Below, one piece after another: positions 1 through 64,000 of a stretch of DNA of 64,000 bases; the first letter of the stretch is position 1, and the number at the start of each line of letters is the position of its first letter. Position numbers and translations under genes: made by a program. The notes beneath the pieces were generated by a model. That model did no database searches and was not told the origin of the DNA. It saw only the letters and a program-made list of their open reading frames with translations. This DNA is from a virus, in IMG/VR virus record IMGVR_UViG_3300027973_000031, positions 47,589-111,588 of that record. One strand, given 5' to 3'.

Positions 1-2
1 CC

Positions 3-1454
3 TATAGAATTCAATTAACCAAAGCCTCAGGTGCTACATCTGAATTTGCAGAGCAAATAAGAAAACAAACATATGCTTTAAATGAATACGGCGTTTCATA
101 TAAAAAGGTTGTAGAAGCAAACGTTGCAATCGCAGAAAGTTATTCTAAAGCGACATTTTCTTCTGCCAAAACCAGACAAAATTTTGAAGAAGAAAGAGAG
201 ACGTTACAAAAGTTAGTAACTGTAAATGAAAAATTTGGAGTAGGACAAAGAGAAACGATTGATTTGGCAAATAAATTAACCAATTCAGTTTTTAATAATA
301 TTGGTGGTGTAGTTAAATTTTCTGATACTTTATTGAAATTTTCTAAAGAAACAGGACAACCATTTTCAAATACACTACGCGAATTTGGAACCTACTCAGA
401 AAGATTTGTTACTGCCATAAGTTCTGACGCTGCTATAAAATCTTTTACTACATTAGAGCTTTTAGCTAGAAGAGCTGGATCTTCTGTAAGTGCTCTTGTT
501 GGTAGTATTTCAAAGTTTGATGATATCGACGAAGCTTTCTCATCGGGCGGACAAATTAACAGAGTTCTATCTTATTTCGGTGGAAGCCTTGATACATTAG
601 CAATGGCAAGTGCCAGCGAAGAAGAAAAAGCGCAGATGCTTTTACAATCAATTAGCAGTATCTCAGAGCAGTTTAATGCTCAGATGACAGATCCTAATGC
701 GAGAAGAAGCGTACTAAAAGAATTAACAAAACAAACTGGTTTAGATATAAATACCATAACTGGTCTTCTAAATAAAAACAATGATTTATCTAAAGATTTA
801 CAATCAATAATAAGAACACCAACTGTTACCGGTATTGGTCCCGAGATACCCGCAGAAGAGAAGAAGAGAATGGCTATGGCTGTCACTTCTCAAGCAGAGG
901 TAGATGAAATTAAAAAAGAAAATTTATATATTGGTCCTTTAACTTTTGCTCTAGAAAAATTTCAGGCAAATCAAAAATCTATGATAGTAGAAACAAGTAG
1001 ACTTGTGGCTGGAGAAGTAGATAAAGGCTTTTCAAAATTATTAAAAACAGGAGATGTTCCTGGCATGTTGACCAGCTTTGCTTCTGCAATTGATTTAACA
1101 ACAAAGGCATTTACCAAACAAGGTGGGTTTGAACAATTTCAAACAGCGCTTAATCGCGGTTTAGTTCCAGCAGTTGATTCGGTAGCTGCTACTTTCAAGA
1201 AAAATTTAACTACTCTAGATTCAGATAAATATCAAGAAAATTTAAATAAACATGCAGAGAAACTTCAGCAAATTGATAAAACTAGAAGAGAAGAAGATAG
1301 CAAAAGACACGCTAAAGCTGCTGAAGATGGGGTAATAAAAGGTATGGCAACTGCTAGATCAAATGAAAAACCAAAAGAAGTTTCTATCAATGTTAGACTA
1401 ATTGACAAAGAGGGTAGACAAGTTGGCGTAAGTAATTTAATCGCACAAGTGTAG
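3..1454 (+). CDS. Tail tape-measure-like structural protein (5' end outside window)
   Basis: The reading frame is open from the first bases of the window, so only the C-terminal 483 residues are present; the first internal methionine codons are not the true start. The protein is alpha-helical in composition, rich in Ser, Ala, Lys and Gln, without catalytic motifs, and ends in a short beta-like tail (EVSINVRLIDKEGRQVGV). It directly precedes baseplate-type genes, the usual position of the tape measure in contractile-tailed phages. The function is inferred from composition and position; a long fibre or other tail protein is an alternative. Confidence 0.5.
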   Translation, partial: YRIQLTKASGATSEFAEQIRKQTYALNEYGVSYKKVVEANVAIAESYSKATFSSAKTRQNFEEERETLQKLVTVNEKFGVGQRETIDLANKLTNSVFNNIGGVVKFSDTLLKFSKETGQPFSNTLREFGTYSERFVTAISSDAAIKSFTTLELLARRAGSSVSALVGSISKFDDIDEAFSSGGQINRVLSYFGGSLDTLAMASASEEEKAQMLLQSISSISEQFNAQMTDPNARRSVLKELTKQTGLDINTITGLLNKNNDLSKDLQSIIRTPTVTGIGPEIPAEEKKRMAMAVTSQAEVDEIKKENLYIGPLTFALEKFQANQKSMIVETSRLVAGEVDKGFSKLLKTGDVPGMLTSFASAIDLTTKAFTKQGGFEQFQTALNRGLVPAVDSVAATFKKNLTTLDSDKYQENLNKHAEKLQQIDKTRREEDSKRHAKAAEDGVIKGMATARSNEKPKEVSINVRLIDKEGRQVGVSNLIAQV

Positions 1455-1466
1455 TGGAGAAAAAAG

Positions 1467-2264
1467 ATGGCAAACGATATAAAAGATAAATTAGGTCTTA
1501 AACCAGCTGACATGATACAGTTAGTTAATGAAGACCCAAGATCAAAGACTTCGTTCTTCTCAGAAACTGCATTAAAAGTGCAGTATCCTATGTACAATTT
1601 GTTTATTGAATTTCCAACTATTAAAAATAAAAATTATAATAGAGTAATGTTCCCAGCATACATTAGCGAAGCAATAACTGATACATTTACGCCAACTTAT
1701 TCTGATGCTGGTAGTGTGTTTGGTAGAATGGATCCTATTCCAATCTATTCAAAAACAACAAGATCAATAAAGGTTGCATTTAACATACCAGCAAATAGTA
1801 TTAATGATGCCAGAGAAATAAGAAAAAAATTAGATATAATGGCAAAAAACATGTATCCTACTTTTGAAAAAGCTTCTGGCTCTAATTCAAGACTTATCAT
1901 AAGAAAACCACCTTTAATACGTATTAAATTTGGTAATATTATATGTAATCCACTAGATGAATATAGTGGTCTTCTTGGAATTTTAAAAGGAGGTTTATCA
2001 ATAAGCAACGACCTCGCCAGTGGAGTTTTTACAGAATGGCCAGGACAGGAAATTTATGCAAAGAAATATTCACTAAGTTTAAACATGGATGTATTACATG
2101 AGTTTACACCAGGATTTGTTTTAGTCGGAAAAGATGAAGCACCTTTTCAAGAAGGAAAAATGGTTTTTCCAGGTGTTTCTTTTAATGATAGCACGAAACC
2201 TAGCACAACTGCAAAAAATCAACAAGATAGAATCAAAGAAGCAGAAAAAAAACTATTTGGTTAA
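1467..2264 (+). CDS. Putative tail-tube initiator / baseplate protein
   Basis: 265 residues, started by ATG after GTGGAGAAAAAAG. The central part (about residues 60-215) has the pattern seen in contractile-injection-system tube N-terminal proteins: a beta segment with FGRMDPIPIY, a helix with LDIMAKNMYP, then LIRIKFGNIICNP followed by a GGLSIS strand and a hydrophobic repeat ending SLSLNMDV. The next gene is LysM-like, the same order as in tail-tube-initiator/gp53 modules. No enzyme motif is seen. The assignment comes from pattern and gene order only. Confidence 0.45.
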   Translation: MANDIKDKLGLKPADMIQLVNEDPRSKTSFFSETALKVQYPMYNLFIEFPTIKNKNYNRVMFPAYISEAITDTFTPTYSDAGSVFGRMDPIPIYSKTTRSIKVAFNIPANSINDAREIRKKLDIMAKNMYPTFEKASGSNSRLIIRKPPLIRIKFGNIICNPLDEYSGLLGILKGGLSISNDLASGVFTEWPGQEIYAKKYSLSLNMDVLHEFTPGFVLVGKDEAPFQEGKMVFPGVSFNDSTKPSTTAKNQQDRIKEAEKKLFG

Positions 2265-2278
2265 TTGGAGTTTAAAAA

Positions 2279-2623
2279 ATGTCTTTATCTAGATACAAAG
2301 AAATGCAAATAATAAGAAATGTAGATGATGATTATAAATTAATTTTTTCTTCTAGATTTCCTTATAATGGTATAGCTCAATATAACACAGAGAATTTAAG
2401 ATACCCAACATTAACAGAAAGACTAGGCATGAAAGTACAAACAGAAACCTGGGGTTTTGGGTCTAGATTATATAAATATTCTTATATTTATTATGGAGAT
2501 CCATCTTATTGGTGGGTCATAGCATGGTATAATAAGATAGGAACAGAAAACGAATTAACTTTTGGTAACGTTATTGAAATACCGCAACCACTAGATTATG
2601 TACTAACAACATACGGTTTATAA
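2279..2623 (+). CDS. LysM-like baseplate wedge protein (gp53-type)
   Basis: 114 residues. The C-terminal half carries YGDPSYWWVIAWYNKIG followed by FGNVIEIP, the hallmark of LysM-like baseplate proteins (T4 gp53 and tail protein X families), where YW.I...N and a final IP strand form the LysM fold. It joins tail tube to baseplate in those systems. It sits 14 bases after the tube-initiator-like gene and one base before the hub-like gene, so all are likely co-translated. Confidence 0.6.
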   Translation: MSLSRYKEMQIIRNVDDDYKLIFSSRFPYNGIAQYNTENLRYPTLTERLGMKVQTETWGFGSRLYKYSYIYYGDPSYWWVIAWYNKIGTENELTFGNVIEIPQPLDYVLTTYGL

Positions 2624-2624
2624 A

Positions 2625-5369
2625 ATGGCAAACACAGAAGAGTTTAATTTATTTTTTCCTTTTAACGAGCTAAACCCAGAAGGGTGGCTAAACGATTTTA
2701 TTACGCCTCAAATAATGAGAAACAAAGAAAGTGTTGCTTATTCTTTGTTGTACAACGATTTTTCAAAAATAATAGATAATTCAGCAGAACCAATAAAAAC
2801 TATTTTGGAAAAAGAAAAATTATTTGAAGCATTTTTAAATGCCAATAAAAACAAATTTAAAAATGAAGAGAAATTTGTTTTTCTTAATGGAAAGTATTCT
2901 GATATTTTAGAAAATAATATTTCTACCGGTCATCTTGCAGCGGGTAATAGAGATGATTTAAAAGATTACATTTTATTTATGAATGGTATTAAACCGTTTC
3001 AAATGGCATTTATTCAACCTTATGTAAAATTATATTATGGATGGAAAGATAATCCAAAAAATAAAAATGAACAATTCAAATTCGTAGAATTTCCGTTCTC
3101 TCAATATTTTGAATTAGATAAAATTTTATCCAATCCAAATGCCTTTATGGAAGGGAGTGGTATAAAAAATGTTACAAACGATATTCAGTTTAATTTAGGA
3201 ATTAAGAAAAATTGTAATATTTCTATAAGTTATTTTTTTAGTAATATGAATATTCTAACTAGAAAAATACCGATGAAAGAAGGAGAGCCAGAACCAAAAT
3301 ATGGCTTCTCATTTATGAAGTTGTTTTCCAATATAGGAATAAAAAAAGAAGTATTAAAATTGGAATATGGTTATTACGTTGACCCTGGGTTAGAACACCA
3401 GCATCAGATACCATTAAAAATTTGTAATTACATTAATACTAGAGAAGTTAAAAAATTTGGACTACTAAAGACCTCTCATAATTTTAAGTTTAACAAAGAG
3501 GGCGGAGTTGACATATCTGTTACTTATGTAAATTTAGCAGAAGCATTTTTAGATTCAGATAATAACATAACGATTCCAGCAGATTCTTCTTCAAATAAGC
3601 AATTAATAAACGAATTAAAAGCAAAGTCTGCCGGTGCTGTTACTCTTCTATCTGAGTATAATCAAAATAAATTAAAGTTAGAAGAAACAAAAGAAAAGAT
3701 AGAAAATCTTTTATTGTATCAAATTAAAGACGCAGAGAAAGTTAAAAAAGGTCAAGATAGTATAGAAGATCTTCAAAAGACAAAAAAGAAAAGATTAGAA
3801 AATCTTCGTAACTTAGAAACCGAAATTTCTAAAAATTTATCTTTGGTAAAGAGACAACTTGTTCCTTACTTTAAAGATGTCTTTGTTAAGACATTACAAA
3901 ATAATTTTGATTTATATTCTATTTCTTTTAATACTAAAAAAGATGATAAGTTAAAATCTTATTCTTTAAACGCATCTTTAAATCTAATAAGTCCTGACGA
4001 TGGCAGAGAAATTAAGTTTTGTGATCTAGCATCTAAAGAATATAAATTAGATGATTTTTTTAGAAAAGATACGATCCCAGAAAATGTTAAAAATAAAATG
4101 GAGGGTATCCTAAACAGATTGTTTAACACTCCGAGGGAGCATATAAACTCTGATAAAAGAAGTGGACATATAGTTTTCTTTCCACTTAGAGCGCTCATAA
4201 GAGCCGCTTATCAAATGATAAATGAAGAAGTTAATCAAGAGCAGCTTTATGTTCCAACAATCTTATTTGGAAATTTAACTGCAAGAGTTTATGATAAAAC
4301 ATATAATATTAATGCTGGCAATATTTTGATAGAATTAAACTACTTTCAAAGATGGATGCATAATAAATTTTATAATAAAGGATTTGTCGATATATCTTTT
4401 GGGCACTTTGTAAAAGAACTAATAGATGATTTAGTACCAGAAGTTTTATATAGAAATAAAACATATCCTCAGAATACAACCAGAATAACAGTACAAGATT
4501 TTAATCCTTCTTTCTATATTAAGAAGACTTGGAATAATACTAATTCAAAATGGTTCTTAGAACATACAGACCCAAACTCTGCATTTATGGCAGAGTTTGC
4601 TTCAAATATTAGAAACAACTTTTACGATGATAAAAATAGTGAACCACTAATTGTTTATTCAAAACTTAATATCTCAACTTTAAAAGAGACAACAGCAAAT
4701 AATTTTTCTGTTTCTAATACAAGAGAATTGCAATTAAATGAAGCAGAAGATGCAAAAAACGGAATACCTCATTTAATAATCGGCTCAGACGGTGGAATGT
4801 TTTTGAGCGCTGATTTCCAGCAAATTGATCTTAAAGGTCTTAGATCTGGTATTGCTTTGCAGGCTATGACAGATGAAAATAGTAGTTATTTCTTTTATCA
4901 GTACTCATTAAGTGCGGAAACTTTCGGAAGTTCTATCTTTAATCATGGTAGTATAATCTGTATTCCAACTCCTCCACTTGGACTAGCCGGATCAGAATAC
5001 GACATAGGCATAGTCGGGTATTATAAAGTAAAGGGTCTAAAAGATTCTATTGATGCAAATGGCTCATACAAAAGCGTTGTATCAGGAGATTGGTTCTGGT
5101 CGGGAGGAAGATACGGTAAAAACGGTAAACCAACTACAGAAAATGATAATAAGGGACAAAAATTATCTCAAATATTAGATTATATACCGGCAGATACTTA
5201 CGACCCAGCATCATACATAGATCTTTTAATCAAAACAGACATAAAGACTTTAACTAATTTTGGCCTTAATACTAATAAACAAAAAACAAAAGGAAATAAA
5301 AATAAACCTAAAGAGCCAAATGTAAAGAAGCCACAAGATTATAGTGAAAAAGAAAACGCTAAAAAATAA
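2625..5369 (+). CDS. Large baseplate hub-like protein
   Basis: 914 residues. The N-terminal third contains beta-rich segments with a GIKKNCNISISYFFSNMNIL stretch and a PLKICNYIN segment. Residues about 325-405 form a Lys/Glu/Leu coiled coil. The C-terminal third has GSIICIPTPPLGLAGSEYDI followed by VGYYKV, resembling the beta-barrel of hub/spike proteins that carry a tail-bound load. The last 45 residues are Lys/Asn-rich and disordered. Position directly after the LysM-like wedge gene supports a hub role; no lysozyme domain is visible. Moderately sure it is a tail protein, unsure which. Confidence 0.45.
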   Translation: MANTEEFNLFFPFNELNPEGWLNDFITPQIMRNKESVAYSLLYNDFSKIIDNSAEPIKTILEKEKLFEAFLNANKNKFKNEEKFVFLNGKYSDILENNISTGHLAAGNRDDLKDYILFMNGIKPFQMAFIQPYVKLYYGWKDNPKNKNEQFKFVEFPFSQYFELDKILSNPNAFMEGSGIKNVTNDIQFNLGIKKNCNISISYFFSNMNILTRKIPMKEGEPEPKYGFSFMKLFSNIGIKKEVLKLEYGYYVDPGLEHQHQIPLKICNYINTREVKKFGLLKTSHNFKFNKEGGVDISVTYVNLAEAFLDSDNNITIPADSSSNKQLINELKAKSAGAVTLLSEYNQNKLKLEETKEKIENLLLYQIKDAEKVKKGQDSIEDLQKTKKKRLENLRNLETEISKNLSLVKRQLVPYFKDVFVKTLQNNFDLYSISFNTKKDDKLKSYSLNASLNLISPDDGREIKFCDLASKEYKLDDFFRKDTIPENVKNKMEGILNRLFNTPREHINSDKRSGHIVFFPLRALIRAAYQMINEEVNQEQLYVPTILFGNLTARVYDKTYNINAGNILIELNYFQRWMHNKFYNKGFVDISFGHFVKELIDDLVPEVLYRNKTYPQNTTRITVQDFNPSFYIKKTWNNTNSKWFLEHTDPNSAFMAEFASNIRNNFYDDKNSEPLIVYSKLNISTLKETTANNFSVSNTRELQLNEAEDAKNGIPHLIIGSDGGMFLSADFQQIDLKGLRSGIALQAMTDENSSYFFYQYSLSAETFGSSIFNHGSIICIPTPPLGLAGSEYDIGIVGYYKVKGLKDSIDANGSYKSVVSGDWFWSGGRYGKNGKPTTENDNKGQKLSQILDYIPADTYDPASYIDLLIKTDIKTLTNFGLNTNKQKTKGNKNKPKEPNVKKPQDYSEKENAKK

Positions 5370-5384
5370 TATAAGGTATAGAAA

Positions 5385-6638
5385 ATGCCAAATAAATTTA
5401 AAAATTTGTTTAACGCTAGAAAAACATTAAATGAAAATTCCAATCCAACAGGAAAATTGGATGATTATTTATTTGAAGAATATTATGTTGATACTTGGTA
5501 CAATAAACCATTTTATGGCAAGGTGGATACCAAAGGTAATGCTGTAATACCAAGAGAACAGAAACTTAAATTTGCAACATTTGCAACAGACCCTAAACAG
5601 ATTCAAGCTTTTGACTTTGTAGCAGAACTTTTTAAAGATGTAAAGAGAGAATATGAGAGAAACTATAAACAAGGTAATCTTAGTAAAAGAAGCCAATTTT
5701 TTAAAGAAACATTATCTCCTGTTGCTGGGTTTACAACTTCAAGACCTCTTTATTTAGAGAAATTAAAAAGCATCTATTCTTTATTTTTAGATTATATTGT
5801 TAATGATGGTTATTTAAACAAAATAAATAATTACGAAATCTTCTTAGAAGAATTAAAAATTTTTCTTTTTGAAAAAGATTTTTATTTTACAAGAGCAGGA
5901 TTCATAGAATCTAGAGAATTTTCTCCTTTACAAACGGGATTAGTACTAGATGTTTATTCAGGTAATGCTTCTGACTCAATTATAAAAGAAAAATTTTATA
6001 ATGATATAAATTATTCTGCATTTTTAGAATTATGTTTAAAACATGGTTTTATTTTAAATAAAGAAATTCCTTGGAGATTAACTTGCGACATACGACAAAA
6101 GTTGGTTGCAGAAAAAATAGCAGAAGAAACAAAAACATCAAAATTAAAAATTATACCAGAAGATTTAAAAGATAATCTTCAAAAATTGTTTGATGTTTAT
6201 TATGAAAGAGTTATACCGGTAGAAGAAAAAGATTATGATTATTATAGAGAATTTATTGTTGCATTAGAAACTTTTTATAAAAGTTTTACATTTCAATTTC
6301 CTACTTTTAAGAAACTAGAATTTGATAGATGTGAAAATGCAAAAGCTGTTAATAATGAAAAATCAAAAATTACTATGTTCTCTTCAACTTCTGAAATGCA
6401 TAAGTTTTATATTAAACTATTTTTTGAGATGAGAAAAATAGAAATAAGAGATAATATAAATGATCAAAATTTAGAATACTATACTTCAATTGCTTTGTCA
6501 AGATTTGATGATCTGTACAAAGAAAACACTAAAAAGGCAGTATGTGAAGCTATTTCTATATTCAATAATAATGTTTCTACATTACCTTTCAGAGAAAGAA
6601 GTATAAAACAAGGAGGACCAATTCAAGGTCCAGCTTGA
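5385..6638 (+). CDS. Uncharacterised tail-module protein
   Basis: 417 residues, not recognised. It is rich in Phe, Tyr, Lys and Asn, mostly helical by composition, with the repeated theme YEIFLEEL / LEDYY-like acidic-aromatic helices and no signal peptide, membrane segment or known active site. It follows the hub-like gene by 15 bases and its end overlaps the promoter at 6635, which begins the replication module, so it closes the tail operon. A tail or head-completion role is an inference from position only. Confidence 0.4.
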   Translation: MPNKFKNLFNARKTLNENSNPTGKLDDYLFEEYYVDTWYNKPFYGKVDTKGNAVIPREQKLKFATFATDPKQIQAFDFVAELFKDVKREYERNYKQGNLSKRSQFFKETLSPVAGFTTSRPLYLEKLKSIYSLFLDYIVNDGYLNKINNYEIFLEELKIFLFEKDFYFTRAGFIESREFSPLQTGLVLDVYSGNASDSIIKEKFYNDINYSAFLELCLKHGFILNKEIPWRLTCDIRQKLVAEKIAEETKTSKLKIIPEDLKDNLQKLFDVYYERVIPVEEKDYDYYREFIVALETFYKSFTFQFPTFKKLEFDRCENAKAVNNEKSKITMFSSTSEMHKFYIKLFFEMRKIEIRDNINDQNLEYYTSIALSRFDDLYKENTKKAVCEAISIFNNNVSTLPFRERSIKQGGPIQGPA

Positions 6639-6663
6639 CACGAAATCTAAGATGCCATAAGAT
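6635..6663 (+). promoter_or_regulatory. Sigma70-type promoter before family A polymerase gene
   Basis: TTGACA at 6635-6640 and TAAGAT at 6658-6663, 17 bp apart. The -35 box overlaps the stop codon of the preceding gene. The expected start point lies at about 6670, right at the ATG of the polymerase gene, so the transcript could be nearly leaderless. No inverted repeat surrounds it. Confidence 0.5.
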
Positions 6664-6669
6664 GTGGTC

Positions 6670-7848
6670 ATGATTTTTGAACTAATTGATTCCAAGAAAA
6701 TTTGCGATTCCTGCTACGTTGATGGAAAGGTGGTTCCGTTTGCGTCGGTAGATAATTTGACTCATTCCTGGGATTATAGCCCACTCATGGGTGACAAGCA
6801 ATATGAACTTGCCTGTCTTTACGCTGGAACAAAGAATATTGAAGATGCCTGTTCTCACGAAATGAGAGAAAGGTATTTATTAATACGTTCAAAGCTAAGA
6901 GCGTACATGAAATCGTTTATTACAGCTCAAGTCTCTCTTGATGAGAACTGCTTTTTTGATCTTGTACCGGTTTCTTTCATTCATGAATTATTTTCAGTTC
7001 GTTCTGCAATAATGAATGAAATCTTCCAAACAAAGAAAAGACCGGAAAATTATGAATTTCTTTATAATCTTAATAAAATGCTGCACGAAATATCTCAAAA
7101 TGATGTAAAAGTTGAGATGAAGAATCTTCCTGCTATTGGAGAAATTCGCAGTGCCAGCAAGATGAAGAAAAAAGTTAAATATAATATGTTTGGAACCGTA
7201 ACTGGTCGTTTATCTGCCGACCATGACAGTTTCTCGATTCTTACGATGAATAAGAACCTTCGCTGTATTGTCGAACCGACCAATGATTTCTTGTTGGAAT
7301 TAGACTTTAACGCATTTGAACCAAGAGTCTTACTTGCTTTAAACGGAAAAAAACAACCAAATACAGATCTCCACGAATGGAATAAAGATAACATTTTTAT
7401 TGGTACAAATCGTGATGGAGCTAAGAAGAGATTCCTTGCTTGGATGTACGATGAGAAGGGGACTACTACACTACCCCCTCAGCAGGATAAGAAGGTGAAG
7501 ATCTTCTATGACAAGAATGTTGTTCGTGACAAATATTATGACGGCTGTGTTGTTAAAAATTGCTATGGAAGAGAGATAAGGGCAGATAATGAGCACGCAA
7601 TCAATTATATTCTACAAAGCACAGCTTCTGATTGTTTTTTGAGACAAGCAATTAAAGTAAATAAATTGTTAAAAGATAAAAAATCTTTTATTAAGTTTTT
7701 GGTTCACGATTCAATTGTGCTAGATATAGCAACAGAAGATAAAGATCTGGTTAAAGATATTTGTAATACATTTGCAAACACTGACTTTGGTAAATTTATG
7801 ATTACTAAAAAAGTTGGTAAGAATTATGGAGACATGAAAAAACTATGA
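6670..7848 (+). CDS. Family A DNA polymerase core
   Basis: 392 residues from ATG 6670; an in-frame GTG at 6664 is possible. Three polymerase motifs are visible: motif A as LELDFNAFEPRVL (catalytic Asp and Glu of the DxxxxE type), motif B/O-helix as NRDGAKKRFLAWMYDE, and motif C as FLVHDSIVLD (usual HDE is HDS; the catalytic Asp is kept). INYILQSTASD matches the IQGTAAD region of Pol I. No 3'-5' exonuclease or FEN domain is present, and the protein is shorter than a Klenow fragment. A separate FEN gene is at 12279 and a Pol III alpha at 29180, so its role next to Pol III (repair, primer removal or main replicase) is open. Confidence 0.8.
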   Translation: MIFELIDSKKICDSCYVDGKVVPFASVDNLTHSWDYSPLMGDKQYELACLYAGTKNIEDACSHEMRERYLLIRSKLRAYMKSFITAQVSLDENCFFDLVPVSFIHELFSVRSAIMNEIFQTKKRPENYEFLYNLNKMLHEISQNDVKVEMKNLPAIGEIRSASKMKKKVKYNMFGTVTGRLSADHDSFSILTMNKNLRCIVEPTNDFLLELDFNAFEPRVLLALNGKKQPNTDLHEWNKDNIFIGTNRDGAKKRFLAWMYDEKGTTTLPPQQDKKVKIFYDKNVVRDKYYDGCVVKNCYGREIRADNEHAINYILQSTASDCFLRQAIKVNKLLKDKKSFIKFLVHDSIVLDIATEDKDLVKDICNTFANTDFGKFMITKKVGKNYGDMKKL

Positions 7849-8669
7849 ACATTCTAGGACTTGGCAAAGGTGGCTGTGCAATAGCGGACTTGTTCTCTCA
7901 ATACCCAGAGTATAAAGTTTTTAAAGCTGATGTTGGTTTAAAAGGTAAAAACTGTTTAAGTATCCCAGCTTGTAAAACGATAGAAGAATATGAAGAAAAA
8001 CTACCAGAATTTAAGCCTTTGACAAAACTAAAAGGCGAGACCTTGTTAGTCTTATGCGGTGGAGGTAATATATCTGGTGCTTCTCTTAGAATACTTGAAC
8101 AAGTAAAACATACAAACATCACTGTTCTATATGTTCGACCAGACCCAAACTTAATTTCAACAGAGATAGCAGTAAAAGATAGAGCAATCTTTGGTATCCT
8201 TCAAGAGTTTACAAGAAGCGGACTCTTTAAAAAAATGCTTCTTATTTCAAATCCTCAAGTAGAAAATTTGCTTGGCGGTTTATCAATCATGGAATACTAT
8301 GATAGTTTAAACAAAGTGATCGTATCAACAATTCACATGGTAAACTACCTGTTGACAGCAAAAGATGTCTTTGGCAAGATGTCAGCAGAAAGAGATGTGG
8401 ACAGAATTTCTACTGTCGGCATTTTAAATGTCGAAGATGGAACAGAAAATTACCTCTATAATTTGGCATCAGCAAGACAGAAAGTTTTTCTCTATGCAGT
8501 TAAACAAGAGGACTTGACAACAAATAAAGAGTTGATTAAACTGATCCAACAGCAGACGAGAAATTCGTACTCTGGTACAGAGTTGGACATTTCGTACAAA
8601 ATCACAACGACAAACTACGAATCCAACTTTGTCTATATTATTTCAAACACCAACATTATTCAAGAATAA
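7845..8669 (+). CDS. Divergent tubulin/FtsZ-like GTPase
   Basis: 274 residues, start overlapping the polymerase stop. The order of features follows the FtsZ/TubZ/PhuZ fold: N-terminal strand and Gly loop ILGLGKGGCAIADLF; LLVLCGGGNISGAS where FtsZ has its GGGTGTG signature; VLYVRPDP after the next strand; then LLISNPQVENLLGG, SIMEYYDSLNKVI and HMVNYLL, matching the FtsZ segment IPN..LL....S..DAF...N.VL...V..I..LI; then RISTVGI. The signature loop keeps GGG but loses the TGTG part, so GTP hydrolysis may be altered. The C-terminal domain is short. Known phage homologues (PhuZ, TubZ) centre phage DNA or segregate plasmids. Fold assignment by eye; quite likely, not proven. Confidence 0.65.
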   Translation: MNILGLGKGGCAIADLFSQYPEYKVFKADVGLKGKNCLSIPACKTIEEYEEKLPEFKPLTKLKGETLLVLCGGGNISGASLRILEQVKHTNITVLYVRPDPNLISTEIAVKDRAIFGILQEFTRSGLFKKMLLISNPQVENLLGGLSIMEYYDSLNKVIVSTIHMVNYLLTAKDVFGKMSAERDVDRISTVGILNVEDGTENYLYNLASARQKVFLYAVKQEDLTTNKELIKLIQQQTRNSYSGTELDISYKITTTNYESNFVYIISNTNIIQE

Positions 8670-8680
8670 AGGAAAAAACA

Positions 8681-9430
8681 ATGGCTATTGATCTCAAAAA
8701 AATGCGTGAAAAACTAAACAACCTCAACAACAAAAGTGGCGCAAAAGGTAAGACCACACAATACTGGAAGCCTCTTGACGGCGTGGATTCAACCATCCGT
8801 ATTCTTCCAACTGATGACGGAGATCCTCTGAAAGAGTTCTATTTCCACTATCTTCGCACAGAGAAAAAGTTTCAAAGTGTTCTGTGTCCGAAGAAGAACT
8901 TTGGCGAGAACTGCCCAATGTGTGATCTGGTTTCCAAACTCTACAAAGAAGGTGATGAGGAAAGCCGTAAGCTCGCTAAGGACATGACTGCCAAGCAGCG
9001 TTTCTTCTCCCCGATCGTCGTTCGTGGCGAAGAAGATAAGGGTGCCCAAGTTTGGGGCTTCTCTAAGACCATCTACGAAGAACTTCTCAAACTAATGCTT
9101 AACCCTGAGTATGGCGACATTACCGATACTGATGAAGGTTTGGACCTAGTTGTGTCTGTGTCCAAAAAGTCTGGTAAACTCTATCCAGAAACAAGTTTAA
9201 CACCAAAACGTAAATCTTCTCCTCTCTCCATGAAGAAAGAGCTGATGACGGAACTAGTTAATCATGGTACTGATTTCGACTCGTTGTTTGAGCGAAAAAC
9301 AGCAAGTCAAGTTGCCGAGATTCTTGATGAATTCCTTAATGGACCGAGCGATGAAGGAGGTGGTTCCACCAATGCTGCGGACGATGGCGGTGAAGATTTA
9401 GATTCCGCCCTGAAAGATCTTGGCGTATAG
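8681..9430 (+). CDS. gp32-like single-stranded DNA-binding protein
   Basis: 249 residues. The N-terminal Lys-rich start (IDLKKMREKLNNLN) resembles the cooperativity region of T4 gp32. A zinc site is visible as His56, Cys69, Cys78, Cys81 (CPKKNFGENCPMC), nearly the same spacing as His64-Cys77-Cys87-Cys90 of gp32. The C terminus is acidic (GGEDLDSALKDLGV), the usual protein-docking tail. It binds ssDNA during replication and recombination and lies directly before the UvsX-like recombinase gene. Confidence 0.85.
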   Translation: MAIDLKKMREKLNNLNNKSGAKGKTTQYWKPLDGVDSTIRILPTDDGDPLKEFYFHYLRTEKKFQSVLCPKKNFGENCPMCDLVSKLYKEGDEESRKLAKDMTAKQRFFSPIVVRGEEDKGAQVWGFSKTIYEELLKLMLNPEYGDITDTDEGLDLVVSVSKKSGKLYPETSLTPKRKSSPLSMKKELMTELVNHGTDFDSLFERKTASQVAEILDEFLNGPSDEGGGSTNAADDGGEDLDSALKDLGV

Positions 9431-9433
9431 TGC

Positions 9434-9478
9434 TTGACTAATTGGGGATGGTAGGGTAAAATCTACCATCCTTTTTTA
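9434..9478 (+). promoter_or_regulatory. Hairpin-embedded promoter / intrinsic terminator before uvsX
   Basis: TTGACT at 9434-9439 and TAAAAT at 9457-9462 (17 bp). A 9-bp perfect inverted repeat, GGATGGTAG at 9446-9454 with CTACCATCC at 9463-9471, brackets the -10 exactly and is followed by TTTTTT. RNA reading through from the SSB gene would form a terminator; RNA started here (about 9469) lacks the left arm. Confidence 0.8.
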
Positions 9479-9491
9479 TTTGGAGAAATAA

Positions 9492-10646
9492 ATGGCAAAC
9501 GTTAAAAAGAAAGACAAAGATGTTAAGGGAAGAATCTCAATAGATCAAATGAGAGATATTCTCAATAAGAAAGCGGGTAGTATTGTTGCCTACTCGCTAG
9601 AAGAAACAAACCCAACTGATGTTGAAGACTGGATTCCAACTGGTTCTCGTTGGCTTGACTCGATTATCTGTCGAGGAAAGTTGGCTGGTATTCCAATGGG
9701 TAAAATTGTAGAGCTTGCTGGTCTTGAATCTGCTGGTAAAAGCTATATGGCTGCACAAATTGCAGCTAATGCACAGAAGAAAGGAATAGATGTAATTTAC
9801 TTTGACTCTGAATCTGCAATCGCTTCTGACTTTATGGTAAAGGCAGGAGTTGATGTATCAAGACTGCTTTATGTACAAGCACGTTCGGTAGAATTTGTAT
9901 TGGAAACAATTGAAGAATTACTTGCTAACAATCCAAGCAAGATGATGTTTATTTGGGACTCAATCGCATTTACTCCAACTGAGACAGATGTTGAAGGAGA
10001 CTTCGATCCGCAGTCATCAATGGCAGTTAAACCGAGAATTCTATCAAAAGCGTTCTCTAAACTTATTCAGCCTTTGGCAAATAGTGGTAGCACTCTTCTG
10101 TGTCTCAACCAGCTGAAAACAAACATCACCAGAAGCCCGCAAGAGGCTCTCCTAAGCCCGTATTTTACTCCAGGCGGTAAAGCACTGGCTTATGCTTATT
10201 CACTAAGAATTTGGCTAACAGCAAGAAAAGGAAAGGCGAGCTTTCTACTTAATGATGCTGGATTTAGAGTTGGTAATGAAGTCAAAGCTAAGATTGAAAA
10301 GTCTAGATTTGGTACACAAGGTAGAGAGTGTACCTTTAAGATTCTTTGGGGCGGTGATGATGTTGCCGTTCAAGATGAAGAATCGTGGTTTGAAGCGATC
10401 AAGAACTCTGATCAAATCAAGCAGACAGGAGCTTGGTATACACTGGTCTTTGATGATGGTAAAGAAGTTAAATTCCAGACCACAAAGTGGTTGGACATGT
10501 TAAAAGATCAAGCATTTAAGGACCAGATCCTTCGTTTGATGGAGAAAGAGGTCATTCAAAAGTTTGACTCAAGAGAAGGGCACGCAAAGAACTTTTACAA
10601 TATCGATGGTGAAGATGAGTCTGATGTAGATTTTGAGGAAGAATAA
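9492..10646 (+). CDS. uvsX: RecA/UvsX-family recombinase
   Basis: 384 residues. Walker A GLESAGKS at about residues 77-84, Walker B region MMFIWDSIAF, and an LNQLKTN segment typical of the RecA L2 neighbourhood. It ends in an acidic tail (DGEDESDVDFEEE). Family members form filaments on ssDNA and drive strand exchange. It is transcribed from its own hairpin-embedded promoter just downstream of the SSB gene, its usual partner. Confidence 0.9.
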   Translation: MANVKKKDKDVKGRISIDQMRDILNKKAGSIVAYSLEETNPTDVEDWIPTGSRWLDSIICRGKLAGIPMGKIVELAGLESAGKSYMAAQIAANAQKKGIDVIYFDSESAIASDFMVKAGVDVSRLLYVQARSVEFVLETIEELLANNPSKMMFIWDSIAFTPTETDVEGDFDPQSSMAVKPRILSKAFSKLIQPLANSGSTLLCLNQLKTNITRSPQEALLSPYFTPGGKALAYAYSLRIWLTARKGKASFLLNDAGFRVGNEVKAKIEKSRFGTQGRECTFKILWGGDDVAVQDEESWFEAIKNSDQIKQTGAWYTLVFDDGKEVKFQTTKWLDMLKDQAFKDQILRLMEKEVIQKFDSREGHAKNFYNIDGEDESDVDFEEE

Positions 10647-10664
10647 GCTTTTTCTTGCCTAAGT

Positions 10665-10675
10665 GACTATTTATT
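10665..10675 (+). promoter_or_regulatory. Putative late promoter (nACTATTTATT)
   Basis: GACTATTTATT lies 36 bases before the ATG at 10701, just after the uvsX stop. The same element recurs upstream of ten other genes with similar spacing. Confidence 0.6.
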
Positions 10676-10700
10676 TTTAGTTATTCATAGGAGAATAAAG

Positions 10701-11927
10701 ATGTCCCTTAGGCAACAAGTTTTAAACGAAATTAAAAAAATATTAAATGAACAATCTTTTCAAATGCCGGATGATACAACTAATGTAGGTAACAGAATTC
10801 CGTCAGAACATAAAGCGTTTATTAAAAAACTATGGGATACAACACGCCCTTATGATACTAATAACACTCCTTTTTCAAAATTTTTAGCAAGCTTTGATTC
10901 TGCATTAAGGAATGGATCTGACACAGATAATATATACCAAAATTTTATTAAGGATAATCCTTCTACTAAAAATAATCCAAAATTGGTCGGTAATCAACCT
11001 GCAAATTTTTCTTATAGATCTTCGGGAGCCGCTGGAGCTGTTCAAGGTCGCGCATCTCAAGGGACAGGAACTGGTCAAAATAAAAGACCGCAAGCTGTAA
11101 GCGGACCAAAGAAATATTTTGTTTGCAAGATGCCAGCAGAAGTTGAGGCAACAAAAAATTTCCAAAAATCAAAAGGATTAACGCCGGATGGAAAAATTGG
11201 ATCAAGCACCTTTGCAGAACTAGTCCTAGATCCAACAATTAAATCTGGTGGAGTTGATTTTGCATCAAAAGGAATTAAGTTACCAGAATTAATTGGCAAC
11301 AAAGATCCCAAGATGAAAGAAACTTATCAAAGATCTGTTTGTGAGGCCTTAGCTAAAACAGGCGCAGCATGGATTAGCGGAGCAAAATTAGATACAAAGA
11401 GTGGTCAAAAAATAGATCCAACAAATAAATATGGATCAACAGTTGATAAGTTAAAATGCCCATCATTTATTAAGCCAACTGGTCCTTATACATTTGAAGA
11501 AATTCAACAATATGTTCCAAATTATTTACAATCATCACAGCAAGGAGATGATAGTCTAATTTTTGCTGTTGCAAATGCTGTATCTCAAGCAACAAAAAGA
11601 AGTACTTCTATAGGCTGTGAGGAAGTCGTACAGTTTATTCAAGGAGCTATTAAAACAAAAGGTAGATCAGTTCCTGGTTTATCTAGTGTCCAAACACAAG
11701 GACAAGAAGATAAATCCAACGAGATGGATAAATTGAACGCAGCGAGAGCGTATGCTTCAAAAGGAATCACTCCAGATAAGATTGGAGATCCAGAAGTTGT
11801 TCAAGTTGGTAAAAAATACGGAGTATTTAAAGAATCTAAAAACTGGATAACTAAAACAAGAGAAGGATCTTCATCTAGCTTGTTTGAGAGATTGGTTCAA
11901 GACGTTTCAAAAAAGAAAGTTCTATAA
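10701..11927 (+). CDS. Virion-like protein with peptidoglycan-binding domain
   Basis: 408 residues. The start is a short amphipathic helix ending in Glu (LRQQVLNEIKKILNEQ) shared with several other proteins here. Residues about 140-175 match the PG_binding_1 fold (VEATKNFQKSKGLTPDGKIG then FAELV). The middle is Gly/Gln/Ser-rich linker. It lies behind a putative late promoter, so it is probably a virion component that docks to host peptidoglycan. No catalytic residues of an amidase or lysozyme are seen. The C terminus again has a LFERLVQDV helix. Confidence 0.55.
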   Translation: MSLRQQVLNEIKKILNEQSFQMPDDTTNVGNRIPSEHKAFIKKLWDTTRPYDTNNTPFSKFLASFDSALRNGSDTDNIYQNFIKDNPSTKNNPKLVGNQPANFSYRSSGAAGAVQGRASQGTGTGQNKRPQAVSGPKKYFVCKMPAEVEATKNFQKSKGLTPDGKIGSSTFAELVLDPTIKSGGVDFASKGIKLPELIGNKDPKMKETYQRSVCEALAKTGAAWISGAKLDTKSGQKIDPTNKYGSTVDKLKCPSFIKPTGPYTFEEIQQYVPNYLQSSQQGDDSLIFAVANAVSQATKRSTSIGCEEVVQFIQGAIKTKGRSVPGLSSVQTQGQEDKSNEMDKLNAARAYASKGITPDKIGDPEVVQVGKKYGVFKESKNWITKTREGSSSSLFERLVQDVSKKKVL

Positions 11928-11937
11928 TTAATTGTCC

Positions 11938-11985
11938 TTGACATGAAACCCAAGGTTGAGCTACACTGGTTCAACCTTGGGTTTT
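11938..11985 (+). promoter_or_regulatory. Hairpin-embedded promoter / terminator
   Basis: TTGACA at 11938-11943, TACACT at 11962-11967. A 14-bp perfect inverted repeat (11946-11959 with 11971-11984) has the -10 in its 11-base loop and ends in GGGTTTTCT, so readthrough RNA forms an intrinsic terminator. The next ribosome binding site (AGGAG, 11991-11995) lies outside it. Confidence 0.85.
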
Positions 11986-12001
11986 CTATTAGGAGATCAT
12001 T

Positions 12002-12286
12002 ATGAATCAAGAATTTGATAATACAAAAAAACAACTTGAACAACTTGGAAACATAAAAGTTGTTGAAATCAAAGATAATGAAGATGGTAGTGCGAATGTT
12101 GTATTTGATGTTGATCAGAGATTTATAAAAAATTATAACCAGCTATTTCATTTAGCAGAATGGGATCAAAGTCATTTTGAGGGAACCCTCATTAAAGCAA
12201 TGCAAGATCTTGTTGATAAACAAGAAAAAAAGAAACAACAAGACCCTGATTTTCTGTGGTCACAACCAAAGGATAACAATGAGTAA
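12002..12286 (+). CDS. Small protein of unknown function before FEN gene
   Basis: 94 residues, not recognised. Acidic/basic mixed, no Cys, helix-rich with KQLEQLGNIKVVEIKDN at the start and a Lys/Gln-rich end. It starts from its own promoter at 11938 and overlaps the FEN gene by 8 bases, so the two are translationally coupled and it may belong to the replication group. Confidence 0.6.
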   Translation: MNQEFDNTKKQLEQLGNIKVVEIKDNEDGSANVVFDVDQRFIKNYNQLFHLAEWDQSHFEGTLIKAMQDLVDKQEKKKQQDPDFLWSQPKDNNE

Positions 12287-13250
12287 TGTATTAATAATTG
12301 ACGGGTTAAACCTGTTCTTTCGTGCGTATATGATGGACCCTTCACTCGGACCCAATGGACAACCGACTGGAGGCATCAAGGGTACATTTAAAATAATGCA
12401 GAAACTTATTAGGGAGAATAATCCTGATAAGATCTATTTCTGCTGGGATGGTCCTAAATCTGCAATCCGTAGACGAGCAGTAAACAGCAACTATAAAGAA
12501 GGTCGCAAGCCAGTTAGGCTTAATCGAAACTTTGGCAACCTAACAGAAGATGAAGAGAAGAAGAATAAGTATTGGCAGTATGGTAGAGTGGTTGAATATC
12601 TAAACGAGATGCCTGTTGCACAAATCTATCTCGATTTTGTCGAAGCAGATGACGCTATTTCTGTTCTGTGCAGAGAACTGCCAACAGATAAAAAGACAAT
12701 TATCTCTAACGACAAGGACTTTTTGCAGCTTCTTGATCCAACAACGCTGCTATATCGTCCTTGTAAAGAAGAATATTATGACGTGGAGAAAGTAGTAAAT
12801 GAGTTTGATATTCACCCCACAAACTTTGCCCTTGCAAGAGCCGTCGTTGGTGATTCTTCTGACAACCTACCTGGTGCTAAGGGTGTTGGACTAAAAACAA
12901 TGGCAAAGAAGTTCCCTCAGCTTAAAGAAGAAAAATCTGTGATGTTGACAGAAATCTTCGATGCGTGCAAGAATGAGTCCAAGCCATTAAAGATTCACGA
13001 ATCAATTTTGGAATCAGAGAAACTTATTAAAGACAATTATGATATGATGCAGCTTTATGCTCCCTCACTTTCTATTGATGTGAGAGAGAAAATTCGCGGC
13101 ATCATTGATGAGTATCCTGTTGGGTTCAACAAAACAAACATTCGTATGATGATGATGCAGGATGGAACTGGTAATTTCTCTTGGACAGAATTATTCGCAG
13201 ATCTAAATATGATTTCAATAACATCGAAGGTAAAGAATGAGCAACAATAA
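12279..13250 (+). CDS. FEN-type 5'-3' exonuclease (RNase H-like, T4 rnh/T5 family)
   Basis: 323 residues from ATG 12279, inside the end of the previous gene; a longer frame from 12177 lacks a better start. Metal-binding acidic motifs are visible: LIIDGLNLFFRAY at the N terminus, FCWDGP, DFVEADDAISV, ISNDKDFLQLLDP, and the helix-3-turn VVGDSSDNLPGAKGVGLKTM. Such enzymes remove RNA primers and flaps; here it would complement the family A polymerase, which lacks this domain. The stop overlaps the helicase start by 14 bases. Confidence 0.88.
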   Translation: MSNVLIIDGLNLFFRAYMMDPSLGPNGQPTGGIKGTFKIMQKLIRENNPDKIYFCWDGPKSAIRRRAVNSNYKEGRKPVRLNRNFGNLTEDEEKKNKYWQYGRVVEYLNEMPVAQIYLDFVEADDAISVLCRELPTDKKTIISNDKDFLQLLDPTTLLYRPCKEEYYDVEKVVNEFDIHPTNFALARAVVGDSSDNLPGAKGVGLKTMAKKFPQLKEEKSVMLTEIFDACKNESKPLKIHESILESEKLIKDNYDMMQLYAPSLSIDVREKIRGIIDEYPVGFNKTNIRMMMMQDGTGNFSWTELFADLNMISITSKVKNEQQ

Positions 13251-14601
13251 TCAATTAGACTTCTCAAAGTTTGGTAAATCTTTCCAAGAGAAACTCGCAC
13301 AATTGATGTTTTCAGATCGGCAGTTTGCTGATCAATTAAGAGAAGTTCTTGATTTAAACTTCTTTGAGTTAAAATATTTGCAAAGCTTCTGCAAGAAGCT
13401 ATTTGATTACAGAGATAAGTATGACATGTATCCGTCAGCCAACATCATGTCCACAATCTTGCGGACAGAGTTGGAAGACGACAACGATGCATTAAACAAG
13501 CAAGTAAGAGATTACTTTGCGAGAATCACAGCATCACCAGAAATTGACGACGAAGATTATATCAAGGATACTTCTCTTGATTTCTGTCGTCGTCAAAAAA
13601 TCAAAGAAGCCCTTGTCAAGAGTGCTGGACTTATGAACAAGTCGAATACTCTTGATGAGATTGGCGTTATTGTAACTTCTGCGCTTAAACTCGGAACTGA
13701 TAATAATTATGGTTATGACTATAAGCTCGATTTCGAAAAAAGATTTATGCTTAAAGAACGCAACCCTGTCTCTACTGGCTGGAATCGTGTTGATGGTATT
13801 ACACAAGGTGGACTCGGAAGAGGAGAGCTTGGTGTTGTTATTGCTCCAACTGGTGCTGGCAAGTCTATGGCCTTGGTTCATCTTGGAGCTATGGCAGTTA
13901 AGGCTGGCTTGCAAGTCGTTCATTATACTCTTGAACTCTCCGATACAGTTGTCGCAAGTCGTTATGACTCGTGTTTAACTGGTGTTCCTCTAACTGGTCT
14001 TATGGATCAGAAAGAGTATATTCTTGATGAAGTTAAGAATGTCAAGGGTAAGCTAATCATCAAAGAATACCCAACAAAATCAGCAAGTACTTCTGTAATC
14101 AAGAATCACTTAAAGAGAGTTGTATCATCTGGTCAAAAGGTAGATATGATTATTGTTGACTATGGCGACTTGCTTAATCCAACTGTACGTTACAAAGAAA
14201 AGAGAACAGAGCTGGAAACTATCTACGAAGAGCTGCGTGCAATTGCAATGGAATTTATTTGTCCTGTGTGGACTGCTTCTCAGACTAATCGCTCTGGCTT
14301 AAATGCTGAAGTTGTTACGATGGAATCAATCTCAGAAGCATTCAATAAGTGTTTCGTAGCTGACTTTATTTTCTCAGTTTCAAGAACTGTAGATGATAAG
14401 AAAACCAATTCAGGTCGTATCTTTATTGCTAAGAATCGTAATGGCCCAGACGGAATTGTAATGCCACTTTACATGGATACATCTGTCGTAAAGATGGAAG
14501 TTCTAGAAGATATAAAGGAAGAGGAAGTGACAGAAACAAAAAGTAAGAAGCCAAGAAATAAGAAGCAAGAAATTTTTGAGAAGTTTAGGACTCCAAAGTA
14601 A
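13237..14601 (+). CDS. DnaB/gp41-type replicative helicase
   Basis: 454 residues. An N-terminal helical domain is followed by a RecA-like core: Walker A IAPTGAGKS, then HYTLELSD, Walker B MIIVDYGDLL, and QTNRSGL near the arginine-finger region. The arrangement GGLGRGELGVV before Walker A is typical of DnaB and T4 gp41. It unwinds DNA at the fork. No primase domain is fused, and I see no separate primase in the window. Confidence 0.88.
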   Translation: MSNNNQLDFSKFGKSFQEKLAQLMFSDRQFADQLREVLDLNFFELKYLQSFCKKLFDYRDKYDMYPSANIMSTILRTELEDDNDALNKQVRDYFARITASPEIDDEDYIKDTSLDFCRRQKIKEALVKSAGLMNKSNTLDEIGVIVTSALKLGTDNNYGYDYKLDFEKRFMLKERNPVSTGWNRVDGITQGGLGRGELGVVIAPTGAGKSMALVHLGAMAVKAGLQVVHYTLELSDTVVASRYDSCLTGVPLTGLMDQKEYILDEVKNVKGKLIIKEYPTKSASTSVIKNHLKRVVSSGQKVDMIIVDYGDLLNPTVRYKEKRTELETIYEELRAIAMEFICPVWTASQTNRSGLNAEVVTMESISEAFNKCFVADFIFSVSRTVDDKKTNSGRIFIAKNRNGPDGIVMPLYMDTSVVKMEVLEDIKEEEVTETKSKKPRNKKQEIFEKFRTPK

Positions 14602-14606
14602 TTAAT

Positions 14607-14620
14607 GACTATTTATTAGT
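14607..14620 (+). promoter_or_regulatory. Putative late promoter (GACTATTTATTAGT)
   Basis: The element lies 31 bases before ATG 14638 and right after the helicase stop; GAGGAG follows as ribosome binding site. Confidence 0.6.
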
Positions 14621-14637
14621 ACATTGAGGAGATTCAA

Positions 14638-15402
14638 ATGGGCACAGAGTTTTTAAGAAAAATTATTTTAGAAGAATTACAAAAAGTATTAAAAGAGCAA
14701 GCCGCAGTTGCCGATACTAGAGGTAATGTACAAAGTCTTGGTGGACCGCTAAATATTGGCGGTAGAGCAAAGCCAGCAACAGATACAGTAGCTGACATAG
14801 CGGCTGGAAAAAATCTTGGCGGTCTTGCAAACATAATAAATCAAGCTTCTGAGACACCGGAACAAAGAAAAGCTGCCGTATTAAAATTACAATCTAAATT
14901 AGCTCAAGTTGGTTTTTTAGATAAAAAAGATGTAATTGGAATATTTGGTCCAAAAACTACGGCTGCTATTAATGCTTATTTAGGAGCATCTGGATCTGGC
15001 GCATTGAATCTTAATGATATTAAGAAAATGCCACTAACAGATATCAATACAATGGTTGCGGCATTAAATGCTGGTAATAAGCAAGATATGCAAAAACTTG
15101 TAGCCAAGTATCGTGCAGGCATGGCAGCAGATCCCGCAGCAAAAGCACTTGCTGCTGCAAACGCTAGAGATCAGGCTCGTCAATCAGCACAACCTGCAGA
15201 GCCAACAGCAAAACCAAGCAGCACAGGAGTTACAGCTCCGGTACAAAAGCCAACGGTAGGAACAAAAAGTTTTGGTGTAAGAAAAGCTGAGGATGTAAAG
15301 GATTTAGGCAAGAAAAAAGAAGAAGAAGCCCCTAACCCTAAACTTGGTGGACTAGAAGAATCAATAGCAAGAGAAGTTAAAAAGTTATTGAGAAATATCT
15401 AG
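14638..15402 (+). CDS. Virion-like protein with peptidoglycan-binding domain and Ala/Pro linker
   Basis: 254 residues. It opens with an amphipathic helix (FLRKIILEELQKVLKEQ) and closes with a similar one (LEESIAREVKKLLRNI). Residues about 80-115 look like PG_binding_1 (VLKLQSKLAQVGFLDKKDVI, then FGPKTTAAINAYLG). The rest is an Ala/Lys/Pro/Gln linker. It is preceded by a late-promoter element. Probably a virion protein, related in layout to the gene at 10701. Confidence 0.55.
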   Translation: MGTEFLRKIILEELQKVLKEQAAVADTRGNVQSLGGPLNIGGRAKPATDTVADIAAGKNLGGLANIINQASETPEQRKAAVLKLQSKLAQVGFLDKKDVIGIFGPKTTAAINAYLGASGSGALNLNDIKKMPLTDINTMVAALNAGNKQDMQKLVAKYRAGMAADPAAKALAAANARDQARQSAQPAEPTAKPSSTGVTAPVQKPTVGTKSFGVRKAEDVKDLGKKKEEEAPNPKLGGLEESIAREVKKLLRNI

Positions 15403-15406
15403 ACAC

Positions 15407-15435
15407 TTTACAAACAACTGACAACCTGTTATACT
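15407..15435 (+). promoter_or_regulatory. Sigma70-type promoter before nrdJ
   Basis: TTTACA at 15407-15412 and TATACT at 15430-15435, 17 bp apart, 29 bases before the reductase start codon. No convincing surrounding inverted repeat. Confidence 0.6.
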
Positions 15436-15463
15436 TACCCGACACTACACAATAGAGGTCTTA

Positions 15464-17320
15464 ATGGATGTTTCACAAAAAATTCTAAGCGATATTACTC
15501 ATCACATGAAATATGCTCGCTTTATGAAAGATGAGTTTAGAAGAGAACAATACGAAGATACAGTTAAAAGAAATATGGAGATGCATATTAAAAAGCATCC
15601 GCAATTAGAACAAGAAATTAGAGCAGCATATCAGTTTGTATTTGATCGCAAAGTTCTCCCCTCAATGAGATCAATGCAATTTGGTGGTAGAGCAATTGAT
15701 GTTAATCCAACAAGAATCTTTAACTGCTCATTCGTAGCAGTTGATGACGTAAGAGCATTTAATGAAATCATGTTCCTCCTTCTTGGCGGAACAGGCGTTG
15801 GCTATTCAGTTCAAAAGCATCACGTTGAGAAACTACCAGAGCTTCGCAAGCCAAACTCCAAGAGAACTCGTCGTTTCTTAGTAGGCGATAGCATTGAAGG
15901 ATGGGCAGATTCAATCAAAGCATTAATGAGGTCTTACTTTGAAGGTGGATCGAAAGTAATCTTTGACTTCAGCGATATTCGTCCAAAGGGTGCTCGCCTT
16001 GTAACTGCCGGTGGTAAAGCTCCTGGTCCGCAACCTCTTAAAGAATGTTTAATTAAAGTAGAAGGTATTCTGGAGGCTAAAGAAGATGGAGATAAACTAC
16101 AGCCGATTGAAGTTCACGACATTATCTGCCATATCGCAGATGCCGTATTGGCAGGTGGAATTAGACGTTCTGCTCTTATCGCTCTGTTTAGCGCAGATGA
16201 CGATGAAATGATTTCAGCCAAGTCAGGTGCTTGGTGGGAATCACAACCTCAACGCGGTAGAGCGAATAACTCTGCTGTGATTTTACGCCATAGAGTTACG
16301 AAAGAATACTTCTTAGATCTATGGGAGAGGATTAAGTCCTCTGGTGCAGGTGAACCAGGAATTTTCTTTACTAATGATAAGGAATGGGGAACTAATCCAT
16401 GCGCAGAAATTGCTTTGCGCAGTAATCAGTTCTGTAATTTATGTGAGGTCAACGTAAGCGACCTAGAGGATCAAGAGGATTATGAGGCAAGAGTTAAGGC
16501 AGCAGCGTTTGTAGGTACTCTACAAGCATCTTACACTGACTTCCATTATCTTCGTGATGTATGGCGTCGTACAACAGAGAAAGAAGCTCTATTAGGCATC
16601 GGAATGACAGGTATTGCTTCTAACAAAGTTCAGAAGCTAGACATGGAAAAAGCAGCAAAGGTTGCCGTTGAAGAGAATAAGAGAGTTGCCAATCTAATTG
16701 GAGTTAATCCGGCTGCAAGAGTTACAACAGTTAAGCCATCAGGCACAACAAGCTTAATCCTTGGAACCTCTAGTGGTGTTCATGCTTGGCATAACGATTA
16801 TTACATTCGTAGAATTCGTGTTGGTAAGAATGAAGCAATCTACAAATATCTTGTCCAAAATCATCCTGAACTTGTTGAAGATGAATACTTCCGTCCACAT
16901 GACACAGCAGTAATCTCTGTGCCACAGAAGGCTCCAGAAGGTGCCACCATGCGAACGGAAACAGCCCTAGAAATGCTTGAAAGAGTTAAGGACATTCATG
17001 GTCGCTGGGTAAAACCAGGACACATTAAAGGTCAAAATACTCACAATGTTTCTGCAACGGTTTCAGTTCGTCAAGAAGAGTGGCAAGAAGTTGGTGAATG
17101 GATGTGGGAGAATAGAGATTCTTATACAGGTCTAAGTGTTCTTCCTTACGATGGTGGTAGTTATAAGCAAGCTCCATTTGAAGATTGTGATAAAGAAACC
17201 TTTGATAGATTATTTGAATCACTCAAAAACGTTGATTTATCTCAGATTTTTGAGACAGATGATGAAACCAACCTGCAAGCAGAATTAGCTTGTGCTGGTG
17301 GCGCTTGCGAAATTAAATAA
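15464..17320 (+). CDS. nrdJ: Adenosylcobalamin-dependent class II ribonucleotide reductase
   Basis: 618 residues, the size of monomeric class II enzymes. Motifs: FNCSFVAVDD (N-terminal active-site Cys), GGTGVGYS, NPCAEIALRSNQFCNLCEVNVS (radical and active-site region), VKPSGTTSLILGTSSGVHAWH, and a C-terminal Cys pair ACAGGACEIK for re-reduction. It makes deoxyribonucleotides with coenzyme B12 and needs no separate small subunit, so it works without oxygen. It has its own promoter. The thioredoxin-like protein at 34238 is a candidate reductant. Confidence 0.88.
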   Translation: MDVSQKILSDITHHMKYARFMKDEFRREQYEDTVKRNMEMHIKKHPQLEQEIRAAYQFVFDRKVLPSMRSMQFGGRAIDVNPTRIFNCSFVAVDDVRAFNEIMFLLLGGTGVGYSVQKHHVEKLPELRKPNSKRTRRFLVGDSIEGWADSIKALMRSYFEGGSKVIFDFSDIRPKGARLVTAGGKAPGPQPLKECLIKVEGILEAKEDGDKLQPIEVHDIICHIADAVLAGGIRRSALIALFSADDDEMISAKSGAWWESQPQRGRANNSAVILRHRVTKEYFLDLWERIKSSGAGEPGIFFTNDKEWGTNPCAEIALRSNQFCNLCEVNVSDLEDQEDYEARVKAAAFVGTLQASYTDFHYLRDVWRRTTEKEALLGIGMTGIASNKVQKLDMEKAAKVAVEENKRVANLIGVNPAARVTTVKPSGTTSLILGTSSGVHAWHNDYYIRRIRVGKNEAIYKYLVQNHPELVEDEYFRPHDTAVISVPQKAPEGATMRTETALEMLERVKDIHGRWVKPGHIKGQNTHNVSATVSVRQEEWQEVGEWMWENRDSYTGLSVLPYDGGSYKQAPFEDCDKETFDRLFESLKNVDLSQIFETDDETNLQAELACAGGACEIK

Positions 17321-17330
17321 CTATTTATTG
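17319..17330 (+). promoter_or_regulatory. Putative late promoter (AACTATTTATTG)
   Basis: It overlaps the nrdJ stop and lies 33 bases before ATG 17352. Confidence 0.55.
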
Positions 17331-17351
17331 TGTAAAGGAAGGAGTCTATAA

Positions 17352-17582
17352 ATGAGTATTAGCGATATTGTAGCCGTAGCGGCATTCCTAATAACCCTCG
17401 TCGGAACAAGTTGGAAGCTACATTCAGATATTTCATCTATCAAGGTTAATCTGCAGACAGAAATTTCATCTATAAAGGTTATCCTTGAAAGGCTCCTTAC
17501 TAAGTTTGAAGAAGTTGATAAACTAGAAAAAAGAATTGATAGATTAGAAAAAAAAGTATTTCATCTTAACGACAGTCAATAA
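17352..17582 (+). CDS. Small membrane-anchored coiled-coil protein
   Basis: 76 residues. One N-terminal membrane helix (IVAVAAFLITLVGTSW) is followed by two near-identical short repeats (DISSIKVNLQ / EISSIKVILE) and a heptad coiled coil (KFEEVDKLEKRIDRLEKKV). It lies behind a late-promoter element. The layout would suit a lysis accessory or a membrane-linked virion protein, but nothing decides this. Confidence 0.6.
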   Translation: MSISDIVAVAAFLITLVGTSWKLHSDISSIKVNLQTEISSIKVILERLLTKFEEVDKLEKRIDRLEKKVFHLNDSQ

Positions 17583-17588
17583 ACCAGG

Positions 17589-17640
17589 TTGACAAGTTAA
17601 ACCTACCGGGCTACAATGTCTCAACGTTGTAGCCCTTCTT
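17589..17640 (+). promoter_or_regulatory. Hairpin-embedded promoter / terminator
   Basis: TTGACA at 17589-17594 and TACAAT at 17612-17617 (17 bp). A 9-bp inverted repeat GGGCTACAA (17608-17616) / TTGTAGCCC (17627-17635), followed by TTCTT, overlaps the -10. Readthrough RNA forms the hairpin; RNA started at about 17624 does not. Confidence 0.75.
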
Positions 17641-17663
17641 ATTTACGGGGCAGAGAGGAAAAA

Positions 17664-17906
17664 ATGAGCGAGAAATCAAAAGAAGAACGGATTGTTGATT
17701 ATGTTATGTCTGTCGCTGCACTTGATGATGCAATGAAGCCGTACAAAGAGCAGAAAGCAGAATTGCGTAAATCTTACTTGGAGAATAAGTGGCTTACCAA
17801 GGAAGAGATTAAGACTGCACTTAAAGCCTATCGTCTTCGTAAAGATAAGACAGATATTGATTCACTAAATGAAATGTTTGACATGATGCCGTCAGAGGAG
17901 GACTAA
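17664..17906 (+). CDS. Small conserved-looking phage protein, unknown function
   Basis: 80 residues from ATG 17664, which has GAGAGG before it; an upstream in-frame ATG lies inside the promoter hairpin and would not be on the mRNA. Charged and helical, with MKPYKEQKAELRKSYLENKW and KAYRLRKDKTDIDSLNEMFD. Its stop overlaps the next start (TAATG). Not recognised. Confidence 0.6.
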   Translation: MSEKSKEERIVDYVMSVAALDDAMKPYKEQKAELRKSYLENKWLTKEEIKTALKAYRLRKDKTDIDSLNEMFDMMPSEED

Positions 17907-18166
17907 TGGAGTTTACACCAGCAGAAGGATACATTTATATTAAAACATTGCAAGAAGAAGAAGTTAATGGCAACTTTGCTTGGGCAAAAACAAGTGGAGA
18001 TTTAACCGCTGTAAAAGTTCTTGCAAGTGATCCGAAGACAAAGACATATGTAAGTGGCGATACTGTAATCGTCATTTCTACAATGATTCAAGAGTTTGAA
18101 TACAAGAAGAACAAGTTTAAAATCTGTCCATCAACGGCAGTAATCGGCCAAATTCACGAGGAATAA
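17906..18166 (+). CDS. GroES-like co-chaperonin
   Basis: 86 residues. The pattern fits a minimal GroES/gp31 barrel: N-terminal EGYIYIKTLQEEE, a loop with gap, LTAVKVLASDP, then VSGDTVIVIS, and a final strand CPSTAVIGQI (compare the ES.VLGVI ending of phage GroES-like proteins). Such proteins cap GroEL and adapt it to capsid folding. A GroEL gene is at 37811. Length is shorter than E. coli GroES (97), and the mobile loop is not clearly visible, so this is probable rather than certain. Confidence 0.6.
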   Translation: MEFTPAEGYIYIKTLQEEEVNGNFAWAKTSGDLTAVKVLASDPKTKTYVSGDTVIVISTMIQEFEYKKNKFKICPSTAVIGQIHEE

Positions 18167-19131
18167 TGAAAAAAAAAGTAGTTAATTTTGATGACCTTTA
18201 TTTAGTCCCTGGTTATAGTGAAATCAATACAAGACATTCTATTGACTTAACTCCAAGAGTCTTGGAAAAAGCTGCTATTAAAACCCCTATTATAGCATCT
18301 TGTATGGATACTGTTGTTTCTGCAGAGGTTGCTGATATTATGAGACAATCTGGCAGCTCTGCAGTTCTTCACAGATACATGTCAATAAATGATCAAGTAA
18401 GAGAGTATCTAAAAGTACAAGATAAAACTGGAATCTTTTGTGCAGTTGGTGCAGCAGGGGATTACTATGATAGATTTGAAGCGTTATACGAAGCTGGATG
18501 TAGGTTGTTTTGTATTGATGTTGCACACGGATTTCATCTAAATGTAGCTGAAACAATAAAACTACTAAAACGCAAAGACAAAAATTTACTGATTATGGCT
18601 GGTAATGTTGCCGACCTAAATGGTTTTAATTTTTTGGCAGATGCTGGTGCAGATTTGATTCGTGTTGGTGTTTCTGGTGGAACCGTGTGTGAAACAAGAA
18701 ATAAAACAGGGTTTGGTCTGCCAACATTAGAATCTGTAATTCGTTGTGCTAAAACTGATAGAGATGCAATTTTGGTTGCTGACGGAGGGTTCAGAGATAG
18801 TGGAGATATTGTTAAGGCTCTAGCCTGTGGAGCTGACATGGTTATGTTAGGCTCTATGCTTTCAGGTCACAAAGAATCACCAGGTGAAATCATTAATCAC
18901 AATAATGCGCATTATAAAAAGTTTAGAGGAATGGCATCAGCTAGTGCTCAAAAAGATTGGAGAGGATGGGTTTCTGTTTCAGAGGGAAAAGAGATCCTTG
19001 TTCCTCTGAAAGAACAATCACTTTCAGAAACAGTAGACGTAATTCTTCGCGGTATTAAGAGTGGACTTTCTTATGCTGGTTGTGATAAATTACCAAAGTT
19101 CGCTTTAGTGGCAAAGAAAGAATTTATTTAA
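18166..19131 (+). CDS. GMP reductase / IMP dehydrogenase family enzyme
   Basis: 321 residues, no CBS domains. (beta/alpha)8 motifs: PIIASCMDTV, a catalytic loop RVGVSGGTVCETRNKTGFGLP with Cys175, VADGGFRDSGDIVKALACGADMVMLGSM, and KKFRGMAS. The K.TG.G.P form after the catalytic Cys is closer to GMP reductase (GMP + NADPH to IMP + NH3) than to IMP dehydrogenase. The next gene is adenylosuccinate-synthetase-like, so GMP to IMP to adenylosuccinate would be a logical route from G to A nucleotides. Start overlaps the previous stop. Confidence 0.8.
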   Translation: MKKKVVNFDDLYLVPGYSEINTRHSIDLTPRVLEKAAIKTPIIASCMDTVVSAEVADIMRQSGSSAVLHRYMSINDQVREYLKVQDKTGIFCAVGAAGDYYDRFEALYEAGCRLFCIDVAHGFHLNVAETIKLLKRKDKNLLIMAGNVADLNGFNFLADAGADLIRVGVSGGTVCETRNKTGFGLPTLESVIRCAKTDRDAILVADGGFRDSGDIVKALACGADMVMLGSMLSGHKESPGEIINHNNAHYKKFRGMASASAQKDWRGWVSVSEGKEILVPLKEQSLSETVDVILRGIKSGLSYAGCDKLPKFALVAKKEFI

Positions 19132-19140
19132 AGGAGAAGC

Positions 19141-20145
19141 ATGAAGTTAGATGTTGTTTTGGGTTTATCTTATGGAGATGAAGGTAAAGGAAAAATTTGT
19201 CATAGTTTATTAAAAAACGGATTATATACTCACGTTATTAGATTTAATGGTGGAGGAAATGCGGGTCATACGATTTACCATGAAGGTAAAAAGATGGCTA
19301 CACATCTTATCCCTTCTGGCGTTTTCTTTGGAGTTAAGTCAATTGTAGGACCAGGTTGTGTTGTAGATATAAATAACTTCTTTAAAGAACTTTCCTATCT
19401 AAAAGAAAACGGAATTGATACGGAAGGTCTTGTTTATGTTGCAAAAAATGCTCACATAGTTCAGTCGTCTCACATAGAAGAAGACGGTAAAGACACGGAT
19501 ATTGGTACAACAAAAACAGGTAACGGTCCTTGTTATAAAGATAAATATTCAAGAATTGGTATTCGCGCAGAAAGTGTAGAAGCTTTAAAACCGTATCTGA
19601 TTGATATGTACGAGGAGTTCTATAGTCAAAATAATAGTTCTTTTGCTGTATTAGCAGAGGGAGCACAAGCTTTTGGCCTTGATATTGATTGGGGAGACTA
19701 TCCTTATGTAACATCAAGCCATTGTAGTGTTGGTTCTGTTCTTCTCAATGGATTTAACTATAAACAATTACGAAATGTTTACGGTGTCATTAAGGCTTAT
19801 GATACTTATGATGGTAAAAAAGACTTTCAGCCAAAAGGTGAAATCTTCGAAAGAATAGTAGAAGAAGGACAAGAATATGGTGTAACTATCTACAGAAAAA
19901 GAAAGGTCAATTGGCTTGATTGGAGCCTTGTGTTAAGATCGGCAAGAATGAACGGAGTTACTTCTATTATTATGAATAAGGTAGATATCTTAACAAAATT
20001 AGGTGCTTGGGCGGTTAGATATAATGATCAGCTAATAAACTTTGAATCAGAGCTTAAATTTACAAACTGGATTAAAACAGAATTAAACAAAGAAAATATC
20101 AAAGTTGTCTTTACTTATACGCCTTATGATTTTGAAATGGAGTAA
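19141..20145 (+). CDS. Short adenylosuccinate synthetase-family enzyme (PurA/PurZ family)
   Basis: 334 residues, near the short archaeal PurA/phage PurZ size rather than the about 430 of bacterial PurA. Motifs: LGLSYGDEGKGKI with Asp13 (the catalytic base of PurA) present, FNGGGNAGHTI with His43, KTGNGPCYKDKYSRIG, AEGAQAFGLDIDWGDYPYVT, and RKVNWLDWSLVLRSARMNG. It should join aspartate to IMP (or to a guanylate in PurZ types) using GTP or ATP. Retained Asp13 argues for PurA-like activity, since classical PurZ lacks it. Short length plus the GMP reductase neighbour make substrate specificity worth testing. Confidence 0.82.
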   Translation: MKLDVVLGLSYGDEGKGKICHSLLKNGLYTHVIRFNGGGNAGHTIYHEGKKMATHLIPSGVFFGVKSIVGPGCVVDINNFFKELSYLKENGIDTEGLVYVAKNAHIVQSSHIEEDGKDTDIGTTKTGNGPCYKDKYSRIGIRAESVEALKPYLIDMYEEFYSQNNSSFAVLAEGAQAFGLDIDWGDYPYVTSSHCSVGSVLLNGFNYKQLRNVYGVIKAYDTYDGKKDFQPKGEIFERIVEEGQEYGVTIYRKRKVNWLDWSLVLRSARMNGVTSIIMNKVDILTKLGAWAVRYNDQLINFESELKFTNWIKTELNKENIKVVFTYTPYDFEME

Positions 20146-20148
20146 AAA

Positions 20149-20550
20149 ATGGAACTAAATTCATACTATAAAATTTATAACGATATTAAACTAGAAGACT
20201 TCATTGTTGAAGCATTGAAATTTGGCAAACCAATCTTTACATCTATTGTTGGAGTCTTTGATACAAAAGGGCTTGGACACAGAAGAGACATTGAGCTACC
20301 ATTCCACAGAGACGGTGACTACTCACCAGAAATTACAGCACAACATAGTATTGATTATGTTGCTATGCATTGTATTAGAGACGGTGAGGTAACAACTATG
20401 TTTGAATTTGACGACGGAAGCACTGCTGAGTTTATCTTAAAAAAAGATCAGGCAATTATCTTTGATAATCAAAGATGTAAGCACGCAAGAAAAGGCAAAG
20501 TTGGAGATCGTCTATTACTTAGAATTTGGATTGAAAAGGAGTCGAAGTGA
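20149..20550 (+). CDS. Small Fe(II)/2-oxoglutarate dioxygenase-like protein
   Basis: 133 residues. It shows a minimal TauD-like metal site: HRD at 53-55, a distal His112 in RCKHARKG, and Arg125 in RLLLRIWI for 2-oxoglutarate. LPFHRDGDYSPEI and IIFDNQRCKHAR are typical surroundings. Substrate unknown; it could hydroxylate a base, nucleotide or amino acid. It follows PurA by 3 bases and overlaps the next gene by 4, so it belongs to the purine operon. Confidence 0.65.
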   Translation: MELNSYYKIYNDIKLEDFIVEALKFGKPIFTSIVGVFDTKGLGHRRDIELPFHRDGDYSPEITAQHSIDYVAMHCIRDGEVTTMFEFDDGSTAEFILKKDQAIIFDNQRCKHARKGKVGDRLLLRIWIEKESK

Positions 20551-21059
20551 ATATCTTTGCTATTGAAGGTGATGAAGCGACGGGTAAGATCGATTGGTAT
20601 AAGTCGGGTAGAACACAAGACAATCTACGGACAGTTAAAATGCTTCTCGAAAGCACTCAACTTCTTTCTTCTGCCATGCACCTAAATGGTATGGAAGGTT
20701 GTTATAAGCTTAACCATGCAAAGCATCCTTCTACACTGTGGACGGCTGAGAGTTCGGATAACTGGGTAAATCTTTATATCCATGCTATGGCGCTCAATCA
20801 GGAGTATGAAGAGCGTTTTTGCAAAGAGCATAAATGTAAAGCTCGTTTATTGGAGATGCAGAATAAGGTAGATCTAAAAAAGTTTCCAATATCTTCAGCA
20901 ACACCTTTAAAATTGGCAATGCCAGAAGAATTTAAATCAAACAACCCAGTTAAATCATATAGAGATTTTTATTCTACCAAAGATAAAATGCGTTATCCAA
21001 AAGATAAGATTCCAGATTGGTTTACTACACGAAGAAAGATCCCATTCATAATCGTATAA
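20547..21059 (+). CDS. Conserved phage-type protein, possibly DNA-base related
   Basis: 170 residues. The layout MNIFAIEGD...RTVKMLLESTQLLSSAMHL...HPSTLWTAESSDNWVNLYIHAMALNQEYEERF...LKLAMPEEFK...YRDFYSTKDKMRY...IPDWF matches a family that is common in marine and T4-like phages, with invariant His/Glu/Trp positions; I recall it only as a hypothetical or glycosylase-like family. It is coupled (ATGA-type overlap) to the dioxygenase gene. Function not decided. Confidence 0.55.
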   Translation: MNIFAIEGDEATGKIDWYKSGRTQDNLRTVKMLLESTQLLSSAMHLNGMEGCYKLNHAKHPSTLWTAESSDNWVNLYIHAMALNQEYEERFCKEHKCKARLLEMQNKVDLKKFPISSATPLKLAMPEEFKSNNPVKSYRDFYSTKDKMRYPKDKIPDWFTTRRKIPFIIV

Positions 21060-21078
21060 TCAAATAGACCCTTTATGA

Positions 21079-21109
21079 GCCACTGAACTATTTAGTTTGG
21101 TGGCTTTTT
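21079..21109 (+). terminator. Terminator hairpin with late-promoter element in its loop
   Basis: AGCCAC (21079-21084) pairs with GTGGCT (about 21101-21106) and AACT/AGTT pair inside, followed by TTTTTTC. The inner part is AACTATTTAG (21086-21095), the late-promoter element, so terminator and promoter share the same bases. Confidence 0.65.
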
Positions 21110-21127
21110 TCTTTGGAGGGTTTGAAT

Positions 21128-21478
21128 GTGACTTTACCCATTATAATTGAAAATTCAAAGGTTCCCGGATTCTTATCTAAATTTGCTAATGCAAACTATG
21201 TAGCAGTTTCATTTGCTATCTTTATTTTTTTTAAATATGAAAGGGTTGAACAAGTTTGGAGACACGAAATGATCCATTATAGACAACAAAAAGAAATGTT
21301 GTTTATAGGTCAGTGGTTAATGTATGCTTATTATTATCTTGTTGGTCTTTATAAATATAGAGATAGATATAAAGCATATAGAGAGAACCCATTTGAGAGA
21401 GAAGCATACGCCAATCAAGAAGACCCAATCTATTTAATTAAGAGAAAGAAATATGCTTGGAAAAATTACAGGGGATAA
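21128..21478 (+). CDS. Membrane-associated protein with HExxH motif
   Basis: 116 residues from GTG 21128, placed 6 bases after GGAGGG; an ATG at 21126 is out of frame. A hydrophobic segment NYVAVSFAIFIFF is followed by RHEMIHYRQQ, a zinc-metallopeptidase-type HExxH, and then by FIGQWLMYAYYYLVGLYKY, a possible second membrane or amphipathic helix. NPFEREAYANQ resembles the downstream Glu of some gluzincins. Possibly a peptidase of the envelope or virion; substrate unknown. Confidence 0.6.
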   Translation: MTLPIIIENSKVPGFLSKFANANYVAVSFAIFIFFKYERVEQVWRHEMIHYRQQKEMLFIGQWLMYAYYYLVGLYKYRDRYKAYRENPFEREAYANQEDPIYLIKRKKYAWKNYRG

Positions 21479-21481
21479 ATA

Positions 21482-22768
21482 ATGGATAATCAACAAGTTC
21501 CAAAAGCTGATAGCAAATTCCAAAAAATAGTAAGAGCTAATTATAAAAAATGGAAGATTCGCTTATTATCAAAAGGTGGACAAAAAGCAGATTCTGGCGG
21601 TAGTCCGTATAAAGAGAAGCCAGATTATAAAATGGGTAAATCAGCTCCTGACATGTTAGACGAAGAAGAACAACTAAATGAAATTATTGTCAAGAGAGGT
21701 GATAAATTTTGTTTAGTTTCAAAGAGTAAAACTAAAGAAGGTAAAAGAAAGAGCCTTGGTTGTTATCCTTCTAGAGAAGGAGCAGAGAATAGAGAAAAAC
21801 AAGTTCAGTATTTTAAACACCTTAAAGAAGAAATATTAAAAACTCTAGAAGAAGTTTTGCAAGAAGAGAAAAAGAAAGACGATCGTTGTGTTCGTATAGC
21901 CAAGAGAAAATATAAAGCTTGGCCTTCTGCCTACGCTTCTGGTGCTGTTGTAAAATGCCGCCAAGGAAAAATATGGAAAGGTGTTAGTGAAGGAACGGAA
22001 GAATTAGATGAGGAATGGTCAGAAAAATACAAGAAATCAATAGATTGCAAACATCCAAAAGGATTCTCTCAGAAAGCACATTGCCAAGGTAGAAAGAAAA
22101 ACGAAGAAATTCAGCTAAATGAAAAATGCTGGGAAGGTTATACTCAAAAAGGTATGAAAACAATGTTTGGAAAAGAATATCCAAACTGCGTAAAGAAAAA
22201 AAACGAAGCAAAAGATCCAAAAGTTGGAACAGGTAAAAAACCGGAAGGTTCGGATCGTCGCTTATACACTGACGAAAATCCAAAAGATACTGTAAGTGTA
22301 AAATTTTCTACAGCAGAAGATATAAGAGATACTTTATCAAAAGAGTCTTTTAAATCAAAACCACATGCTCGTCAATCACAAATTATTAATCTTATTCACC
22401 AAAGAGTTCGTGCTGCATATGAGAATGCTAAAGATCCAGAGGTTAAGTCCAGATTAAAAACTGCTCTTGAGTACGCTGAAAAAAGAAAAGAGGCATCTAA
22501 GAAAAAAACAAAAGCAATGAAAGAACTTGATGAGCGTAAACTTGGTAAACCATCAAGTGAAACCAATCTAGGTGATTGGTTTAAAAGAAAAGGTACCCCC
22601 GGTAAAGGCGGTGGTTGGGTAGACTGCAACACTTGTCGTGATGGAAAGTGCAAGCCTTGCGGTAGACAGGAAGGTGAAAAGAGAAGCAAATATCCTCGTT
22701 GCCGTCCAACACCTTCACAATGCAAAGGCTACAAGAGAAGAGGCGATAATCTTCAAAAAGAGGAATGA
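21482..22768 (+). CDS. Lys-rich multi-domain protein with Cys-rich modules (virion-like)
   Basis: 428 residues, very basic. Several short modules known from large phages and giant viruses can be seen: RKYKAWPSAYASGAVVKCRQ, YKKSIDCKHPKGFSQKAHC, GDWFKRKGTPGKGGGWVDC followed by CRDGKCKPCGRQEG and RCRPTPSQCKGY. Cys/His spacing suggests small zinc or disulphide modules, and basic charge suggests nucleic acid binding. A helix LKEEILKTLEEVLQEE lies in the middle. Start follows the previous stop by 3 bases. Probably packaged with DNA; this is inference. Confidence 0.55.
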   Translation: MDNQQVPKADSKFQKIVRANYKKWKIRLLSKGGQKADSGGSPYKEKPDYKMGKSAPDMLDEEEQLNEIIVKRGDKFCLVSKSKTKEGKRKSLGCYPSREGAENREKQVQYFKHLKEEILKTLEEVLQEEKKKDDRCVRIAKRKYKAWPSAYASGAVVKCRQGKIWKGVSEGTEELDEEWSEKYKKSIDCKHPKGFSQKAHCQGRKKNEEIQLNEKCWEGYTQKGMKTMFGKEYPNCVKKKNEAKDPKVGTGKKPEGSDRRLYTDENPKDTVSVKFSTAEDIRDTLSKESFKSKPHARQSQIINLIHQRVRAAYENAKDPEVKSRLKTALEYAEKRKEASKKKTKAMKELDERKLGKPSSETNLGDWFKRKGTPGKGGGWVDCNTCRDGKCKPCGRQEGEKRSKYPRCRPTPSQCKGYKRRGDNLQKEE

Positions 22769-23301
22769 TGATAAAAATAATACTTGAATCAAAAAAGAAA
22801 TATGTCCAAGTTCCTCTGCCTGTAAAAAATACAGATCTTGAACCTGTTATGTCTTCTGATACAATTGATTATCATTATGGCTCACTTTATAAAGGTTATG
22901 TTGATAAATCTAATAAAGGTATTGGCGGCGAATTCCAGAAAGCAGGAGCCTTTCTTCACAACATTTGGTTCTCTCAGTTTAAAAAACCATCAAATCAAAA
23001 ACCAGATGGTTTATTTCTTGAACTTGTAAATAGAAAATATGGTTCTTATTCTTCTTTTCAAAAAGAACTCAAAGAAGTTGCAATGAAAATTCAAGGTTCT
23101 GGTTGGGTTTATATGGACAAGAACGGCAATATAAAGACCATTACAAACCACGAAATAAAACCCGACATTATCTTATTAATTGATTGGTGGGAACACGCTT
23201 GGGCATTAGATTATCAGGCAGATAAAGAAGAATATTTAGATAATATCTATAAAGTTATTGATTGGAATGTTATAAATGCCCGTCTGTCAACGGAGAAATA
23301 A
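22765..23301 (+). CDS. Fe/Mn-type superoxide dismutase-like protein
   Basis: 178 residues. All four metal ligands of the Fe/Mn SOD family can be placed: His in IDYHYGSLYKGYVDKSN (HHGKHH..YV..LN region), His in AGAFLHNIWF, and Asp and His in LIDWWEHAWALDY. The C terminus VIDWNVINARL matches the family end. Family enzymes convert superoxide to peroxide and oxygen. It is coupled by overlap to genes of virion-like proteins, and the N terminus (IKIILESKKK) resembles the short helices of that group, so it may be packaged. Length is slightly below the usual about 200. Confidence 0.8.
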   Translation: MMIKIILESKKKYVQVPLPVKNTDLEPVMSSDTIDYHYGSLYKGYVDKSNKGIGGEFQKAGAFLHNIWFSQFKKPSNQKPDGLFLELVNRKYGSYSSFQKELKEVAMKIQGSGWVYMDKNGNIKTITNHEIKPDIILLIDWWEHAWALDYQADKEEYLDNIYKVIDWNVINARLSTEK

Positions 23302-23933
23302 TGTCTTATCTTAATCACAATATACCAACCATAACCTGTTATATAAGAAACGAATACTTATTTAATCACGAAAAAGGACATGGAGAATTTTCTTTATGTG
23401 ATGTTCACTCTGTCGCATCAATGGAAAAGAGATCTCCTTTGTTTGAAGCTTTCCTAGAAAATGGCGTAAATTGGACAAGAAGACCAATCTCTGCTTTTTG
23501 CTGGAAGAAAGATGCTCCCGTAAGAAAACTAGAAGAACATATTTATTGGGACTGTTTTAGTCCTTACATAGATGTGCAAGTTAGAAATAGATTAGCTGGC
23601 TTAAAAGCTCAATTGATCGATTACAAAGGCAATAAACATTTGGGTCAATATATGTTTACGCTTGATTGGTCGTGGGAAAATAAATCTGGTAATATGGATA
23701 CTAATTTTAGTGAAACACCAGAGCATAAGTGTGGTCACTTATTTAAGATGGATGAAGGAAATTTTTTTGTTTATCCAAATAATAGGATCATTTGGTATGA
23801 TGATGCTTGGACAAAGGATAGAATAAAAGGAAATCCTGGCTATAAAATTGATATGACAGTTTATTCTGTTGAAAATAAAAGAATGTATGAAACAGATGAA
23901 CAATATTTTACAGAATTTTCCAAAGCTAAGTAA
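23301..23933 (+). CDS. Uncharacterised protein
   Basis: 210 residues from ATG 23301 (GGAGAAATAATG), directly at the SOD stop; an earlier in-frame ATG would overlap SOD by 39 bases. Rich in Trp, Tyr, His and Cys (WTRRPISAFCWKKD, HIYWDCFSPYID, MFTLDWSWENKSG, NRIIWYDDAW). The DW/YW-rich make-up suggests a beta-sandwich. Not recognised; no signal peptide. Confidence 0.55.
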   Translation: MSYLNHNIPTITCYIRNEYLFNHEKGHGEFSLCDVHSVASMEKRSPLFEAFLENGVNWTRRPISAFCWKKDAPVRKLEEHIYWDCFSPYIDVQVRNRLAGLKAQLIDYKGNKHLGQYMFTLDWSWENKSGNMDTNFSETPEHKCGHLFKMDEGNFFVYPNNRIIWYDDAWTKDRIKGNPGYKIDMTVYSVENKRMYETDEQYFTEFSKAK

Positions 23934-23940
23934 CTATTTA
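23932..23940 (+). promoter_or_regulatory. Putative late promoter (AACTATTTA)
   Basis: The element overlaps the previous stop and lies 26 bases before ATG 23958; GTTGAGG follows. Confidence 0.5.
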
Positions 23941-23957
23941 GTGTTGAGGCTAAATTA

Positions 23958-26054
23958 ATGATAATTAATAAAAACAAAACTTTTAGAGATCCAAGGTACT
24001 TCTTACGAGAGCAAGAAGAGGAACAAAAAGAACCAGTTGCTCAAGTACAAATTGGAGCCGCTAAAGCTTTTTCGCCTGATACTGGCGATCCAAATGAATC
24101 CGTATTAGGATTTAAACCAGGAACAGATCAACCTAGCTTAAATGGTGCTGGCGCAGTAGTTGAAAGAGCGAGATCTGTCGTAGGAAAGGGTTGGACTTAT
24201 TCTTTAACTGGATGTCCAGAATGTAGAGGAAATGAAAAAGATCCAAAACCAGATCCAAGATTAGTTCCAATGGGATCTTCTGGGGCCACATGTGACTGTT
24301 CTGGATATGTATCTTGGGCTTATGGATTTGGTCAAAAATCACTTCCAGGAAATGGTAAGTTAGGTGACTATCTCAAAAACGAAGTATTACATCCACAGCC
24401 TGGAGATATAATTGCCAGAGGTAATTTACCTACAACAAACTATCCTCACTTCGGTATTGTTACAGCGGTTAATCCTCCAAATGCAACAGATAAAATGATA
24501 AATGATGGTCAGGCAGATGTTTCTGTAGTTCATTGTTCATCAAAAAATGGCCCAATAGAAGTTGAAAACGCAATTAAAGGAGGATGGGCTGGTCCTTTTA
24601 AAGAAAGAGTTCCTGTGGCTTTTTTTAGACCACAAGAATTAATGAATAATAAATTTTTATCTGCAGGGTCTGTACAACAACAGAGCCAACAAGTAGTTTC
24701 GCCAAAACAGGTGGCAAAGGAAAATAAAATGAGAGTCAATAAATGGGACATTTTAATGCATCGTCTTCTAACAGAAAAGAAGGAAAAAGAACTTAAAGAA
24801 AAAAGATTTGCAGGCAAAAAAGAGCTTGACAAAGATGGCGATGGAGTCCCAAAATGGGCAGACAAAGATGATTCTGATTCCAAAGTTGGCTCAAAGAAAT
24901 CTTCTAAAAAGAAAGGTGGAAAAATACCTCCTCAATTAAAGATGCATATCAAGAAAAAGAAAAACAAACTTGATGAAGCAATCGAAAAACTAGAAAATAT
25001 TTTAATAAACGAACAAGTATCTGTAATTGATAACGTAGAACAACATGAACATTTTGATTATGATAGCGGAGATATAGAAGCCTATATAAGATTTGCAGTA
25101 CCTACTGACATTAATTTTAAAAGAATGGTGAACGATAAAATAAGATCTGGTGAATTTACCCCAAAACAAGATGTTGCAAGTTCTCCAGAGTATCAGTATT
25201 GGGTTGAACAGGTAAAAGATTTAAATACAAAGTTATCAAATGTTTCAAAAGTTAAGAAAGTACAGAGTGATTTAGTTATTGTTGTTATTGGAGATTCTAA
25301 AGAACCAATCTTACAATTTAAAGATAAGATAGAAGAAAACAAACAAGAGGTAGATAAATTAGGCGGGAATTATTTAATTGTTAAAGGTTCTGGAGTTGTA
25401 GGTGACTTTAGCAAAAAGCCATTAGAAAAAGGCGAAATGAATAAGTATGCCATTAGCTTCGGACTAAAAAAACTTACTGATCAATCATTTATTGAAAATG
25501 ATGAAGAAATTAGTGCTCCTGGTTCTATTAGTGGTGGAAGAGTTGAAGAGATCATTAAAAGAATAGAAAAAATGCTTTTAGAAGAATTAACCGATTCTGT
25601 TTTTCAAACAGATATTAATCCACTAGATGAATACGGCGATGATAGACATCCTCCTATTGGGGATGACTATGACGATGATGATGATTTTGAAGATGATGAT
25701 GATATGGATTTAGATGATGAAGATGATTATGACGACGAAGAAGATTTTATGGAAGAAGGTGTAGAATATCTATCTGAAGCAGAAGTAAAAAAGAAAAAAC
25801 CAAGACTCGGTAAAGTAACTCGTAATCCATCTGGCTCAAAGAAAAAGTTTCATGTCTATGTTAAATGCGGTGGAAGAGTAAAGAAAATCTCATTTGGAGA
25901 TCCAGGATTATCAATCAAGAGAGATTCTCCTGCTCGCAGAAAGAACTTTAGAGCAAGACACAAGTGTGACAAGCCAGCAGGCAAAGATCGTTGTACAGCC
26001 CGTTACTGGAGTTGCTACCAGTGGAGAGCTGGCAAAAAAGTAGAAGGCGAATAA
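23958..26054 (+). CDS. Virion-associated NlpC/P60-type peptidase with basic C-terminal domain
   Basis: 698 residues. Residues about 60-215 carry a papain-like cell-wall hydrolase: ATCDCSGYVSWAYG (catalytic Cys), PGDIIARG, HFGIVTAV (His) and VSVVHCSS. The middle has two amphipathic helices with LDEAIEKLENILINEQ and RVEEIIKRIEKMLLEEL and a long Asp/Glu tract. The last 80 residues are basic with conserved-looking HVYVKCGGRVKKISFGDPG, KNFRARHKC and TARYWSCYQW, as seen in other large phage virion proteins. Behind a late-promoter element; probably opens peptidoglycan during entry or exit. Confidence 0.65.
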   Translation: MIINKNKTFRDPRYFLREQEEEQKEPVAQVQIGAAKAFSPDTGDPNESVLGFKPGTDQPSLNGAGAVVERARSVVGKGWTYSLTGCPECRGNEKDPKPDPRLVPMGSSGATCDCSGYVSWAYGFGQKSLPGNGKLGDYLKNEVLHPQPGDIIARGNLPTTNYPHFGIVTAVNPPNATDKMINDGQADVSVVHCSSKNGPIEVENAIKGGWAGPFKERVPVAFFRPQELMNNKFLSAGSVQQQSQQVVSPKQVAKENKMRVNKWDILMHRLLTEKKEKELKEKRFAGKKELDKDGDGVPKWADKDDSDSKVGSKKSSKKKGGKIPPQLKMHIKKKKNKLDEAIEKLENILINEQVSVIDNVEQHEHFDYDSGDIEAYIRFAVPTDINFKRMVNDKIRSGEFTPKQDVASSPEYQYWVEQVKDLNTKLSNVSKVKKVQSDLVIVVIGDSKEPILQFKDKIEENKQEVDKLGGNYLIVKGSGVVGDFSKKPLEKGEMNKYAISFGLKKLTDQSFIENDEEISAPGSISGGRVEEIIKRIEKMLLEELTDSVFQTDINPLDEYGDDRHPPIGDDYDDDDDFEDDDDMDLDDEDDYDDEEDFMEEGVEYLSEAEVKKKKPRLGKVTRNPSGSKKKFHVYVKCGGRVKKISFGDPGLSIKRDSPARRKNFRARHKCDKPAGKDRCTARYWSCYQWRAGKKVEGE

Positions 26055-26058
26055 TAAA

Positions 26059-26367
26059 ATGAATTACAAAGAAATAAATGATAAGTGGAAAGTATTCTTG
26101 ACGGAAAACGCCTTCAAGGAAGATATTGTTATCAAACAAGGAAAAGACAAAAAAAAGAAAGATAAGAAAGAAATAATTGTTTCTGAGAAAGATGATGTAA
26201 ATGAGTGGGAAGAGTTGCAACAAGATGAAGCTGTTATAAATGAACCATCTGGTGCGGAAGGATATGATGATAAATCGTTAGAAGAAATGTCTGCTATGTC
26301 TGGCGGAGCAGTTCAAGGATATGCAGGAAACGCTTTTGCTCCTAAAAAGAAAATCAAACCTTATTGA
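26059..26367 (+). CDS. Small charged protein with address-like N terminus
   Basis: 102 residues. It starts NYKEINDKWKVFLTENAFKED, similar to the LFExWRxF..E starts found on virion proteins of large phages, followed by a Lys-run, then Glu-rich and Gly/Met-rich parts. No domain recognised. It shares the operon of the NlpC/P60-type gene, 4 bases downstream, and may be a packaged internal protein. Confidence 0.5.
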   Translation: MNYKEINDKWKVFLTENAFKEDIVIKQGKDKKKKDKKEIIVSEKDDVNEWEELQQDEAVINEPSGAEGYDDKSLEEMSAMSGGAVQGYAGNAFAPKKKIKPY

Positions 26368-26392
26368 CAGATAATCTAACATGACCTATCAT
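26364..26392 (+). promoter_or_regulatory. Sigma70-type promoter before thyX
   Basis: TTGACA at 26364-26369 and TATCAT at 26387-26392 (17 bp), overlapping the stop of the previous gene. A weak 5-bp dyad GACCT (26383) / AGGTC (26409) places AGAGG, the ribosome binding site, in the right arm; too short to count on. Confidence 0.65.
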
Positions 26393-26415
26393 AGACAGAC
26401 ACTTCAAGAGGTCTT

Positions 26416-27093
26416 ATGAAAGTCAATTTAATTTCCTATACAAAACCAGCCGGTATTTTAGAAGAGTCAGATGTTAAAACTTTAACAGATTTGGTTGCTT
26501 ATTGTGCAAGAGTTTCAAACCCAACAAATCAAATGAACTCTGCAACATCAGAAAAATTAATCAAATATCTTATAAAGAATCGTCACTGGAGTCCGCTTGA
26601 GCAAGTGGACGTAACAATGGAGATTGAAACAACAAGAGATATTGCTCGTCAAATGTTGCGTCATCGTTCATTTAGCTTCCAAGAATTTAGTCAGCGATAT
26701 GCTGATGTATCTTCTTTTGGAGATATGTTTGAATATTCGGAAGTAAGACTGCAAGACCCAAAGAATCGTCAAAACAGTTTAGTTGGCGCAGATGAAGAAT
26801 TGAGAATCTATTGGGAAGATATGCAGCGTGCAGTAATTAATACTTGCCAAGAGGTATACAAAAAAGCTCTTGAAAGAGGCGTTGCCAAAGAAGTTGCTCG
26901 AAAAGTCCTGCCCGAAGGTCTGACCAAATCACGAATGTATATGAAGGGTTCGTTACGTTCTTGGATTCACTATCTCGAAGCCCGTGGTGAAGGTTCTGGC
27001 ACGCAAAAAGAACACACGCTCGTTGCACAAGAGATTGCCAAAGTTATCTCTCAACTATTCCCTGTTTCTGAGGAGTTAAAAAATGAGCTATAA
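26416..27093 (+). CDS. thyX: Flavin-dependent thymidylate synthase
   Basis: 225 residues, usual length. The ThyX signature RHRX7S is present as RHRSFSFQEFS at about 82-92, followed by QRYAD; the N-terminal NRHWSPLEQVDVTMEIETT and C-terminal LPEGLTKSRMYMKGSLRSWIHYLEAR are typical substrate and FAD regions. It makes dTMP from dUMP using methylene-tetrahydrofolate, FAD and NADPH. With dUTPase, Tdk and deaminase genes in the window it completes a dTTP supply. It has its own promoter. Confidence 0.92.
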   Translation: MKVNLISYTKPAGILEESDVKTLTDLVAYCARVSNPTNQMNSATSEKLIKYLIKNRHWSPLEQVDVTMEIETTRDIARQMLRHRSFSFQEFSQRYADVSSFGDMFEYSEVRLQDPKNRQNSLVGADEELRIYWEDMQRAVINTCQEVYKKALERGVAKEVARKVLPEGLTKSRMYMKGSLRSWIHYLEARGEGSGTQKEHTLVAQEIAKVISQLFPVSEELKNEL

Positions 27094-27280
27094 AAAGATT
27101 TATGACGGCAAAATTCATCTTTCACCAGTTAGTCTATCGGAAGAACTAAAAAAGGTTCCATCTTCAATTAGTCTGACTGACATAAAGATAGTTCCTGTCT
27201 ACAATGTCCAATCAAATGGTGGATCAGAATTAGTTGGTTTTAAGTTCGTTGCTTATAGCGAGGTGCCAGACGATTTTTGA
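27083..27280 (+). CDS. Small protein overlapping thyX
   Basis: 65 residues, not recognised. It overlaps the thyX end by 11 bases with GAGG upstream in thyX, and its stop overlaps the next start (TGATG). Beta-type composition (ISLTDIKIVPVYNVQSNGGS, LVGFKFVAYSEV), no Cys. Coding is supported by tight coupling on both sides. Confidence 0.55.
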   Translation: MSYKKIYDGKIHLSPVSLSEELKKVPSSISLTDIKIVPVYNVQSNGGSELVGFKFVAYSEVPDDF

Positions 27281-28152
27281 TGAATACACTTAAAGAACAC
27301 GTTTATGAATTTGATGAAGTGGTCGTTGGCCTAACCGTTTCATCTCTTTTATACTCTTACATTTTTAATCTACCTATTGTTTATAAGTACCGAAACAATC
27401 CAAGGTTCTTTGAGTTTATTGATAATTCAGTAAACTTAACGAAGATTGGTATTATGAAGGATAATAAACAACTGAACTTTCCAAAGGGTAAGCTAGTTAA
27501 GTCTTATTCTAAGAAGAAAGTGATGGATCATTTATTTATGATTCAGTCACTTTGTGGTAATATCCCTTTTAAAGATTCTATTTCTGATATCCGTCTGGAT
27601 GAAGAAGAAAAGATCTTAAAGATTACCACGAAGAATCAACGACTATTTCGTTATAAATTTAATAAATTAAGAGTATTTGATACAAGAGGTTTGAGTTTTC
27701 TGAAACCAACTGGAGAGTCACAAGACAAACATTATGTATTAGATGAATTCAAAATTAAAATAAAGAATGATAAATTCTACCACATAATTCCAAGAGAAGG
27801 TGAATTTCCAAAAAACATTTATATTTCTTCTGACAAGAAAAGATTGATGGCTCACTCTTTATTAACTCCTGGTGAAATGGCTCTGCCTGATTTTTCTTCT
27901 TTCTTTATCCAGAAATCTGTTGAAAGAGAGCTTGATTTAAATAATATTAAAGCTAAGTTAGAATGGATAAACAGACACTACGAAGATAAAGATAAAGACA
28001 CTTATGAAGAAAAAGACTGGTTGATTATCGATCAGAGAAATGAAGAGGAAGTATGGAAGGACAGAAAAATAAATACGTATCACACATGGTTGGGATCATT
28101 CCGATCCAGAATGGTCCAACGAATGATGGACTCCCTTGGCCAAAAGCCCTAA
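27280..28152 (+). CDS. Uncharacterised protein
   Basis: 290 residues from ATG 27280, overlapping the previous stop. The N terminus YEFDEVVVGLTVSSLLYSYIFN has a strand-Gly-helix look like a nucleotide- or FAD-binding fold, but the glycine pattern is incomplete. The rest is Lys/Asp/Phe-rich. It overlaps the next gene by 100 bases in another frame, and the overlap region encodes a charged tail (WLIIDQRNEEEVWKDRK). The close coupling suggests a joint function with the next gene. Confidence 0.55.
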   Translation: MNTLKEHVYEFDEVVVGLTVSSLLYSYIFNLPIVYKYRNNPRFFEFIDNSVNLTKIGIMKDNKQLNFPKGKLVKSYSKKKVMDHLFMIQSLCGNIPFKDSISDIRLDEEEKILKITTKNQRLFRYKFNKLRVFDTRGLSFLKPTGESQDKHYVLDEFKIKIKNDKFYHIIPREGEFPKNIYISSDKKRLMAHSLLTPGEMALPDFSSFFIQKSVERELDLNNIKAKLEWINRHYEDKDKDTYEEKDWLIIDQRNEEEVWKDRKINTYHTWLGSFRSRMVQRMMDSLGQKP

Positions 28153-28991
28153 CTCCTCTTTATAACAATTATACAGCTCTCCATAGAAGCATCTTGGAAT
28201 GTGCTATGGTGGGCTGTTCTTCTATTTGGGTCGTGGTAGAAAAGAGATATATTCCGCTTATGAAATCTGTGGTTGGTAGTTATGTGGAAGATCCAATCCT
28301 CGCTCAATTGCCGGTTGAATTTAAAGATAACTTCACAATGAAGATCCCTATTTGGTATGTCTCGCTTCCAGTAAGAGATTTGGGAAGAAGAGATTGTTAT
28401 GGTAGAAGTATTTTAGCAGGAGTAGAATATGCCTCAAATACTGCTGGTAGGTTATCTGATAAGCTAAGACCCGAGAAATTCTATGTATCATTTCCAGAGT
28501 CTGTATACTCACCGTGGATTCTTCAAAAACACAGAAAGAGCGTAAAGAGCGTTAGCAAAAATTTATTTCTAACAATAGAGAATAAATCCATTAAAGATGG
28601 AATCCCAGTTGGGTTTTCTATGTTCGTGGAAGATTATGACAGATATAAGAAAGATTTTAGAACGATGGATCAAGGAGCTTGGATGGGGACAACCCTTAAA
28701 GATCTTAAACGACGACCAATAGAAGATAGAAATACAGCGTCTAAACTGACGCTTGACGAAGTATTCAGGTCTGCTACACTAGACGGTGCAGTAGTCCAAG
28801 ATTTGACCAATGCATATAACATATCAACTTGGGAGGGTTATGCTAAATACATGGCGTCCAACAAGTTCTACAAAATGCCAAAGAAGGTCAAGTATTTCAG
28901 ATACAATAAGATGAAAAACTTGGAAACTAGATTAATAGATTGTGGAGATTACAATGATTACAGTTCCGAAGATACATTTAGAGAGGCTTGA
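28053..28991 (+). CDS. Nucleotidyltransferase-like protein
   Basis: 312 residues from ATG 28053, with GAGG about 10 bases upstream; ATG 28086 is an alternative. The start HMVGIIPIQNGPTNDGLPWPKAL then HRSILECAMVGCSSIWVVVE resembles the strand, Gly-loop, WPKAL and helix of NDP-sugar pyrophosphorylase-type nucleotidyltransferases (compare GxGTRLWPxSK). Later parts (YVSFPESVYSPWIL, FSMFVEDYDRYKKDF) do not help. Fold assignment is tentative; it might activate a sugar or base for modification. Confidence 0.45.
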   Translation: MEGQKNKYVSHMVGIIPIQNGPTNDGLPWPKALTPLYNNYTALHRSILECAMVGCSSIWVVVEKRYIPLMKSVVGSYVEDPILAQLPVEFKDNFTMKIPIWYVSLPVRDLGRRDCYGRSILAGVEYASNTAGRLSDKLRPEKFYVSFPESVYSPWILQKHRKSVKSVSKNLFLTIENKSIKDGIPVGFSMFVEDYDRYKKDFRTMDQGAWMGTTLKDLKRRPIEDRNTASKLTLDEVFRSATLDGAVVQDLTNAYNISTWEGYAKYMASNKFYKMPKKVKYFRYNKMKNLETRLIDCGDYNDYSSEDTFREA

Positions 28992-29190
28992 TCCAATCAA
29001 GATTTATAACTTTCTACGTATAGCAGATACGAATGGCGTAGGATACGCTACAAATTATTATTTACTTACGGCTGACCAAAAAATGTTTGTTGATGCTTTG
29101 GTAAAAGCGAGCGAAGAAGTTATTTTGCAACAAGTAGAAATATACAACGAAGAACTCGGTTACTTCGAAGAGGATTATAATGACAATTAA
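28954..29190 (+). CDS. Small acidic protein before Pol III alpha
   Basis: 78 residues from ATG 28954, 7 bases after GGAG; a GTG at 28942 is less well placed. It overlaps the previous gene by 38 bases and the polymerase start by 11. Helical, acidic end (ELGYFEEDYNDN). Not recognised; coupling suggests a link to replication. Confidence 0.55.
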   Translation: MITVPKIHLERLDPIKIYNFLRIADTNGVGYATNYYLLTADQKMFVDALVKASEEVILQQVEIYNEELGYFEEDYNDN

Positions 29191-32100
29191 GTTTGTAAAT
29201 CTACACGGACATAGTTGTTTCAGTGTATTCGACGGACTTGGTTTTCCGAACGAACACATCGACTATGCTATCAGCAATGGTTCAGACGCTCTTGCACTAA
29301 CGGATCACGGCAACATGAATGGTTTGTCGTATCAAGTTCTTCACACAAAAAAGCTACGAGCCGAGGGTAAAGAATTCAAACCAATCTTTGGTGTTGAAGC
29401 TTATTTCGTTCCGTCTTTGTCAGACTGGAAGGAAGCGTATGACAAATACAAAGAGGACAAGAAAGCAAAGAAGAATGACGACGAAGAAGCTGGCGTTGTT
29501 GTTGAAGACGAAGAAGAATCCAAGAAAGACGACAAAAGCTTTATCAACTTTCGCGCTCACTTAGTCTTGTTGGCACAGAATCCAAAAGGCTTGTCAAACA
29601 TCTTTCAGTTGGTTTCCAAGTCATACAGACCTGGGAACTTTTATCGCTTTCCTCGCATTGATTATGATCTTCTCCGTGAGCATGGTGAGGGCGTTATTGC
29701 TCTAACTGCTTGCATGGGTGGTCCTTTGTCTAAGTGCTATTGGCAGAACAAAGATCAAGGTGAAGAGAAAGTTCTTGAAGAAATGAATAAGGTTGTCAGC
29801 AACTTTAAGAAAATCTTTGATGATAGATTCTATTGTGAATTGCAATGGAACGCTTATCACGAACAACATGAAATCAACAAGATGGTGATGAAAGTCGCAC
29901 AACAGAATAGCGTCAAGCTGGTTTCTACTTGCGATTCTCATTATCCTCGTCCTGAGTTGTGGAAAGAAAGAGAGATCTATAAGATGCTTGGTTGGCTTGG
30001 TTCCAAGAACACTTCTTTGGAAGGTTTGCCGTCCAAGCGTGAAGATCTGATGTCAGAACTCTATCCAAAGAATGGAGATCAAATGTGGAGTGCTTACAAA
30101 AAGTATTCCACGCAGACATTCAATGAGTATGATGATGAGGTTGTCTTACAATCGTTTGAGAATACTTGGAAGATTGCTCACGAACAGATTGAATCATTCT
30201 TACCAGATACAACGGTTCGCCTACCTTCTTTCGTTGTTCCAGAAGGAAAGACAGATGTTCAAGCTTTGATTGAATTATGTTCAGCTTCTATGAGACAGAA
30301 AGGTTTGGATAAGAATCGCGAATACATCGAAAGACTTAAAGAAGAACTCACTGTCATTAAAGATCGTGGTTTCTGTAAGTATTTCTTGACAATGAAAGCA
30401 ATCGCTGACAAAGCCGTAGAGAATCAACTTGTTGGTGCTGGTCGAGGTTCTGCGGCAGGCTCTCTTGTGTCTTATCTTCTGAACATTACCCAGATTGATC
30501 CAATCAAGTATGGTCTTCTATTCAGTCGCTTCCTTCAAAAGAATGCCAAAGATTATCCAGACATCGATTATGACACAAGCGATCCGATGGTTCTGAAACA
30601 AAGACTAATCGAAGAATGGGGAGAAGACTCTGTTGTTCCGATCTCAAACTGGAATACTTTGCAGCTTCGTTCACTAATTAAGGACTTGTCCAAACTTCAC
30701 GGCATTCCTTTTCAAGAGGTTAATCAAGTTACATCCGTAATGACGAAGGAAGCAACAGCGCCAGCCAAAGAAAGACACGGCATTACTGCCGGTGTTTACT
30801 CTCCTACATTTGATGAGCATTTGGAATTCTCAGAAAGTCTACAAGGATTTCTCAAGAAATATCCAGAGGTAGGACAAAGCGTTAAAGCTTTGCAAGGTCA
30901 AATTCGTTCTGCAAGTCGTCACGCTGGTGGAGTTATTGTATCAGAGGGAATTTCGAAGTACATGCCACTAATTAATAGCGGTGGAGTAATTCAAACCCCT
31001 TGGAGCGAAGGACAGAATGTTAGACACCTTGAGCCTCTTGGTTTTATTAAATTTGACATTCTTGGCCTTGCAACTCTCCGTATTATTGAGAATGCGATCT
31101 CTCGTATCCTTATTAAAGGTGGAAATAAAAGCCCAAGCTTCCGAGATATCAAAGATTTTTATGATAAAAATCTCCATCCTTCGAAGATTAATTTCGACGA
31201 TCAAAAAGTGTATGAACACGTATTTCACGAAGGTCGTTGGGTTGCGGTATTCCAATTCGCAGAAAAAGGTGCTCAAGAGTTCTGCAAGAAAGCCAAGCCA
31301 AGAAGCATAATTGATCTTTCTGCGATTACATCAATTTATCGTCCTGGTCCTCTATCTGCAAACGTTGATGCAAATTACGTTCAAGCAAAAGAAAATCCGG
31401 ATCAGATCAAGTATCTCCATCCAGTCGTGGAAGAGATTACAAAAGAAACCGCTGGCTTCCTAATCTTTCAAGAACAGATCGCTTTGATTGCTCACAAGCT
31501 GGGTAAAGATCTAACTTTGGATGAAGGTAATCTGCTACGCAAGGTCTTAACTAAGAAGGGCACAGGCAAAGGACACGAGGTTAAAGATGGGATTCACACA
31601 AAGTTTATTGAAGGCTGTCTCGAAAAAGGTATTCAACAAGAAAATGCTCAAAACCTTTGGCAGACATTTGAGTTCTTTTCCGGTTACGGCTTTAATAAAA
31701 GCCACGCCGTTTGCTATAGCATTCTTTCTTATCAGTGTGCATGGCTTCTTACTTATCATCCAAGTGAGTGGATTGCTTCATACTTAGATGATGAAAATGA
31801 TGATGGCAAAGCAAAAGCTATTTCAATCGTTAAGTCTCTTGGCTATGAGGTTCAGCCGCCGAATGTAAACAACTCTGGTGATCGTTGGCAGCATTCAAAG
31901 GATGATAAAACTTTTTATCAACCTTTGAGTTCAATCAAGGGTCTTGGTGAAAAAGCAATCGAACAGGTGATTAATAATCGTCCTTTCAAAACAATTGATG
32001 ACTTACTTTTTAACGATAAAATTGCTTACACCAAACTCAACAAAAAAGGTTTGGACGCTCTTGCTCGTTGTGGAGCATTAGATGATTTGATGGATAATAG

Positions 32101-32584
32101 ATTTAGTGGTCGTAAACATTTCTGGATGTCTTTCTGCGGAGAAAGACCAAAGAACAAGAAAAAGTTTGATGCTTACATCGAGCAGTATAAAGAGGCAGGA
32201 GATTTTACAAGAGACGAAATAATCACAAACTGTGTTGAACTCCTTGGTTTCTTTCCTGTAACAATGGTTATGAGTCCGCAGCTTTATAAAAGACTAGAAG
32301 ATAGCAATGTCCCAGCAATTTCAAAATATGATCCAGAACTTCAAGTATGCTGGTTTGTCCCTATTTCTCTTGAAACAAAAATATCAAAGAATGATAAGAA
32401 CTATTATGTGGTTCAAGTTGTTGATGATACTGGCAAGACAACGGAGATTAAAGCTTGGTCAGTGGATAAGACAAAAGATCTTATTTATCTTAACCGACCT
32501 TACGTTGCTAAACTAAACTATGATGAAAATTATGGCGGATTCTCTTGTATAGGAATTTCTAAGAGTTGGAAGATGGTTGGATAG
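29180..32584 (+). CDS. dnaE: DNA polymerase III alpha subunit
   Basis: 1134 residues, close to DnaE length. The N-terminal PHP domain is visible (VNLHGHSCFSVFDG, LALTDHGNMNG, FGVEAYFVPS, CDSHYPRP). The palm has GAGRGSAAGSLVSYLL, PDIDYDTSDP with the two catalytic Asp, and FDILGLATLRII with the third. Further on: RPGPLSANVDANYVQ and FQEQIALIAHKLG, FSGYGFNKSHAVCYS, and a helix-hairpin-helix region (PLSSIKGLGEKAIEQV). It is a full C-family replicase. A DnaQ-like exonuclease is at 42958. No sliding clamp or loader was found in the window. Confidence 0.93.
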   Translation: MTIKFVNLHGHSCFSVFDGLGFPNEHIDYAISNGSDALALTDHGNMNGLSYQVLHTKKLRAEGKEFKPIFGVEAYFVPSLSDWKEAYDKYKEDKKAKKNDDEEAGVVVEDEEESKKDDKSFINFRAHLVLLAQNPKGLSNIFQLVSKSYRPGNFYRFPRIDYDLLREHGEGVIALTACMGGPLSKCYWQNKDQGEEKVLEEMNKVVSNFKKIFDDRFYCELQWNAYHEQHEINKMVMKVAQQNSVKLVSTCDSHYPRPELWKEREIYKMLGWLGSKNTSLEGLPSKREDLMSELYPKNGDQMWSAYKKYSTQTFNEYDDEVVLQSFENTWKIAHEQIESFLPDTTVRLPSFVVPEGKTDVQALIELCSASMRQKGLDKNREYIERLKEELTVIKDRGFCKYFLTMKAIADKAVENQLVGAGRGSAAGSLVSYLLNITQIDPIKYGLLFSRFLQKNAKDYPDIDYDTSDPMVLKQRLIEEWGEDSVVPISNWNTLQLRSLIKDLSKLHGIPFQEVNQVTSVMTKEATAPAKERHGITAGVYSPTFDEHLEFSESLQGFLKKYPEVGQSVKALQGQIRSASRHAGGVIVSEGISKYMPLINSGGVIQTPWSEGQNVRHLEPLGFIKFDILGLATLRIIENAISRILIKGGNKSPSFRDIKDFYDKNLHPSKINFDDQKVYEHVFHEGRWVAVFQFAEKGAQEFCKKAKPRSIIDLSAITSIYRPGPLSANVDANYVQAKENPDQIKYLHPVVEEITKETAGFLIFQEQIALIAHKLGKDLTLDEGNLLRKVLTKKGTGKGHEVKDGIHTKFIEGCLEKGIQQENAQNLWQTFEFFSGYGFNKSHAVCYSILSYQCAWLLTYHPSEWIASYLDDENDDGKAKAISIVKSLGYEVQPPNVNNSGDRWQHSKDDKTFYQPLSSIKGLGEKAIEQVINNRPFKTIDDLLFNDKIAYTKLNKKGLDALARCGALDDLMDNRFSGRKHFWMSFCGERPKNKKKFDAYIEQYKEAGDFTRDEIITNCVELLGFFPVTMVMSPQLYKRLEDSNVPAISKYDPELQVCWFVPISLETKISKNDKNYYVVQVVDDTGKTTEIKAWSVDKTKDLIYLNRPYVAKLNYDENYGGFSCIGISKSWKMVG

Positions 32585-32601
32585 TATTTAAGAAATCTGC
32601 A

Positions 32602-32616
32602 TACTATTTATTAGTG
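32602..32616 (+). promoter_or_regulatory. Putative late promoter (TACTATTTATTAGTG)
   Basis: The element lies 37 bases before ATG 32639, after the polymerase stop; AAGGAG follows as ribosome binding site. Confidence 0.6.
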
Positions 32617-32638
32617 AATCTTTAAGGAGAACTAATAC

Positions 32639-33466
32639 ATGGCAAGTGGACACAGAAAAAGAAAAGCAGCCGCACTAAGAATCGAAGTTCTAAATCCAGC
32701 TGGATTAACAAATGTATCCGAAGCAGATCGTGGAAACACAACTAATCAAAACAATCTTATTAACATAGCGACTTATTCAAGAGATGGAGTTACTCCAACG
32801 TTCATAACTGGATCAACAACTCAATTAAGCGATGCAATATCTAATTTTGACGGCGCATTTACAAGAGCTGGATTAAATGGAGAAGTAACAAATACGGGAG
32901 TATTTTTATCTTCATCTATGAGTAGTTCAACTGGTATAACTTCTGTAGCAAAACATTATTATTTTCCAAAAATATCAACGGTTTCAGATTTATCATCATC
33001 CAATGCTCCTAACTCGCCAGTTATAGTTTATTCTGCAGATGGCCCACAATCAAGCTATGTGCCTTTTTATTTTGGCGGAACAGTTGCAACTGCCTCAATT
33101 AAATTTGGAACACAAATTACTGGAGCTGGTTTTCCAACTCACTTAGTTGTTTATGTTGGCGGACAATTAGAGACAGGTGATCAAATAAGGGTGGTAAAAA
33201 CCTCTGATTCTACTCCAATTAATTGTAGAGTTTTAACTGGGTCGGATATTTCCTCCTCTATTGTTTTAAATTTAGCTTCGACTGCATCTGCATCTGAATT
33301 ATTCTCAAGTTCATTTAGAAAAGCATTTTTAATTCCTACTGGAAATATTTCTGATGTAACAAAAGGTGTGACACTAGAGTTCTGTACTCTATCAAAAACA
33401 TCTACAACCCCAAGTCCAGGAGTATTTGTTGCTATTTCATCTGGTACATACGGAACTAATCCATAG
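32639..33466 (+). CDS. Virion structural-like protein, Ser/Thr-rich
   Basis: 275 residues after a late-promoter element. Basic start (MASGHRKRKAAALRIEV), then Ser/Thr/Gly-rich beta composition with no catalytic motif, such as VIVYSADGPQSSYVPFYFGG and PTHLVVYVGGQLETGDQIRV. This is typical for tail, collar or decoration proteins. Exact role unknown. Confidence 0.55.
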   Translation: MASGHRKRKAAALRIEVLNPAGLTNVSEADRGNTTNQNNLINIATYSRDGVTPTFITGSTTQLSDAISNFDGAFTRAGLNGEVTNTGVFLSSSMSSSTGITSVAKHYYFPKISTVSDLSSSNAPNSPVIVYSADGPQSSYVPFYFGGTVATASIKFGTQITGAGFPTHLVVYVGGQLETGDQIRVVKTSDSTPINCRVLTGSDISSSIVLNLASTASASELFSSSFRKAFLIPTGNISDVTKGVTLEFCTLSKTSTTPSPGVFVAISSGTYGTNP

Positions 33467-33469
33467 TAT

Positions 33470-33522
33470 TTGACAAGTTAGTTTTTCTGTGATAACCTCC
33501 GTAGCACAACTATGGAGGTTAT
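33470..33522 (+). promoter_or_regulatory. Hairpin-embedded promoter that buries the dUTPase RBS
   Basis: TTGACA at 33470-33475 with a weak -10 near 33491-33498. A 13-bp stem (33492-33504 with 33510-33522, one G-T pair, loop CACAA) is followed by TTTTTTT. Its right arm contains TATGGAGG, the only ribosome binding site of dUTPase. Readthrough RNA would both terminate and hide the site; RNA started inside the hairpin frees it. Confidence 0.75.
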
Positions 33523-33529
33523 TTTTTTT

Positions 33530-33988
33530 ATGGATAAAATTTATGTTAAGAAGATTAAGCCAGAAGCAAAGCTGCCAGTCAGAGCAAATCCTAGTGATGC
33601 TGGTGCGGATGTTTTCTATTGTGACAGCACTCCAGTTACAATTGCTCCTGGACAATCTATATTGTTAGCAACGGGATTACAGGTCGCAACACCAGTTGGT
33701 TATGTATGTGAAGTTAAAAATAGATCTGGAATGGCTTACAAGAACAGTTTAGTGGTAGGATCTTGCATTATTGATTCAGGATATTCTGGAGAAGTGAAGG
33801 TTAATCTTCACAACATTGGCAGAGAAATTAAAACTATAATGCCGTATGATAAGATTGCGCAATTAATCTTTTATCCAATTAATCTTCCAGATTTCGATTT
33901 GTTACCAAATGAAGTAGATTTATATTTACATACTCCAACAATTTCAAGCCGTGGTGACGGTTCTTTTGGATCAACAGGAAATAAATAA
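33530..33988 (+). CDS. dut: dUTP pyrophosphatase
   Basis: 152 residues from ATG 33530, 11 bases after GGAGG; an ATG at 33512 lies inside the hairpin and is unlikely. All five trimeric dUTPase motifs are visible: NPSDAGADVF, KNRSGMAYKNSL, GSCIIDSGYSGEVKV, YDKIAQLIF and RGDGSFGSTG. It hydrolyses dUTP to dUMP, feeding ThyX and keeping uracil out of phage DNA. The stop touches the next start. Confidence 0.93.
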   Translation: MDKIYVKKIKPEAKLPVRANPSDAGADVFYCDSTPVTIAPGQSILLATGLQVATPVGYVCEVKNRSGMAYKNSLVVGSCIIDSGYSGEVKVNLHNIGREIKTIMPYDKIAQLIFYPINLPDFDLLPNEVDLYLHTPTISSRGDGSFGSTGNK

Positions 33989-34251
33989 TGAGTAGTAAAG
34001 CAAATAAAATTCAAAGACAAAATAAAGTAGACACAAGAAAAGAAGTAGAAGAAAAACTAACAAAGCAAGTAGGTATGTTTGGATTATTGCCAGATGAATG
34101 CAATGCGTGTAACAAACCTTTTGATAAGAAGTCAAAAGAAATGGCACAAACCTGGGTTGTAGTTGTTAGAAACGAAGAGAGACTAGTTAGGTTATTCTGT
34201 CCAGATTGCTTAGATAAAGTAAAGGAGGCTTTGCCAGATGAAGAAACTTGA
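33988..34251 (+). CDS. Small zinc-site protein
   Basis: 87 residues. A basic N-terminal part is followed by two Cys pairs, CNACNKPF and LFCPDC, that would bind one zinc. Not recognised beyond a zinc ribbon. It starts at the dUTPase stop and overlaps the thioredoxin-like gene by 14 bases. Confidence 0.6.
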   Translation: MSSKANKIQRQNKVDTRKEVEEKLTKQVGMFGLLPDECNACNKPFDKKSKEMAQTWVVVVRNEERLVRLFCPDCLDKVKEALPDEET

Positions 34252-34561
34252 TCTATTTGAATTTAAAAAAATAGTAGATAAAAACAAACCATTCATTGTC
34301 AAATTTAAAAGTGATGATTGTCCAATCTGTGTTGAATTAGAACCAGATTATGAAGCAGTTGCAAATTCCTTTCCAGAACTAGGATTTTATGATGTAGATA
34401 TTAATGAAGAAGAAGATCTGGCAGACCTTTTTATTAGTGATGGTGTCCCAACCCTTTATTATATCAAGGGAAAAGATTTTAAAGAACTTCCATATCCAGA
34501 TAAAGGTTTTGATAAGAAATCTCTTACCAAAGTCATAAAGGGTATCTTAAATGGAAAGTAA
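34238..34561 (+). CDS. Thioredoxin-like protein
   Basis: 107 residues. The active site CPIC lies at the start of helix 1 (FIVKFKSDDCPICVELEPDYE), and the cis-Pro segment is SDGVPTLYYIKG. Length and layout match thioredoxin/glutaredoxin-fold proteins. It may reduce the class II reductase at 15464 or act in phage redox control. Overlapping ends link it to neighbours. Confidence 0.8.
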   Translation: MKKLDLFEFKKIVDKNKPFIVKFKSDDCPICVELEPDYEAVANSFPELGFYDVDINEEEDLADLFISDGVPTLYYIKGKDFKELPYPDKGFDKKSLTKVIKGILNGK

Positions 34562-34886
34562 GAAGCTCGGTGACTATCAAAAAAGAATTGTGGTCAACCT
34601 TCCAGATTATGAGTATGGAGAATTCCTTGCGAATCTAAAATATGAAAATATAAATTCTCCAGCAAAGATTGTTCGCTTCTTTATCGAGTCTTATCTTGCT
34701 AGTGATACAGATGCTAGAAAGATTGTTGAGTCTTATAAACAGAAGAATAAAGTTGCTGGCAGAGCTAAAAAAGAGTACATCATCAAACAGGAAGAACTTG
34801 CTAAAAAATCAGAAACGCTATATAATCTCAATGACGACGACATAGATAACATCTATGATCTTCTTGATGAAGACTTTCCAGGATGA
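34551..34886 (+). CDS. Small helical protein, possible DNA-binding type
   Basis: 111 residues, not clearly recognised. Strand-then-helices beginning KRIVVNLPDYEYGEFLANL, with SPAKIVRFFIESYL, faintly resembles ribbon-helix-helix proteins. Acidic C terminus (NLNDDDIDNIYDLLDEDFPG). It overlaps the thioredoxin-like gene by 11 bases and lies just before the sigma-region-4-like gene, so a transcription role is possible but unproven. Confidence 0.5.
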   Translation: MESKKLGDYQKRIVVNLPDYEYGEFLANLKYENINSPAKIVRFFIESYLASDTDARKIVESYKQKNKVAGRAKKEYIIKQEELAKKSETLYNLNDDDIDNIYDLLDEDFPG

Positions 34887-34892
34887 GGAATA

Positions 34893-35135
34893 ATGAGCTG
34901 TGACGAAAGATGCGAAAAAGACAATATTTCTTGTGAAGAGCGTAACTGTAGACACTTTATAGAATATGAAGAAGACCTAAATTGCGTTCTTGTTTGCGTC
35001 AGAAAACACGGGACATTAACTTTGGAAGAAGCATCAAAGAGACTTGGTGTATCATATGTTAGAGTCAAACAGATAGAAGAAAAGGCTATGTCGAAGATAA
35101 AGTCAAATTATAGAGATTGCAGTGAGGTCGTTTAG
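34893..35135 (+). CDS. Mini sigma-factor region 4-like protein with Cys-rich N terminus
   Basis: 80 residues. Residues about 43-70 read LTLEEASKRLGVSYVRVKQI then EEKAMSKIK, the sigma70 region 4.2 helix-turn-helix (compare TLEEIA.RLGVSRERVRQIE.KAL.KLR). The first 35 residues hold five Cys (DERCEKDNISCEERNC and two more), possibly a metal site. There is no region 2. It could dock on the RNA polymerase beta flap as a late co-activator (role of T4 gp33) or bind DNA. A late-promoter element follows its stop. Confidence 0.65.
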   Translation: MSCDERCEKDNISCEERNCRHFIEYEEDLNCVLVCVRKHGTLTLEEASKRLGVSYVRVKQIEEKAMSKIKSNYRDCSEVV

Positions 35136-35144
35136 TTTTTTCAA

Positions 35145-35158
35145 TACTATTTATTATG
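35145..35158 (+). promoter_or_regulatory. Putative late promoter (TACTATTTATTATG)
   Basis: The element lies 35 bases before ATG 35180; AAGGAG follows. Confidence 0.6.
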
Positions 35159-35179
35159 ATTTCTTAAGGAGAAACTATA

Positions 35180-36148
35180 ATGGCTAAAAGAAAAGATTTA
35201 TTATTAAAGGAAAGCACAGTCTCAAGAATGATGGGATTAGCTGGAATCGGCGCTTTAACAAATCCCTTTTTGAGAGAACAACATGATGTTGGTGGTCCTT
35301 CTATCCCTGCTGATGACCAAGAAAAAATGGAAGAAGGCTATGATATGGAAGAAGAACTAGATGAAGGTTACGGTACAGAAGAATTAGATGAGATGCACGA
35401 CGAAGAAGGGATGGGATATGATGCCCTTGGACACGGTGATATAGATTATGACGCTGACGATTTCAGAGATGATGAAGAAGATTATGAAGGTGATGAAGAT
35501 TTTGAAGATGATGAAGAAGATTATGAAGGTGATGAAGACGAAGGTGAAGAGGAACTTGAAGAAGGTTATTTAGAAGAAGAGAAATGTGAAATGTGTGGTA
35601 AAAAACTCCACGAAGGTTCCTGCGGCGGCGGTTACATGCAAGAGAGCATTCACAAGTCAATGAAAAGATTAAAGAGACTATTAGAGCAAGCAGAAGCAGA
35701 TGCTCCACCACCAGCACCAGCAGGCGAAGAAGCGCCAGCACCAGAGCCAGCACCAGGTGGCGATGATCAAATGGAAGCAAAGATTAAAGAATTTGTTAAG
35801 AAGCTCGGAGAACTCGTTCAAGAAACATTAGGCGTTGAAGTTACAGTAGAAGAAGGTGAAGGCGAACCAGAAATGCCACCACCAGCACCAGAAGGTGGAG
35901 AAGCAGCCCCGCCAGCGCCAATGGCAGAAGCAATCAACCGTTTAGTTAACAAGGTTGCTCGTAGAGTTAAGGCTCGTTTAATGGAAGCAAAAGGTGAAAA
36001 AGAAAAAGCCATTGAAACAAAAAGAAAGATGAGCGCCAAAAGTAAAGAGCAAATGAAAATGAAAGCTTTAAAAGAAAAACAAGCTGCCTCAAAAAAGAAA
36101 GAAATGGAAATGAAGAAAAAGAAAGCAGCAATGGCAAAGAAGAAATAA
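35180..36148 (+). CDS. Acidic/basic low-complexity virion-like protein (prohead core type)
   Basis: 322 residues behind a late promoter. N terminus with KESTVSRMMGLAGIGALTNP, then an Asp/Glu/Gly/Tyr tract (about residues 48-135) built of repeats such as DYEGDEDFEDDEE, a Cys pair region KCEMCGKKL, a helix MKRLKRLLEQ, an Ala/Pro/Glu linker, and a Lys/Met-rich end (KEKQAASKKKEMEMKKKKAA). Charge segregation fits scaffold or internal head proteins. No enzyme motif. LDE-G sites recur, see findings. Confidence 0.5.
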   Translation: MAKRKDLLLKESTVSRMMGLAGIGALTNPFLREQHDVGGPSIPADDQEKMEEGYDMEEELDEGYGTEELDEMHDEEGMGYDALGHGDIDYDADDFRDDEEDYEGDEDFEDDEEDYEGDEDEGEEELEEGYLEEEKCEMCGKKLHEGSCGGGYMQESIHKSMKRLKRLLEQAEADAPPPAPAGEEAPAPEPAPGGDDQMEAKIKEFVKKLGELVQETLGVEVTVEEGEGEPEMPPPAPEGGEAAPPAPMAEAINRLVNKVARRVKARLMEAKGEKEKAIETKRKMSAKSKEQMKMKALKEKQAASKKKEMEMKKKKAAMAKKK

Positions 36149-36173
36149 GTTAAGCAACTCCTAAGAAATCAGG

Positions 36174-36201
36174 TGAAGCCCAGCCTAAAAACTGGGCTTC
36201 A
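36174..36201 (+). terminator. Intrinsic-terminator-like hairpin
   Basis: TGAAGCCCAG (36174-36183) pairs perfectly with CTGGGCTTCA (36192-36201), loop of 8, followed by TTGTTATTT. It separates the acidic protein gene from the next gene. Confidence 0.75.
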
Positions 36202-36238
36202 TTGTTATTTGGGATCTAATTACTCCAGAGGTAAACAG

Positions 36239-37333
36239 ATGAGTTTAGAGAAATTAATTGAAAGTCATTATGCTCCAAAGAAAGGTAATGAGCTTCTTGT
36301 TAAGTTAATTGAAAGTAAGTTAAATGAGGCATTTGGAACTGATGAACTTACTTTAGCTGTTGGAGCAGGTAAATCTGAATATAGAGAAGAATTTGAAATC
36401 TTGCTAACAACTCCTCTTTATAATTCAATAACCAGTGAAAAATATTTTTCAAATAGATTAGATACGATTAAAAAATATTTAAACCCAAAAAATCGTGTTG
36501 ATTTAAGAACTGATGAGTTTGTTGCTACATTTATTTTTTTACAAGAATTTGATAAAATTTTGAGAGAGTATGAAAGCGAAGATCCAAGACAAGCAGGATT
36601 TAAATTTGAAACCTTATTTACAGTTCTTTTCCGCGGAATCCAACTAAATGGATCAGACATTACAGATGCGGAAATTTTAGAACCAAGAGCATTTGCAAGG
36701 TTTAGTTATAAATTTTATTCAGAATCTAGAAGACATAGATTAGATGGTTCTTTACATAATCTTCTTAGAATGATGTCAGAAAATAAAGAGGTAGTATATT
36801 TTGTTTGTTTGAAAAATTTACCTGCTTCTAAATTTAGATTTTATTCTTTTCTAGTCACGCCAGATAATTTTTATAGTATATTAAAAAGAAGTACTGATGT
36901 TTATAATAGATTTTTATCTGATTTTCAAGCACCAGATGGAATAGTAGGACAAGAATTAGCTAGTCTTATGTTAGCTCATATGATTGGAAAATCGGGTGGT
37001 CAGAAAATAGAAACTTCAACAGAATTATTTGACAGAACATTTTTGGATAAAGTTTATAGCTTAACTTCATTAGGTCAAAATTTGCCAGAATATAATAATA
37101 CTCTTTGCAGTTTTGAAGGAGAAATAATGATTAATACAGCAATTATTTCTGATGCAAAAAATCAATATAAACAACATGAGCTTGGAAGAGTTGGCAAACT
37201 TCTTGAAGATGTTAACAAACTAAATAAACAAATGTTATATTTTTTTGCTACATCTAGCGGTGGAGAAGACAGAACAAATATTATAGATACAATTAATGAT
37301 ATAGATGTCTCGTTTAAAGAAATTACAAAATAG
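36239..37333 (+). CDS. Uncharacterised structural-type protein
   Basis: 364 residues from ATG 36239 (CAGAGG upstream); a longer frame starts inside the terminator hairpin. The N terminus SLEKLIESHYAPKKGNELL then VKLIESKLNEAF contains two address-like helices. The rest is helical with Phe/Leu/Lys and no motifs, for example FKFETLFTVLFRGIQLNGSD. It may be a capsid- or tail-completion protein. Not recognised. Confidence 0.5.
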   Translation: MSLEKLIESHYAPKKGNELLVKLIESKLNEAFGTDELTLAVGAGKSEYREEFEILLTTPLYNSITSEKYFSNRLDTIKKYLNPKNRVDLRTDEFVATFIFLQEFDKILREYESEDPRQAGFKFETLFTVLFRGIQLNGSDITDAEILEPRAFARFSYKFYSESRRHRLDGSLHNLLRMMSENKEVVYFVCLKNLPASKFRFYSFLVTPDNFYSILKRSTDVYNRFLSDFQAPDGIVGQELASLMLAHMIGKSGGQKIETSTELFDRTFLDKVYSLTSLGQNLPEYNNTLCSFEGEIMINTAIISDAKNQYKQHELGRVGKLLEDVNKLNKQMLYFFATSSGGEDRTNIIDTINDIDVSFKEITK

Positions 37334-37344
37334 GATTTAAAATA

Positions 37345-37881
37345 ATGAAAAGAAAAAAATCCATCTTGACAAAACCATTCGGTCATGTTAACATAGGTTC
37401 AAAGCATTATGTCGTTGAGGTTGCCTCTGATGATGAATCAAGATATAAAGGTCTTTCCAAAAGACATAATCTTGATGAAGGCTTCGGTATGTTATTTGAC
37501 ATGCCAAGCGTTGATCATCACGCTTTTCAAATGAAGGAAACATATATACCACTTGATATGGTATTTCTCGGCAAGTACGGACAGATTGTTGACTACATTC
37601 CAAATGCTCAACCATTAACATCTGGTCCATACAAACCAAAAGAGAAATGTAAATTTGTTTTGGAAGTAAGAGGCAATGATCTTAAAGATGAAATTGGTGA
37701 AAAAGCTCTTGCAAAAATGAGATTCTTTGATACAATCGAGAAGGCTCAAGCATACAGAGATAAAAGGGTGCTTCAAGAGCAGTTAATACATTACTTAAAT
37801 GAGGCGGTTAATGGCGAAAGTTTACGAAGGAAACAAGATTCTTCAAGAAAAAGTTCTAAACGGAGTGGAAAAACTCTCTAA
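37345..37881 (+). CDS. DUF192-family protein with address-like C terminus
   Basis: 178 residues. The DUF192 pattern is clear: YVVEVASDDESRYKGLSKRH, GFGMLFDMP, HAFQMKETYIPLDMVFLG, and FVLEVRGND. The family is a small beta barrel of unknown function, often secreted. The C-terminal 40 residues add a helix QEQLIHYLNEAV and a basic Ser/Arg/Lys tail not usual for the family, and overlap the GroEL gene by 71 bases. Confidence 0.7.
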   Translation: MKRKKSILTKPFGHVNIGSKHYVVEVASDDESRYKGLSKRHNLDEGFGMLFDMPSVDHHAFQMKETYIPLDMVFLGKYGQIVDYIPNAQPLTSGPYKPKEKCKFVLEVRGNDLKDEIGEKALAKMRFFDTIEKAQAYRDKRVLQEQLIHYLNEAVNGESLRRKQDSSRKSSKRSGKTL

Positions 37882-39379
37882 CATTGTAAGTTCTACCCTT
37901 GGACCTGGCGGTAGAAATGTAATCCTGCAACAAAAAGAACGAAGACCAATCATCACGAAAGACGGTGTAACCGTTGCTCGTTTTATTGACTTTGAAGATC
38001 CATTTGAAAATGTTGGAGCGCAGATTCTTAAACAGGTTTCGGCTCTTACAGCTCACGAAGCAGGGGACGGGACCACTACCAGTACCCTACTGGCACATCG
38101 TATGTTAAAGGAATCTCAGAAGTATCTTTCTTCTGGTATTTCTCCAACTGAGATGAGAAGAGGAATGGAGAAAGCATCACAAGATGTTATCTCTTTTGTT
38201 CAAGAGAGATCAAAAACAGTTCAGTCAATTGAAGACATCGAGAACATTGCCACTGTTTCTTCCAACAATGATCAAGTAATCGGCAAGCTTATTGCCAGAG
38301 CAATTGATCTTGCGGGAAAGAACGGTGCAATTACTATTGAGGATTCAAAATCTTATGAGACAGAGTTGGATCTAACAGAAGGTTTTATCTTTGAGTCTGG
38401 TTATTTGTCTAACCAGTTCATCACAGATGAAATGAGAAAAGTAGCAAAGCACAATGATTGTCTAATTCTAATCACAGATTGGAAGTTGGAACACGTTGAT
38501 CCAATCCTTCCAGTATTAGAACTGGCAGCAAGAGAAAAGAAGCCGCTTATTATTGTTGCTGACGACATTGAAGGTCAACTACTTGCTGCATTAATTGTTA
38601 ATTCTATTCGCAACTCTATGAAGATTGTTGCCGTTAAAGCTCCATACTACGGAGAAGAGAGGAGAAATGTTCTATCTGATCTTGCTGTTTCTACTGGCGG
38701 TAAGTTTTTTACTCGTGAGTCTGGTTTGGATTTCTCAGCCTTTACTCTCGCGGATTTTGGACGCTGTAAATCAGTCGAGATTGGAAAATCGCAGACGGCA
38801 ATCATTGGAGGAAAAGGCACGGCTCAATCAATCGAAGAGAGAACTGAGCAACTAAGAGAACTAATCAAAGAGACAAGTGATCTCGAAGAATGCAAGCGCA
38901 TCCAAGATCGTATCACAAGACTGGCAAGCGGCGTTGTTACAATCCGTGTTGGTGGGTCCAGCGAGGTTGAGGTTGTAGAGAAGAAACATCGCATTGAAGA
39001 TGCCTTAGAGGCTGTCAGATCAGCACAACTAGCAGGCACCCACCCAGGGGGAGGCACAACGTTACTCAAGGCTTCTAAGAAGCTTAAAGCACCAAAGCTT
39101 AACGAAGAGCAAACAATTGGATACAACATTGTAATTAAGTCTCTAACTGCTCCCTTTGAGAAGATTTGTGAGAACTTGGACCTACCTTCACAAGTATTGG
39201 CTGAAAAGGTTTTGCGTTCAAAGGATGGATTCGGACTTGACGTAAAGACTCAGCAAGTGGTAGACTTGTATGAAGCTGGCGTCATTGATCCTGTGCGCGT
39301 AACAACATCAGCGGTCAAGAATTCTGTATCAGTCGTTTCGACACTGATTACGACAAACAATGCAATCGTGGAGGTCTAA
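37811..39379 (+). CDS. groEL: GroEL-type chaperonin
   Basis: 522 residues from ATG 37811 (MAKVYEGN), inside the end of the previous gene. GroEL landmarks: SSTLGPGGRNVIL, ITKDGVTVAR, AGDGTTTSTLLAHRMLKE (ATP site), SNNDQVIGKLIARA, GAITIEDS, LASGVVTIRVGGSSEVEV and ALEAVRSAQLAGTHPGGGTTLL. The usual C-terminal GGM repeats are missing. Phage GroEL forms folding chambers for phage proteins; a GroES-like gene is at 17906. Confidence 0.93.
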   Translation: MAKVYEGNKILQEKVLNGVEKLSNIVSSTLGPGGRNVILQQKERRPIITKDGVTVARFIDFEDPFENVGAQILKQVSALTAHEAGDGTTTSTLLAHRMLKESQKYLSSGISPTEMRRGMEKASQDVISFVQERSKTVQSIEDIENIATVSSNNDQVIGKLIARAIDLAGKNGAITIEDSKSYETELDLTEGFIFESGYLSNQFITDEMRKVAKHNDCLILITDWKLEHVDPILPVLELAAREKKPLIIVADDIEGQLLAALIVNSIRNSMKIVAVKAPYYGEERRNVLSDLAVSTGGKFFTRESGLDFSAFTLADFGRCKSVEIGKSQTAIIGGKGTAQSIEERTEQLRELIKETSDLEECKRIQDRITRLASGVVTIRVGGSSEVEVVEKKHRIEDALEAVRSAQLAGTHPGGGTTLLKASKKLKAPKLNEEQTIGYNIVIKSLTAPFEKICENLDLPSQVLAEKVLRSKDGFGLDVKTQQVVDLYEAGVIDPVRVTTSAVKNSVSVVSTLITTNNAIVEV

Positions 39380-39381
39380 TA

Positions 39382-39798
39382 ATGTTAGCAATGTATTCTT
39401 CTGTGTTAAAGAAAGAAAAGTTTATGCAAAGGTTATCTGAAGATGCAGTAGAATCTTCCTCTGTTGCAAATGATTTAACTTGTGATTTAAAAAGTCTTGC
39501 AGTTAATTCATCAGAAGGAAGGTTAGATGTTTGTCTGGAACAGGTCAAGAGTGCAGAAGATAACTTAAAAATTCTAAATGCTTTGGTAAATAATCTACGT
39601 CAGAATTTAGAAGGCTACGTTAGCACGCTTGTTCCTACAGAACAAAAAGAAAATAAACAAGAACAAGAAGAAGAAAAACAAGAGGCAAGACAACCAGCTG
39701 TAATGGGACCAGCTCCAGATGAAAAACAACTTTCTGATATCATGAACATGATTAAAACTCTTAAAGAACTAAAAGAATCAATCCCGAATGAAAGATAA
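39382..39798 (+). CDS. Helical protein of unknown function
   Basis: 138 residues, 2 bases after groEL. Coiled-coil style (LKILNALVNNLRQNLEGYV), a Gln/Glu/Lys linker and a C-terminal helix (LSDIMNMIKTLKELKES). It overlaps the next gene by 11 bases. Not recognised. Confidence 0.55.
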   Translation: MLAMYSSVLKKEKFMQRLSEDAVESSSVANDLTCDLKSLAVNSSEGRLDVCLEQVKSAEDNLKILNALVNNLRQNLEGYVSTLVPTEQKENKQEQEEEKQEARQPAVMGPAPDEKQLSDIMNMIKTLKELKESIPNER

Positions 39799-40117
39799 AA
39801 AAAAGTTTAAGCTAGAAAGAAAAATTGTTGAAGAGGTTTACGAAACACTCAAGAGCTATTTAACAAGATCTAAACAATTAATAGCTTTTATAGAAACAGA
39901 GAACAAAGAAGAACAGTATACATCTAATTTACTTATTCTATATTGTAATTCTATATTAAATTATATGTTTGAACTTGATAAGTTATTGCTTGAAAACGGA
40001 AGTCATTACTTAGTAACTGCCGATTTAGTAGAAAAATTAAACAAGCACAAAAAAGTCCTGGTAGAATTAGAAGAACAATTTAACAATAATACCAGATACA
40101 GCTTAAAGGTCCATTAA
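39788..40117 (+). CDS. Helical protein of unknown function
   Basis: 109 residues, charged, helical throughout (LERKIVEEVYETLKSYLTRS, LNYMFELDKLLLENG). Overlapped on both sides by its neighbours, which supports translation. Not recognised. Confidence 0.55.
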   Translation: MKDKKKFKLERKIVEEVYETLKSYLTRSKQLIAFIETENKEEQYTSNLLILYCNSILNYMFELDKLLLENGSHYLVTADLVEKLNKHKKVLVELEEQFNNNTRYSLKVH

Positions 40118-40467
40118 TGGATTATAGATTAATAATTTACGGGCTACTGCTTGGTGCTGTAGCCCATTCTATTTCTTGGTTCGGCATGAACTCTCAGTTT
40201 ATTTGGGAGTTCTGGAAGAATAAACCATTTATGGCAGCACTGTTATTTGGTTTACCATCTAACATCGTATTCTGGTTTGCATCAAAGTACGTTAGAGAAG
40301 GAACTCATAGTATTTGGCACGTTAGATGGTTGTTATTTGTTATGAGTTTCCCTCCAATGTTTCTGCTGACTACAACAATGCTTGGAGATTCATTCTTAAA
40401 CACAAGAAATATTTTAACTTTATTATTTGCAATTTGTATTATTATAACTCAATTTTTTTATAGGTGA
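40117..40467 (+). CDS. Four-helix integral membrane protein
   Basis: 116 residues with about four membrane segments (LIIYGLLLGAVAHSISWFGM, MAALLFGLPSNIVFWFAS, WLLFVMSFPPMFLLTTTML, ILTLLFAICIIITQFF). It is not a typical two- or three-helix holin but might act in lysis or membrane remodelling. The next gene encodes an exported protein 4 bases downstream. Confidence 0.65.
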   Translation: MDYRLIIYGLLLGAVAHSISWFGMNSQFIWEFWKNKPFMAALLFGLPSNIVFWFASKYVREGTHSIWHVRWLLFVMSFPPMFLLTTTMLGDSFLNTRNILTLLFAICIIITQFFYR

Positions 40468-40471
40468 TAAA

Positions 40472-41209
40472 ATGTTTAGATTTTTGGTTATCCTGGCAAT
40501 TATGTTTCCGAATTTTGCTTATGGTTATGAGTGTTCAAGAGAAATTGACTTAGCAGCAACTCAAACAGGAATTCAATTCTATTGTAGAGTAAGCTCTATT
40601 CCTTATATGGCATCAAATATTAATGCAGAAAACGCTCCTCAAACAATGATTAATGATGTTGAGTATCCATTAAAAGTGTTTGTAGATTCTTATAATAAGG
40701 AATTCTTGAAACGATTTGCAAAAAGTATAAATTTAGTTTATAACTTAACTTATAACAACTCAAAAGTTGGTGGGCTAAGTAATGGAAGTGTTGTTTACAT
40801 TAATTTAAATGATTATTCATATGACTATAAAAATACATTTTACTCAAGAGCATTAAATCATGAATTTTCTAGCAATCTTTACAGAGCGTTATCTTACAAA
40901 GAAAAAAATGAATGGATGAAAATTTCAAATTCTTATGATTCCTCAGAAGAATATATGTCAAAATGTTTAACAAATGGAACGTTTTATAGACAAAATGATA
41001 AAAATATCCTTAAAGCAGGATTTTTATCCTACTATGCTCTTACAAATCCAGAAAACGACTTCAATGTTTATGCAGAAAGACTTTTTGGAAAGGATAATAA
41101 TCTAAAAAACTATGCACAAAATTATCCAAAAGTTAAAGCCAAGCTTGAATTAATGAAAAAATTCTATAGAACTTATGGGTTTACTAAAAATTTTCCTGAC
41201 GAGACTTGA
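40472..41209 (+). CDS. Exported protein, possible metallopeptidase-like
   Basis: 245 residues. A Sec signal peptide is visible (MFRFLVILAIMFPNFAYGYE, cut expected after YG). The mature part holds ALNHEFSSNLYRAL, an HExx-type motif without the second His, two or three Cys, and many Tyr/Asn. It could be periplasmic and involved in lysis or superinfection exclusion. Not recognised; coupled to the membrane protein before it. Confidence 0.55.
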   Translation: MFRFLVILAIMFPNFAYGYECSREIDLAATQTGIQFYCRVSSIPYMASNINAENAPQTMINDVEYPLKVFVDSYNKEFLKRFAKSINLVYNLTYNNSKVGGLSNGSVVYINLNDYSYDYKNTFYSRALNHEFSSNLYRALSYKEKNEWMKISNSYDSSEEYMSKCLTNGTFYRQNDKNILKAGFLSYYALTNPENDFNVYAERLFGKDNNLKNYAQNYPKVKAKLELMKKFYRTYGFTKNFPDET

Positions 41210-41234
41210 CAGACTACTACTACCATCCTACTAT
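41206..41234 (+). promoter_or_regulatory. Sigma70-type promoter before HSP20 gene
   Basis: TTGACA at 41206-41211 and TACTAT at 41229-41234 (17 bp), overlapping the previous stop. Between it and the gene a CCCCTTGTGGGG hairpin is seen, but no dyad around the promoter. Confidence 0.6.
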
Positions 41235-41282
41235 ACCACCACTACCCCCTTGTGGGGCATAACAATGGAGGAAATTTAGAGA

Positions 41283-41636
41283 ATGTTTTACCCTTATACT
41301 TACACAGATACTCTTTTAGATCGTATGTTTGAATTGGATGCAAAATATAACAAGCTTAGATTTGTTGATAAAGGAGATTTCTACTCCCTTACTACACCAC
41401 TAACAGGCGCAAGAAAAGAAGATGTGCATGTGCTTGTAAAAGAAAACTCACAGCTCACTCTTTCTTATAATCCAAAAGAGAAGAACCCATACACTCCATC
41501 ATTTACAAACAATTGGAGTCTTGATGGGGTTGATACAGAAAATATTGTAGCTTCTCTCAACAATGGATTGCTAACGGTAGTTGTTCCTAAATCTAAACCT
41601 GCTCAACCAAAAGTTAGAACTATTGAAGTTCTCTAA
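41283..41636 (+). CDS. Small heat shock protein (HSP20/alpha-crystallin)
   Basis: 117 residues. The alpha-crystallin core is seen: DFYSLTTPLTGARKEDVHVLVKENSQLTLSYN, then an insertion, then IVASLNNGLLTVVVPK, which matches the A.L.NGVL.I..PK ending of the family. It is an ATP-independent holdase. It has its own promoter and adds to the phage folding set (GroEL, GroES-like). Confidence 0.78.
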   Translation: MFYPYTYTDTLLDRMFELDAKYNKLRFVDKGDFYSLTTPLTGARKEDVHVLVKENSQLTLSYNPKEKNPYTPSFTNNWSLDGVDTENIVASLNNGLLTVVVPKSKPAQPKVRTIEVL

Positions 41637-41660
41637 GTAAACAACATCATACTTATTGTA

Positions 41661-41700
41661 AAGGAGGGAAGGGAAGTTAACAGCTTCCCTTCTGTATAAA
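41661..41700 (+). promoter_or_regulatory. RBS brought to the start codon by a hairpin
   Basis: AAGGAGG (41661-41667) is followed at once by a 9-bp perfect stem (41668-41676 with 41684-41692) and then by 8 bases before ATG 41701. Unfolded, the ribosome site is 33 bases from the ATG, too far; folded, it is 8 bases away. Confidence 0.65.
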
Positions 41701-42063
41701 ATGAAAGGTTCAATCTGGGTTTATGCCAAAGGCAAAGATACAATCAAATACTACTTCCAAGTGGATGGAATTAAAAGAGGTAACTTTACAAAAGTTATCG
41801 ATCCAGTTTTTAAGGGCTGGACAGAAATCGCTTCTGGTGTAAACTATAAGCAGGCTACGGAAACTTTAATCTTTTCTAAACCATTTACATCTGATGAAGA
41901 AATGATTTCTTGGGTAAAAAGCACAATCAGCTTTCCAACAATTTACAACAAATGTAATGCGAAATGCACAGTTAAAGTCCTCGTAGCCGATAAAGACGAG
42001 GTTAAGAATGAAAAGCCAGCAGCCAAAAGTCGGGGAGTTCGTAAGAGTAAAACTACGGCGTAG
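41701..42063 (+). CDS. Uncharacterised small protein
   Basis: 120 residues. Beta-type start (GSIWVYAKGKDTIKYYFQV) and basic end (KSRGVRKSKTTA). Two Cys at NKCNAKC. Not recognised. Its start depends on the hairpin described upstream; its end overlaps the next gene by 56 bases. Confidence 0.55.
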   Translation: MKGSIWVYAKGKDTIKYYFQVDGIKRGNFTKVIDPVFKGWTEIASGVNYKQATETLIFSKPFTSDEEMISWVKSTISFPTIYNKCNAKCTVKVLVADKDEVKNEKPAAKSRGVRKSKTTA

Positions 42064-42217
42064 TATTCGTCCTCTTGAATTCAGGAGCTTTACTTGTGAA
42101 GGTTTGGTTACTTCAACCCTGTTTGACACAAACTTCGAAGTGTCGTATATTGAAGATGAGAAGCCGATCTCTCACTGGTTTAACTTGAACGATATTTCCT
42201 CCTTAGAGGTTTTATGA
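42008..42217 (+). CDS. Small KOW/SH3-like protein
   Basis: 69 residues: KVGEFVRVKLRRSIRPLEFR, then CEGLVTSTLFDTNFEVSYIE, ending HWFNLNDISSLEVL. The V.V.......G.V......F.V.Y pattern is a small five-strand barrel of the kind seen in many short phage proteins. Role unknown. It overlaps both neighbours. Confidence 0.5.
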   Translation: MKSQQPKVGEFVRVKLRRSIRPLEFRSFTCEGLVTSTLFDTNFEVSYIEDEKPISHWFNLNDISSLEVL

Positions 42218-42435
42218 TTAAATGTGAAAATTGTGTATACTTTAAAAGCATGATGGCTAATTCTGCCCAAGGGATTGGCACTTGCATTCGATACGCTCCA
42301 AGATCAGGTGATGTCCAAACTGGTGGATACTGGCCATTTGTTTACTTTGATCAAGCCTGCGGAGAATTTGTTTCCAAAATTGATTCATATGATTATTTTT
42401 CCCATTATGAGTTTAATGATGAATGTTCAGAATAA
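42214..42435 (+). CDS. Small Cys-rich protein
   Basis: 73 residues with Cys at KCENCVYF, GTCIRYAP, QACGEF and a final EC; the CENC / C.RYAP.SG / CGEF arrangement is a known small metal-binding style in phage proteins. Overlaps the methyltransferase gene by 20 bases. Confidence 0.6.
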   Translation: MIKCENCVYFKSMMANSAQGIGTCIRYAPRSGDVQTGGYWPFVYFDQACGEFVSKIDSYDYFSHYEFNDECSE

Positions 42436-42937
42436 GTATGCAGAGTGGTCAGTTGATTTGATTAAAGAAGATGTGCAGAGAAACACCCTCGCGTATGCGT
42501 GCTTAATGTCGCATGTCGAGGGTGATTTCAATATGTCCACGGCTGTAAGAAACGCTAATGCTTTCGGCTGCAAAGAGCTATTCTATTTTGGTGGGAAGCG
42601 ATGGGACAAAAGAGGTTCTGTTGGCACCCATCATTATAGTTTGGTTACACATTTGAAGGACATGGACGAAATCAAAGCACTGAAATCTCAATACAGATTC
42701 GTTGCAATCGAATGCAACATTGAAAGAAACTGTGTGTCTCTGTTCGATTATAAGATTCAGCCAAACACACTCTTCATCTTTGGTGAAGAATCAAAGGGAT
42801 TGAGCGATGAAATGCTGGACTTGTGTGATGATTACGTGTTTATTCCTATGGTTGGATCAGTTAGAAGCTTAAATGTTGGCACAGCGAGTGGGATTTTGAT
42901 GTCAGAAGCGATGAAATCGATTTCGCATACTATTTAG
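42416..42937 (+). CDS. SpoU/TrmH-family RNA 2'-O-methyltransferase
   Basis: 173 residues from ATG 42416 (42419 also possible). The three SPOUT motifs are visible: NMSTAVRNANAFG, TLFIFGEESKGLS, and VFIPMVGSVRSLNVGTASGI. These enzymes use S-adenosylmethionine to methylate a ribose in tRNA or rRNA; the short size without extra domains suggests a TrmL/TrmH-like role on tRNA. The phage carries at least nine tRNAs, which are possible substrates. Confidence 0.85.
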   Translation: MMNVQNKYAEWSVDLIKEDVQRNTLAYACLMSHVEGDFNMSTAVRNANAFGCKELFYFGGKRWDKRGSVGTHHYSLVTHLKDMDEIKALKSQYRFVAIECNIERNCVSLFDYKIQPNTLFIFGEESKGLSDEMLDLCDDYVFIPMVGSVRSLNVGTASGILMSEAMKSISHTI

Positions 42938-42940
42938 TAA
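42928..42940 (+). promoter_or_regulatory. Putative late promoter (TACTATTTAGTAA)
   Basis: The element overlaps the methyltransferase stop and lies 30 bases before ATG 42958; AAGGAG follows. Confidence 0.6.
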
Positions 42941-42957
42941 TAGCAAGGAGATCGATA

Positions 42958-44031
42958 ATGTACCAAAAACTATTTGAGAGTTGGAGAAAGTACCAAAAAG
43001 TAATTAAAGAAGACGTAATGCAGTATCAAGAATACGGCTCTTCTTTCAAAGAGATGAGAGAACTAATCAAAGATGTGTCCGGTAAGACATGGATTTTCTT
43101 TGATACAGAAACAACCGGACTTTCGGCTGAAAAAGATTTTCACCAAGTTACTCAAATAGCAGCAATTGCTGTTGACGTTAAAAACTTTGATGCAGAACCA
43201 GAAATTTTAGAGAAATTTAACGTAAAAATCCAATTAGGTCAAAGAACTCGTGGCTTTATGGATTGGGATCGTAGAAAGAAGGCAGAGAAACTAGCCGCCG
43301 CCCGTGCTGGTGGGGTAGAGGTAGCCCCTGGTATTAAGCGTGTAAGACAAGAACCAGATAAATTTAAAGGCATTTCTGATATTTTCTCTATGACACAATA
43401 TGGTGTATCAAGAGATCCAGAAAAAGCAAAAAGAAAAGCATTCTTACAAGCAAAAGAAATGCCTGGAAAAGAAAACATCTCGATGGAAGAAGTACCAGAA
43501 GCAGCTCCATTTATGAGAATGATTCCGGCACTAAAGCAATTCAATGAGTTCTTGGACAGATATCCAGATAGAGTTATGGTCGCACAAAATGCTCCATTCG
43601 ATAATGGATTCTTAAATAATATGTATCAAAGAATTGGTGAAACAGCTCCCGATGACATTGTTGTTGATACAGTTATGATCTTTAGAAAGTTCTTAACTCC
43701 TGCCCTTAAAATGTTTAAGGCAAATAGAGAAGCAGGACAAGAACTAAGTCCAGAAGATGCAAAGATTCTTGATGCTCTAACATCAGATAAGGGTAAGCTA
43801 ACTGTATCCCTAGGAAAGATTATTAAGGCATTTGACGTAGAAAACAAAGGCTGGCATGATGCTCTTGCCGATGTAACAATGCTTTTGGATGTTCTAAAAG
43901 CAGTTATTAATTTCTTGGATGTTCGTACCGATCTAGCTTCACTAGAGCCAGAACCAAAACCAGAACCAAGAGTTAAGAAAACTAGCAGTCAATTAAATTT
44001 GCCAGAACCAAAACCTTCTGACATTGGCTAG
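42958..44031 (+). CDS. DnaQ-like DEDDh 3'-5' exonuclease
   Basis: 357 residues. ExoI FFDTETTGL (Asp49, Glu51), ExoII MVAQNAPFDNGFL, ExoIII GWHDALADVTMLLDVL; a long insertion (about 85-175) with Ala/Lys-rich helices separates ExoI and II. It could proofread for Pol III alpha. The N terminus MYQKLFESWRKYQKVIKED is an address-like helix and it sits behind a late-promoter element, unusual for a replication protein, so it might be packaged in the virion. Confidence 0.82.
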   Translation: MYQKLFESWRKYQKVIKEDVMQYQEYGSSFKEMRELIKDVSGKTWIFFDTETTGLSAEKDFHQVTQIAAIAVDVKNFDAEPEILEKFNVKIQLGQRTRGFMDWDRRKKAEKLAAARAGGVEVAPGIKRVRQEPDKFKGISDIFSMTQYGVSRDPEKAKRKAFLQAKEMPGKENISMEEVPEAAPFMRMIPALKQFNEFLDRYPDRVMVAQNAPFDNGFLNNMYQRIGETAPDDIVVDTVMIFRKFLTPALKMFKANREAGQELSPEDAKILDALTSDKGKLTVSLGKIIKAFDVENKGWHDALADVTMLLDVLKAVINFLDVRTDLASLEPEPKPEPRVKKTSSQLNLPEPKPSDIG

Positions 44032-44044
44032 TTTATAATCCAGC

Positions 44045-44105
44045 TTGACACATTCTAACCTCTCCTGTACACTGTAGCCCTAGACAGTCGAGACAGGAGA
44101 GGTTA
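44045..44105 (+). promoter_or_regulatory. Hairpin-embedded promoter that buries the next RBS
   Basis: TTGACA at 44045-44050, TACACT at 44068-44073 (17 bp). A 13-bp perfect inverted repeat (44056-44068 with 44093-44105) puts AGGAGAGG and the A of the ATG into the right arm; an inner ACTGT/ACAGT pair is also present. RNA started at about 44080 lacks the left arm. Confidence 0.85.
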
Positions 44106-44419
44106 TGAATTTTAGAGAGATATTCGAAAATAGAAAAAAAGAATTTCACCAGAAAGTTAAACAAGAAATCTTGGATGAACTCAACGAAGTATCAGGAAAG
44201 AATACACGTTGGGGCTGGACTTATGAGGACGGCTATTTCTCTTGCCAAGTAAAAGATCAAGATACCTTGGTAATTTTAAAGAGTGATTTCGAACCATACA
44301 TTTTTGACTCGCTTGCAGTTTTACCTGCAGTGGGGCATCCTCTAGAGTATGAAGTCCAATCTGCCAAGGAGGCAGGGGATTCAGTTAACGACTTAGTGAA
44401 TCAAGAGATCGAGGATTAA
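44105..44419 (+). CDS. Small protein with address-like helix
   Basis: 104 residues. It starts NFREIFENRKKEFHQKVKQ then EILDELNEV, a charged helix like those on virion proteins, followed by a beta part (RWGWTYEDGYFSCQVKDQD). Not recognised. Strong own promoter with RBS-hiding hairpin suggests timed expression. Confidence 0.6.
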   Translation: MNFREIFENRKKEFHQKVKQEILDELNEVSGKNTRWGWTYEDGYFSCQVKDQDTLVILKSDFEPYIFDSLAVLPAVGHPLEYEVQSAKEAGDSVNDLVNQEIED

Positions 44420-44420
44420 A

Positions 44421-45212
44421 ATGGCATTCAAGAAACGAAAGGCACGGTGCGGTTATTGTTGGCAAGAGGGGCACAATCGCACTTCGTGCCCCAAAATGAA
44501 GACGGAAGCGGCTGCTGGCGATTCATACGCCCAGCGTTCTTTGGAGCGGGCTGCGGTTAAGCAGTGCTCGTATTGCAGCGGAACGGATCACAACAAGGCA
44601 ACTTGCGAAAGAAAGTTTGGTGATGACAGACGCGACGCTCTCTGTCAGTGGGAAGGTTTGACCGCTGCCATTAACATTGTTAAGCGCAAGAAGATTGGCG
44701 CGGGTGCGTTCATTTACGGTCCAGTGATGCACCGCTGGAACTCTGCACCAAGAAATAATGCTGATGGTCAACCCAATAACTATGACATGGTAAACTACAC
44801 AATCAAAGAGTTTACGTTGACTGGAAATTCTGCTGTATCAGAATTCGAAGGTGTGTATACTTTTGAGACTCTGGCTGAACCATCAGTTGGAAATTATTTC
44901 AAGGGAACGGTTCCTCTTTCTGGTTTGAGCAGAGAGATTTCCAATACTCCTGATTCGATCGGTAGATCGGAATGGTTCCGTCGTAATGATGCTCGCTATG
45001 ATTATGATTCTCGTCAGATTCTGATTGAGAACTTCAATGTGCTTCTTGAAGCATCGGAAGAAGAAGTAAACAAAGCTGTTGCACATCTGCAATCGCAGAA
45101 GCCTATGATTGTTGATTACGAAGACATCAAGGAATACAACTCGGCAAAGCGCAAGCTTGCTGCCCAAAAGAAGAAAGACGAAGCGAAGGAGAACAATTCA
45201 TGGCAGGACTAA
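44421..45212 (+). CDS. Twin zinc-knuckle (CCHC) protein A
   Basis: 263 residues. Two perfect retroviral-type CX2CX4HX4C knuckles: CGYCWQEGHNRTSC near residue 10 and CSYCSGTDHNKATC near residue 50. The C-terminal 200 residues are of unknown fold (YTIKEFTLTGNSAVSEFEGV, QILIENFNVLLEASEEEVNK). Knuckles of this type bind single-stranded nucleic acid. The following gene is a paralogue overlapping by 13 bases, so the pair likely acts together. Confidence 0.75.
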   Translation: MAFKKRKARCGYCWQEGHNRTSCPKMKTEAAAGDSYAQRSLERAAVKQCSYCSGTDHNKATCERKFGDDRRDALCQWEGLTAAINIVKRKKIGAGAFIYGPVMHRWNSAPRNNADGQPNNYDMVNYTIKEFTLTGNSAVSEFEGVYTFETLAEPSVGNYFKGTVPLSGLSREISNTPDSIGRSEWFRRNDARYDYDSRQILIENFNVLLEASEEEVNKAVAHLQSQKPMIVDYEDIKEYNSAKRKLAAQKKKDEAKENNSWQD

Positions 45213-45904
45213 AAACTAAATGGGATACGTGTACTTGGTGTCATCTTGGTGGACATGATGCCTCTCAATGTACTAGGCTCACTGACTCTGTAAAGAAAGG
45301 TCAGATCAGAGCTATCAAGTTCCATAGGAAGATTACCACAGGTGGAAGGGTATGTGGGTACTGCGCAGAGGATAATCATAGCAGTCCAAATTGTCCCAAG
45401 AGATTTGATGATGCCAAGTATATGTATGCCAAGCAAAAGCAGGTTGCAGATGCAGCCTTTGCTTGGCTGCATGAGATTGGGTTTGGTCCTGGCACAATGC
45501 TTTCTGCAATGGCAGCTGAATCTTCGTGGAGAGCACACGGTAAAGATCAGAAGATGGTAATCATCGAAGACTTTAACGACAGAACTGCGACATCTTTCTT
45601 GCAAGAGCTTATGCACGGCACGACAAGAAACTGGTATCAAGTTACAGCCGTGGATACTGCTTGTGAGAAAATTCGTAGGATTTACTTGCCGTTCCATCCA
45701 GTTTACTCTCCGCGTCCAACCTCAATGAAAGTTGAGATTGTGCATAGAGCAACTCCAGAAGAGATTGACAAACTGAAACAACACGTTGAATGTTATGCAA
45801 GTCCGCTTCTGGAATACAGTTCTGCTGAAGAATTCTTTGATGCTGGTTTCCGTTTTGAAGCTGGACAATCAAAGATGGTCAAGGTCAAAAGAATTCACAG
45901 TTGA
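45200..45904 (+). CDS. Twin zinc-knuckle (CCHC) protein B
   Basis: 234 residues. Again two CX2CX4HX4C knuckles: CTWCHLGGHDASQC and CGYCAEDNHSSPNC, followed by KRFDDAKYMYAKQK and a C-terminal domain whose MVIIEDFNDRTATSFLQELM parallels QILIENFNVLLE of protein A. Both proteins probably come from a duplication. Nucleic-acid binding is expected; the target is unknown. It ends at the promoter at 45901. Confidence 0.75.
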   Translation: MAGLKTKWDTCTWCHLGGHDASQCTRLTDSVKKGQIRAIKFHRKITTGGRVCGYCAEDNHSSPNCPKRFDDAKYMYAKQKQVADAAFAWLHEIGFGPGTMLSAMAAESSWRAHGKDQKMVIIEDFNDRTATSFLQELMHGTTRNWYQVTAVDTACEKIRRIYLPFHPVYSPRPTSMKVEIVHRATPEEIDKLKQHVECYASPLLEYSSAEEFFDAGFRFEAGQSKMVKVKRIHS

Positions 45905-46024
45905 CAGCAAATGTCAGGTGGGCTATTCTAACTAGGTCAAAAGGACAGAGGGCAGTTCGATACGGTTTCGTTCTGCCTCCTGTTCTAAACCGTGCTTGAC
46001 GAGATCGTTTGAGCGCGGTATGAT
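45901..46024 (+). promoter_or_regulatory. Double promoter with intervening hairpin before MoxR gene
   Basis: First promoter: TTGACA 45901-45906, TATTCT 45924-45929. Second: TTGACG 45996-46001, TATGAT 46019-46024. Both have 17 bp spacing. Between them 45940-45953 pairs with 45976-45989 (13 of 14 pairs), without a T run. No gene lies in 45905-46087. Confidence 0.65.
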
Positions 46025-46087
46025 GTGGGTGTCTTGAGCGGTTCAAGGCACTTCAACTTGGTTCCTAATTATTCTGAGGTTACTATC

Positions 46088-47155
46088 ATGGCTACTATTT
46101 CTTTCGGTACTTTCAACGCTATCGTGGACGCTATCGCTGACGCTCGCTTCCCCGTTCTGATTCGTGGTCGTCACGGTATCGGTAAGTCGCAACTCATTTA
46201 CCAGTTCGCTGGTCGTCGTTCTCTCGATGTGATTGAGCGTCGTGCTTCGCAGATGACGGAAGGCGATCTCATCGGTCTGCCTACTCTGGAACAGCGCACT
46301 ACGGCTCTGGTTACCAAGTGGGCTGCGTCTGACTGGTTCCAAGATGCTTGCGAGCGTGCCGTTGTTCTGTTCTTCGACGAGGTTGACCGTGGTGCGATGG
46401 AAGTTCGCCAAGGTCTGTTCGAATTGATGGATAGCCGTAAGCTGGCTGGTAAGCACTTGCACGCTGATACGCTGATGTTTGCCGCTGTCAACGGTGGTAT
46501 TCACGGTGCCAACTATCAAGTTTCGGACATGGACGTTGCCGAGCTTGACCGTTACACGACTTTCGATGTCGAGCCGACCGTTGAGGATTGGCTGACGTGG
46601 GCTAAGGATAACGTCGCTGGCGAAGTGTGGGACTTTATCAACAACAACCGTGGTCACTTGGAGCACACCGATACGTTTGAGCCGAACAAGAAGTATCCTT
46701 CTCGTCGTTCTTGGGCGCGTGCTTCGACTGCAATCAGCAAGGGCAAGATGCTTGAGAAGGGTGCAACTCCCGAACTCCAAGCAATCGTTCAGGGTTTCGT
46801 CGGGTTCGAGGCTTCGACTGCGTTCACCGACTTCATTCGCAACTATGACCGTCAGGTTAAGGTTGAGGATGTTCTGAATGGTAAGGCTCTCAAGATGACC
46901 AAGAAGTTCTCGTTGAACGAACACCTCGCTCTGATCGAGAAGCTTGGCGCGAGCAAGTGCTTCGATAAGCAGCTTGGTGCGGACGAAGCCAAGAATGTTG
47001 CCGAGTACTACGTCAACCTGCCTTCCGAGGCTGCGACCAAGATTGCTGGTATCTTCGGCAAGCTCAACAACCCGCTGATCATGAAGCAGAATACGAGCAA
47101 GGGTCTCGCCTCGCTGTACGCGGTTCAGATCCTGACTGGTAAGAAGGTCAGCTAG
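46088..47155 (+). CDS. MoxR-type AAA+ ATPase
   Basis: 355 residues from ATG 46088 (TGAGG upstream). Walker A IRGRHGIGKSQLI, GDLIGLPTLEQ after it, Walker B VVLFFDEVDRG, sensor 1 MFAAVNGG, and DVAELDRYTTFDVEP as in MoxR ATPases. MoxR proteins remodel partners, typically a VWA-domain protein encoded next door, as here. Codon third positions are much richer in G/C than elsewhere in the window, suggesting recent transfer or strong expression. Confidence 0.85.
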   Translation: MATISFGTFNAIVDAIADARFPVLIRGRHGIGKSQLIYQFAGRRSLDVIERRASQMTEGDLIGLPTLEQRTTALVTKWAASDWFQDACERAVVLFFDEVDRGAMEVRQGLFELMDSRKLAGKHLHADTLMFAAVNGGIHGANYQVSDMDVAELDRYTTFDVEPTVEDWLTWAKDNVAGEVWDFINNNRGHLEHTDTFEPNKKYPSRRSWARASTAISKGKMLEKGATPELQAIVQGFVGFEASTAFTDFIRNYDRQVKVEDVLNGKALKMTKKFSLNEHLALIEKLGASKCFDKQLGADEAKNVAEYYVNLPSEAATKIAGIFGKLNNPLIMKQNTSKGLASLYAVQILTGKKVS

Positions 47156-47176
47156 TCGGTAATAGGTAATCAAGTT

Positions 47177-47223
47177 GTGTGCCACCTTGACAGGAAACTG
47201 CTGGGGTGGCACACTCCTATCAT
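47177..47223 (+). promoter_or_regulatory. Dyad with TTGACA in its loop
   Basis: GTGTGCCACC (47177-47186) and GGTGGCACAC (47205-47214) form a perfect 10-bp inverted repeat with TTGACA (47187-47192) at the start of the loop; a CACACT sequence sits 17 bp after it (47210-47215). Either a weak promoter of the hairpin-embedded kind or a processing/attenuation hairpin between the MoxR and VWA genes. Confidence 0.55.
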
Positions 47224-47251
47224 GTTCAACCCTCCACCTCACAGGTGTACT

Positions 47252-48487
47252 ATGGCTTACGATCTTAATATTGACATTGCCCGTTTGCTCAAAGATGAGC
47301 CTTTCTTCGCAGCCCTTTCTCGTCGTATCGAGAAGATTTCCACTACGTCCATTCCTACTGCTGGCGTCGGTCTAAACCGCGAAGCTATGCAGTATGAGTT
47401 TCTTTACAATCCAGCGTTCTTCGAGAAGCTTACCGAGGCACAGCGTCGTGGTGTAATCATCCACGAGTTCTATCACTTGGTTTTCCGTCACGTTGCTAAT
47501 CGTCGCCCTGCTCAGGTTATTCGTGAGCCTGAGAAGTATTTCAAGTTGTGGAACATCGCAGCCGACTTGTCAATCAATTGTCTGATTGGTGCCGCCAATC
47601 TGCCCGAGAATTGCTGTATTCCTGGTGGTAAGTCCTTTGAGGATTTCCCCTCGATGGAATCTGCTGAGTTCTACTTCCGCAAGATCCTTGAGAAGGTAGA
47701 GAACGATCCGAATGGTGGTGGTGGCGACGGTGATGGTGTCGATGGTTCTGGTCAGTTTGACGATCATGGTAATTGGGCGGAAGGTTCCGGTGACGGAATG
47801 GAAGCCGAGACTGCCAACGAGCGTGTCAAGGAATACTTGAAGGAAGCTGCTGAGAAGGCTGATTCCAAGGGTTGGGGTACCATGACCAGCAAGACCCGCG
47901 AGGAAATCCGTAAGTTCCTTGAATCGTATGTTGACTGGCGCAAGGTTCTGCGTATGTTTATTGGTCGCGCCCAGCGTGCTGACAAGTCCAATACTCGTCG
48001 CAAGATCGACAAGCGCACTCACAATTACGCTCAGGGTATCGGCGTTGTGTCGGTTAACCCAGGTCGTAAGGTCAACAAGATCGCCAACATTGCAATCTCG
48101 ATTGACCAGTCTGGTTCTGTCGATGACGATTTGCTTGGCGCGTTCTACGCGGAACTCAATGGTCTTTCCAAAATGGCAACCTTCACCGTGATTCCGTTCG
48201 ATGATGCGGTTTTCGAGCAGAAGGTCTACGTTTGGAAGAAGGGTGACAAGCGTAAGCGTGAGCGTGTTCTTTGCGGCGGTACGAACTTTGATGCTCCGAC
48301 CAAGTATGTGAATGAGCGTAACTTTGACGGACACATCATCCTTACCGATATGTGTGCGCCAAAGCCGGTTGCATCCAAGAAGCAAAGAATGTGGATGACT
48401 TCTGCTCGTCACGCAAAGAGTCCTTATTACGATCCTCGTCCGAACGAGATGATGATTGTGATCGAGGAAAAGAAGAAGAACGGATAA
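47252..48487 (+). CDS. VWA-domain metallopeptidase-like protein (MoxR partner)
   Basis: 411 residues from ATG 47252. N-terminal HEFYHLVFRH (HExxH zinc motif) in a DUF2201-like metallopeptidase domain, an acidic Gly/Asp linker (GGGGDGDGVDGSGQFDDHG), then a VWA domain with MIDAS AISIDQSGSVDDD, GGTNFDAP and HIILTDMCAP. The gene pair MoxR plus VWA/HExxH is well known in bacteria as a chaperone-like or stress module of unclear target; in phages it is uncommon. Same GC-rich codon use as the MoxR gene. Confidence 0.82.
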   Translation: MAYDLNIDIARLLKDEPFFAALSRRIEKISTTSIPTAGVGLNREAMQYEFLYNPAFFEKLTEAQRRGVIIHEFYHLVFRHVANRRPAQVIREPEKYFKLWNIAADLSINCLIGAANLPENCCIPGGKSFEDFPSMESAEFYFRKILEKVENDPNGGGGDGDGVDGSGQFDDHGNWAEGSGDGMEAETANERVKEYLKEAAEKADSKGWGTMTSKTREEIRKFLESYVDWRKVLRMFIGRAQRADKSNTRRKIDKRTHNYAQGIGVVSVNPGRKVNKIANIAISIDQSGSVDDDLLGAFYAELNGLSKMATFTVIPFDDAVFEQKVYVWKKGDKRKRERVLCGGTNFDAPTKYVNERNFDGHIILTDMCAPKPVASKKQRMWMTSARHAKSPYYDPRPNEMMIVIEEKKKNG

Positions 48488-48501
48488 ATCTTTTCTTCCC
48501 C

Positions 48502-48556
48502 GCTTGACTCCTAACGACACGTTGGCTATGCTATGTGTGTTGCTTGGGAGTCAAGC
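48502..48556 (+). promoter_or_regulatory. Hairpin-embedded promoter
   Basis: TTGACT 48504-48509 and TATGCT 48527-48532 (17 bp). GCTTGACTCC (48502-48511), which includes the -35, pairs with GGAGTCAAGC (48547-48556), 10 bp perfect; ACAC/GTGT pair further in. Confidence 0.75.
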
Positions 48557-48570
48557 ATTCTGGTGATAAA

Positions 48571-49182
48571 ATGAATACGATTGATAAGCTTGAGAAAATT
48601 TTGGTTTCCCCTCGTCTGCGTGCTGCCAGCAAGTCCTTTGTGGAATCTATGTTGGAGCAGGCGAAGAAGCGTGATCTGTCTGAAAAGCAGGTTTCGTATG
48701 TTGAGAAATTCTGGGACGAATGTTTCCCTCCGATTGAAATCGTTAAGGCAGAAGAGGATTGGAGAGATTCCTTCACGCCCGAGATGCGGAAGAATGTTCA
48801 GATTATGGGTGAGTATTACGAGTATCACTACCCGAATTCTCGTTTGGCGAAGAATTACAAGGATGAAAATTGGCTTCCTGATAAGACTTCCTATGAGAAG
48901 TCCTGTGAATCTCAATGGGCAAAAACTACTATCAAGAACTATCAATCAGTATGTCGTTTCGCTGTTGGTGATACGATCGCGTTCCGTGATACTCAGCGGA
49001 ACCGATCGCAGTATCCCAAAGATATGATTGATTCTCCACTGCTTGTCCTTGAACAGCTCAAGGAAGTCAAGAATAGCTTTGTTAATTTCTACAAGGTTAT
49101 TCCACTGACTCACATGGATGAGCAGAGAACGTATGAAGTCAAGGAAGATTGCCTGAACGTCATCAAGAACAAGAAGGGTTAA
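48571..49182 (+). CDS. Uncharacterised charged protein
   Basis: 203 residues from ATG 48571; an ATG at 48535 lies within the promoter. Helical N terminus (TIDKLEKILVSPRLRAASKS), then KFWDECFPP, YEYHYPNSRLAKNYKDENW and a small SH3-like part near FAVGDTIAFRDTQRN. Not recognised. The GC-richer codon use of the two upstream genes fades here. Confidence 0.55.
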   Translation: MNTIDKLEKILVSPRLRAASKSFVESMLEQAKKRDLSEKQVSYVEKFWDECFPPIEIVKAEEDWRDSFTPEMRKNVQIMGEYYEYHYPNSRLAKNYKDENWLPDKTSYEKSCESQWAKTTIKNYQSVCRFAVGDTIAFRDTQRNRSQYPKDMIDSPLLVLEQLKEVKNSFVNFYKVIPLTHMDEQRTYEVKEDCLNVIKNKKG

Positions 49183-49184
49183 AA

Positions 49185-49382
49185 ATGGCTAAGAAGCGTT
49201 ATGTAAAACTCGAACAGGGCAGATACAATGTTTCTCTTTCAAGAGCGGAAGCGAGTTATGAAGCAAGCAAAACTGGAGAATCCTGTATCTATTGCGGAGA
49301 CTATTACCCTAATGCAAGAAAGTCTGTTGTCGGAAGATCTTTCGCTTGCGACCCTTGCCTCACACGCTCATTCTGTCGTTAA
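49185..49382 (+). CDS. Small zinc-ribbon protein
   Basis: 65 residues from ATG 49185. Two CxxC pairs, SCIYCGDYYPNAR and FACDPCLTR, would bind one zinc. Paralogous in style to the protein at 51089 (CRFCGEDYP). Not otherwise recognised. Confidence 0.6.
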   Translation: MAKKRYVKLEQGRYNVSLSRAEASYEASKTGESCIYCGDYYPNARKSVVGRSFACDPCLTRSFCR

Positions 49383-49635
49383 TAAAGTCAAGGTGAAACT
49401 TATCAAACCTAAGTATCAAATTGGCGACGTTGTGTATCTTTCTTCTTTTGTTGAGGATTTCAACTGGAAGCTGGCAAGTTATGTGGGTAGACCATTTATT
49501 ATTGTTCAGCTTCCAGTTGACACACAAAAGTTCAAGACCTATACTCTACGTCTACTGGATGACCCCAACAATCAGGAATGCTGGGAGGATTTAGCTTTCC
49601 ATGAGTCTTTCTTACAAAAACGAATACAACTTTAA
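49312..49635 (+). CDS. Small SH3/KOW-like protein
   Basis: 107 residues if ATG 49312 is used; this overlaps the zinc-ribbon gene by 71 bases in another frame. The body, KYQIGDVVYLSSFVEDFNWK then GRPFIIVQLPVD and KTYTLRLLDDP, is a small barrel like others in this region (42008, 49601, 51468). The N-terminal part inside the overlap is uncertain. Confidence 0.45.
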   Translation: MQESLLSEDLSLATLASHAHSVVNKVKVKLIKPKYQIGDVVYLSSFVEDFNWKLASYVGRPFIIVQLPVDTQKFKTYTLRLLDDPNNQECWEDLAFHESFLQKRIQL

Positions 49636-49804
49636 GATTGGCGACATAGTTCGCTACAAATATACAGAAAATAGTGATTGGTGGGTTATTGTTGATATTA
49701 AAAACAATTATTTGATTTGTAAATATTTAAACTCACAAGAATATTTTACACAATCTACATTCCATCCAAACAACGTTTTACTATTTGAGGATTCCAATGC
49801 CTAA
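49601..49804 (+). CDS. Small SH3/KOW-like protein
   Basis: 67 residues: YNFKIGDIVRYKYTENSDWW then VIVDIKNNYLICKYL. Same barrel style as the previous gene, and overlapping it by 35 bases. Role unknown. Confidence 0.55.
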   Translation: MSLSYKNEYNFKIGDIVRYKYTENSDWWVIVDIKNNYLICKYLNSQEYFTQSTFHPNNVLLFEDSNA

Positions 49805-50555
49805 TTGGTGTAATAACAAAGCAACTCTTATTCCCGTGACCGATGAAGCAAAACAGCTTCTTAAAGACTTTACCGAGTATTTGCAGGATCTTAAAAATCC
49901 AAATGACGCTAGACTCTTTGGCTGGTTCTGTCCTATACCAGAATCAGAGAAAGATAATTGGTATGATTGGAATATTGCAAACTGGGGAACTAAGTGGGAT
50001 GTCTCCGTCAGCATTGATAATATTTATCCGCAAGAAGGTGTTATGGACTTCTATGAGGATACTGCTTGGGGTCCGCCTATAAAGTTCTATGACTTTATGA
50101 CTGAGAAAGGTTTTAAAGTAGAAGCTTCTTATTACGAACCAGGAGCAGGTTTTGTTGGAACTTACTCCGATGGAGTTGATGATTCAGAAAACATTCCATC
50201 TGGCGATGAAGCTTTTGGATTTGTCAGAGATGTCTTTTATAATAACAAAGATATTACTCTCGAAAAAGTTATTGACTTTGACAACCTAAAAAGCGGTGAT
50301 GTGTTGGGCACGAACGAAGATGGGAATAGTGTTATTTATCTCAGCTATAAGTTTTATACTTGGGAAGAGTTCGCAAATAATAACGCCGACATTTTTGATT
50401 CAGATGCTTTGCTATGGGAAAGTGATCTTGAACAGATCTGTGATTTAAATACTGATTTCTACCTCATCGAATTCATTGAGGACAATAGCAAGTGTGGATC
50501 AACGAAAGGTATTGTTTATCCAGACAATATGAACGTGATCAGTTATCCAAATTAA
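49797..50555 (+). CDS. YubB/api92-like protein (ferredoxin-like domain)
   Basis: 252 residues from ATG 49797. The start MPNWCNNKATLIP and the later FGWFCPIPESE, YDWNIANWGTKWDV and FYEDTAWGPP are the signature of a family spread by plasmids and phages (MPNWC..., W....WGTKWD). Its function is unknown; the domain is a ferredoxin-like fold. Acidic C terminus. Confidence 0.75.
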   Translation: MPNWCNNKATLIPVTDEAKQLLKDFTEYLQDLKNPNDARLFGWFCPIPESEKDNWYDWNIANWGTKWDVSVSIDNIYPQEGVMDFYEDTAWGPPIKFYDFMTEKGFKVEASYYEPGAGFVGTYSDGVDDSENIPSGDEAFGFVRDVFYNNKDITLEKVIDFDNLKSGDVLGTNEDGNSVIYLSYKFYTWEEFANNNADIFDSDALLWESDLEQICDLNTDFYLIEFIEDNSKCGSTKGIVYPDNMNVISYPN

Positions 50556-50563
50556 AGCCTCAG

Positions 50564-50592
50564 TTGACACAGATTGTCAGGTGTCGTATGAT
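50564..50592 (+). promoter_or_regulatory. Sigma70-type promoter
   Basis: TTGACA 50564-50569 and TATGAT 50587-50592 (17 bp). Only a 5-bp dyad TTGAC/GTCAA (50600-50604) surrounds it, next to AAGGAGG. Confidence 0.65.
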
Positions 50593-50615
50593 GTGTGAAG
50601 TCAAGGAGGCAGACG

Positions 50616-50876
50616 ATGAAGCAGAAAGAACCAGTTTTTAACGTTGGAGATATTGTTTGTGTTGTTTCGCCAACGATGGCAATCAACAGCAAACCCAACG
50701 ATGAAACCAAGAAGCTGGACTTGGAAGAAGTTTATCTGGTTGGAGACGAAGGTCTTATTGTTCTAAATGTCGAGTATGTCAAGAAGACAAATGAGTATTT
50801 GTATCAGGTCTTGACAGAGAACGGCGAAGATGCGAAGATGTTCTCACTGAGCGAGGAACAGCTCACTTTGTTCTAG
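50616..50876 (+). CDS. Small SH3/KOW-like protein
   Basis: 86 residues from ATG 50616 (AAGGAGG upstream). VFNVGDIVCVVSPTMAIN, EVYLVGDEGLIVLNVEYV and YLYQVLTENGEDAKMF form another small barrel. Role unknown. Confidence 0.6.
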   Translation: MKQKEPVFNVGDIVCVVSPTMAINSKPNDETKKLDLEEVYLVGDEGLIVLNVEYVKKTNEYLYQVLTENGEDAKMFSLSEEQLTLF

Positions 50877-50885
50877 GAGTTTACA

Positions 50886-51089
50886 ATGAAGCAGTTTATC
50901 GTTAATGTTGTCGAGCAGAAGATTACACCCTTTGTTGTTGAAGCCAATGACGAATGGGAAGCGATGGTCAAAGCTAAAGATGGTCATGGTTATATTCATG
51001 AGTCTGGTTCGATCGATATCAAGGTCGAGCCGACCAGTTGGGAAGTCAGTGATTTTGAACCCTATCACCTTTGGGAACAGTGGATCTAA
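50886..51089 (+). CDS. Small protein of unknown function
   Basis: 67 residues, KQFIVNVVEQKITPFVVEAN then DEWEAMVKAKDGHGYI and an acidic end. Single alpha/beta unit. Its TAA overlaps the next start (TAATG). Not recognised. Confidence 0.55.
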   Translation: MKQFIVNVVEQKITPFVVEANDEWEAMVKAKDGHGYIHESGSIDIKVEPTSWEVSDFEPYHLWEQWI

Positions 51090-51307
51090 TGTCTGATGCT
51101 ATTTGTCGTTTCTGTGGAGAAGATTACCCTAAGCGTCGAATGGAGCTTGGTTATCTAAGTTGCCTTGATTGCGGAGAGAAATCCGCTGAGAAGGAGAAAG
51201 CCTTTAAGGCTAAATGCACGGCACCAGCATTTAATAAAGGTGCTTACACTTACATTTCAAGTACCGAACAAGTAAAAGGTATTTTCAAGTGTGGTGATTA
51301 TAAATAG
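51089..51307 (+). CDS. Small zinc-ribbon protein
   Basis: 72 residues from ATG 51089. CRFCGEDYPKRRMELGYLSC then LDCGEK gives two CxxC pairs; C-terminal FNKGAYTYISSTEQVKGIF. Probably zinc-binding; related in style to 49185. Confidence 0.6.
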   Translation: MSDAICRFCGEDYPKRRMELGYLSCLDCGEKSAEKEKAFKAKCTAPAFNKGAYTYISSTEQVKGIFKCGDYK

Positions 51308-51309
51308 GC

Positions 51310-51347
51310 TTGACACGCAAGCTCACTTCGCCTACAATGGTGAAGTG
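51310..51347 (+). promoter_or_regulatory. Hairpin-embedded promoter before tRNA-Ser
   Basis: TTGACA 51310-51315, TACAAT 51333-51338 (17 bp). The 9-bp arms 51324-51332 and 51339-51347 (one G-T pair) flank the -10 with no spare base. The tRNA starts 5 bases after the right arm. Confidence 0.8.
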
Positions 51348-51351
51348 CCGA

Positions 51352-51442
51352 GGGGAGATGGTCGAGTGGTTTAAGGCAGCAGCTTGGAAAGCTGTCGTAG
51401 GTGAATAATCTACCGGGGGTTCGAATCCCCCTCTTCCCGCCA
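51352..51442 (+). tRNA. tRNA-Ser (GGA)
   Basis: Acceptor GGGGAGA pairs with TCTTCCC, anticodon loop CTTGGAA with GGA, long variable arm, T loop TTCGAAT, CCA encoded. Complete class II tRNA reading UCC/UCU. Confidence 0.92.
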
Positions 51443-51467
51443 ATTACTTTTGTTTACTGAGGACAAT

Positions 51468-51746
51468 ATGGAACCGAAGGATATTGCTTACAAAATTCTT
51501 GTCAACGAGGAAACTGGAGAGCGAACCTATTTGCTTGACGAAGAGCCTTGGACATTTGTTGATCCTGCCAATGTTAAGATCGGAGACATCGTTTACTTTG
51601 ACCCAAATGGTTTGGGCAGAAACGGTATCGTTGCAAACATTCGTGAAGAAGATTTCATCTATTATGATGTTTACTTTGGATCGAATATGGAGTCGGAAGA
51701 GGTTGCAATGTTTCAGGTTTACAAAGTGGAGGAACGAAATGGTTGA
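51468..51746 (+). CDS. Small SH3/KOW-like protein
   Basis: 92 residues from ATG 51468 (GAGGACAATATG). YKILVNEETGERTYLLDEEP, then VKIGDIVYFDPNGLGRNGIV and YYDVYFGSN. Barrel style as in 42008 and 50616. Overlaps the next gene by 8 bases. Confidence 0.55.
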   Translation: MEPKDIAYKILVNEETGERTYLLDEEPWTFVDPANVKIGDIVYFDPNGLGRNGIVANIREEDFIYYDVYFGSNMESEEVAMFQVYKVEERNG

Positions 51747-51990
51747 GATTCTTAAACGTCTTAGTTCGAGACAGATTGTTGTGAGACAAAATAATAAGTT
51801 CTATCTTGTTTCGCAGTCAAGCGAAGCCATTGAGCCACTCGAAACACTTATCTTTGAGTGTGATGAATCTGGCAAAGTGGAAACGTGGAACGAGATTGGT
51901 GGAGCAGTTGGTTATTCTCTGGAATCATTTATGCCAATGCTGCTAGAGCACGGTGTGCATTACAAAGATTGGGATGATTTTCCTTGGTAA
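51739..51990 (+). CDS. Small protein of unknown function
   Basis: 83 residues from ATG 51739 (GGAGG upstream). EILKRLSSRQIVVRQNNKFY, then EPLETLIFECDESGKVETWN. Not recognised. Confidence 0.55.
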   Translation: MVEILKRLSSRQIVVRQNNKFYLVSQSSEAIEPLETLIFECDESGKVETWNEIGGAVGYSLESFMPMLLEHGVHYKDWDDFPW

Positions 51991-52006
51991 TAAACCTTTG
52001 GAGGGA

Positions 52007-52480
52007 ATGATGATTGTTTACAGCAGAAAGATTAAAAAGCTTAAATTAATGACCAGCTTTGCCAGAAAGATCCGAAAGATTAGACAATGGCTGTTTGTTA
52101 ATTCTCCAGTTATGTTCATCAAGAATTGTTGGAGATTCCGTAAGCAACTTGCACGATTTCGTTCCTTCGATTATAAGTTCAATCTTGACCTGTTCTGTGC
52201 GTCTTTGGAAATTACCAGAGACTTTATGTTGAGTGATCAAACCGTTACATTAGGAACGGATCAAACGGCAGAAGAGATTCAGCATTTCCTCGATCTGGTA
52301 AAACGATACAACAACGCAATTCAGGTTGCAGAACAGGAACTTGGTTATGAGCTTTCCCCCATCGGGGAAAACAGAGAGGGAGACAAAGCTCTTATGACCA
52401 GAATCGAAAGCATCGAAGAAACTTCTTGGCACGATGCTTTCAGATTTCTTTCCCAAAAATTGAGAAACTGGTGGGATTAA
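52007..52480 (+). CDS. Basic helical protein of unknown function
   Basis: 157 residues from ATG 52007 (GGAGGGA upstream). N-terminal half strongly basic (SRKIKKLKLMTSFARKIRKI), C-terminal half acidic and helical. May bind nucleic acid. A run of T follows the stop. Confidence 0.5.
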   Translation: MMIVYSRKIKKLKLMTSFARKIRKIRQWLFVNSPVMFIKNCWRFRKQLARFRSFDYKFNLDLFCASLEITRDFMLSDQTVTLGTDQTAEEIQHFLDLVKRYNNAIQVAEQELGYELSPIGENREGDKALMTRIESIEETSWHDAFRFLSQKLRNWWD

Positions 52481-52494
52481 TTTTTTTTATGGAC

Positions 52495-52533
52495 TTGACT
52501 TAAAACCTGACACTAGTTATGCTACTGTCAGGT
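52495..52533 (+). promoter_or_regulatory. Hairpin-embedded promoter before tRNA-Gly
   Basis: TTGACT 52495-52500, TATGCT 52518-52523 (17 bp). Perfect 8-bp arms ACCTGACA (52505-52512) and TGTCAGGT (52526-52533) enclose the -10; TAG/CTA pair inside. The tRNA starts 4 bases later. Confidence 0.8.
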
Positions 52534-52537
52534 CAAC

Positions 52538-52609
52538 GCGGAATTGGCATATAGGTTTGTGCTCCAGCCTTCCAAGCTGGCTAAATGGGTTCGAGTCCCA
52601 TATTCCGCT
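52538..52609 (+). tRNA. tRNA-Gly (UCC)
   Basis: Acceptor GCGGAAT/ATTCCGC, D stem GCAT/GTGC, anticodon loop CTTCCAA with TCC, T arm ATGGG-TTCGAGT-CCCAT. CCA is not encoded. Confidence 0.9.
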
Positions 52610-52619
52610 CTAAAATTAA

Positions 52620-52667
52620 CCGGGGTGTAGCGCAGTCTGGTTAAGCGTTTCCAGAGCGCAAATGTAT
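52620..52667 (+). pseudogene. tRNA 5'-half remnant
   Basis: CGGGGTGTAGCGCAG followed by TCTGGTTAAGCG looks like the acceptor and D arm of a tRNA (tRNA-Pro-like), but no matching anticodon, T arm or acceptor 3' strand follows. The same opening recurs at 52944. Confidence 0.5.
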
Positions 52668-52688
52668 TGAAGTTGTCCAGCACAATTC

Positions 52689-52774
52689 GGAAGGGTGGCA
52701 GAGTGGTTTAATGCAGCGGTCTTGAAAACCGCCGATGTTAATAGCATCCAAGGGTTCAAATCCCTTCCCTTCCG
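52689..52774 (+). tRNA. tRNA-Ser (UGA)
   Basis: Acceptor GGAAGGG/CCCTTCC, anticodon loop CTTGAAA with TGA, long variable arm, T arm AAGGG-TTCAAAT-CCCTT, discriminator G followed by CCT rather than CCA. Confidence 0.9.
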
Positions 52775-52776
52775 CC

Positions 52777-52876
52777 TATGCGCGTTAATCTAGTCAGATA
52801 AAGACCACTAGAATTGAGCTTTAAGGTATAGACGGATGGTTTATACCCAGCGGAGGACAATACACCGCCGCGCATA
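52777..52876 (+). ncRNA. Cloverleaf-shaped structured RNA of unknown function
   Basis: It begins 2 bases after tRNA-Ser. An 8-bp perfect closing stem TATGCGCG (52777-52784) / CGCGCATA (52869-52876) encloses three perfect hairpins: TCTAGT/ACTAGA (52789-52812), GGTATA/TATACC (52825-52847) and GCGG/CCGC (52850-52868). The last hairpin abuts the closing stem as a T arm does, but no T loop or anticodon arm with tRNA sequence is present. Confidence 0.6.
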
Positions 52877-52883
52877 CTACAAT

Positions 52884-52939
52884 TTCCGCATCGGATAAAG
52901 CTAATTCGGAAATGATCACAGGATAACGTGTCTGCGGAA
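52884..52939 (+). ncRNA. Possible second structured RNA
   Basis: TTCCGCA (52884-52890) pairs with TGCGGAA (52933-52939); inside, ATTTCCG/CGGAAAT is a competing pairing and CAC/GTG a small hairpin. Two mutually exclusive folds are possible. Weak evidence. Confidence 0.35.
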
Positions 52940-52943
52940 TAAT

Positions 52944-52975
52944 CGGGGTGTAGCGCAGAGGAAGCGCATTTGAAA
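52944..52975 (+). pseudogene. tRNA 5'-half remnant
   Basis: CGGGGTGTAGCGCAG again, followed by AGGAAGCGCATT, then AT-rich sequence with no other tRNA parts. Second copy of the opening at 52620. Confidence 0.45.
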
Positions 52976-52987
52976 ATTTATTTGTAT

Positions 52988-53067
52988 CTAGGTGTAGCTC
53001 AGCTTGGTTAGAGCGCCTGCCTTGGGCGCAGGAGGTTTCGGAGGTTCAAATCCTTTCACCTAGACCA
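52988..53067 (+). tRNA. tRNA-Pro (UGG)
   Basis: Acceptor CTAGGTG/CACCTAG, D arm GCTC/GAGC, anticodon loop CTTGGGC with TGG, T loop TTCAAAT, discriminator A and CCA encoded. Confidence 0.9.
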
Positions 53068-53081
53068 AAACGTTTTACTCT

Positions 53082-53096
53082 GACTATTTATAATAG
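53082..53096 (+). promoter_or_regulatory. Putative late promoter (GACTATTTATAATAG)
   Basis: The element lies 25 bases before ATG 53107 of the HNH gene; AGAGG follows. Confidence 0.55.
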
Positions 53097-53106
53097 AGGT
53101 GGTAAA

Positions 53107-53658
53107 ATGATAAACGTAACAAAACAAGAATTAGAGGAAATTGTAAAAGATTCCGTTTCATACTATGAAGTTCTTAGAAAAATTAAACTCCCCAACAATG
53201 GAACAGGTCAGAGAAAAACAAAGAAATTAATCCAAGATTTTGGAATTGATACATCTCACTTTTCTTTTAAAGCTTCTGTAGAAAAGTTTCATAGAAAGTA
53301 TAAATTAATTACCAAACTTTGTCCTGCGTGTGGGAAAGAATTTCAAGCAAGCGAAGGTTCTCCAGATGAAAAACAAACCTGTTCATATGGATGCTCTAAT
53401 ACTTATTTTGCACATTTGAGAAATAAGCCAGAACGACACACCAATTACAGAACAATCTGTTTTAAATCTTGGAAAAAAGAATGTGTTGTTTGCGGCTTTG
53501 ATAAGGTTGTGGAGGTTCACCACCTTGACCACAATCATTCTAATAATGACAAACATAATTTGGTTCCAGTTTGTCCAAATCATCACCAGATGCTTCACAC
53601 AAGTAAATGGGCAGAAGAGACTAGACAAGAAATCTTAAAGGTGGTAGAGTCTAGGTAA
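53107..53658 (+). CDS. HNH homing-type endonuclease
   Basis: 183 residues. N-terminal DNA-binding-like part (VTKQELEEIVKDSVSYYEVL), a zinc pair CPACGKEF with CSYGC, then the HNH core CVVCGFDKVVEVHHLDHNHS, NLVPVCPNHHQMLH. Located within the tRNA cluster and ending in a tRNA 3' half, a typical free-standing homing endonuclease site. It has a late-type promoter. Confidence 0.88.
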   Translation: MINVTKQELEEIVKDSVSYYEVLRKIKLPNNGTGQRKTKKLIQDFGIDTSHFSFKASVEKFHRKYKLITKLCPACGKEFQASEGSPDEKQTCSYGCSNTYFAHLRNKPERHTNYRTICFKSWKKECVVCGFDKVVEVHHLDHNHSNNDKHNLVPVCPNHHQMLHTSKWAEETRQEILKVVESR

Positions 53659-53690
53659 GTCGTGGGTTCGAATCCCCTCCTGATCCACCA
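53659..53690 (+). pseudogene. tRNA 3'-half remnant at the end of the HNH gene
   Basis: T arm GTGGGTTCGAATCCCCTC followed by CTGATCC, A and CCA: a complete tRNA 3' end. A matching 5' strand GGATCAG is not found nearby. It starts right at the HNH stop. Confidence 0.6.
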
Positions 53691-53706
53691 ACATTAGAGA
53701 AACAAA

Positions 53707-54237
53707 ATGAAGCAAGAGTTTGTAATTTTCACTGGACCAATGTTCGGTGGCAAAACATCAAGGATGCTTTCACAGTTAGAAAGAGCGAAGTATCAAAAGA
53801 AAGTAATCAAATTATTCAAACCAAGTATTGATATAAGGTATTCAAACAAATCCGTTGTTTCGCACAATGGAAACCGTTGGGAATCTATTCCAATTAGCGA
53901 CGGCAAAGAGATCTATGATAATTTAGGTAAAGCAGATGTTATTGCAGTTGACGAAGCATTTATGATTCCAGGTGTTTCAGATGTTTTGGTTGAACTGTAC
54001 AAACAAGGGAAACAGATTTATGTTTCCTCTCTCCAACTTTCATCCGAAGGAACAACATTTCCAGAGATGACAAAGATGTTTTCTTGGGCAACAAAGATTG
54101 AGATTTGCCCTGCCGTTTGTTTCTGTGGAAATGATGCTTACTATACAATCACCTTGACAGAGAAACAGGAAGAGGTTAGAGTAGGTGGTAAGGAAGGATA
54201 CGAACCGAGATGCAAAGAGCATACGGATTTTATGTAA
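53707..54237 (+). CDS. tdk: Thymidine kinase
   Basis: 176 residues. Walker A FTGPMFGGKTSRML, VIAVDEAFMI (Walker B/lid), QIYVSSLQLSSEGTTFPEM, and two Cys pairs for zinc (CPAVCFCG and the C-terminal RC). It phosphorylates thymidine. Type II family, length slightly shorter than E. coli Tdk (205). Confidence 0.92.
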   Translation: MKQEFVIFTGPMFGGKTSRMLSQLERAKYQKKVIKLFKPSIDIRYSNKSVVSHNGNRWESIPISDGKEIYDNLGKADVIAVDEAFMIPGVSDVLVELYKQGKQIYVSSLQLSSEGTTFPEMTKMFSWATKIEICPAVCFCGNDAYYTITLTEKQEEVRVGGKEGYEPRCKEHTDFM

Positions 54238-54245
54238 TAGCCGAC

Positions 54246-54322
54246 AGGATTGTAGCTCAGGTGGTTAGAGCATTGTGCTGATAACGCAAGGGTCGGTGGT
54301 TCAACTCCACCCAGTCCTACCA
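54246..54322 (+). tRNA. tRNA-Ile (GAU)
   Basis: Acceptor AGGATTG/CAGTCCT, D arm GCTC/GAGC, anticodon loop CTGATAA with GAT, T loop TTCAACT, A and CCA encoded. Confidence 0.9.
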
Positions 54323-54339
54323 ATAATAAGAGTATTAAA

Positions 54340-54432
54340 ATGATTGAAATTATCAACATTGTAAAAGAAAACCCAGAAGGTATTTACATTGCATTAGGCT
54401 TTGCAGTTCTATACTTAATCTTAAAATCTTAA
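54340..54432 (+). CDS. Tiny membrane peptide
   Basis: 30 residues from ATG 54340 with AATAAGAG upstream: an acidic start (IEIINIVKENPEG) and one membrane helix (IYIALGFAVLYLILKS). Too short to judge function; coding is plausible from the membrane pattern and position. Confidence 0.4.
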   Translation: MIEIINIVKENPEGIYIALGFAVLYLILKS

Positions 54433-54444
54433 TGCAGGTTTGTT

Positions 54445-54768
54445 ATGAGAACAGATTTTAATTCAGTTTGGGTTCTTGTAAAGAAATGGAATGAAGAAGT
54501 TAGAGAAGACGATGTAATCTTCTTTGATTATGATGATGCAGTGTTTTACTGTGAACAAAAGAATCAAGAAGAGTATAATAAATCAAACTCTAAAGATCAT
54601 TATGTTCGTTTGTTTTCTGTTCAAACTCTTTACGAATCAATGAGATATATTATCAGAGAAGCCGAAAAGTGTAGTTATGATGAAGGATATGAAAGCGGAT
54701 ACGAATCTGGAAGGGATGATGGATATGATGAGGGATACGATAGTGGACGCGGAGAAGCTAATTCATAA
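54445..54768 (+). CDS. Uncharacterised protein with Gly/Tyr/Asp repeat tail
   Basis: 107 residues. Charged body, then a tail of five YESG/YDEG-type repeats (DEGYESGYESGRDDGYDEGY). Such tails are seen in YhcC-like and some membrane-facing phage proteins; function unknown. The next gene may start within or just after it. Confidence 0.55.
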   Translation: MRTDFNSVWVLVKKWNEEVREDDVIFFDYDDAVFYCEQKNQEEYNKSNSKDHYVRLFSVQTLYESMRYIIREAEKCSYDEGYESGYESGRDDGYDEGYDSGRGEANS

Positions 54769-54772
54769 TTTT

Positions 54773-55135
54773 ATGTTTGTCTCTCCTTTGGCTCGTGATC
54801 TATTGAAGCTTCATTATTCTCAGATTGCAAATCAAGAACTATTTGATGAACTCGAAAAGATGTGCAAAGAACACGTCTTGACAAAGATCCAAGAGAACGA
54901 TAGACTAATGAAGGAAGCGAGAGAGAAGGCAGCAACAGCCGATAATGTGGTGCAAAGAATCCTGCATTATCATTCTTATGCTCAACATAAGAACACTCCA
55001 AAGATGAGACTTACCACCAAGGAATACGATCAGTCTATGTCTCTTCTAAATGACGAAGAGAAAGCAAAAGTAGAAAACTGGTTGGAGTTAAATGGTGGAC
55101 TTGACAAGTATGTAGTGGCAGGGCATAATGGCTGA
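54773..55135 (+). CDS. Helical protein of unknown function
   Basis: 120 residues if ATG 54773 is used; the frame is open upstream in the repeat region of the previous gene, where several ATGs lie, so the start is uncertain. Helical with His (VVQRILHYHSYAQHKNTPK). Its end overlaps the next gene by 8 bases. Confidence 0.5.
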   Translation: MFVSPLARDLLKLHYSQIANQELFDELEKMCKEHVLTKIQENDRLMKEAREKAATADNVVQRILHYHSYAQHKNTPKMRLTTKEYDQSMSLLNDEEKAKVENWLELNGGLDKYVVAGHNG

Positions 55136-55439
55136 CAAGTTGAACACAGAAGAGTGGGAGAATATGAGGAAGGCATTCAAGGAAGCCCGCGAAGCCTATG
55201 AAAAGGACGCAGAAAGCTTCTGGGATTCCTTACCCTACGACGACAAGCTGAAAGTGTTTCACGCGGTTGTAAAGCGAATTTACAAGGCTGAAATCGAAGA
55301 GCAAGGATCGTATCGTCACTCTCTATACAATGTGTTTGAGTTTGATGCTGATGCTTATGTAATCGGAATGGATTGCGGATACTTTGATCTTCACAACGTT
55401 CTTTGTGAAGTTAAATTAAAAAAGGATGAAGATGCTTAA
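55128..55439 (+). CDS. Acidic protein of unknown function
   Basis: 103 residues, helical and acidic (NMRKAFKEAREAYEKDAESF, FDADAYVIGMDCGYFDLHNV). Not recognised. Overlaps both neighbours. Confidence 0.55.
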   Translation: MADKLNTEEWENMRKAFKEAREAYEKDAESFWDSLPYDDKLKVFHAVVKRIYKAEIEEQGSYRHSLYNVFEFDADAYVIGMDCGYFDLHNVLCEVKLKKDEDA

Positions 55440-55719
55440 TTTTAAAGAAAGAAAGGTCGTTGTCTCGTTAGAAGCGGCTGATGAAGACATTGAGGTTTTA
55501 ATTCACGAAGAAAGAGATTGGGATAGAAAGCAGAAACGTCTATTGAATGACAAAACCAGCTTCCGAATCTCGGTTTCATTTACAAATGATCTATCTTATA
55601 GTGCTGTTGACCTTGTTGCAGAAACAGAAGAAGAAGCAAAAGCAGTCGCACAAGATGCTGTAAACTTCCTGAGAAAAATTCGACCAGCTCTGAAAATTGT
55701 TAAAGAAGATAAAGAATAG
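55432..55719 (+). CDS. Small alpha/beta protein of unknown function
   Basis: 95 residues from ATG 55432, 6-7 bases after AAAAGG; ATG 55426 is too close to it. KERKVVVSLEAADEDIEVLI, FRISVSFTNDLSYSAVDLVA and EEEAKAVAQDAVNFLRKIRP suggest a small beta-alpha fold. Not recognised. Confidence 0.5.
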   Translation: MLNFKERKVVVSLEAADEDIEVLIHEERDWDRKQKRLLNDKTSFRISVSFTNDLSYSAVDLVAETEEEAKAVAQDAVNFLRKIRPALKIVKEDKE

Positions 55720-55722
55720 TGG

Positions 55723-55757
55723 TTGACAAGCGAACGGAGACACGCTATACTGTCTCC
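55723..55757 (+). promoter_or_regulatory. Hairpin-embedded promoter before tRNA-Ile
   Basis: TTGACA 55723-55728, TATACT 55746-55751 (17 bp). Perfect 7-bp arms GGAGACA (55736-55742) and TGTCTCC (55751-55757) flank the -10. The tRNA begins 6 bases later. Confidence 0.75.
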
Positions 55758-55763
55758 AACAAT

Positions 55764-55840
55764 CCGCCTCGATCTATCTGGTTGAAAGAAAACGTCTTAT
55801 AAGCGTTCATAGCTGGGTTCAATTCCCAGGGGGCGGACCA
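55764..55840 (+). tRNA. tRNA-Ile (UAU), unusual D arm
   Basis: Acceptor CCGCCTC pairs with GGGGCGG, anticodon stem AACGT/GCGTT with loop CTTATAA and anticodon TAT, T arm CTGGG-TTCAATT-CCCAG, discriminator A and CCA. The D stem is only 3 bp (TCT/AGA). It would read AUA. Confidence 0.7.
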
Positions 55841-56025
55841 GACCTATAATAAGTAATTCTCGTAGTGTAAAAATGGATAAGCTAATTAACCAGGTCGTGC
55901 AGCACTTAAATAACCCTGTCAAAGGGGAAAGATGCTGCAACCTTTAGGGGGAAGTGGTCCCGAAGCAAAAAGAACAGGCATATAGACAACAAGTGAGTTT
56001 ATATGCTGAACTCTTATTATAGGTC
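55841..56025 (+). ncRNA. Structured RNA closed by a 13-bp perfect stem
   Basis: It begins directly after the CCA of tRNA-Ile. GACCTATAATAAG (55841-55853) pairs perfectly with CTTATTATAGGTC (56013-56025). Inside: TGCAGCA (55898-55904)/TGCTGCA (55933-55939), and GCATATA (55978-55984)/TATATGC (56000-56006). tRNA-Ser starts 6 bases after it. No ORF of note fills it. It does not match any RNA family I can recognise. Confidence 0.65.
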
Positions 56026-56031
56026 TATTTA

Positions 56032-56121
56032 GGAAACGTGGCAGAGAGGCCGATTGCAGCGGTTTGCTAAACCGTCGAACATTGTAAAGATGTTCCGTAG
56101 GTTCAAATCCTACCGTTTCCG
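56032..56121 (+). tRNA. tRNA-Ser (GCU)
   Basis: Acceptor GGAAACG/CGTTTCC, anticodon loop TTGCTAA with GCT, long variable arm (ACATTGTAAAGATGT), T loop TTCAAAT, discriminator G followed by CCG. Confidence 0.9.
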
Positions 56122-56135
56122 CCGAGGAAGTGTGA

Positions 56136-56951
56136 ATGAAAAAAATAATTCTGTCGTTAATGCTATTGTTTGGTTCCGTCAGAGCAGAAGCTCTAACCAT
56201 TGAAGATGGTGTGAATCAATCGATTGTTGATGATGTATCTCACGGTGAAGATAAGTTTAATTTGCCAATCTGGACCAGAATAGGTTTTGTGAAAGGTAAT
56301 GATGAATTTGATTCAAGGCATGAGAATTATAGACGATCTACATTTCTTGCTCATCACGAAATCAGGGATGCGAAAACACATTATGTTATCGTATGGAACC
56401 ACGGAATGGGAGGATTCAAGGACTTTGGTAATAACATTTACCCCTTCTTGAAATACCTCTACGATTCTGGAAAGAGTTTCACTTGGATTTCCCCAGAACT
56501 TCCTTGGAGCAAGTATGTAAATGGCATTGACGGCAGAACGGCTTGGAAGAAGAGTGGATCATTTAAAAAGTTCTATGATTCTTCCATAGCTTTGGTCCCG
56601 CAGTTGACATCAAGCAAACAGATTGTTATAGTTGTCGCAGGACACTCGCGTGGGGGAAAGTCAATTGCTAATGCAGCCAGAAGTGGCGATCTGTGCAAAG
56701 TAAACCCAAGCTGGGTTATTTGGTCAGATGCAAGTTATTCCCAGTGGCTGGATGATGCTTGGAAGTTTTGCTTAGAAAATAATGCCTCGCGTGTCGAGGT
56801 GTTCTACTTGAAGGGCACAGAAACACAAGCATCAGCAAAACGACTGGAAAAACAAAATAATAAACTTGTTAGCATTCACCAGTTGACTTCCCCTTGGTAT
56901 CATGGTAAGATCGGCAAGTCAGTGATAATGATGTCAGAGGCTTTTAGATGA
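56136..56951 (+). CDS. Exported alpha/beta-hydrolase-like protein
   Basis: 271 residues. Sec signal peptide MKKIILSLMLLFGSVRAEA. The nucleophile elbow GHSRGGKS is preceded by IVIVVAG; earlier YVIVWNHGMGGF fits the oxyanion strand and LTSPWYHGKIG a catalytic His region. Esterase- or lipase-like activity in the periplasm or outer membrane is likely, perhaps in lysis or exclusion. Overlaps the next gene by 4 bases. Confidence 0.65.
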   Translation: MKKIILSLMLLFGSVRAEALTIEDGVNQSIVDDVSHGEDKFNLPIWTRIGFVKGNDEFDSRHENYRRSTFLAHHEIRDAKTHYVIVWNHGMGGFKDFGNNIYPFLKYLYDSGKSFTWISPELPWSKYVNGIDGRTAWKKSGSFKKFYDSSIALVPQLTSSKQIVIVVAGHSRGGKSIANAARSGDLCKVNPSWVIWSDASYSQWLDDAWKFCLENNASRVEVFYLKGTETQASAKRLEKQNNKLVSIHQLTSPWYHGKIGKSVIMMSEAFR

Positions 56952-57172
56952 AGAACCCATTTACACAACACCCGCAATCAGTAGGCGAAACTTATATTCA
57001 ACACTTGCTGATTGCTTGGAAAGGAACGTATCGTCTTGGATTGTCGGCAGTAATCTTTTTCTTCCACGCAATCTTTCCTTTTCTTCCAATTCCAAAACCA
57101 TTTGATTTAGATTCAACATCTGACTGGCTAAACTCGATTAGAGCAAGGAGAGAAAATAATGGGAACCCGTAG
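56948..57172 (+). CDS. Small membrane protein
   Basis: 74 residues with one hydrophobic segment (LSAVIFFFHAIFPFLPIPKP) after a polar start. Coupled to the exported hydrolase-like gene before it and overlapping the gene after it. Function unknown. Confidence 0.55.
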   Translation: MKNPFTQHPQSVGETYIQHLLIAWKGTYRLGLSAVIFFFHAIFPFLPIPKPFDLDSTSDWLNSIRARRENNGNP

Positions 57173-57524
57173 TTTTATCGGCAAGAGTAATCCGGATAAG
57201 TCAATTACTACTATCTACTGCCATTTTGATGGTTATCCTGAACACAATGGCAAGATTCTAATTGATAATTATATCACAGAAGAAATGGTAGATTCTCTTC
57301 TTGCCGGTGGAGATATGAGCAGTTTGGGTGTTGTTCCGCATATGTGCGATACATATCGTGCTCGCGGAGAAAGAGGAGTAGATGCTAGAATCTACACCGA
57401 TTTTGACACAATGTTTAATGGTGGCGTTGACTCTTGGGCAGAATACTTCTACGTTTATGAAGATGGCGTATGGCGTTGTTGGAACAGAAAGAAAGAAATA
57501 ATTGATCTAACAAAGCTGGAATGA
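57159..57524 (+). CDS. Uncharacterised phage-family protein
   Basis: 121 residues. The start MGTRSFIGKSNPDKSITTIY then CHFDGYPEHNGKIL and ending VYEDGVWRCW is a pattern common in phage proteins (GTRS.IG...... .YCH.DGYP...G..L), whose function is unknown. Ends 7 bases before tRNA-Leu. Confidence 0.65.
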   Translation: MGTRSFIGKSNPDKSITTIYCHFDGYPEHNGKILIDNYITEEMVDSLLAGGDMSSLGVVPHMCDTYRARGERGVDARIYTDFDTMFNGGVDSWAEYFYVYEDGVWRCWNRKKEIIDLTKLE

Positions 57525-57531
57525 TAAATAA

Positions 57532-57606
57532 GGGCATGTAGTCCAACAGGCAGGAGACAATTGACTTAAAATCAATACAGTGTGGGTTCGAATCCCACCG
57601 CGCCCA
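57532..57606 (+). tRNA. tRNA with UAA anticodon (Leu) but short variable loop
   Basis: Acceptor GGGCATG/CGCGCCC (one A-C mismatch), D arm GTCC/GGAG, anticodon stem ATTGA/TCAAT with loop CTTAAAA and anticodon TAA, variable loop only ACAGT, T arm GTGGG-TTCGAAT-CCCAC. Bacterial tRNA-Leu normally has a long variable arm, so identity is uncertain. Confidence 0.75.
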
Positions 57607-57619
57607 CCGAGAGCACCAA

Positions 57620-57760
57620 ATGAAAGTAATTAAGCTAAGTATAGAATACTATTCAGAACCAAGAAATTGGTTAACAAAAACTTGGATATATTCTAATGGT
57701 AATAAGAGAAAAACTTGTAAGGTAAAGATTAGAGAAGTAGATTTATCCAAAGGTCCGTAA
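57620..57760 (+). CDS. Tiny protein ending inside tRNA-Thr
   Basis: 46 residues from ATG 57620: MKVIKLSIEYYSEPRNWLTK then TWIYSNGNKRKTCKVKI. Its last codons and stop are the first nine bases of tRNA-Thr. It is similar in start and make-up to 58159 and 62692, which supports coding. Confidence 0.5.
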   Translation: MKVIKLSIEYYSEPRNWLTKTWIYSNGNKRKTCKVKIREVDLSKGP

Positions 57761-57826
57761 ACATTGACGGCGATGTACCAGATTTGTAACCTGGAAAACT
57801 CAGTTCAACTCTGAGACGGACCTCCA
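57752..57826 (+). tRNA. tRNA-Thr (UGU)
   Basis: Acceptor GGTCCGT/ACGGACC, D stem ACAT/ATGT, anticodon loop TTTGTAA with TGT, T arm CTCAG-TTCAACT-CTGAG, discriminator T and CCA. One A-C mismatch in the anticodon stem. Confidence 0.85.
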
Positions 57827-57991
57827 ATCCAGAAGTAGCCGAAATTTTGGGTAAGATCACTTTGAATGATCGGATTGAATAGAATCCTCCCTATTAGGTA
57901 GGTTAAGAAAGGCTCACCCAGTGAGATTAGTTTTTAACAACGTCAATATATGGCCCCTATAACAAGATAGTTCTTAGCCGCAATCCTGGAT
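57827..57991 (+). ncRNA. Possible structured RNA after tRNA-Thr
   Basis: ATCCAG (57827-57832, right after CCA) can pair with CTGGAT (57986-57991). Inside are clear small hairpins GATCA-7-TGATC and GGATT-6-AATCC. This mirrors the RNA after tRNA-Ile, but the closing stem is only 6 bp. No gene lies here. Confidence 0.4.
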
Positions 57992-58035
57992 GACAAACGA
58001 ATTATGAGAGTAGCTTATCGCTCTAATTCAATTTG

Positions 58036-58087
58036 GTAGAACTCCGCGTGTAGCGGAAGATGTAGGTTCAAGTCCTACGAGTGGCCG
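58036..58087 (+). pseudogene. tRNA-like 3' region
   Basis: TTGGTAGA (D-loop-like), a TCCGC-GTGTA-GCGGA hairpin, and a perfect T arm GTAGG-TTCAAGT-CCTAC followed by GAGTGGCC. The acceptor 5' strand is missing or displaced (GGCCCCT near 57954 pairs with one mismatch). A decayed or interrupted tRNA. Confidence 0.4.
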
Positions 58088-58158
58088 ACAAAGAGAAGCA
58101 GGATCACCGTGGTCAAGGTATAATCCGAAATCTCATAATTCGTTCCATAAGGTTTAAG

Positions 58159-58359
58159 ATGAAAGTAATTAAGCTTTTTGTTGACTGTGATTATTTTGGG
58201 AAAGAAGAAGTCCCAATTAAATTATGGACAGTAAACGACAAGCCAATAGAGTTTCCAAGACCTTATCTTACCTATCCAGATGGTGAAAAAGTTTATTGGA
58301 AGAATGAGAGATACTCCCATCGTGTTTTGACTAGCGGCGAAACTATTTATAGAAAGTAG
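58159..58359 (+). CDS. Small protein of the MKVIKL group
   Basis: 66 residues from ATG 58159; the frame is open upstream only into the tRNA-like region. KVIKLFVDCDYFGKEEVPIK, then LTYPDGEKVYWKNERYSHRV. DGEKVYWKN.R.HR resembles the repeat unit of the protein at 63719. The late-promoter element of the next gene lies in its last codons. Confidence 0.55.
   Translation: MKVIKLFVDCDYFGKEEVPIKLWTVNDKPIEFPRPYLTYPDGEKVYWKNERYSHRVLTSGETIYRK
58341..58352 (+). promoter_or_regulatory. Putative late promoter (AACTATTTATAG)
   Basis: It lies inside the 3' end of the previous gene, 33 bases before ATG 58374; GGGAGGG follows. Confidence 0.55.
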
Positions 58360-58373
58360 GGAGGGTCCAATGA

Positions 58374-58844
58374 ATGTTTACACTATTAGCTCAAGTTGAT
58401 CTATCACACGCGGTTACTGCAACACAAGACATTGATATAAATCAATTAGCGCACCTTAGCGGAGGCAATCCAATGATGCTTCTGGCTTTGGGCGTTGTTG
58501 CTGCTTTAGGTGGCAAAAAGGGTTGGGATTGGTTAAAGCAGCGCCAAGAACAACAACACGAACAAAAGATGGCTGAAATTGAAGCACAGAAAGTTTCTGC
58601 TTCAACTGGTCACGAACAATGTGTTGCAAAACAACAAACATTGGAAACTCAAGTGTCAGGATTAAAGGGAAAGATTGTTGACATTGAAAACAAAGCTGTC
58701 TCTTATCAGAAAGAATCACAAGAACAAATCAAACAACAACAAGAAGCTCTTGAAAACATTGAAGAAGTTGTAAAGAAAACAAAGAAGAAAGTTAAGAAGC
58801 TTGAAGAGTTGGCAGAAGAATCAGAAAAGAAGAAGGGTAAATAA
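58374..58844 (+). CDS. Membrane-anchored coiled-coil protein
   Basis: 156 residues from ATG 58374. An N-terminal stretch with a membrane helix (GGNPMMLLALGVVAALGG), then a Gln/Lys/Glu coiled coil to the end (QEQIKQQQEALENIEEVVKK). Behind a late promoter and 3 bases before another membrane protein; a spanin- or envelope-related pair is possible, unproven. Confidence 0.55.
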   Translation: MFTLLAQVDLSHAVTATQDIDINQLAHLSGGNPMMLLALGVVAALGGKKGWDWLKQRQEQQHEQKMAEIEAQKVSASTGHEQCVAKQQTLETQVSGLKGKIVDIENKAVSYQKESQEQIKQQQEALENIEEVVKKTKKKVKKLEELAEESEKKKGK

Positions 58845-58847
58845 TCA

Positions 58848-59540
58848 GTGGAAGAGGAATCTTCTTTACCCGCAGAAGCAACCGAAACCAAATGCGAAAT
58901 AAAATCTGGTGAAGTGGTATTGCTTATGCCTGGTGGACGTGCTAAGATGCCTGATGGAACTACGAGAGAATCCTTAAAGGATTGCAAGTTTCGTAGTGGT
59001 TCATCATTTATACTTTACCACGGAGATAAAACAAATTCTATGATTGCTGTAAAAACTTCTAAACCAAACAAACAAAAGACCTTTCCTGCTGTGGTGGTGC
59101 CTACCTCGCCTACACCCGTATACGATGACACCATACCCACGGTAGAAGTCCCAACGAATCAAGCTGTTAAGCAGGTTGGACACAATATAGGATTTGATCC
59201 TTTATTTGCAGGAATGATTGGTTTGGCAGGATTGACTGCTGTCGTTGTATCATCTGTTGTAAACTCAGCAAAGCTTAAGAGATCCAAGAACCTTGAGCAT
59301 ATGACTCATCACAACAATAAGAGACAAGAAGAACAGAATAAGTGCAACAGCAATTCCGAAGGTGTTAAGTCTCTTATCGCAATGACAGAAGAAATGGCGG
59401 ATACAAGTCCAGTATCCAGATTGGAAGTTAAGTCAGATCCAAAGTTTGGTAATAAAGTTGTAGAAATTAATTCTGAATTGGTTAAAATAAATAAAGATCT
59501 CAGAAATCTGGAAGACAAACTTACGAAAGTTAAGAATTAA
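58848..59540 (+). CDS. Membrane protein with N-terminal domain and coiled-coil tail
   Basis: 230 residues from GTG 58848. N-terminal 75 residues contain two Cys and MPGGRAKMPDGTTRESLKDC; a Pro/Thr linker; a membrane helix (FAGMIGLAGLTAVVVSSVV); then a charged helix and coiled coil (ELVKINKDLRNLEDKLTKV). Topology suggests the N terminus outside or in the periplasm. Partner of the preceding gene by position. Confidence 0.5.
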   Translation: MEEESSLPAEATETKCEIKSGEVVLLMPGGRAKMPDGTTRESLKDCKFRSGSSFILYHGDKTNSMIAVKTSKPNKQKTFPAVVVPTSPTPVYDDTIPTVEVPTNQAVKQVGHNIGFDPLFAGMIGLAGLTAVVVSSVVNSAKLKRSKNLEHMTHHNNKRQEEQNKCNSNSEGVKSLIAMTEEMADTSPVSRLEVKSDPKFGNKVVEINSELVKINKDLRNLEDKLTKVKN

Positions 59541-59551
59541 AGAATGTAATC

Positions 59552-59566
59552 TACTATTTATTACAC
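59552..59566 (+). promoter_or_regulatory. Putative late promoter (TACTATTTATTACAC)
   Basis: The element lies 33 bases before ATG 59585; TAGGAGG follows. Confidence 0.6.
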
Positions 59567-59584
59567 AATCGTAGGAGGATTGCA

Positions 59585-59851
59585 ATGAACGATAAATTAT
59601 TAAAGAAATTGGTCCTTGAAACGATCCAAGAAATTTTAGGTGAAGGCGAAGATTCTGATGATCCAAAAGAATTTAAACATCTGGAACGAGATTCTAGTAA
59701 TCTGGTTGTTCATAAAAATTGCGGAGGTCATTTTAGAGAAATGAGTCTTCACGATGATTGGGAAGGCAGATTAACTTGTGATGAATGTGGAAGTCATATA
59801 AAACAAGATATTATACGTTCTTTTAAAAAGAAAACACAAGATAAAGATTAA
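59585..59851 (+). CDS. Small zinc protein with address-like N terminus
   Basis: 88 residues. The start NDKLLKKLVLETIQEILGEG is one of the Glu-ending helices; after a linker come NCGGHFREM and LTCDECGSH, a zinc-ribbon-like set of Cys/His. Behind a late promoter, so likely virion-bound. Confidence 0.6.
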   Translation: MNDKLLKKLVLETIQEILGEGEDSDDPKEFKHLERDSSNLVVHKNCGGHFREMSLHDDWEGRLTCDECGSHIKQDIIRSFKKKTQDKD

Positions 59852-59867
59852 TCTCTTTTAGCCTCCC

Positions 59868-59918
59868 TTGACACAAAAACCCTCCTCTGCTATAGTTAGT
59901 TGTATAGAGAGGAGGGTT
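59868..59918 (+). promoter_or_regulatory. Hairpin-embedded promoter that buries the next RBS
   Basis: TTGACA 59868-59873, TATAGT 59891-59896 (17 bp). Perfect 11-bp arms 59878-59888 and 59908-59918 plus an inner CTATA/TATAG; the right arm contains AGGAGG, the ribosome site for ATG 59923. Confidence 0.85.
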
Positions 59919-59922
59919 CGTT

Positions 59923-60108
59923 ATGTTTGTCGTTTGCAAGAAATGTGGTGTCGAACACGATGCCAGAGATGTCAATAACGGTATTTGCGTTTGGTGTGAA
60001 CAGAAGGAGAATAGCGAAACCGCTGCACTCCAAAGTTCTCAGCGTTCTCTCTTTATTAAGAGGGTTGACTGGAAATACAAGGCAGGCTATAGTCGCTACA
60101 ACAAGTGA
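59923..60108 (+). CDS. Small zinc-ribbon protein
   Basis: 61 residues from ATG 59923. VVCKKCGVEHDARDVNNGIC then VWCEQK gives a two-pair zinc site; the C terminus is basic. Translation should depend on the promoter inside the hairpin just upstream. Confidence 0.65.
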   Translation: MFVVCKKCGVEHDARDVNNGICVWCEQKENSETAALQSSQRSLFIKRVDWKYKAGYSRYNK

Positions 60109-60116
60109 GGTCCACA

Positions 60117-60374
60117 GTGAGCTACCGAAGATATTATTATATTACCAAGGATTCAACCCTTTCACAGCTTAAGACATCAATCGAGAATCTTGAAAATCTA
60201 TTTTCCAGTGAAGCAGAACACGCTGTTTCAACAGATCTGATCGAGGTTGAGGGAATGAATACGATTTCGTGTCCCGCACACTTTGTTCAGTTGATTCACG
60301 CAATCAAGCTTCTCAAAGACTTGGAACGTAGAGTTGAAGCTGATGAGTTTGTTTCACTTCAAGGAAAGGAATAG
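60117..60374 (+). CDS. Helical protein of unknown function
   Basis: 85 residues from GTG 60117, with GAGG 6 bases upstream; GTG 60105 is possible. LSQLKTSIENLENLFSSEAE and FVQLIHAIKLLKDLERRVEA are amphipathic helices. Not recognised. Ends 7 bases before the tmRNA. Confidence 0.5.
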   Translation: MSYRRYYYITKDSTLSQLKTSIENLENLFSSEAEHAVSTDLIEVEGMNTISCPAHFVQLIHAIKLLKDLERRVEADEFVSLQGKE

Positions 60375-60380
60375 TTTAAC

Positions 60381-60739
60381 GGGGGTGTAAAGGTTTCGAC
60401 TGGGTAGGATATACGATTATGCAGGACGATGGGCAGCGTGGCATCGTAAAAACGCTGAAATGTTTAATTGCCAACGACAACGTTGCTTTTGATTACGCCG
60501 TAGCGGCTTAAATCACGGAGTCTCCAAACACTCTGTAAAACAAGTTTGGATAGGTTGGAGTCTTATCGAAAACAAGATTCATTGGCATTTCTAACTGGTT
60601 TTGCCATAAATAAATCAGTATGAAGTCCCTGTAACTCAGGTGTTTTTGCCAAGGGTAGGTTGGGTGCTTGGCTATTCCTGTGAATGAGTAATCGTATTGA
60701 GTATTTAGGATAGCGGTTCAATTCCGCTCACCTCCACCA
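60381..60739 (+). ncRNA. ssrA: Transfer-messenger RNA (tmRNA), phage-encoded
   Basis: 359 nt. The 5' end GGGGGTGTAAAGGTTTCGAC and the 3' end with T arm AGCGG-TTCAATT-CCGCT, CACCTCC, A, CCA form the tRNA-like half; the acceptor stem has seven pairs (one G-T). The tag frame 60470-60511 reads ANDNVAFDYAVAA then TAA, with the ANDN start and AA end of known tags. It is a one-piece tmRNA. It would rescue stalled ribosomes and tag broken proteins for proteolysis, or compete with host tmRNA. Several internal hairpins suit the pseudoknot ring. SmpB is not seen in the window. Confidence 0.93.
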
Positions 60740-60761
60740 ATTTCCCCTCAGCTCCACCAAT
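60727..60761 (+). repeat. Tandem copy of the tmRNA 3' end
   Basis: CTCACCTCCACCAAT (60727-60741) is repeated as CTCAGCTCCACCAAT (60747-60761), one mismatch in 15, 20 bases apart. Such duplicates of a tRNA/tmRNA 3' end can be left by recombination at an att-type site. Confidence 0.6.
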
Positions 60762-60769
60762 GAGGAATT

Positions 60770-61138
60770 ATGTATCATCGTTTTAAGAAGGGGATGACAG
60801 TTAGTGAATTGATTGAAGATTTGCAAATGATAATTGCCGATCTTTCGTTGAAGAATGAAGATGAAATTGTTTTTGCACAACTTAAAATTTCTACTGAACA
60901 GACTTGCCGAAATGACCTCACTTATGATCAAGAAAATCGTTATGATGAAGAAACAGTGTTGGATGAAATCGTTCAATATATTCCTCCGCACGATGTAATC
61001 AGATACTTTCTGGATTCAGAAGAAGAAGCAAGAAATTCCGATGATTATTGGGATAGGATGCAAGATTCAAAAAGTGAAATTTGGTCAGAGCTTATTGAAA
61101 ATCTTCCGAAAGAATTGAGGGATAAGAATGGATTTTGA
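60770..61138 (+). CDS. Acidic protein of unknown function
   Basis: 122 residues. RFKKGMTVSELIEDLQMIIA, then DEIVFAQLKISTEQTC, and an acidic Asp/Glu helix-rich C-terminal half. The first part resembles small phage proteins with MTVSEL..L......D..V. Not recognised. Overlaps the next gene by 11 bases. Confidence 0.55.
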   Translation: MYHRFKKGMTVSELIEDLQMIIADLSLKNEDEIVFAQLKISTEQTCRNDLTYDQENRYDEETVLDEIVQYIPPHDVIRYFLDSEEEARNSDDYWDRMQDSKSEIWSELIENLPKELRDKNGF

Positions 61139-61400
61139 GAAAAGCATTAGAGCAGTAAACGCTAAACACTTTCGTTGGGTTGAAGGTATGCTTGCACACA
61201 TCCCAGATAATGGTAATTGGCATACCATCCGAGTAACTCCGCCTGTTGCGGAGAACTGGAATAGTAAAGAAATTAAAGACTGCTTGCCAGATACAGAAGA
61301 CCCTGCTACAATCGGCTGTATGCTTGACCTTGCTGGTGAACAGTTTGATGTGGATACGTTAATCGATGTTCTGGAAGTATCAGCAACAGATGTAGCGTAA
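61128..61400 (+). CDS. Small protein of unknown function
   Basis: 90 residues: IRAVNAKHFRWVEGMLAHIP, WHTIRVTPPVAENW, CLPDTEDPATIGCMLDL. Not recognised; the layout with a final acidic helix is seen in other short phage genes. Sits between two coupled genes. Confidence 0.5.
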   Translation: MDFEKSIRAVNAKHFRWVEGMLAHIPDNGNWHTIRVTPPVAENWNSKEIKDCLPDTEDPATIGCMLDLAGEQFDVDTLIDVLEVSATDVA

Positions 61401-61410
61401 GGAATGTATT

Positions 61411-62136
61411 ATGAGATTTCAAATCATCAGCGATGTTCATACGGAGTTTCACCGTGACGGCGGAAAACACTTTTGTGAGAATGTTCCAGTACTTTCGTCT
61501 GTGCTTGTTGTTGCTGGTGATTTTACTATGCATCGGTATATGGTTGATTGTTTCACGACCTTGGCGAACAGATTTGAAAATGTGATCTATGTTCACGGGA
61601 ATCACGAGTATTATGATGCTCTAAGAGGAGATGTTCATAACACGATGAATAAGCTGACAAAGCGATTGTCCAACTTTTACTGGCTAAATAATAAAGCCAT
61701 TGAGATTGATGGACAACGCTTTATTGGCGGAACGATGTGGTTTAAGGATGATCCTGACAACGTGATGTATCAAGATCTAATGAATGACTTTACGGTTATT
61801 CCTGGATTCCGCAAATGGGTTTACGAAGAGAATCAGAAGACTCTGGATTTCCTTAACAAAGAAATGAAAGCTGGTGATGTGGTTATTACCCACCACGCTC
61901 CTTCCGACCTGTCCACCGACAAAAGACACAAAGGAAGCCCGACCAATCGATTCTATGTCTGTGATCAGTCTGAACTAATCAGAGAGAGAAAGCCAAGCTA
62001 TTGGATTCACGGACATATGCATACACCAGTTGAGTATCCTCTTTACGATACTTGGATTGTTTCTAATCCTTTCGGCTACATTGGACACGAATCAACGCCT
62101 GCGATAGAATCGTATGGTAAAGTCCTCGGAGATTAA
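61411..62136 (+). CDS. Calcineurin-like metallophosphoesterase
   Basis: 241 residues. All five motifs are present: ISDVHTEF, VVAGDFT, VHGNHEYYD, VITHHAPS, and WIHGHMHTP. It hydrolyses phosphoesters with two metals; the substrate (cyclic nucleotide, nucleic-acid end or protein) cannot be told. Close upstream of the deaminase gene. Confidence 0.9.
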   Translation: MRFQIISDVHTEFHRDGGKHFCENVPVLSSVLVVAGDFTMHRYMVDCFTTLANRFENVIYVHGNHEYYDALRGDVHNTMNKLTKRLSNFYWLNNKAIEIDGQRFIGGTMWFKDDPDNVMYQDLMNDFTVIPGFRKWVYEENQKTLDFLNKEMKAGDVVITHHAPSDLSTDKRHKGSPTNRFYVCDQSELIRERKPSYWIHGHMHTPVEYPLYDTWIVSNPFGYIGHESTPAIESYGKVLGD

Positions 62137-62138
62137 GA

Positions 62139-62543
62139 ATGTATAGAATTGAGATGTCCAGAAGAAATGAGAGGTTGTTTGGCTTTGCAAAGAGAATGGC
62201 AGAGCTTTCCAGCTACGGAAAGTTCCGACACGGAGCCGTTTTGGTTCATCACGGTGTTGTTCTCAATGCTTCCCACAACAAGGATAAGCCTTGTTCGTTT
62301 GGAAGTCGTTTTCGTTGCAAGTCTAAGGGTCAAGCAACACTTCACGCAGAACTTGGTGCCATTCTTAATATGCCTCGTGAATCAACCGAAGGTGCAGACG
62401 TTTATGTTGTGAGAGTTAATTACGATAATGAATTCAGGAACTCAAAGCCCTGTCCGATGTGTCAGGAAGCAATGAGGTTCTGTGGAATCAAGAGAGTATT
62501 TTATTCAACTGAATACGGACACTTTGAAGTGATGAAGCTATGA
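62139..62543 (+). CDS. Cytidine/dCMP deaminase-family protein
   Basis: 134 residues, 2 bases after the phosphoesterase. Zinc motif TLHAELGAIL (His and catalytic Glu) and KPCPMCQEAMRFCG (two Cys). A dCMP deaminase would make dUMP for ThyX; a base or nucleoside deaminase is an alternative. Overlaps the next small gene by 4 bases. Confidence 0.82.
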   Translation: MYRIEMSRRNERLFGFAKRMAELSSYGKFRHGAVLVHHGVVLNASHNKDKPCSFGSRFRCKSKGQATLHAELGAILNMPRESTEGADVYVVRVNYDNEFRNSKPCPMCQEAMRFCGIKRVFYSTEYGHFEVMKL

Positions 62544-62689
62544 TTATCATCGAATTGGTTATTATAGATGTTGGATACAAAGGCTGGCTTAAAAATGGTA
62601 AGCCCCACAGGGACAATCAAAGACCTGCCATTTATTTAAAAGGCAAAAAGTTTTGGTTTGAAAACGGTGGCTTTCTTAAAAAAGAATAA
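62540..62689 (+). CDS. Small protein with one MORN-like repeat
   Basis: 49 residues from ATG 62540: IIIELVIIDVGYKGWLKNGK, PHRDNQRPAIYLKGKKFWF, ENGG. It contains one unit of the NGKPHRDN.RPA.......FW..NG repeat found tandemly at 63719. Coupled by ATGA overlap to the deaminase. Confidence 0.6.
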   Translation: MIIIELVIIDVGYKGWLKNGKPHRDNQRPAIYLKGKKFWFENGGFLKKE

Positions 62690-62691
62690 CA

Positions 62692-62817
62692 ATGAAAATG
62701 ATTGAATTGCAAGTTGAAATTCTCAAATACAATAAAACCACGGTTCTTCGATATGAGTGGTTTGGATTAAAGAATCAAGTTAAAAGAATTAGACGCTGGA
62801 GAGAGTTGGAGCAATAA
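62692..62817 (+). CDS. Tiny basic protein
   Basis: 41 residues from ATG 62692: KMIELQVEILKYNKTTVLRY, EWFGLKNQVKRIRRWRELEQ. Akin to 57620 in size and start. Two bases after the previous stop, two bases before the next start. Confidence 0.5.
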   Translation: MKMIELQVEILKYNKTTVLRYEWFGLKNQVKRIRRWRELEQ

Positions 62818-62819
62818 CA

Positions 62820-63011
62820 ATGAAAACAATTCCCTGCTCTTACAAAGACTGCAACCAAAGACGCATTCACTTTTCCATTCCAGATGAAAACCGTGATCAT
62901 CAAATGGTTGAGGTGACGGATGATCACGAAGGTGAAGCTTATTGCTCCTTTACCTGTGCGATTATGGATGGCAAAATTAGTGTCAAGTATGATCCGAAGA
63001 AAGAGAAATAG
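62820..63011 (+). CDS. Small Cys-containing protein
   Basis: 63 residues: TIPCSYKDCNQRRIHFSIPD, then HEGEAYCSFTCAIMDGK. Two CX(3-4)C pairs suggest a zinc site. Not recognised. Confidence 0.6.
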   Translation: MKTIPCSYKDCNQRRIHFSIPDENRDHQMVEVTDDHEGEAYCSFTCAIMDGKISVKYDPKKEK

Positions 63012-63055
63012 TCCAACACAGCTTTGGAAAAAACTCCCAATAAACAGGAATCAAA

Positions 63056-63289
63056 ATGAAGAAGATTACAAAAATTGTTTGTTCAATCAACAAAAAGGCA
63101 AACGCAGAAGCTCTAATTCAGTTCCAGTCAGAATTTAACTATTTTGTTTCGCAAGGTATTCCAGCAGAACAAGTCGTGAAAACTTGGAATGATTCGCAAG
63201 AGAGTTTCTACAATAAGGTTTATCTTGTTGAAGAATACAGTAAAATTGATTTGGCTTACGCGAAAGAAGAATTTCTAAATAGAAAATAG
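63056..63289 (+). CDS. Small helical protein
   Basis: 77 residues from ATG 63056, with AGGAATCAAA before it. KKITKIVCSINKKANAEALI then FVSQGIPAEQVVKTWNDSQE. Not recognised. Confidence 0.5.
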   Translation: MKKITKIVCSINKKANAEALIQFQSEFNYFVSQGIPAEQVVKTWNDSQESFYNKVYLVEEYSKIDLAYAKEEFLNRK

Positions 63290-63320
63290 TTTGAAACTCC
63301 AACCGCAAGAAGGAATCAAA

Positions 63321-63722
63321 ATGAAACACAGTAAAGGTCAGTGTCTAATATTCTTGGAAAGTAGATTACCTTGTGAAGATTGTGATCTTGAAGGGCATTC
63401 TCCAACCTGTGGTTGGCATAAAGATTGGCACGATTGCAGTTGTGGAGCACTTGACAAAGAAGGAATCAAAATGAATATTGATCAATTCCTGCAAAAAAAC
63501 CAACTGACACTTATCAAATCATTTCCTGTTCTTTGGAGAGCTTGGGCTTGTGATTCTGAATGGTACTTGACGCAGAACTCAAACGGTGATAAGATTCTTG
63601 TCGCAACCGAACACAATTCTCCTTACATCTGCAACCCAGAAGAACTGAAAGAACGAATCGAGTATTATAAAATGATCACAAAAGAATCAGAAGAGATTCT
63701 GAAAGAGTTGGAACCAAAATGA
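63321..63722 (+). CDS. Two-part protein with internal start module
   Basis: 133 residues from ATG 63321 (GAAGGAATCAAA upstream). First part Cys/His-rich (CEDCDLEGHSPTCGWHKDWH, DCSCG), likely zinc-binding. Then the same start module, GAAGGAATCAAAATGAA, recurs in frame at 63460-63476, so a second product of 83 residues from ATG 63471 (NIDQFLQKNQLTLIKSFPVL) is likely. The ORF may be a fusion of two genes. Confidence 0.55.
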   Translation: MKHSKGQCLIFLESRLPCEDCDLEGHSPTCGWHKDWHDCSCGALDKEGIKMNIDQFLQKNQLTLIKSFPVLWRAWACDSEWYLTQNSNGDKILVATEHNSPYICNPEELKERIEYYKMITKESEEILKELEPK

Positions 63723-64000
63723 TTACCATTAAGTTAGCAATCAATGCAGATGGTTCAAAGTATTGGTTTCAAAATGGTAAATATCACAGAGACAACGACC
63801 AACCTGCTGTTATCTATGCAGATGGTTCAAAGTATTGGTGTCAAAATGGTAAATATCACAGAGACAACGACCAACCTGTTATGATCCATGCAGATGGTTC
63901 AAAGTATTGGTTTCAAAATGGTAAACTCCACAGAGACAACGACCAACCTACTGTTATCCATGCAGATGGTTCAAAGCGTTGGTATCAAAATGATAAATTT
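63719..64000 (+). CDS. Tandem-repeat (MORN-like) protein, cut by window end
   Basis: At least 94 residues from ATG 63719, which overlaps the previous stop. After MITIKLAINA comes a 24-residue unit, DGSKYWFQNGKYHRDNDQP plus five, three full copies (63749-63820, 63821-63892, 63893-63964) and a fourth started. This repeat type is found in phage, bacterial (YwqK-like) and giant virus proteins; function unknown. The repeats are nearly identical at DNA level. Confidence 0.75.
   Translation, partial: MITIKLAINADGSKYWFQNGKYHRDNDQPAVIYADGSKYWCQNGKYHRDNDQPVMIHADGSKYWFQNGKLHRDNDQPTVIHADGSKRWYQNDKF
63749..64000 (+). repeat. 72-bp in-frame tandem repeat
   Basis: Three and a half copies of a 72-base unit starting GATGGTTCAAAGTATTGG at 63749, 63821, 63893 and 63965. 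High DNA identity points to recent expansion. Confidence 0.85.

Follow-up and report, generated by a model that had tools for sequence, protein, structure and literature searches.

A phage-encoded one-piece tmRNA with a clade-specific tag

The window, the whole stretch of 64,000 nucleotides analysed here, covers positions 47589-111588 of the IMG/VR record IMGVR_UViG_3300027973_000031 (111,588 bp), and contains a tmRNA (ssrA) gene, which lies downstream of a group of tRNA genes and is flanked by two open reading frames (ORFs). The features of this region, in window coordinates, are as follows:

51352-57826, plus strand: nine tRNA genes, 5' of the tmRNA (ARAGORN)
59868-59896, plus strand: promoter-like TTGACA-17-TATAGT (11/12, extended -10) in an intergenic gap 5' of the tmRNA; a consensus match only
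60105-60374, plus strand: small ORF upstream of the tmRNA, with its stop 6 nt before it; position kept in the related records G001, G003 and G004
60381-60739, plus strand: one-piece tmRNA (ssrA) gene, CCA encoded (ARAGORN; Rfam RF00023)
60381-60387, plus strand: acceptor stem 5' strand GGGGGTG, including G3 of the alanine-identity pair G3-U70, present in 51/51 distinct relatives
60411-60420, plus strand: helix 2 5' strand ATACGATTAT, paired to 60688-60697, with changes that compensate each other in G001 and G003
60470-60511, plus strand: tag frame GCC...GCT TAA, encoding ANDNVAFDYAVAA and a stop, with the resume codon GCC at 60470 (ARAGORN coding part 90-131); frame kept in relatives
60688-60697, plus strand: helix 2 3' strand GTAATCGTAT, pairing with 60411-60420
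60712-60728, plus strand: T arm AGCGG-TTCAATT-CCGCT (alignment with relatives)
60729-60739, plus strand: acceptor stem 3' strand CACCTCC (with U70) and the ACCA end (alignment with relatives)
60770-61138, plus strand: ORF downstream of the tmRNA; homologue near the tmRNA also in G001, G003 and G004

The record encodes a terminase, a portal, a major capsid protein, a tail sheath, and baseplate genes, together with a DnaE-type polymerase, a ribonucleotide reductase, and GroEL, and it looks like that of a lytic T4-like myophage, with no integrase seen in a scan of part of the record proteins. One of the tRNA genes (55764-55840) is a tRNA-Ile with the anticodon TAT, which is uncommon in bacteria. 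At 19141-20145, an adenylosuccinate synthetase homologue matches PHROG 1211 (2-aminooxy adenylosuccinate synthetase, PurZ-like; E 1.4e-63), and a modified-purine genome is thus possible. The phage GroEL (37799-39379) is approximately 50% identical to those of many large IMG/VR phages, and a G+C-rich island (46025-48487; about 52% vs. 38-44% in the flanks) carries an AAA ATPase and a DUF2201 metallopeptidase/VWA protein, which form a MoxR-VWA-like pair.

The preliminary description, which made its claim depend on a covariance-model search, proposed an entire one-piece tmRNA bearing a tag of its own, and both of the programs applied recovered it. ARAGORN placed it at 60381-60739 on the plus strand, and cmscan matched RF00023 from end to end (model positions 1-374) with E = 5.3e-49; the score, 126.4 bits, lies far above the gathering score of 47, a margin that excludes a chance match. 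The domains follow the normal, non-permuted 5' to 3' order (ARAGORN type tmRNA, rather than the starred type), and the 3' domain is not encoded upstream of the tag domain, as it is in two-piece genes. The G3-U70 pair and the CCA end provide the features for alanine charging, and the RNA is predicted to be chargeable. The same description had set the tag apart from the E. coli type, correctly, but the ANDN start that it took to be shared is not, as the E. coli tag is ANDENYALAA, and the phage tag ends in AVAA rather than ALAA. This ending, and the T loop TTCAATT, make the RNA somewhat divergent, which was counted against a functional reading. The sequence CTCCACCAAT at the 3' end of the tmRNA is repeated some 20 nt downstream (60729-60770).

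Relatives of the gene were gathered in two ways, that is, from GroEL-related records, a sampling blind to the tag, and through a scan of IMG/VR with the strict tag pattern ANDNxx[FY][DN]YA[LV]AA. A full tmRNA was present in six of the 30 GroEL-related records, and the pattern scan returned 67 stretches, nearly all of them one-piece where ARAGORN gave a call. Across the 51 distinct one-piece genes, the G3-U70 pair is invariant, as are G1-C72 and G7-C66, and acceptor pairs 2, 4, 5, and 6 covary. Pair 5-68, for example, is GC in 29 genes, AU in 17, CG in two, UA in one, and GU in two, and pair 6-67 is either UA (25) or CG (26). In two of the relatives (L149 and L073), other acceptor pairs are altered on both sides, with G3-U70 retained. 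Helix 2 is maintained, at 10 bp in the window and in G001 and at 12 bp in G003, through compensatory changes on both strands. The tag frame is open and alanine-ended in essentially all of the relatives, and its codons vary synonymously while the amino acids hold. The structure of the tmRNA is under selection, and the covariation around a constant G3-U70, the compensation in helix 2, and the held tag residues together form the pattern of a working tmRNA. The tag-blind samplings, based on GroEL and on the terminase (TerL), also recovered intact tmRNAs, with tags ending in [LV]AA.

The order of the genes around the tmRNA is the same in G001, G003, and G004. In the sister phage G002, with a terminase 74% identical to that of the window phage, the homologues of 60105-60374 and 62139-62543 directly adjoin each other, leaving no space for a tmRNA at the collinear site, and no tmRNA scored above the cut-off elsewhere in that record. 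The gene has therefore been lost or gained within the group, and there must be some setting in which the phage can do without it, a point that counts against the functional reading.

The tag consensus of the phage family is ANDNV[E/A/S/T]FDYALAA (consensus form ANDNVEFDYALAA), with position 5, which the search pattern leaves free, occupied by V in 48 of 49 cases, and position 6 variable. Where a terminase was found in a tag-carrying record, it was 45-54% identical to that of the window phage, except in G045, which has a permuted tmRNA and a terminase only 31% identical, and nearly all of the tag-carrying phages with a comparable terminase belong to one family. Distances between the tmRNAs correlate with those between the terminases (Mantel 0.55, p = 0.014), which indicates that the descent of the tmRNA has been mainly vertical. 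One lineage (G017) lies inside the terminase tree, and has a distant tmRNA with another tag, ANNNNYFEQRLAA, which suggests replacement. Sampling by terminase also yielded the tags ANDNVAFDYALAA, ANNNNYELALAA, and ANDDVEIFEDFALAA, and given ANNNNYFEQRLAA, ANNNNYELALAA, and ANDDVEIFEDFALAA, the consensus is common in the family, but not universal. Tag identity is 0.85 inside the family and 0.49 outside it, values not taken as proof because most of the sequences were chosen by the tag pattern; the tag-blind set was used in their place. In the tag-blind sample of viral tmRNAs there are many other tags, some of them the same as host tags, such as ANDENYALAA.

Two permuted (two-piece) phage tmRNAs, L099 and L122, carry nearly the same tag (ANDNVPFDYALAA and ANDNEAFDYALAA), which therefore occurs in both gene architectures. 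The terminase in the L099 record is only distantly related (31%). Another class of viral tag, ANNNN[YH]FEQRLAA, was seen in the one-piece tmRNAs L069, L435, and L469. The tag strings matched none of the papers in the collection searched. The tag pattern may be used as a metagenome marker for the phage family.

A complete scan of genome_contigs (84,980 bacterial and archaeal genomes, at the species level) returned no match to the strict tag pattern. A looser pattern matched at least 119 stretches there, a result that at the same time gave the scan its positive control, and the matches listed were from Alphaproteobacteria, with two titled only Proteobacteria; all 53 of the ARAGORN calls among them were two-piece. 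The tag of Caulobacter, ANDNFAEEFAVAA, resembles that of the phage in its 13 residues, its ANDN start, and its [FY]A[LV]AA end, whereas the middle differs (VAFD in the phage, FAEE in Caulobacter), as does the form of the gene, which is one-piece in the phage and two-piece in the bacterial matches that ARAGORN called. The expectation that comparison with bacterial tags might reveal the host was not borne out, since nothing in genome_contigs fitted the strict pattern. An alphaproteobacterial host is possible, the only hint being that the nearest bacterial tags among the matches listed are alphaproteobacterial. The terminase and GroEL, at approximately 40% identity, pointed weakly to Flavobacterium phage immuto and Microcystis phage Mel-JY01, and this pointer to the host was set aside. 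Shine-Dalgarno cores precede 58% of the ORFs of the window phage, against a background of 6%, whereas such motifs precede none of the 33 ORFs of immuto, and this difference in usage makes a Bacteroidota host unlikely. The window DNA had no match among phage records.

A search for SmpB (PF01668), which the preliminary description had proposed might lie beyond the window, found none across the whole record, nor in 50 related records, many of them fragments; the same search detected SmpB in 10 of 14 control genomes. The phage would thus presumably borrow the SmpB of its host.

It is very probable that the gene is a functional phage ssrA, which carries out ordinary trans-translation during infection with the host AlaRS, SmpB, and ClpXP-type proteases. 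The tmRNA would be transcribed together with the adjacent small genes, matured by host enzymes, charged with alanine by the host AlaRS through G3-U70, and bound by the host SmpB. The charged RNA would then enter ribosomes stalled on truncated mRNAs, adding (A)ANDNVAFDYAVAA to the nascent protein and freeing the ribosome at the stop codon of the tag itself, and the tagged protein would, in turn, be degraded by ClpXP-type proteases of the host. The preliminary description held that the tag might steer tagging away from or toward host proteases; the C-terminal A-V/L-A-A of the phage tag, however, preserves the established ClpX-type degron, and this favors ordinary degradation. The phage may gain from the recycling of ribosomes, and perhaps of amino acids, under a high level of mRNA damage and translation load, which fits its own set of tRNAs.

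A working tmRNA is also needed if the phage tag has been selected mainly to alter the choice of SspB-like adaptor or protease, relative to the host tag, and hence what becomes of the tagged proteins or how fast they are degraded, and this explanation thus overlaps that of ordinary trans-translation. The tag class occurs in none of the 84,980 bacterial and archaeal genomes, yet in 67 viral stretches, mostly of one family where this could be tested; its amino acids are held while the codons change; and its middle, VxFDY, is unlike that of the alphaproteobacterial tags among the matches listed, such as FAEEF or NAKEY. The ends of the tag, ANDN and Y-A-L/V-A-A, are nevertheless those of ordinary degron tags, any difference from the tag of the host itself is hypothetical, and the tags differ within the family (ANNNNYFEQRLAA, ANNNNYELALAA, ANDDVEIFEDFALAA). 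Selection for such a switch is therefore rather unlikely, and it is equally doubtful that the family tag is kept as a phage trait apart from any bacterial tag, giving the tagged proteins a fate unlike that conferred by the host tag.

There is very little probability that the RNA is a decoy, which titrates SmpB or AlaRS and blocks the trans-translation of the host. That no SmpB gene was found in the record or in the 50 related records speaks for this role, and a precedent has been suggested in mycobacteriophage DS6A, where a possible decoy role was discussed for an RNA reduced to the tRNA-like domain (PMC4131195). The tag frame, the resume region, and the mRNA-like domain are, however, intact and conserved here, and a decoy would need none of them. 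Least probable of all is a functionless recent passenger from the host chromosome, left, for example, by imprecise prophage excision. In its favor, ssrA is a frequent prophage attachment site, and only 52 of 80 viral loci in the tag-blind search hold a full tmRNA, some having the 3' end alone. It is largely refuted, however, by the covariation in the acceptor stem and the synteny kept, with mainly vertical descent, across terminases 45-54% identical to that of the window phage, and is also opposed by a class of tag that matched none of the bacterial genomes and by the lytic T4-like appearance of a phage with no integrase among the part of its proteins scanned.

The statement of the preliminary description that phage tmRNAs are rare is overstated, given that a published survey found tmRNA in 402 of 18,146 phage genomes (PMC9004378) and that six of 30 related records have it here. 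As roles, the authors of that survey already suggest maintaining the translation apparatus taken over by the phage, or amino acid recycling. Phage tmRNAs have been catalogued before, and in the present family the tag occurs in many natural variants, one sister phage has no tmRNA at the same site, and one lineage has switched to another tag, which would allow the direct comparison of tag-host matching and of the benefit of carrying ssrA.

The window tmRNA agrees with the one-piece tmRNA of RF00023 in its full-length match, G3-U70 pair, alanine resume codon, and AA tag end, and differs from ordinary one-piece tmRNAs in being encoded by a phage in which no smpB was found, with a tag that has no match in genome_contigs. 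Like the mycobacteriophages Bxz1, Cali, and Wildcat, and Bacillus phage G (PMC4131195), as well as Streptomyces phage StarPlatinum (MH576965), the window phage carries ssrA on a large genome. One-piece tmRNAs are on record for Streptomyces phages, and in StarPlatinum, with the tag ANSNVASAYALAA, the tmRNA is also close to tRNA genes. The tag and the phage family differ from those of all these phages, and the window tmRNA had no match among phage records, even in a blastn search with short words. Methylophilales phage Melnitz and Pelagibacter phage Mosig, both aquatic, are also T4-like myophages with ssrA, and have a two-piece tmRNA and a glutamine riboswitch (PMC9004378). The tag of Mosig is GEDNFALAA. 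The window tmRNA is one-piece, and no riboswitch was matched by Rfam within the 64,000-nt window. Phage tmRNAs of this kind are already known, and the clade-specific tag is the least ordinary feature of the present one.
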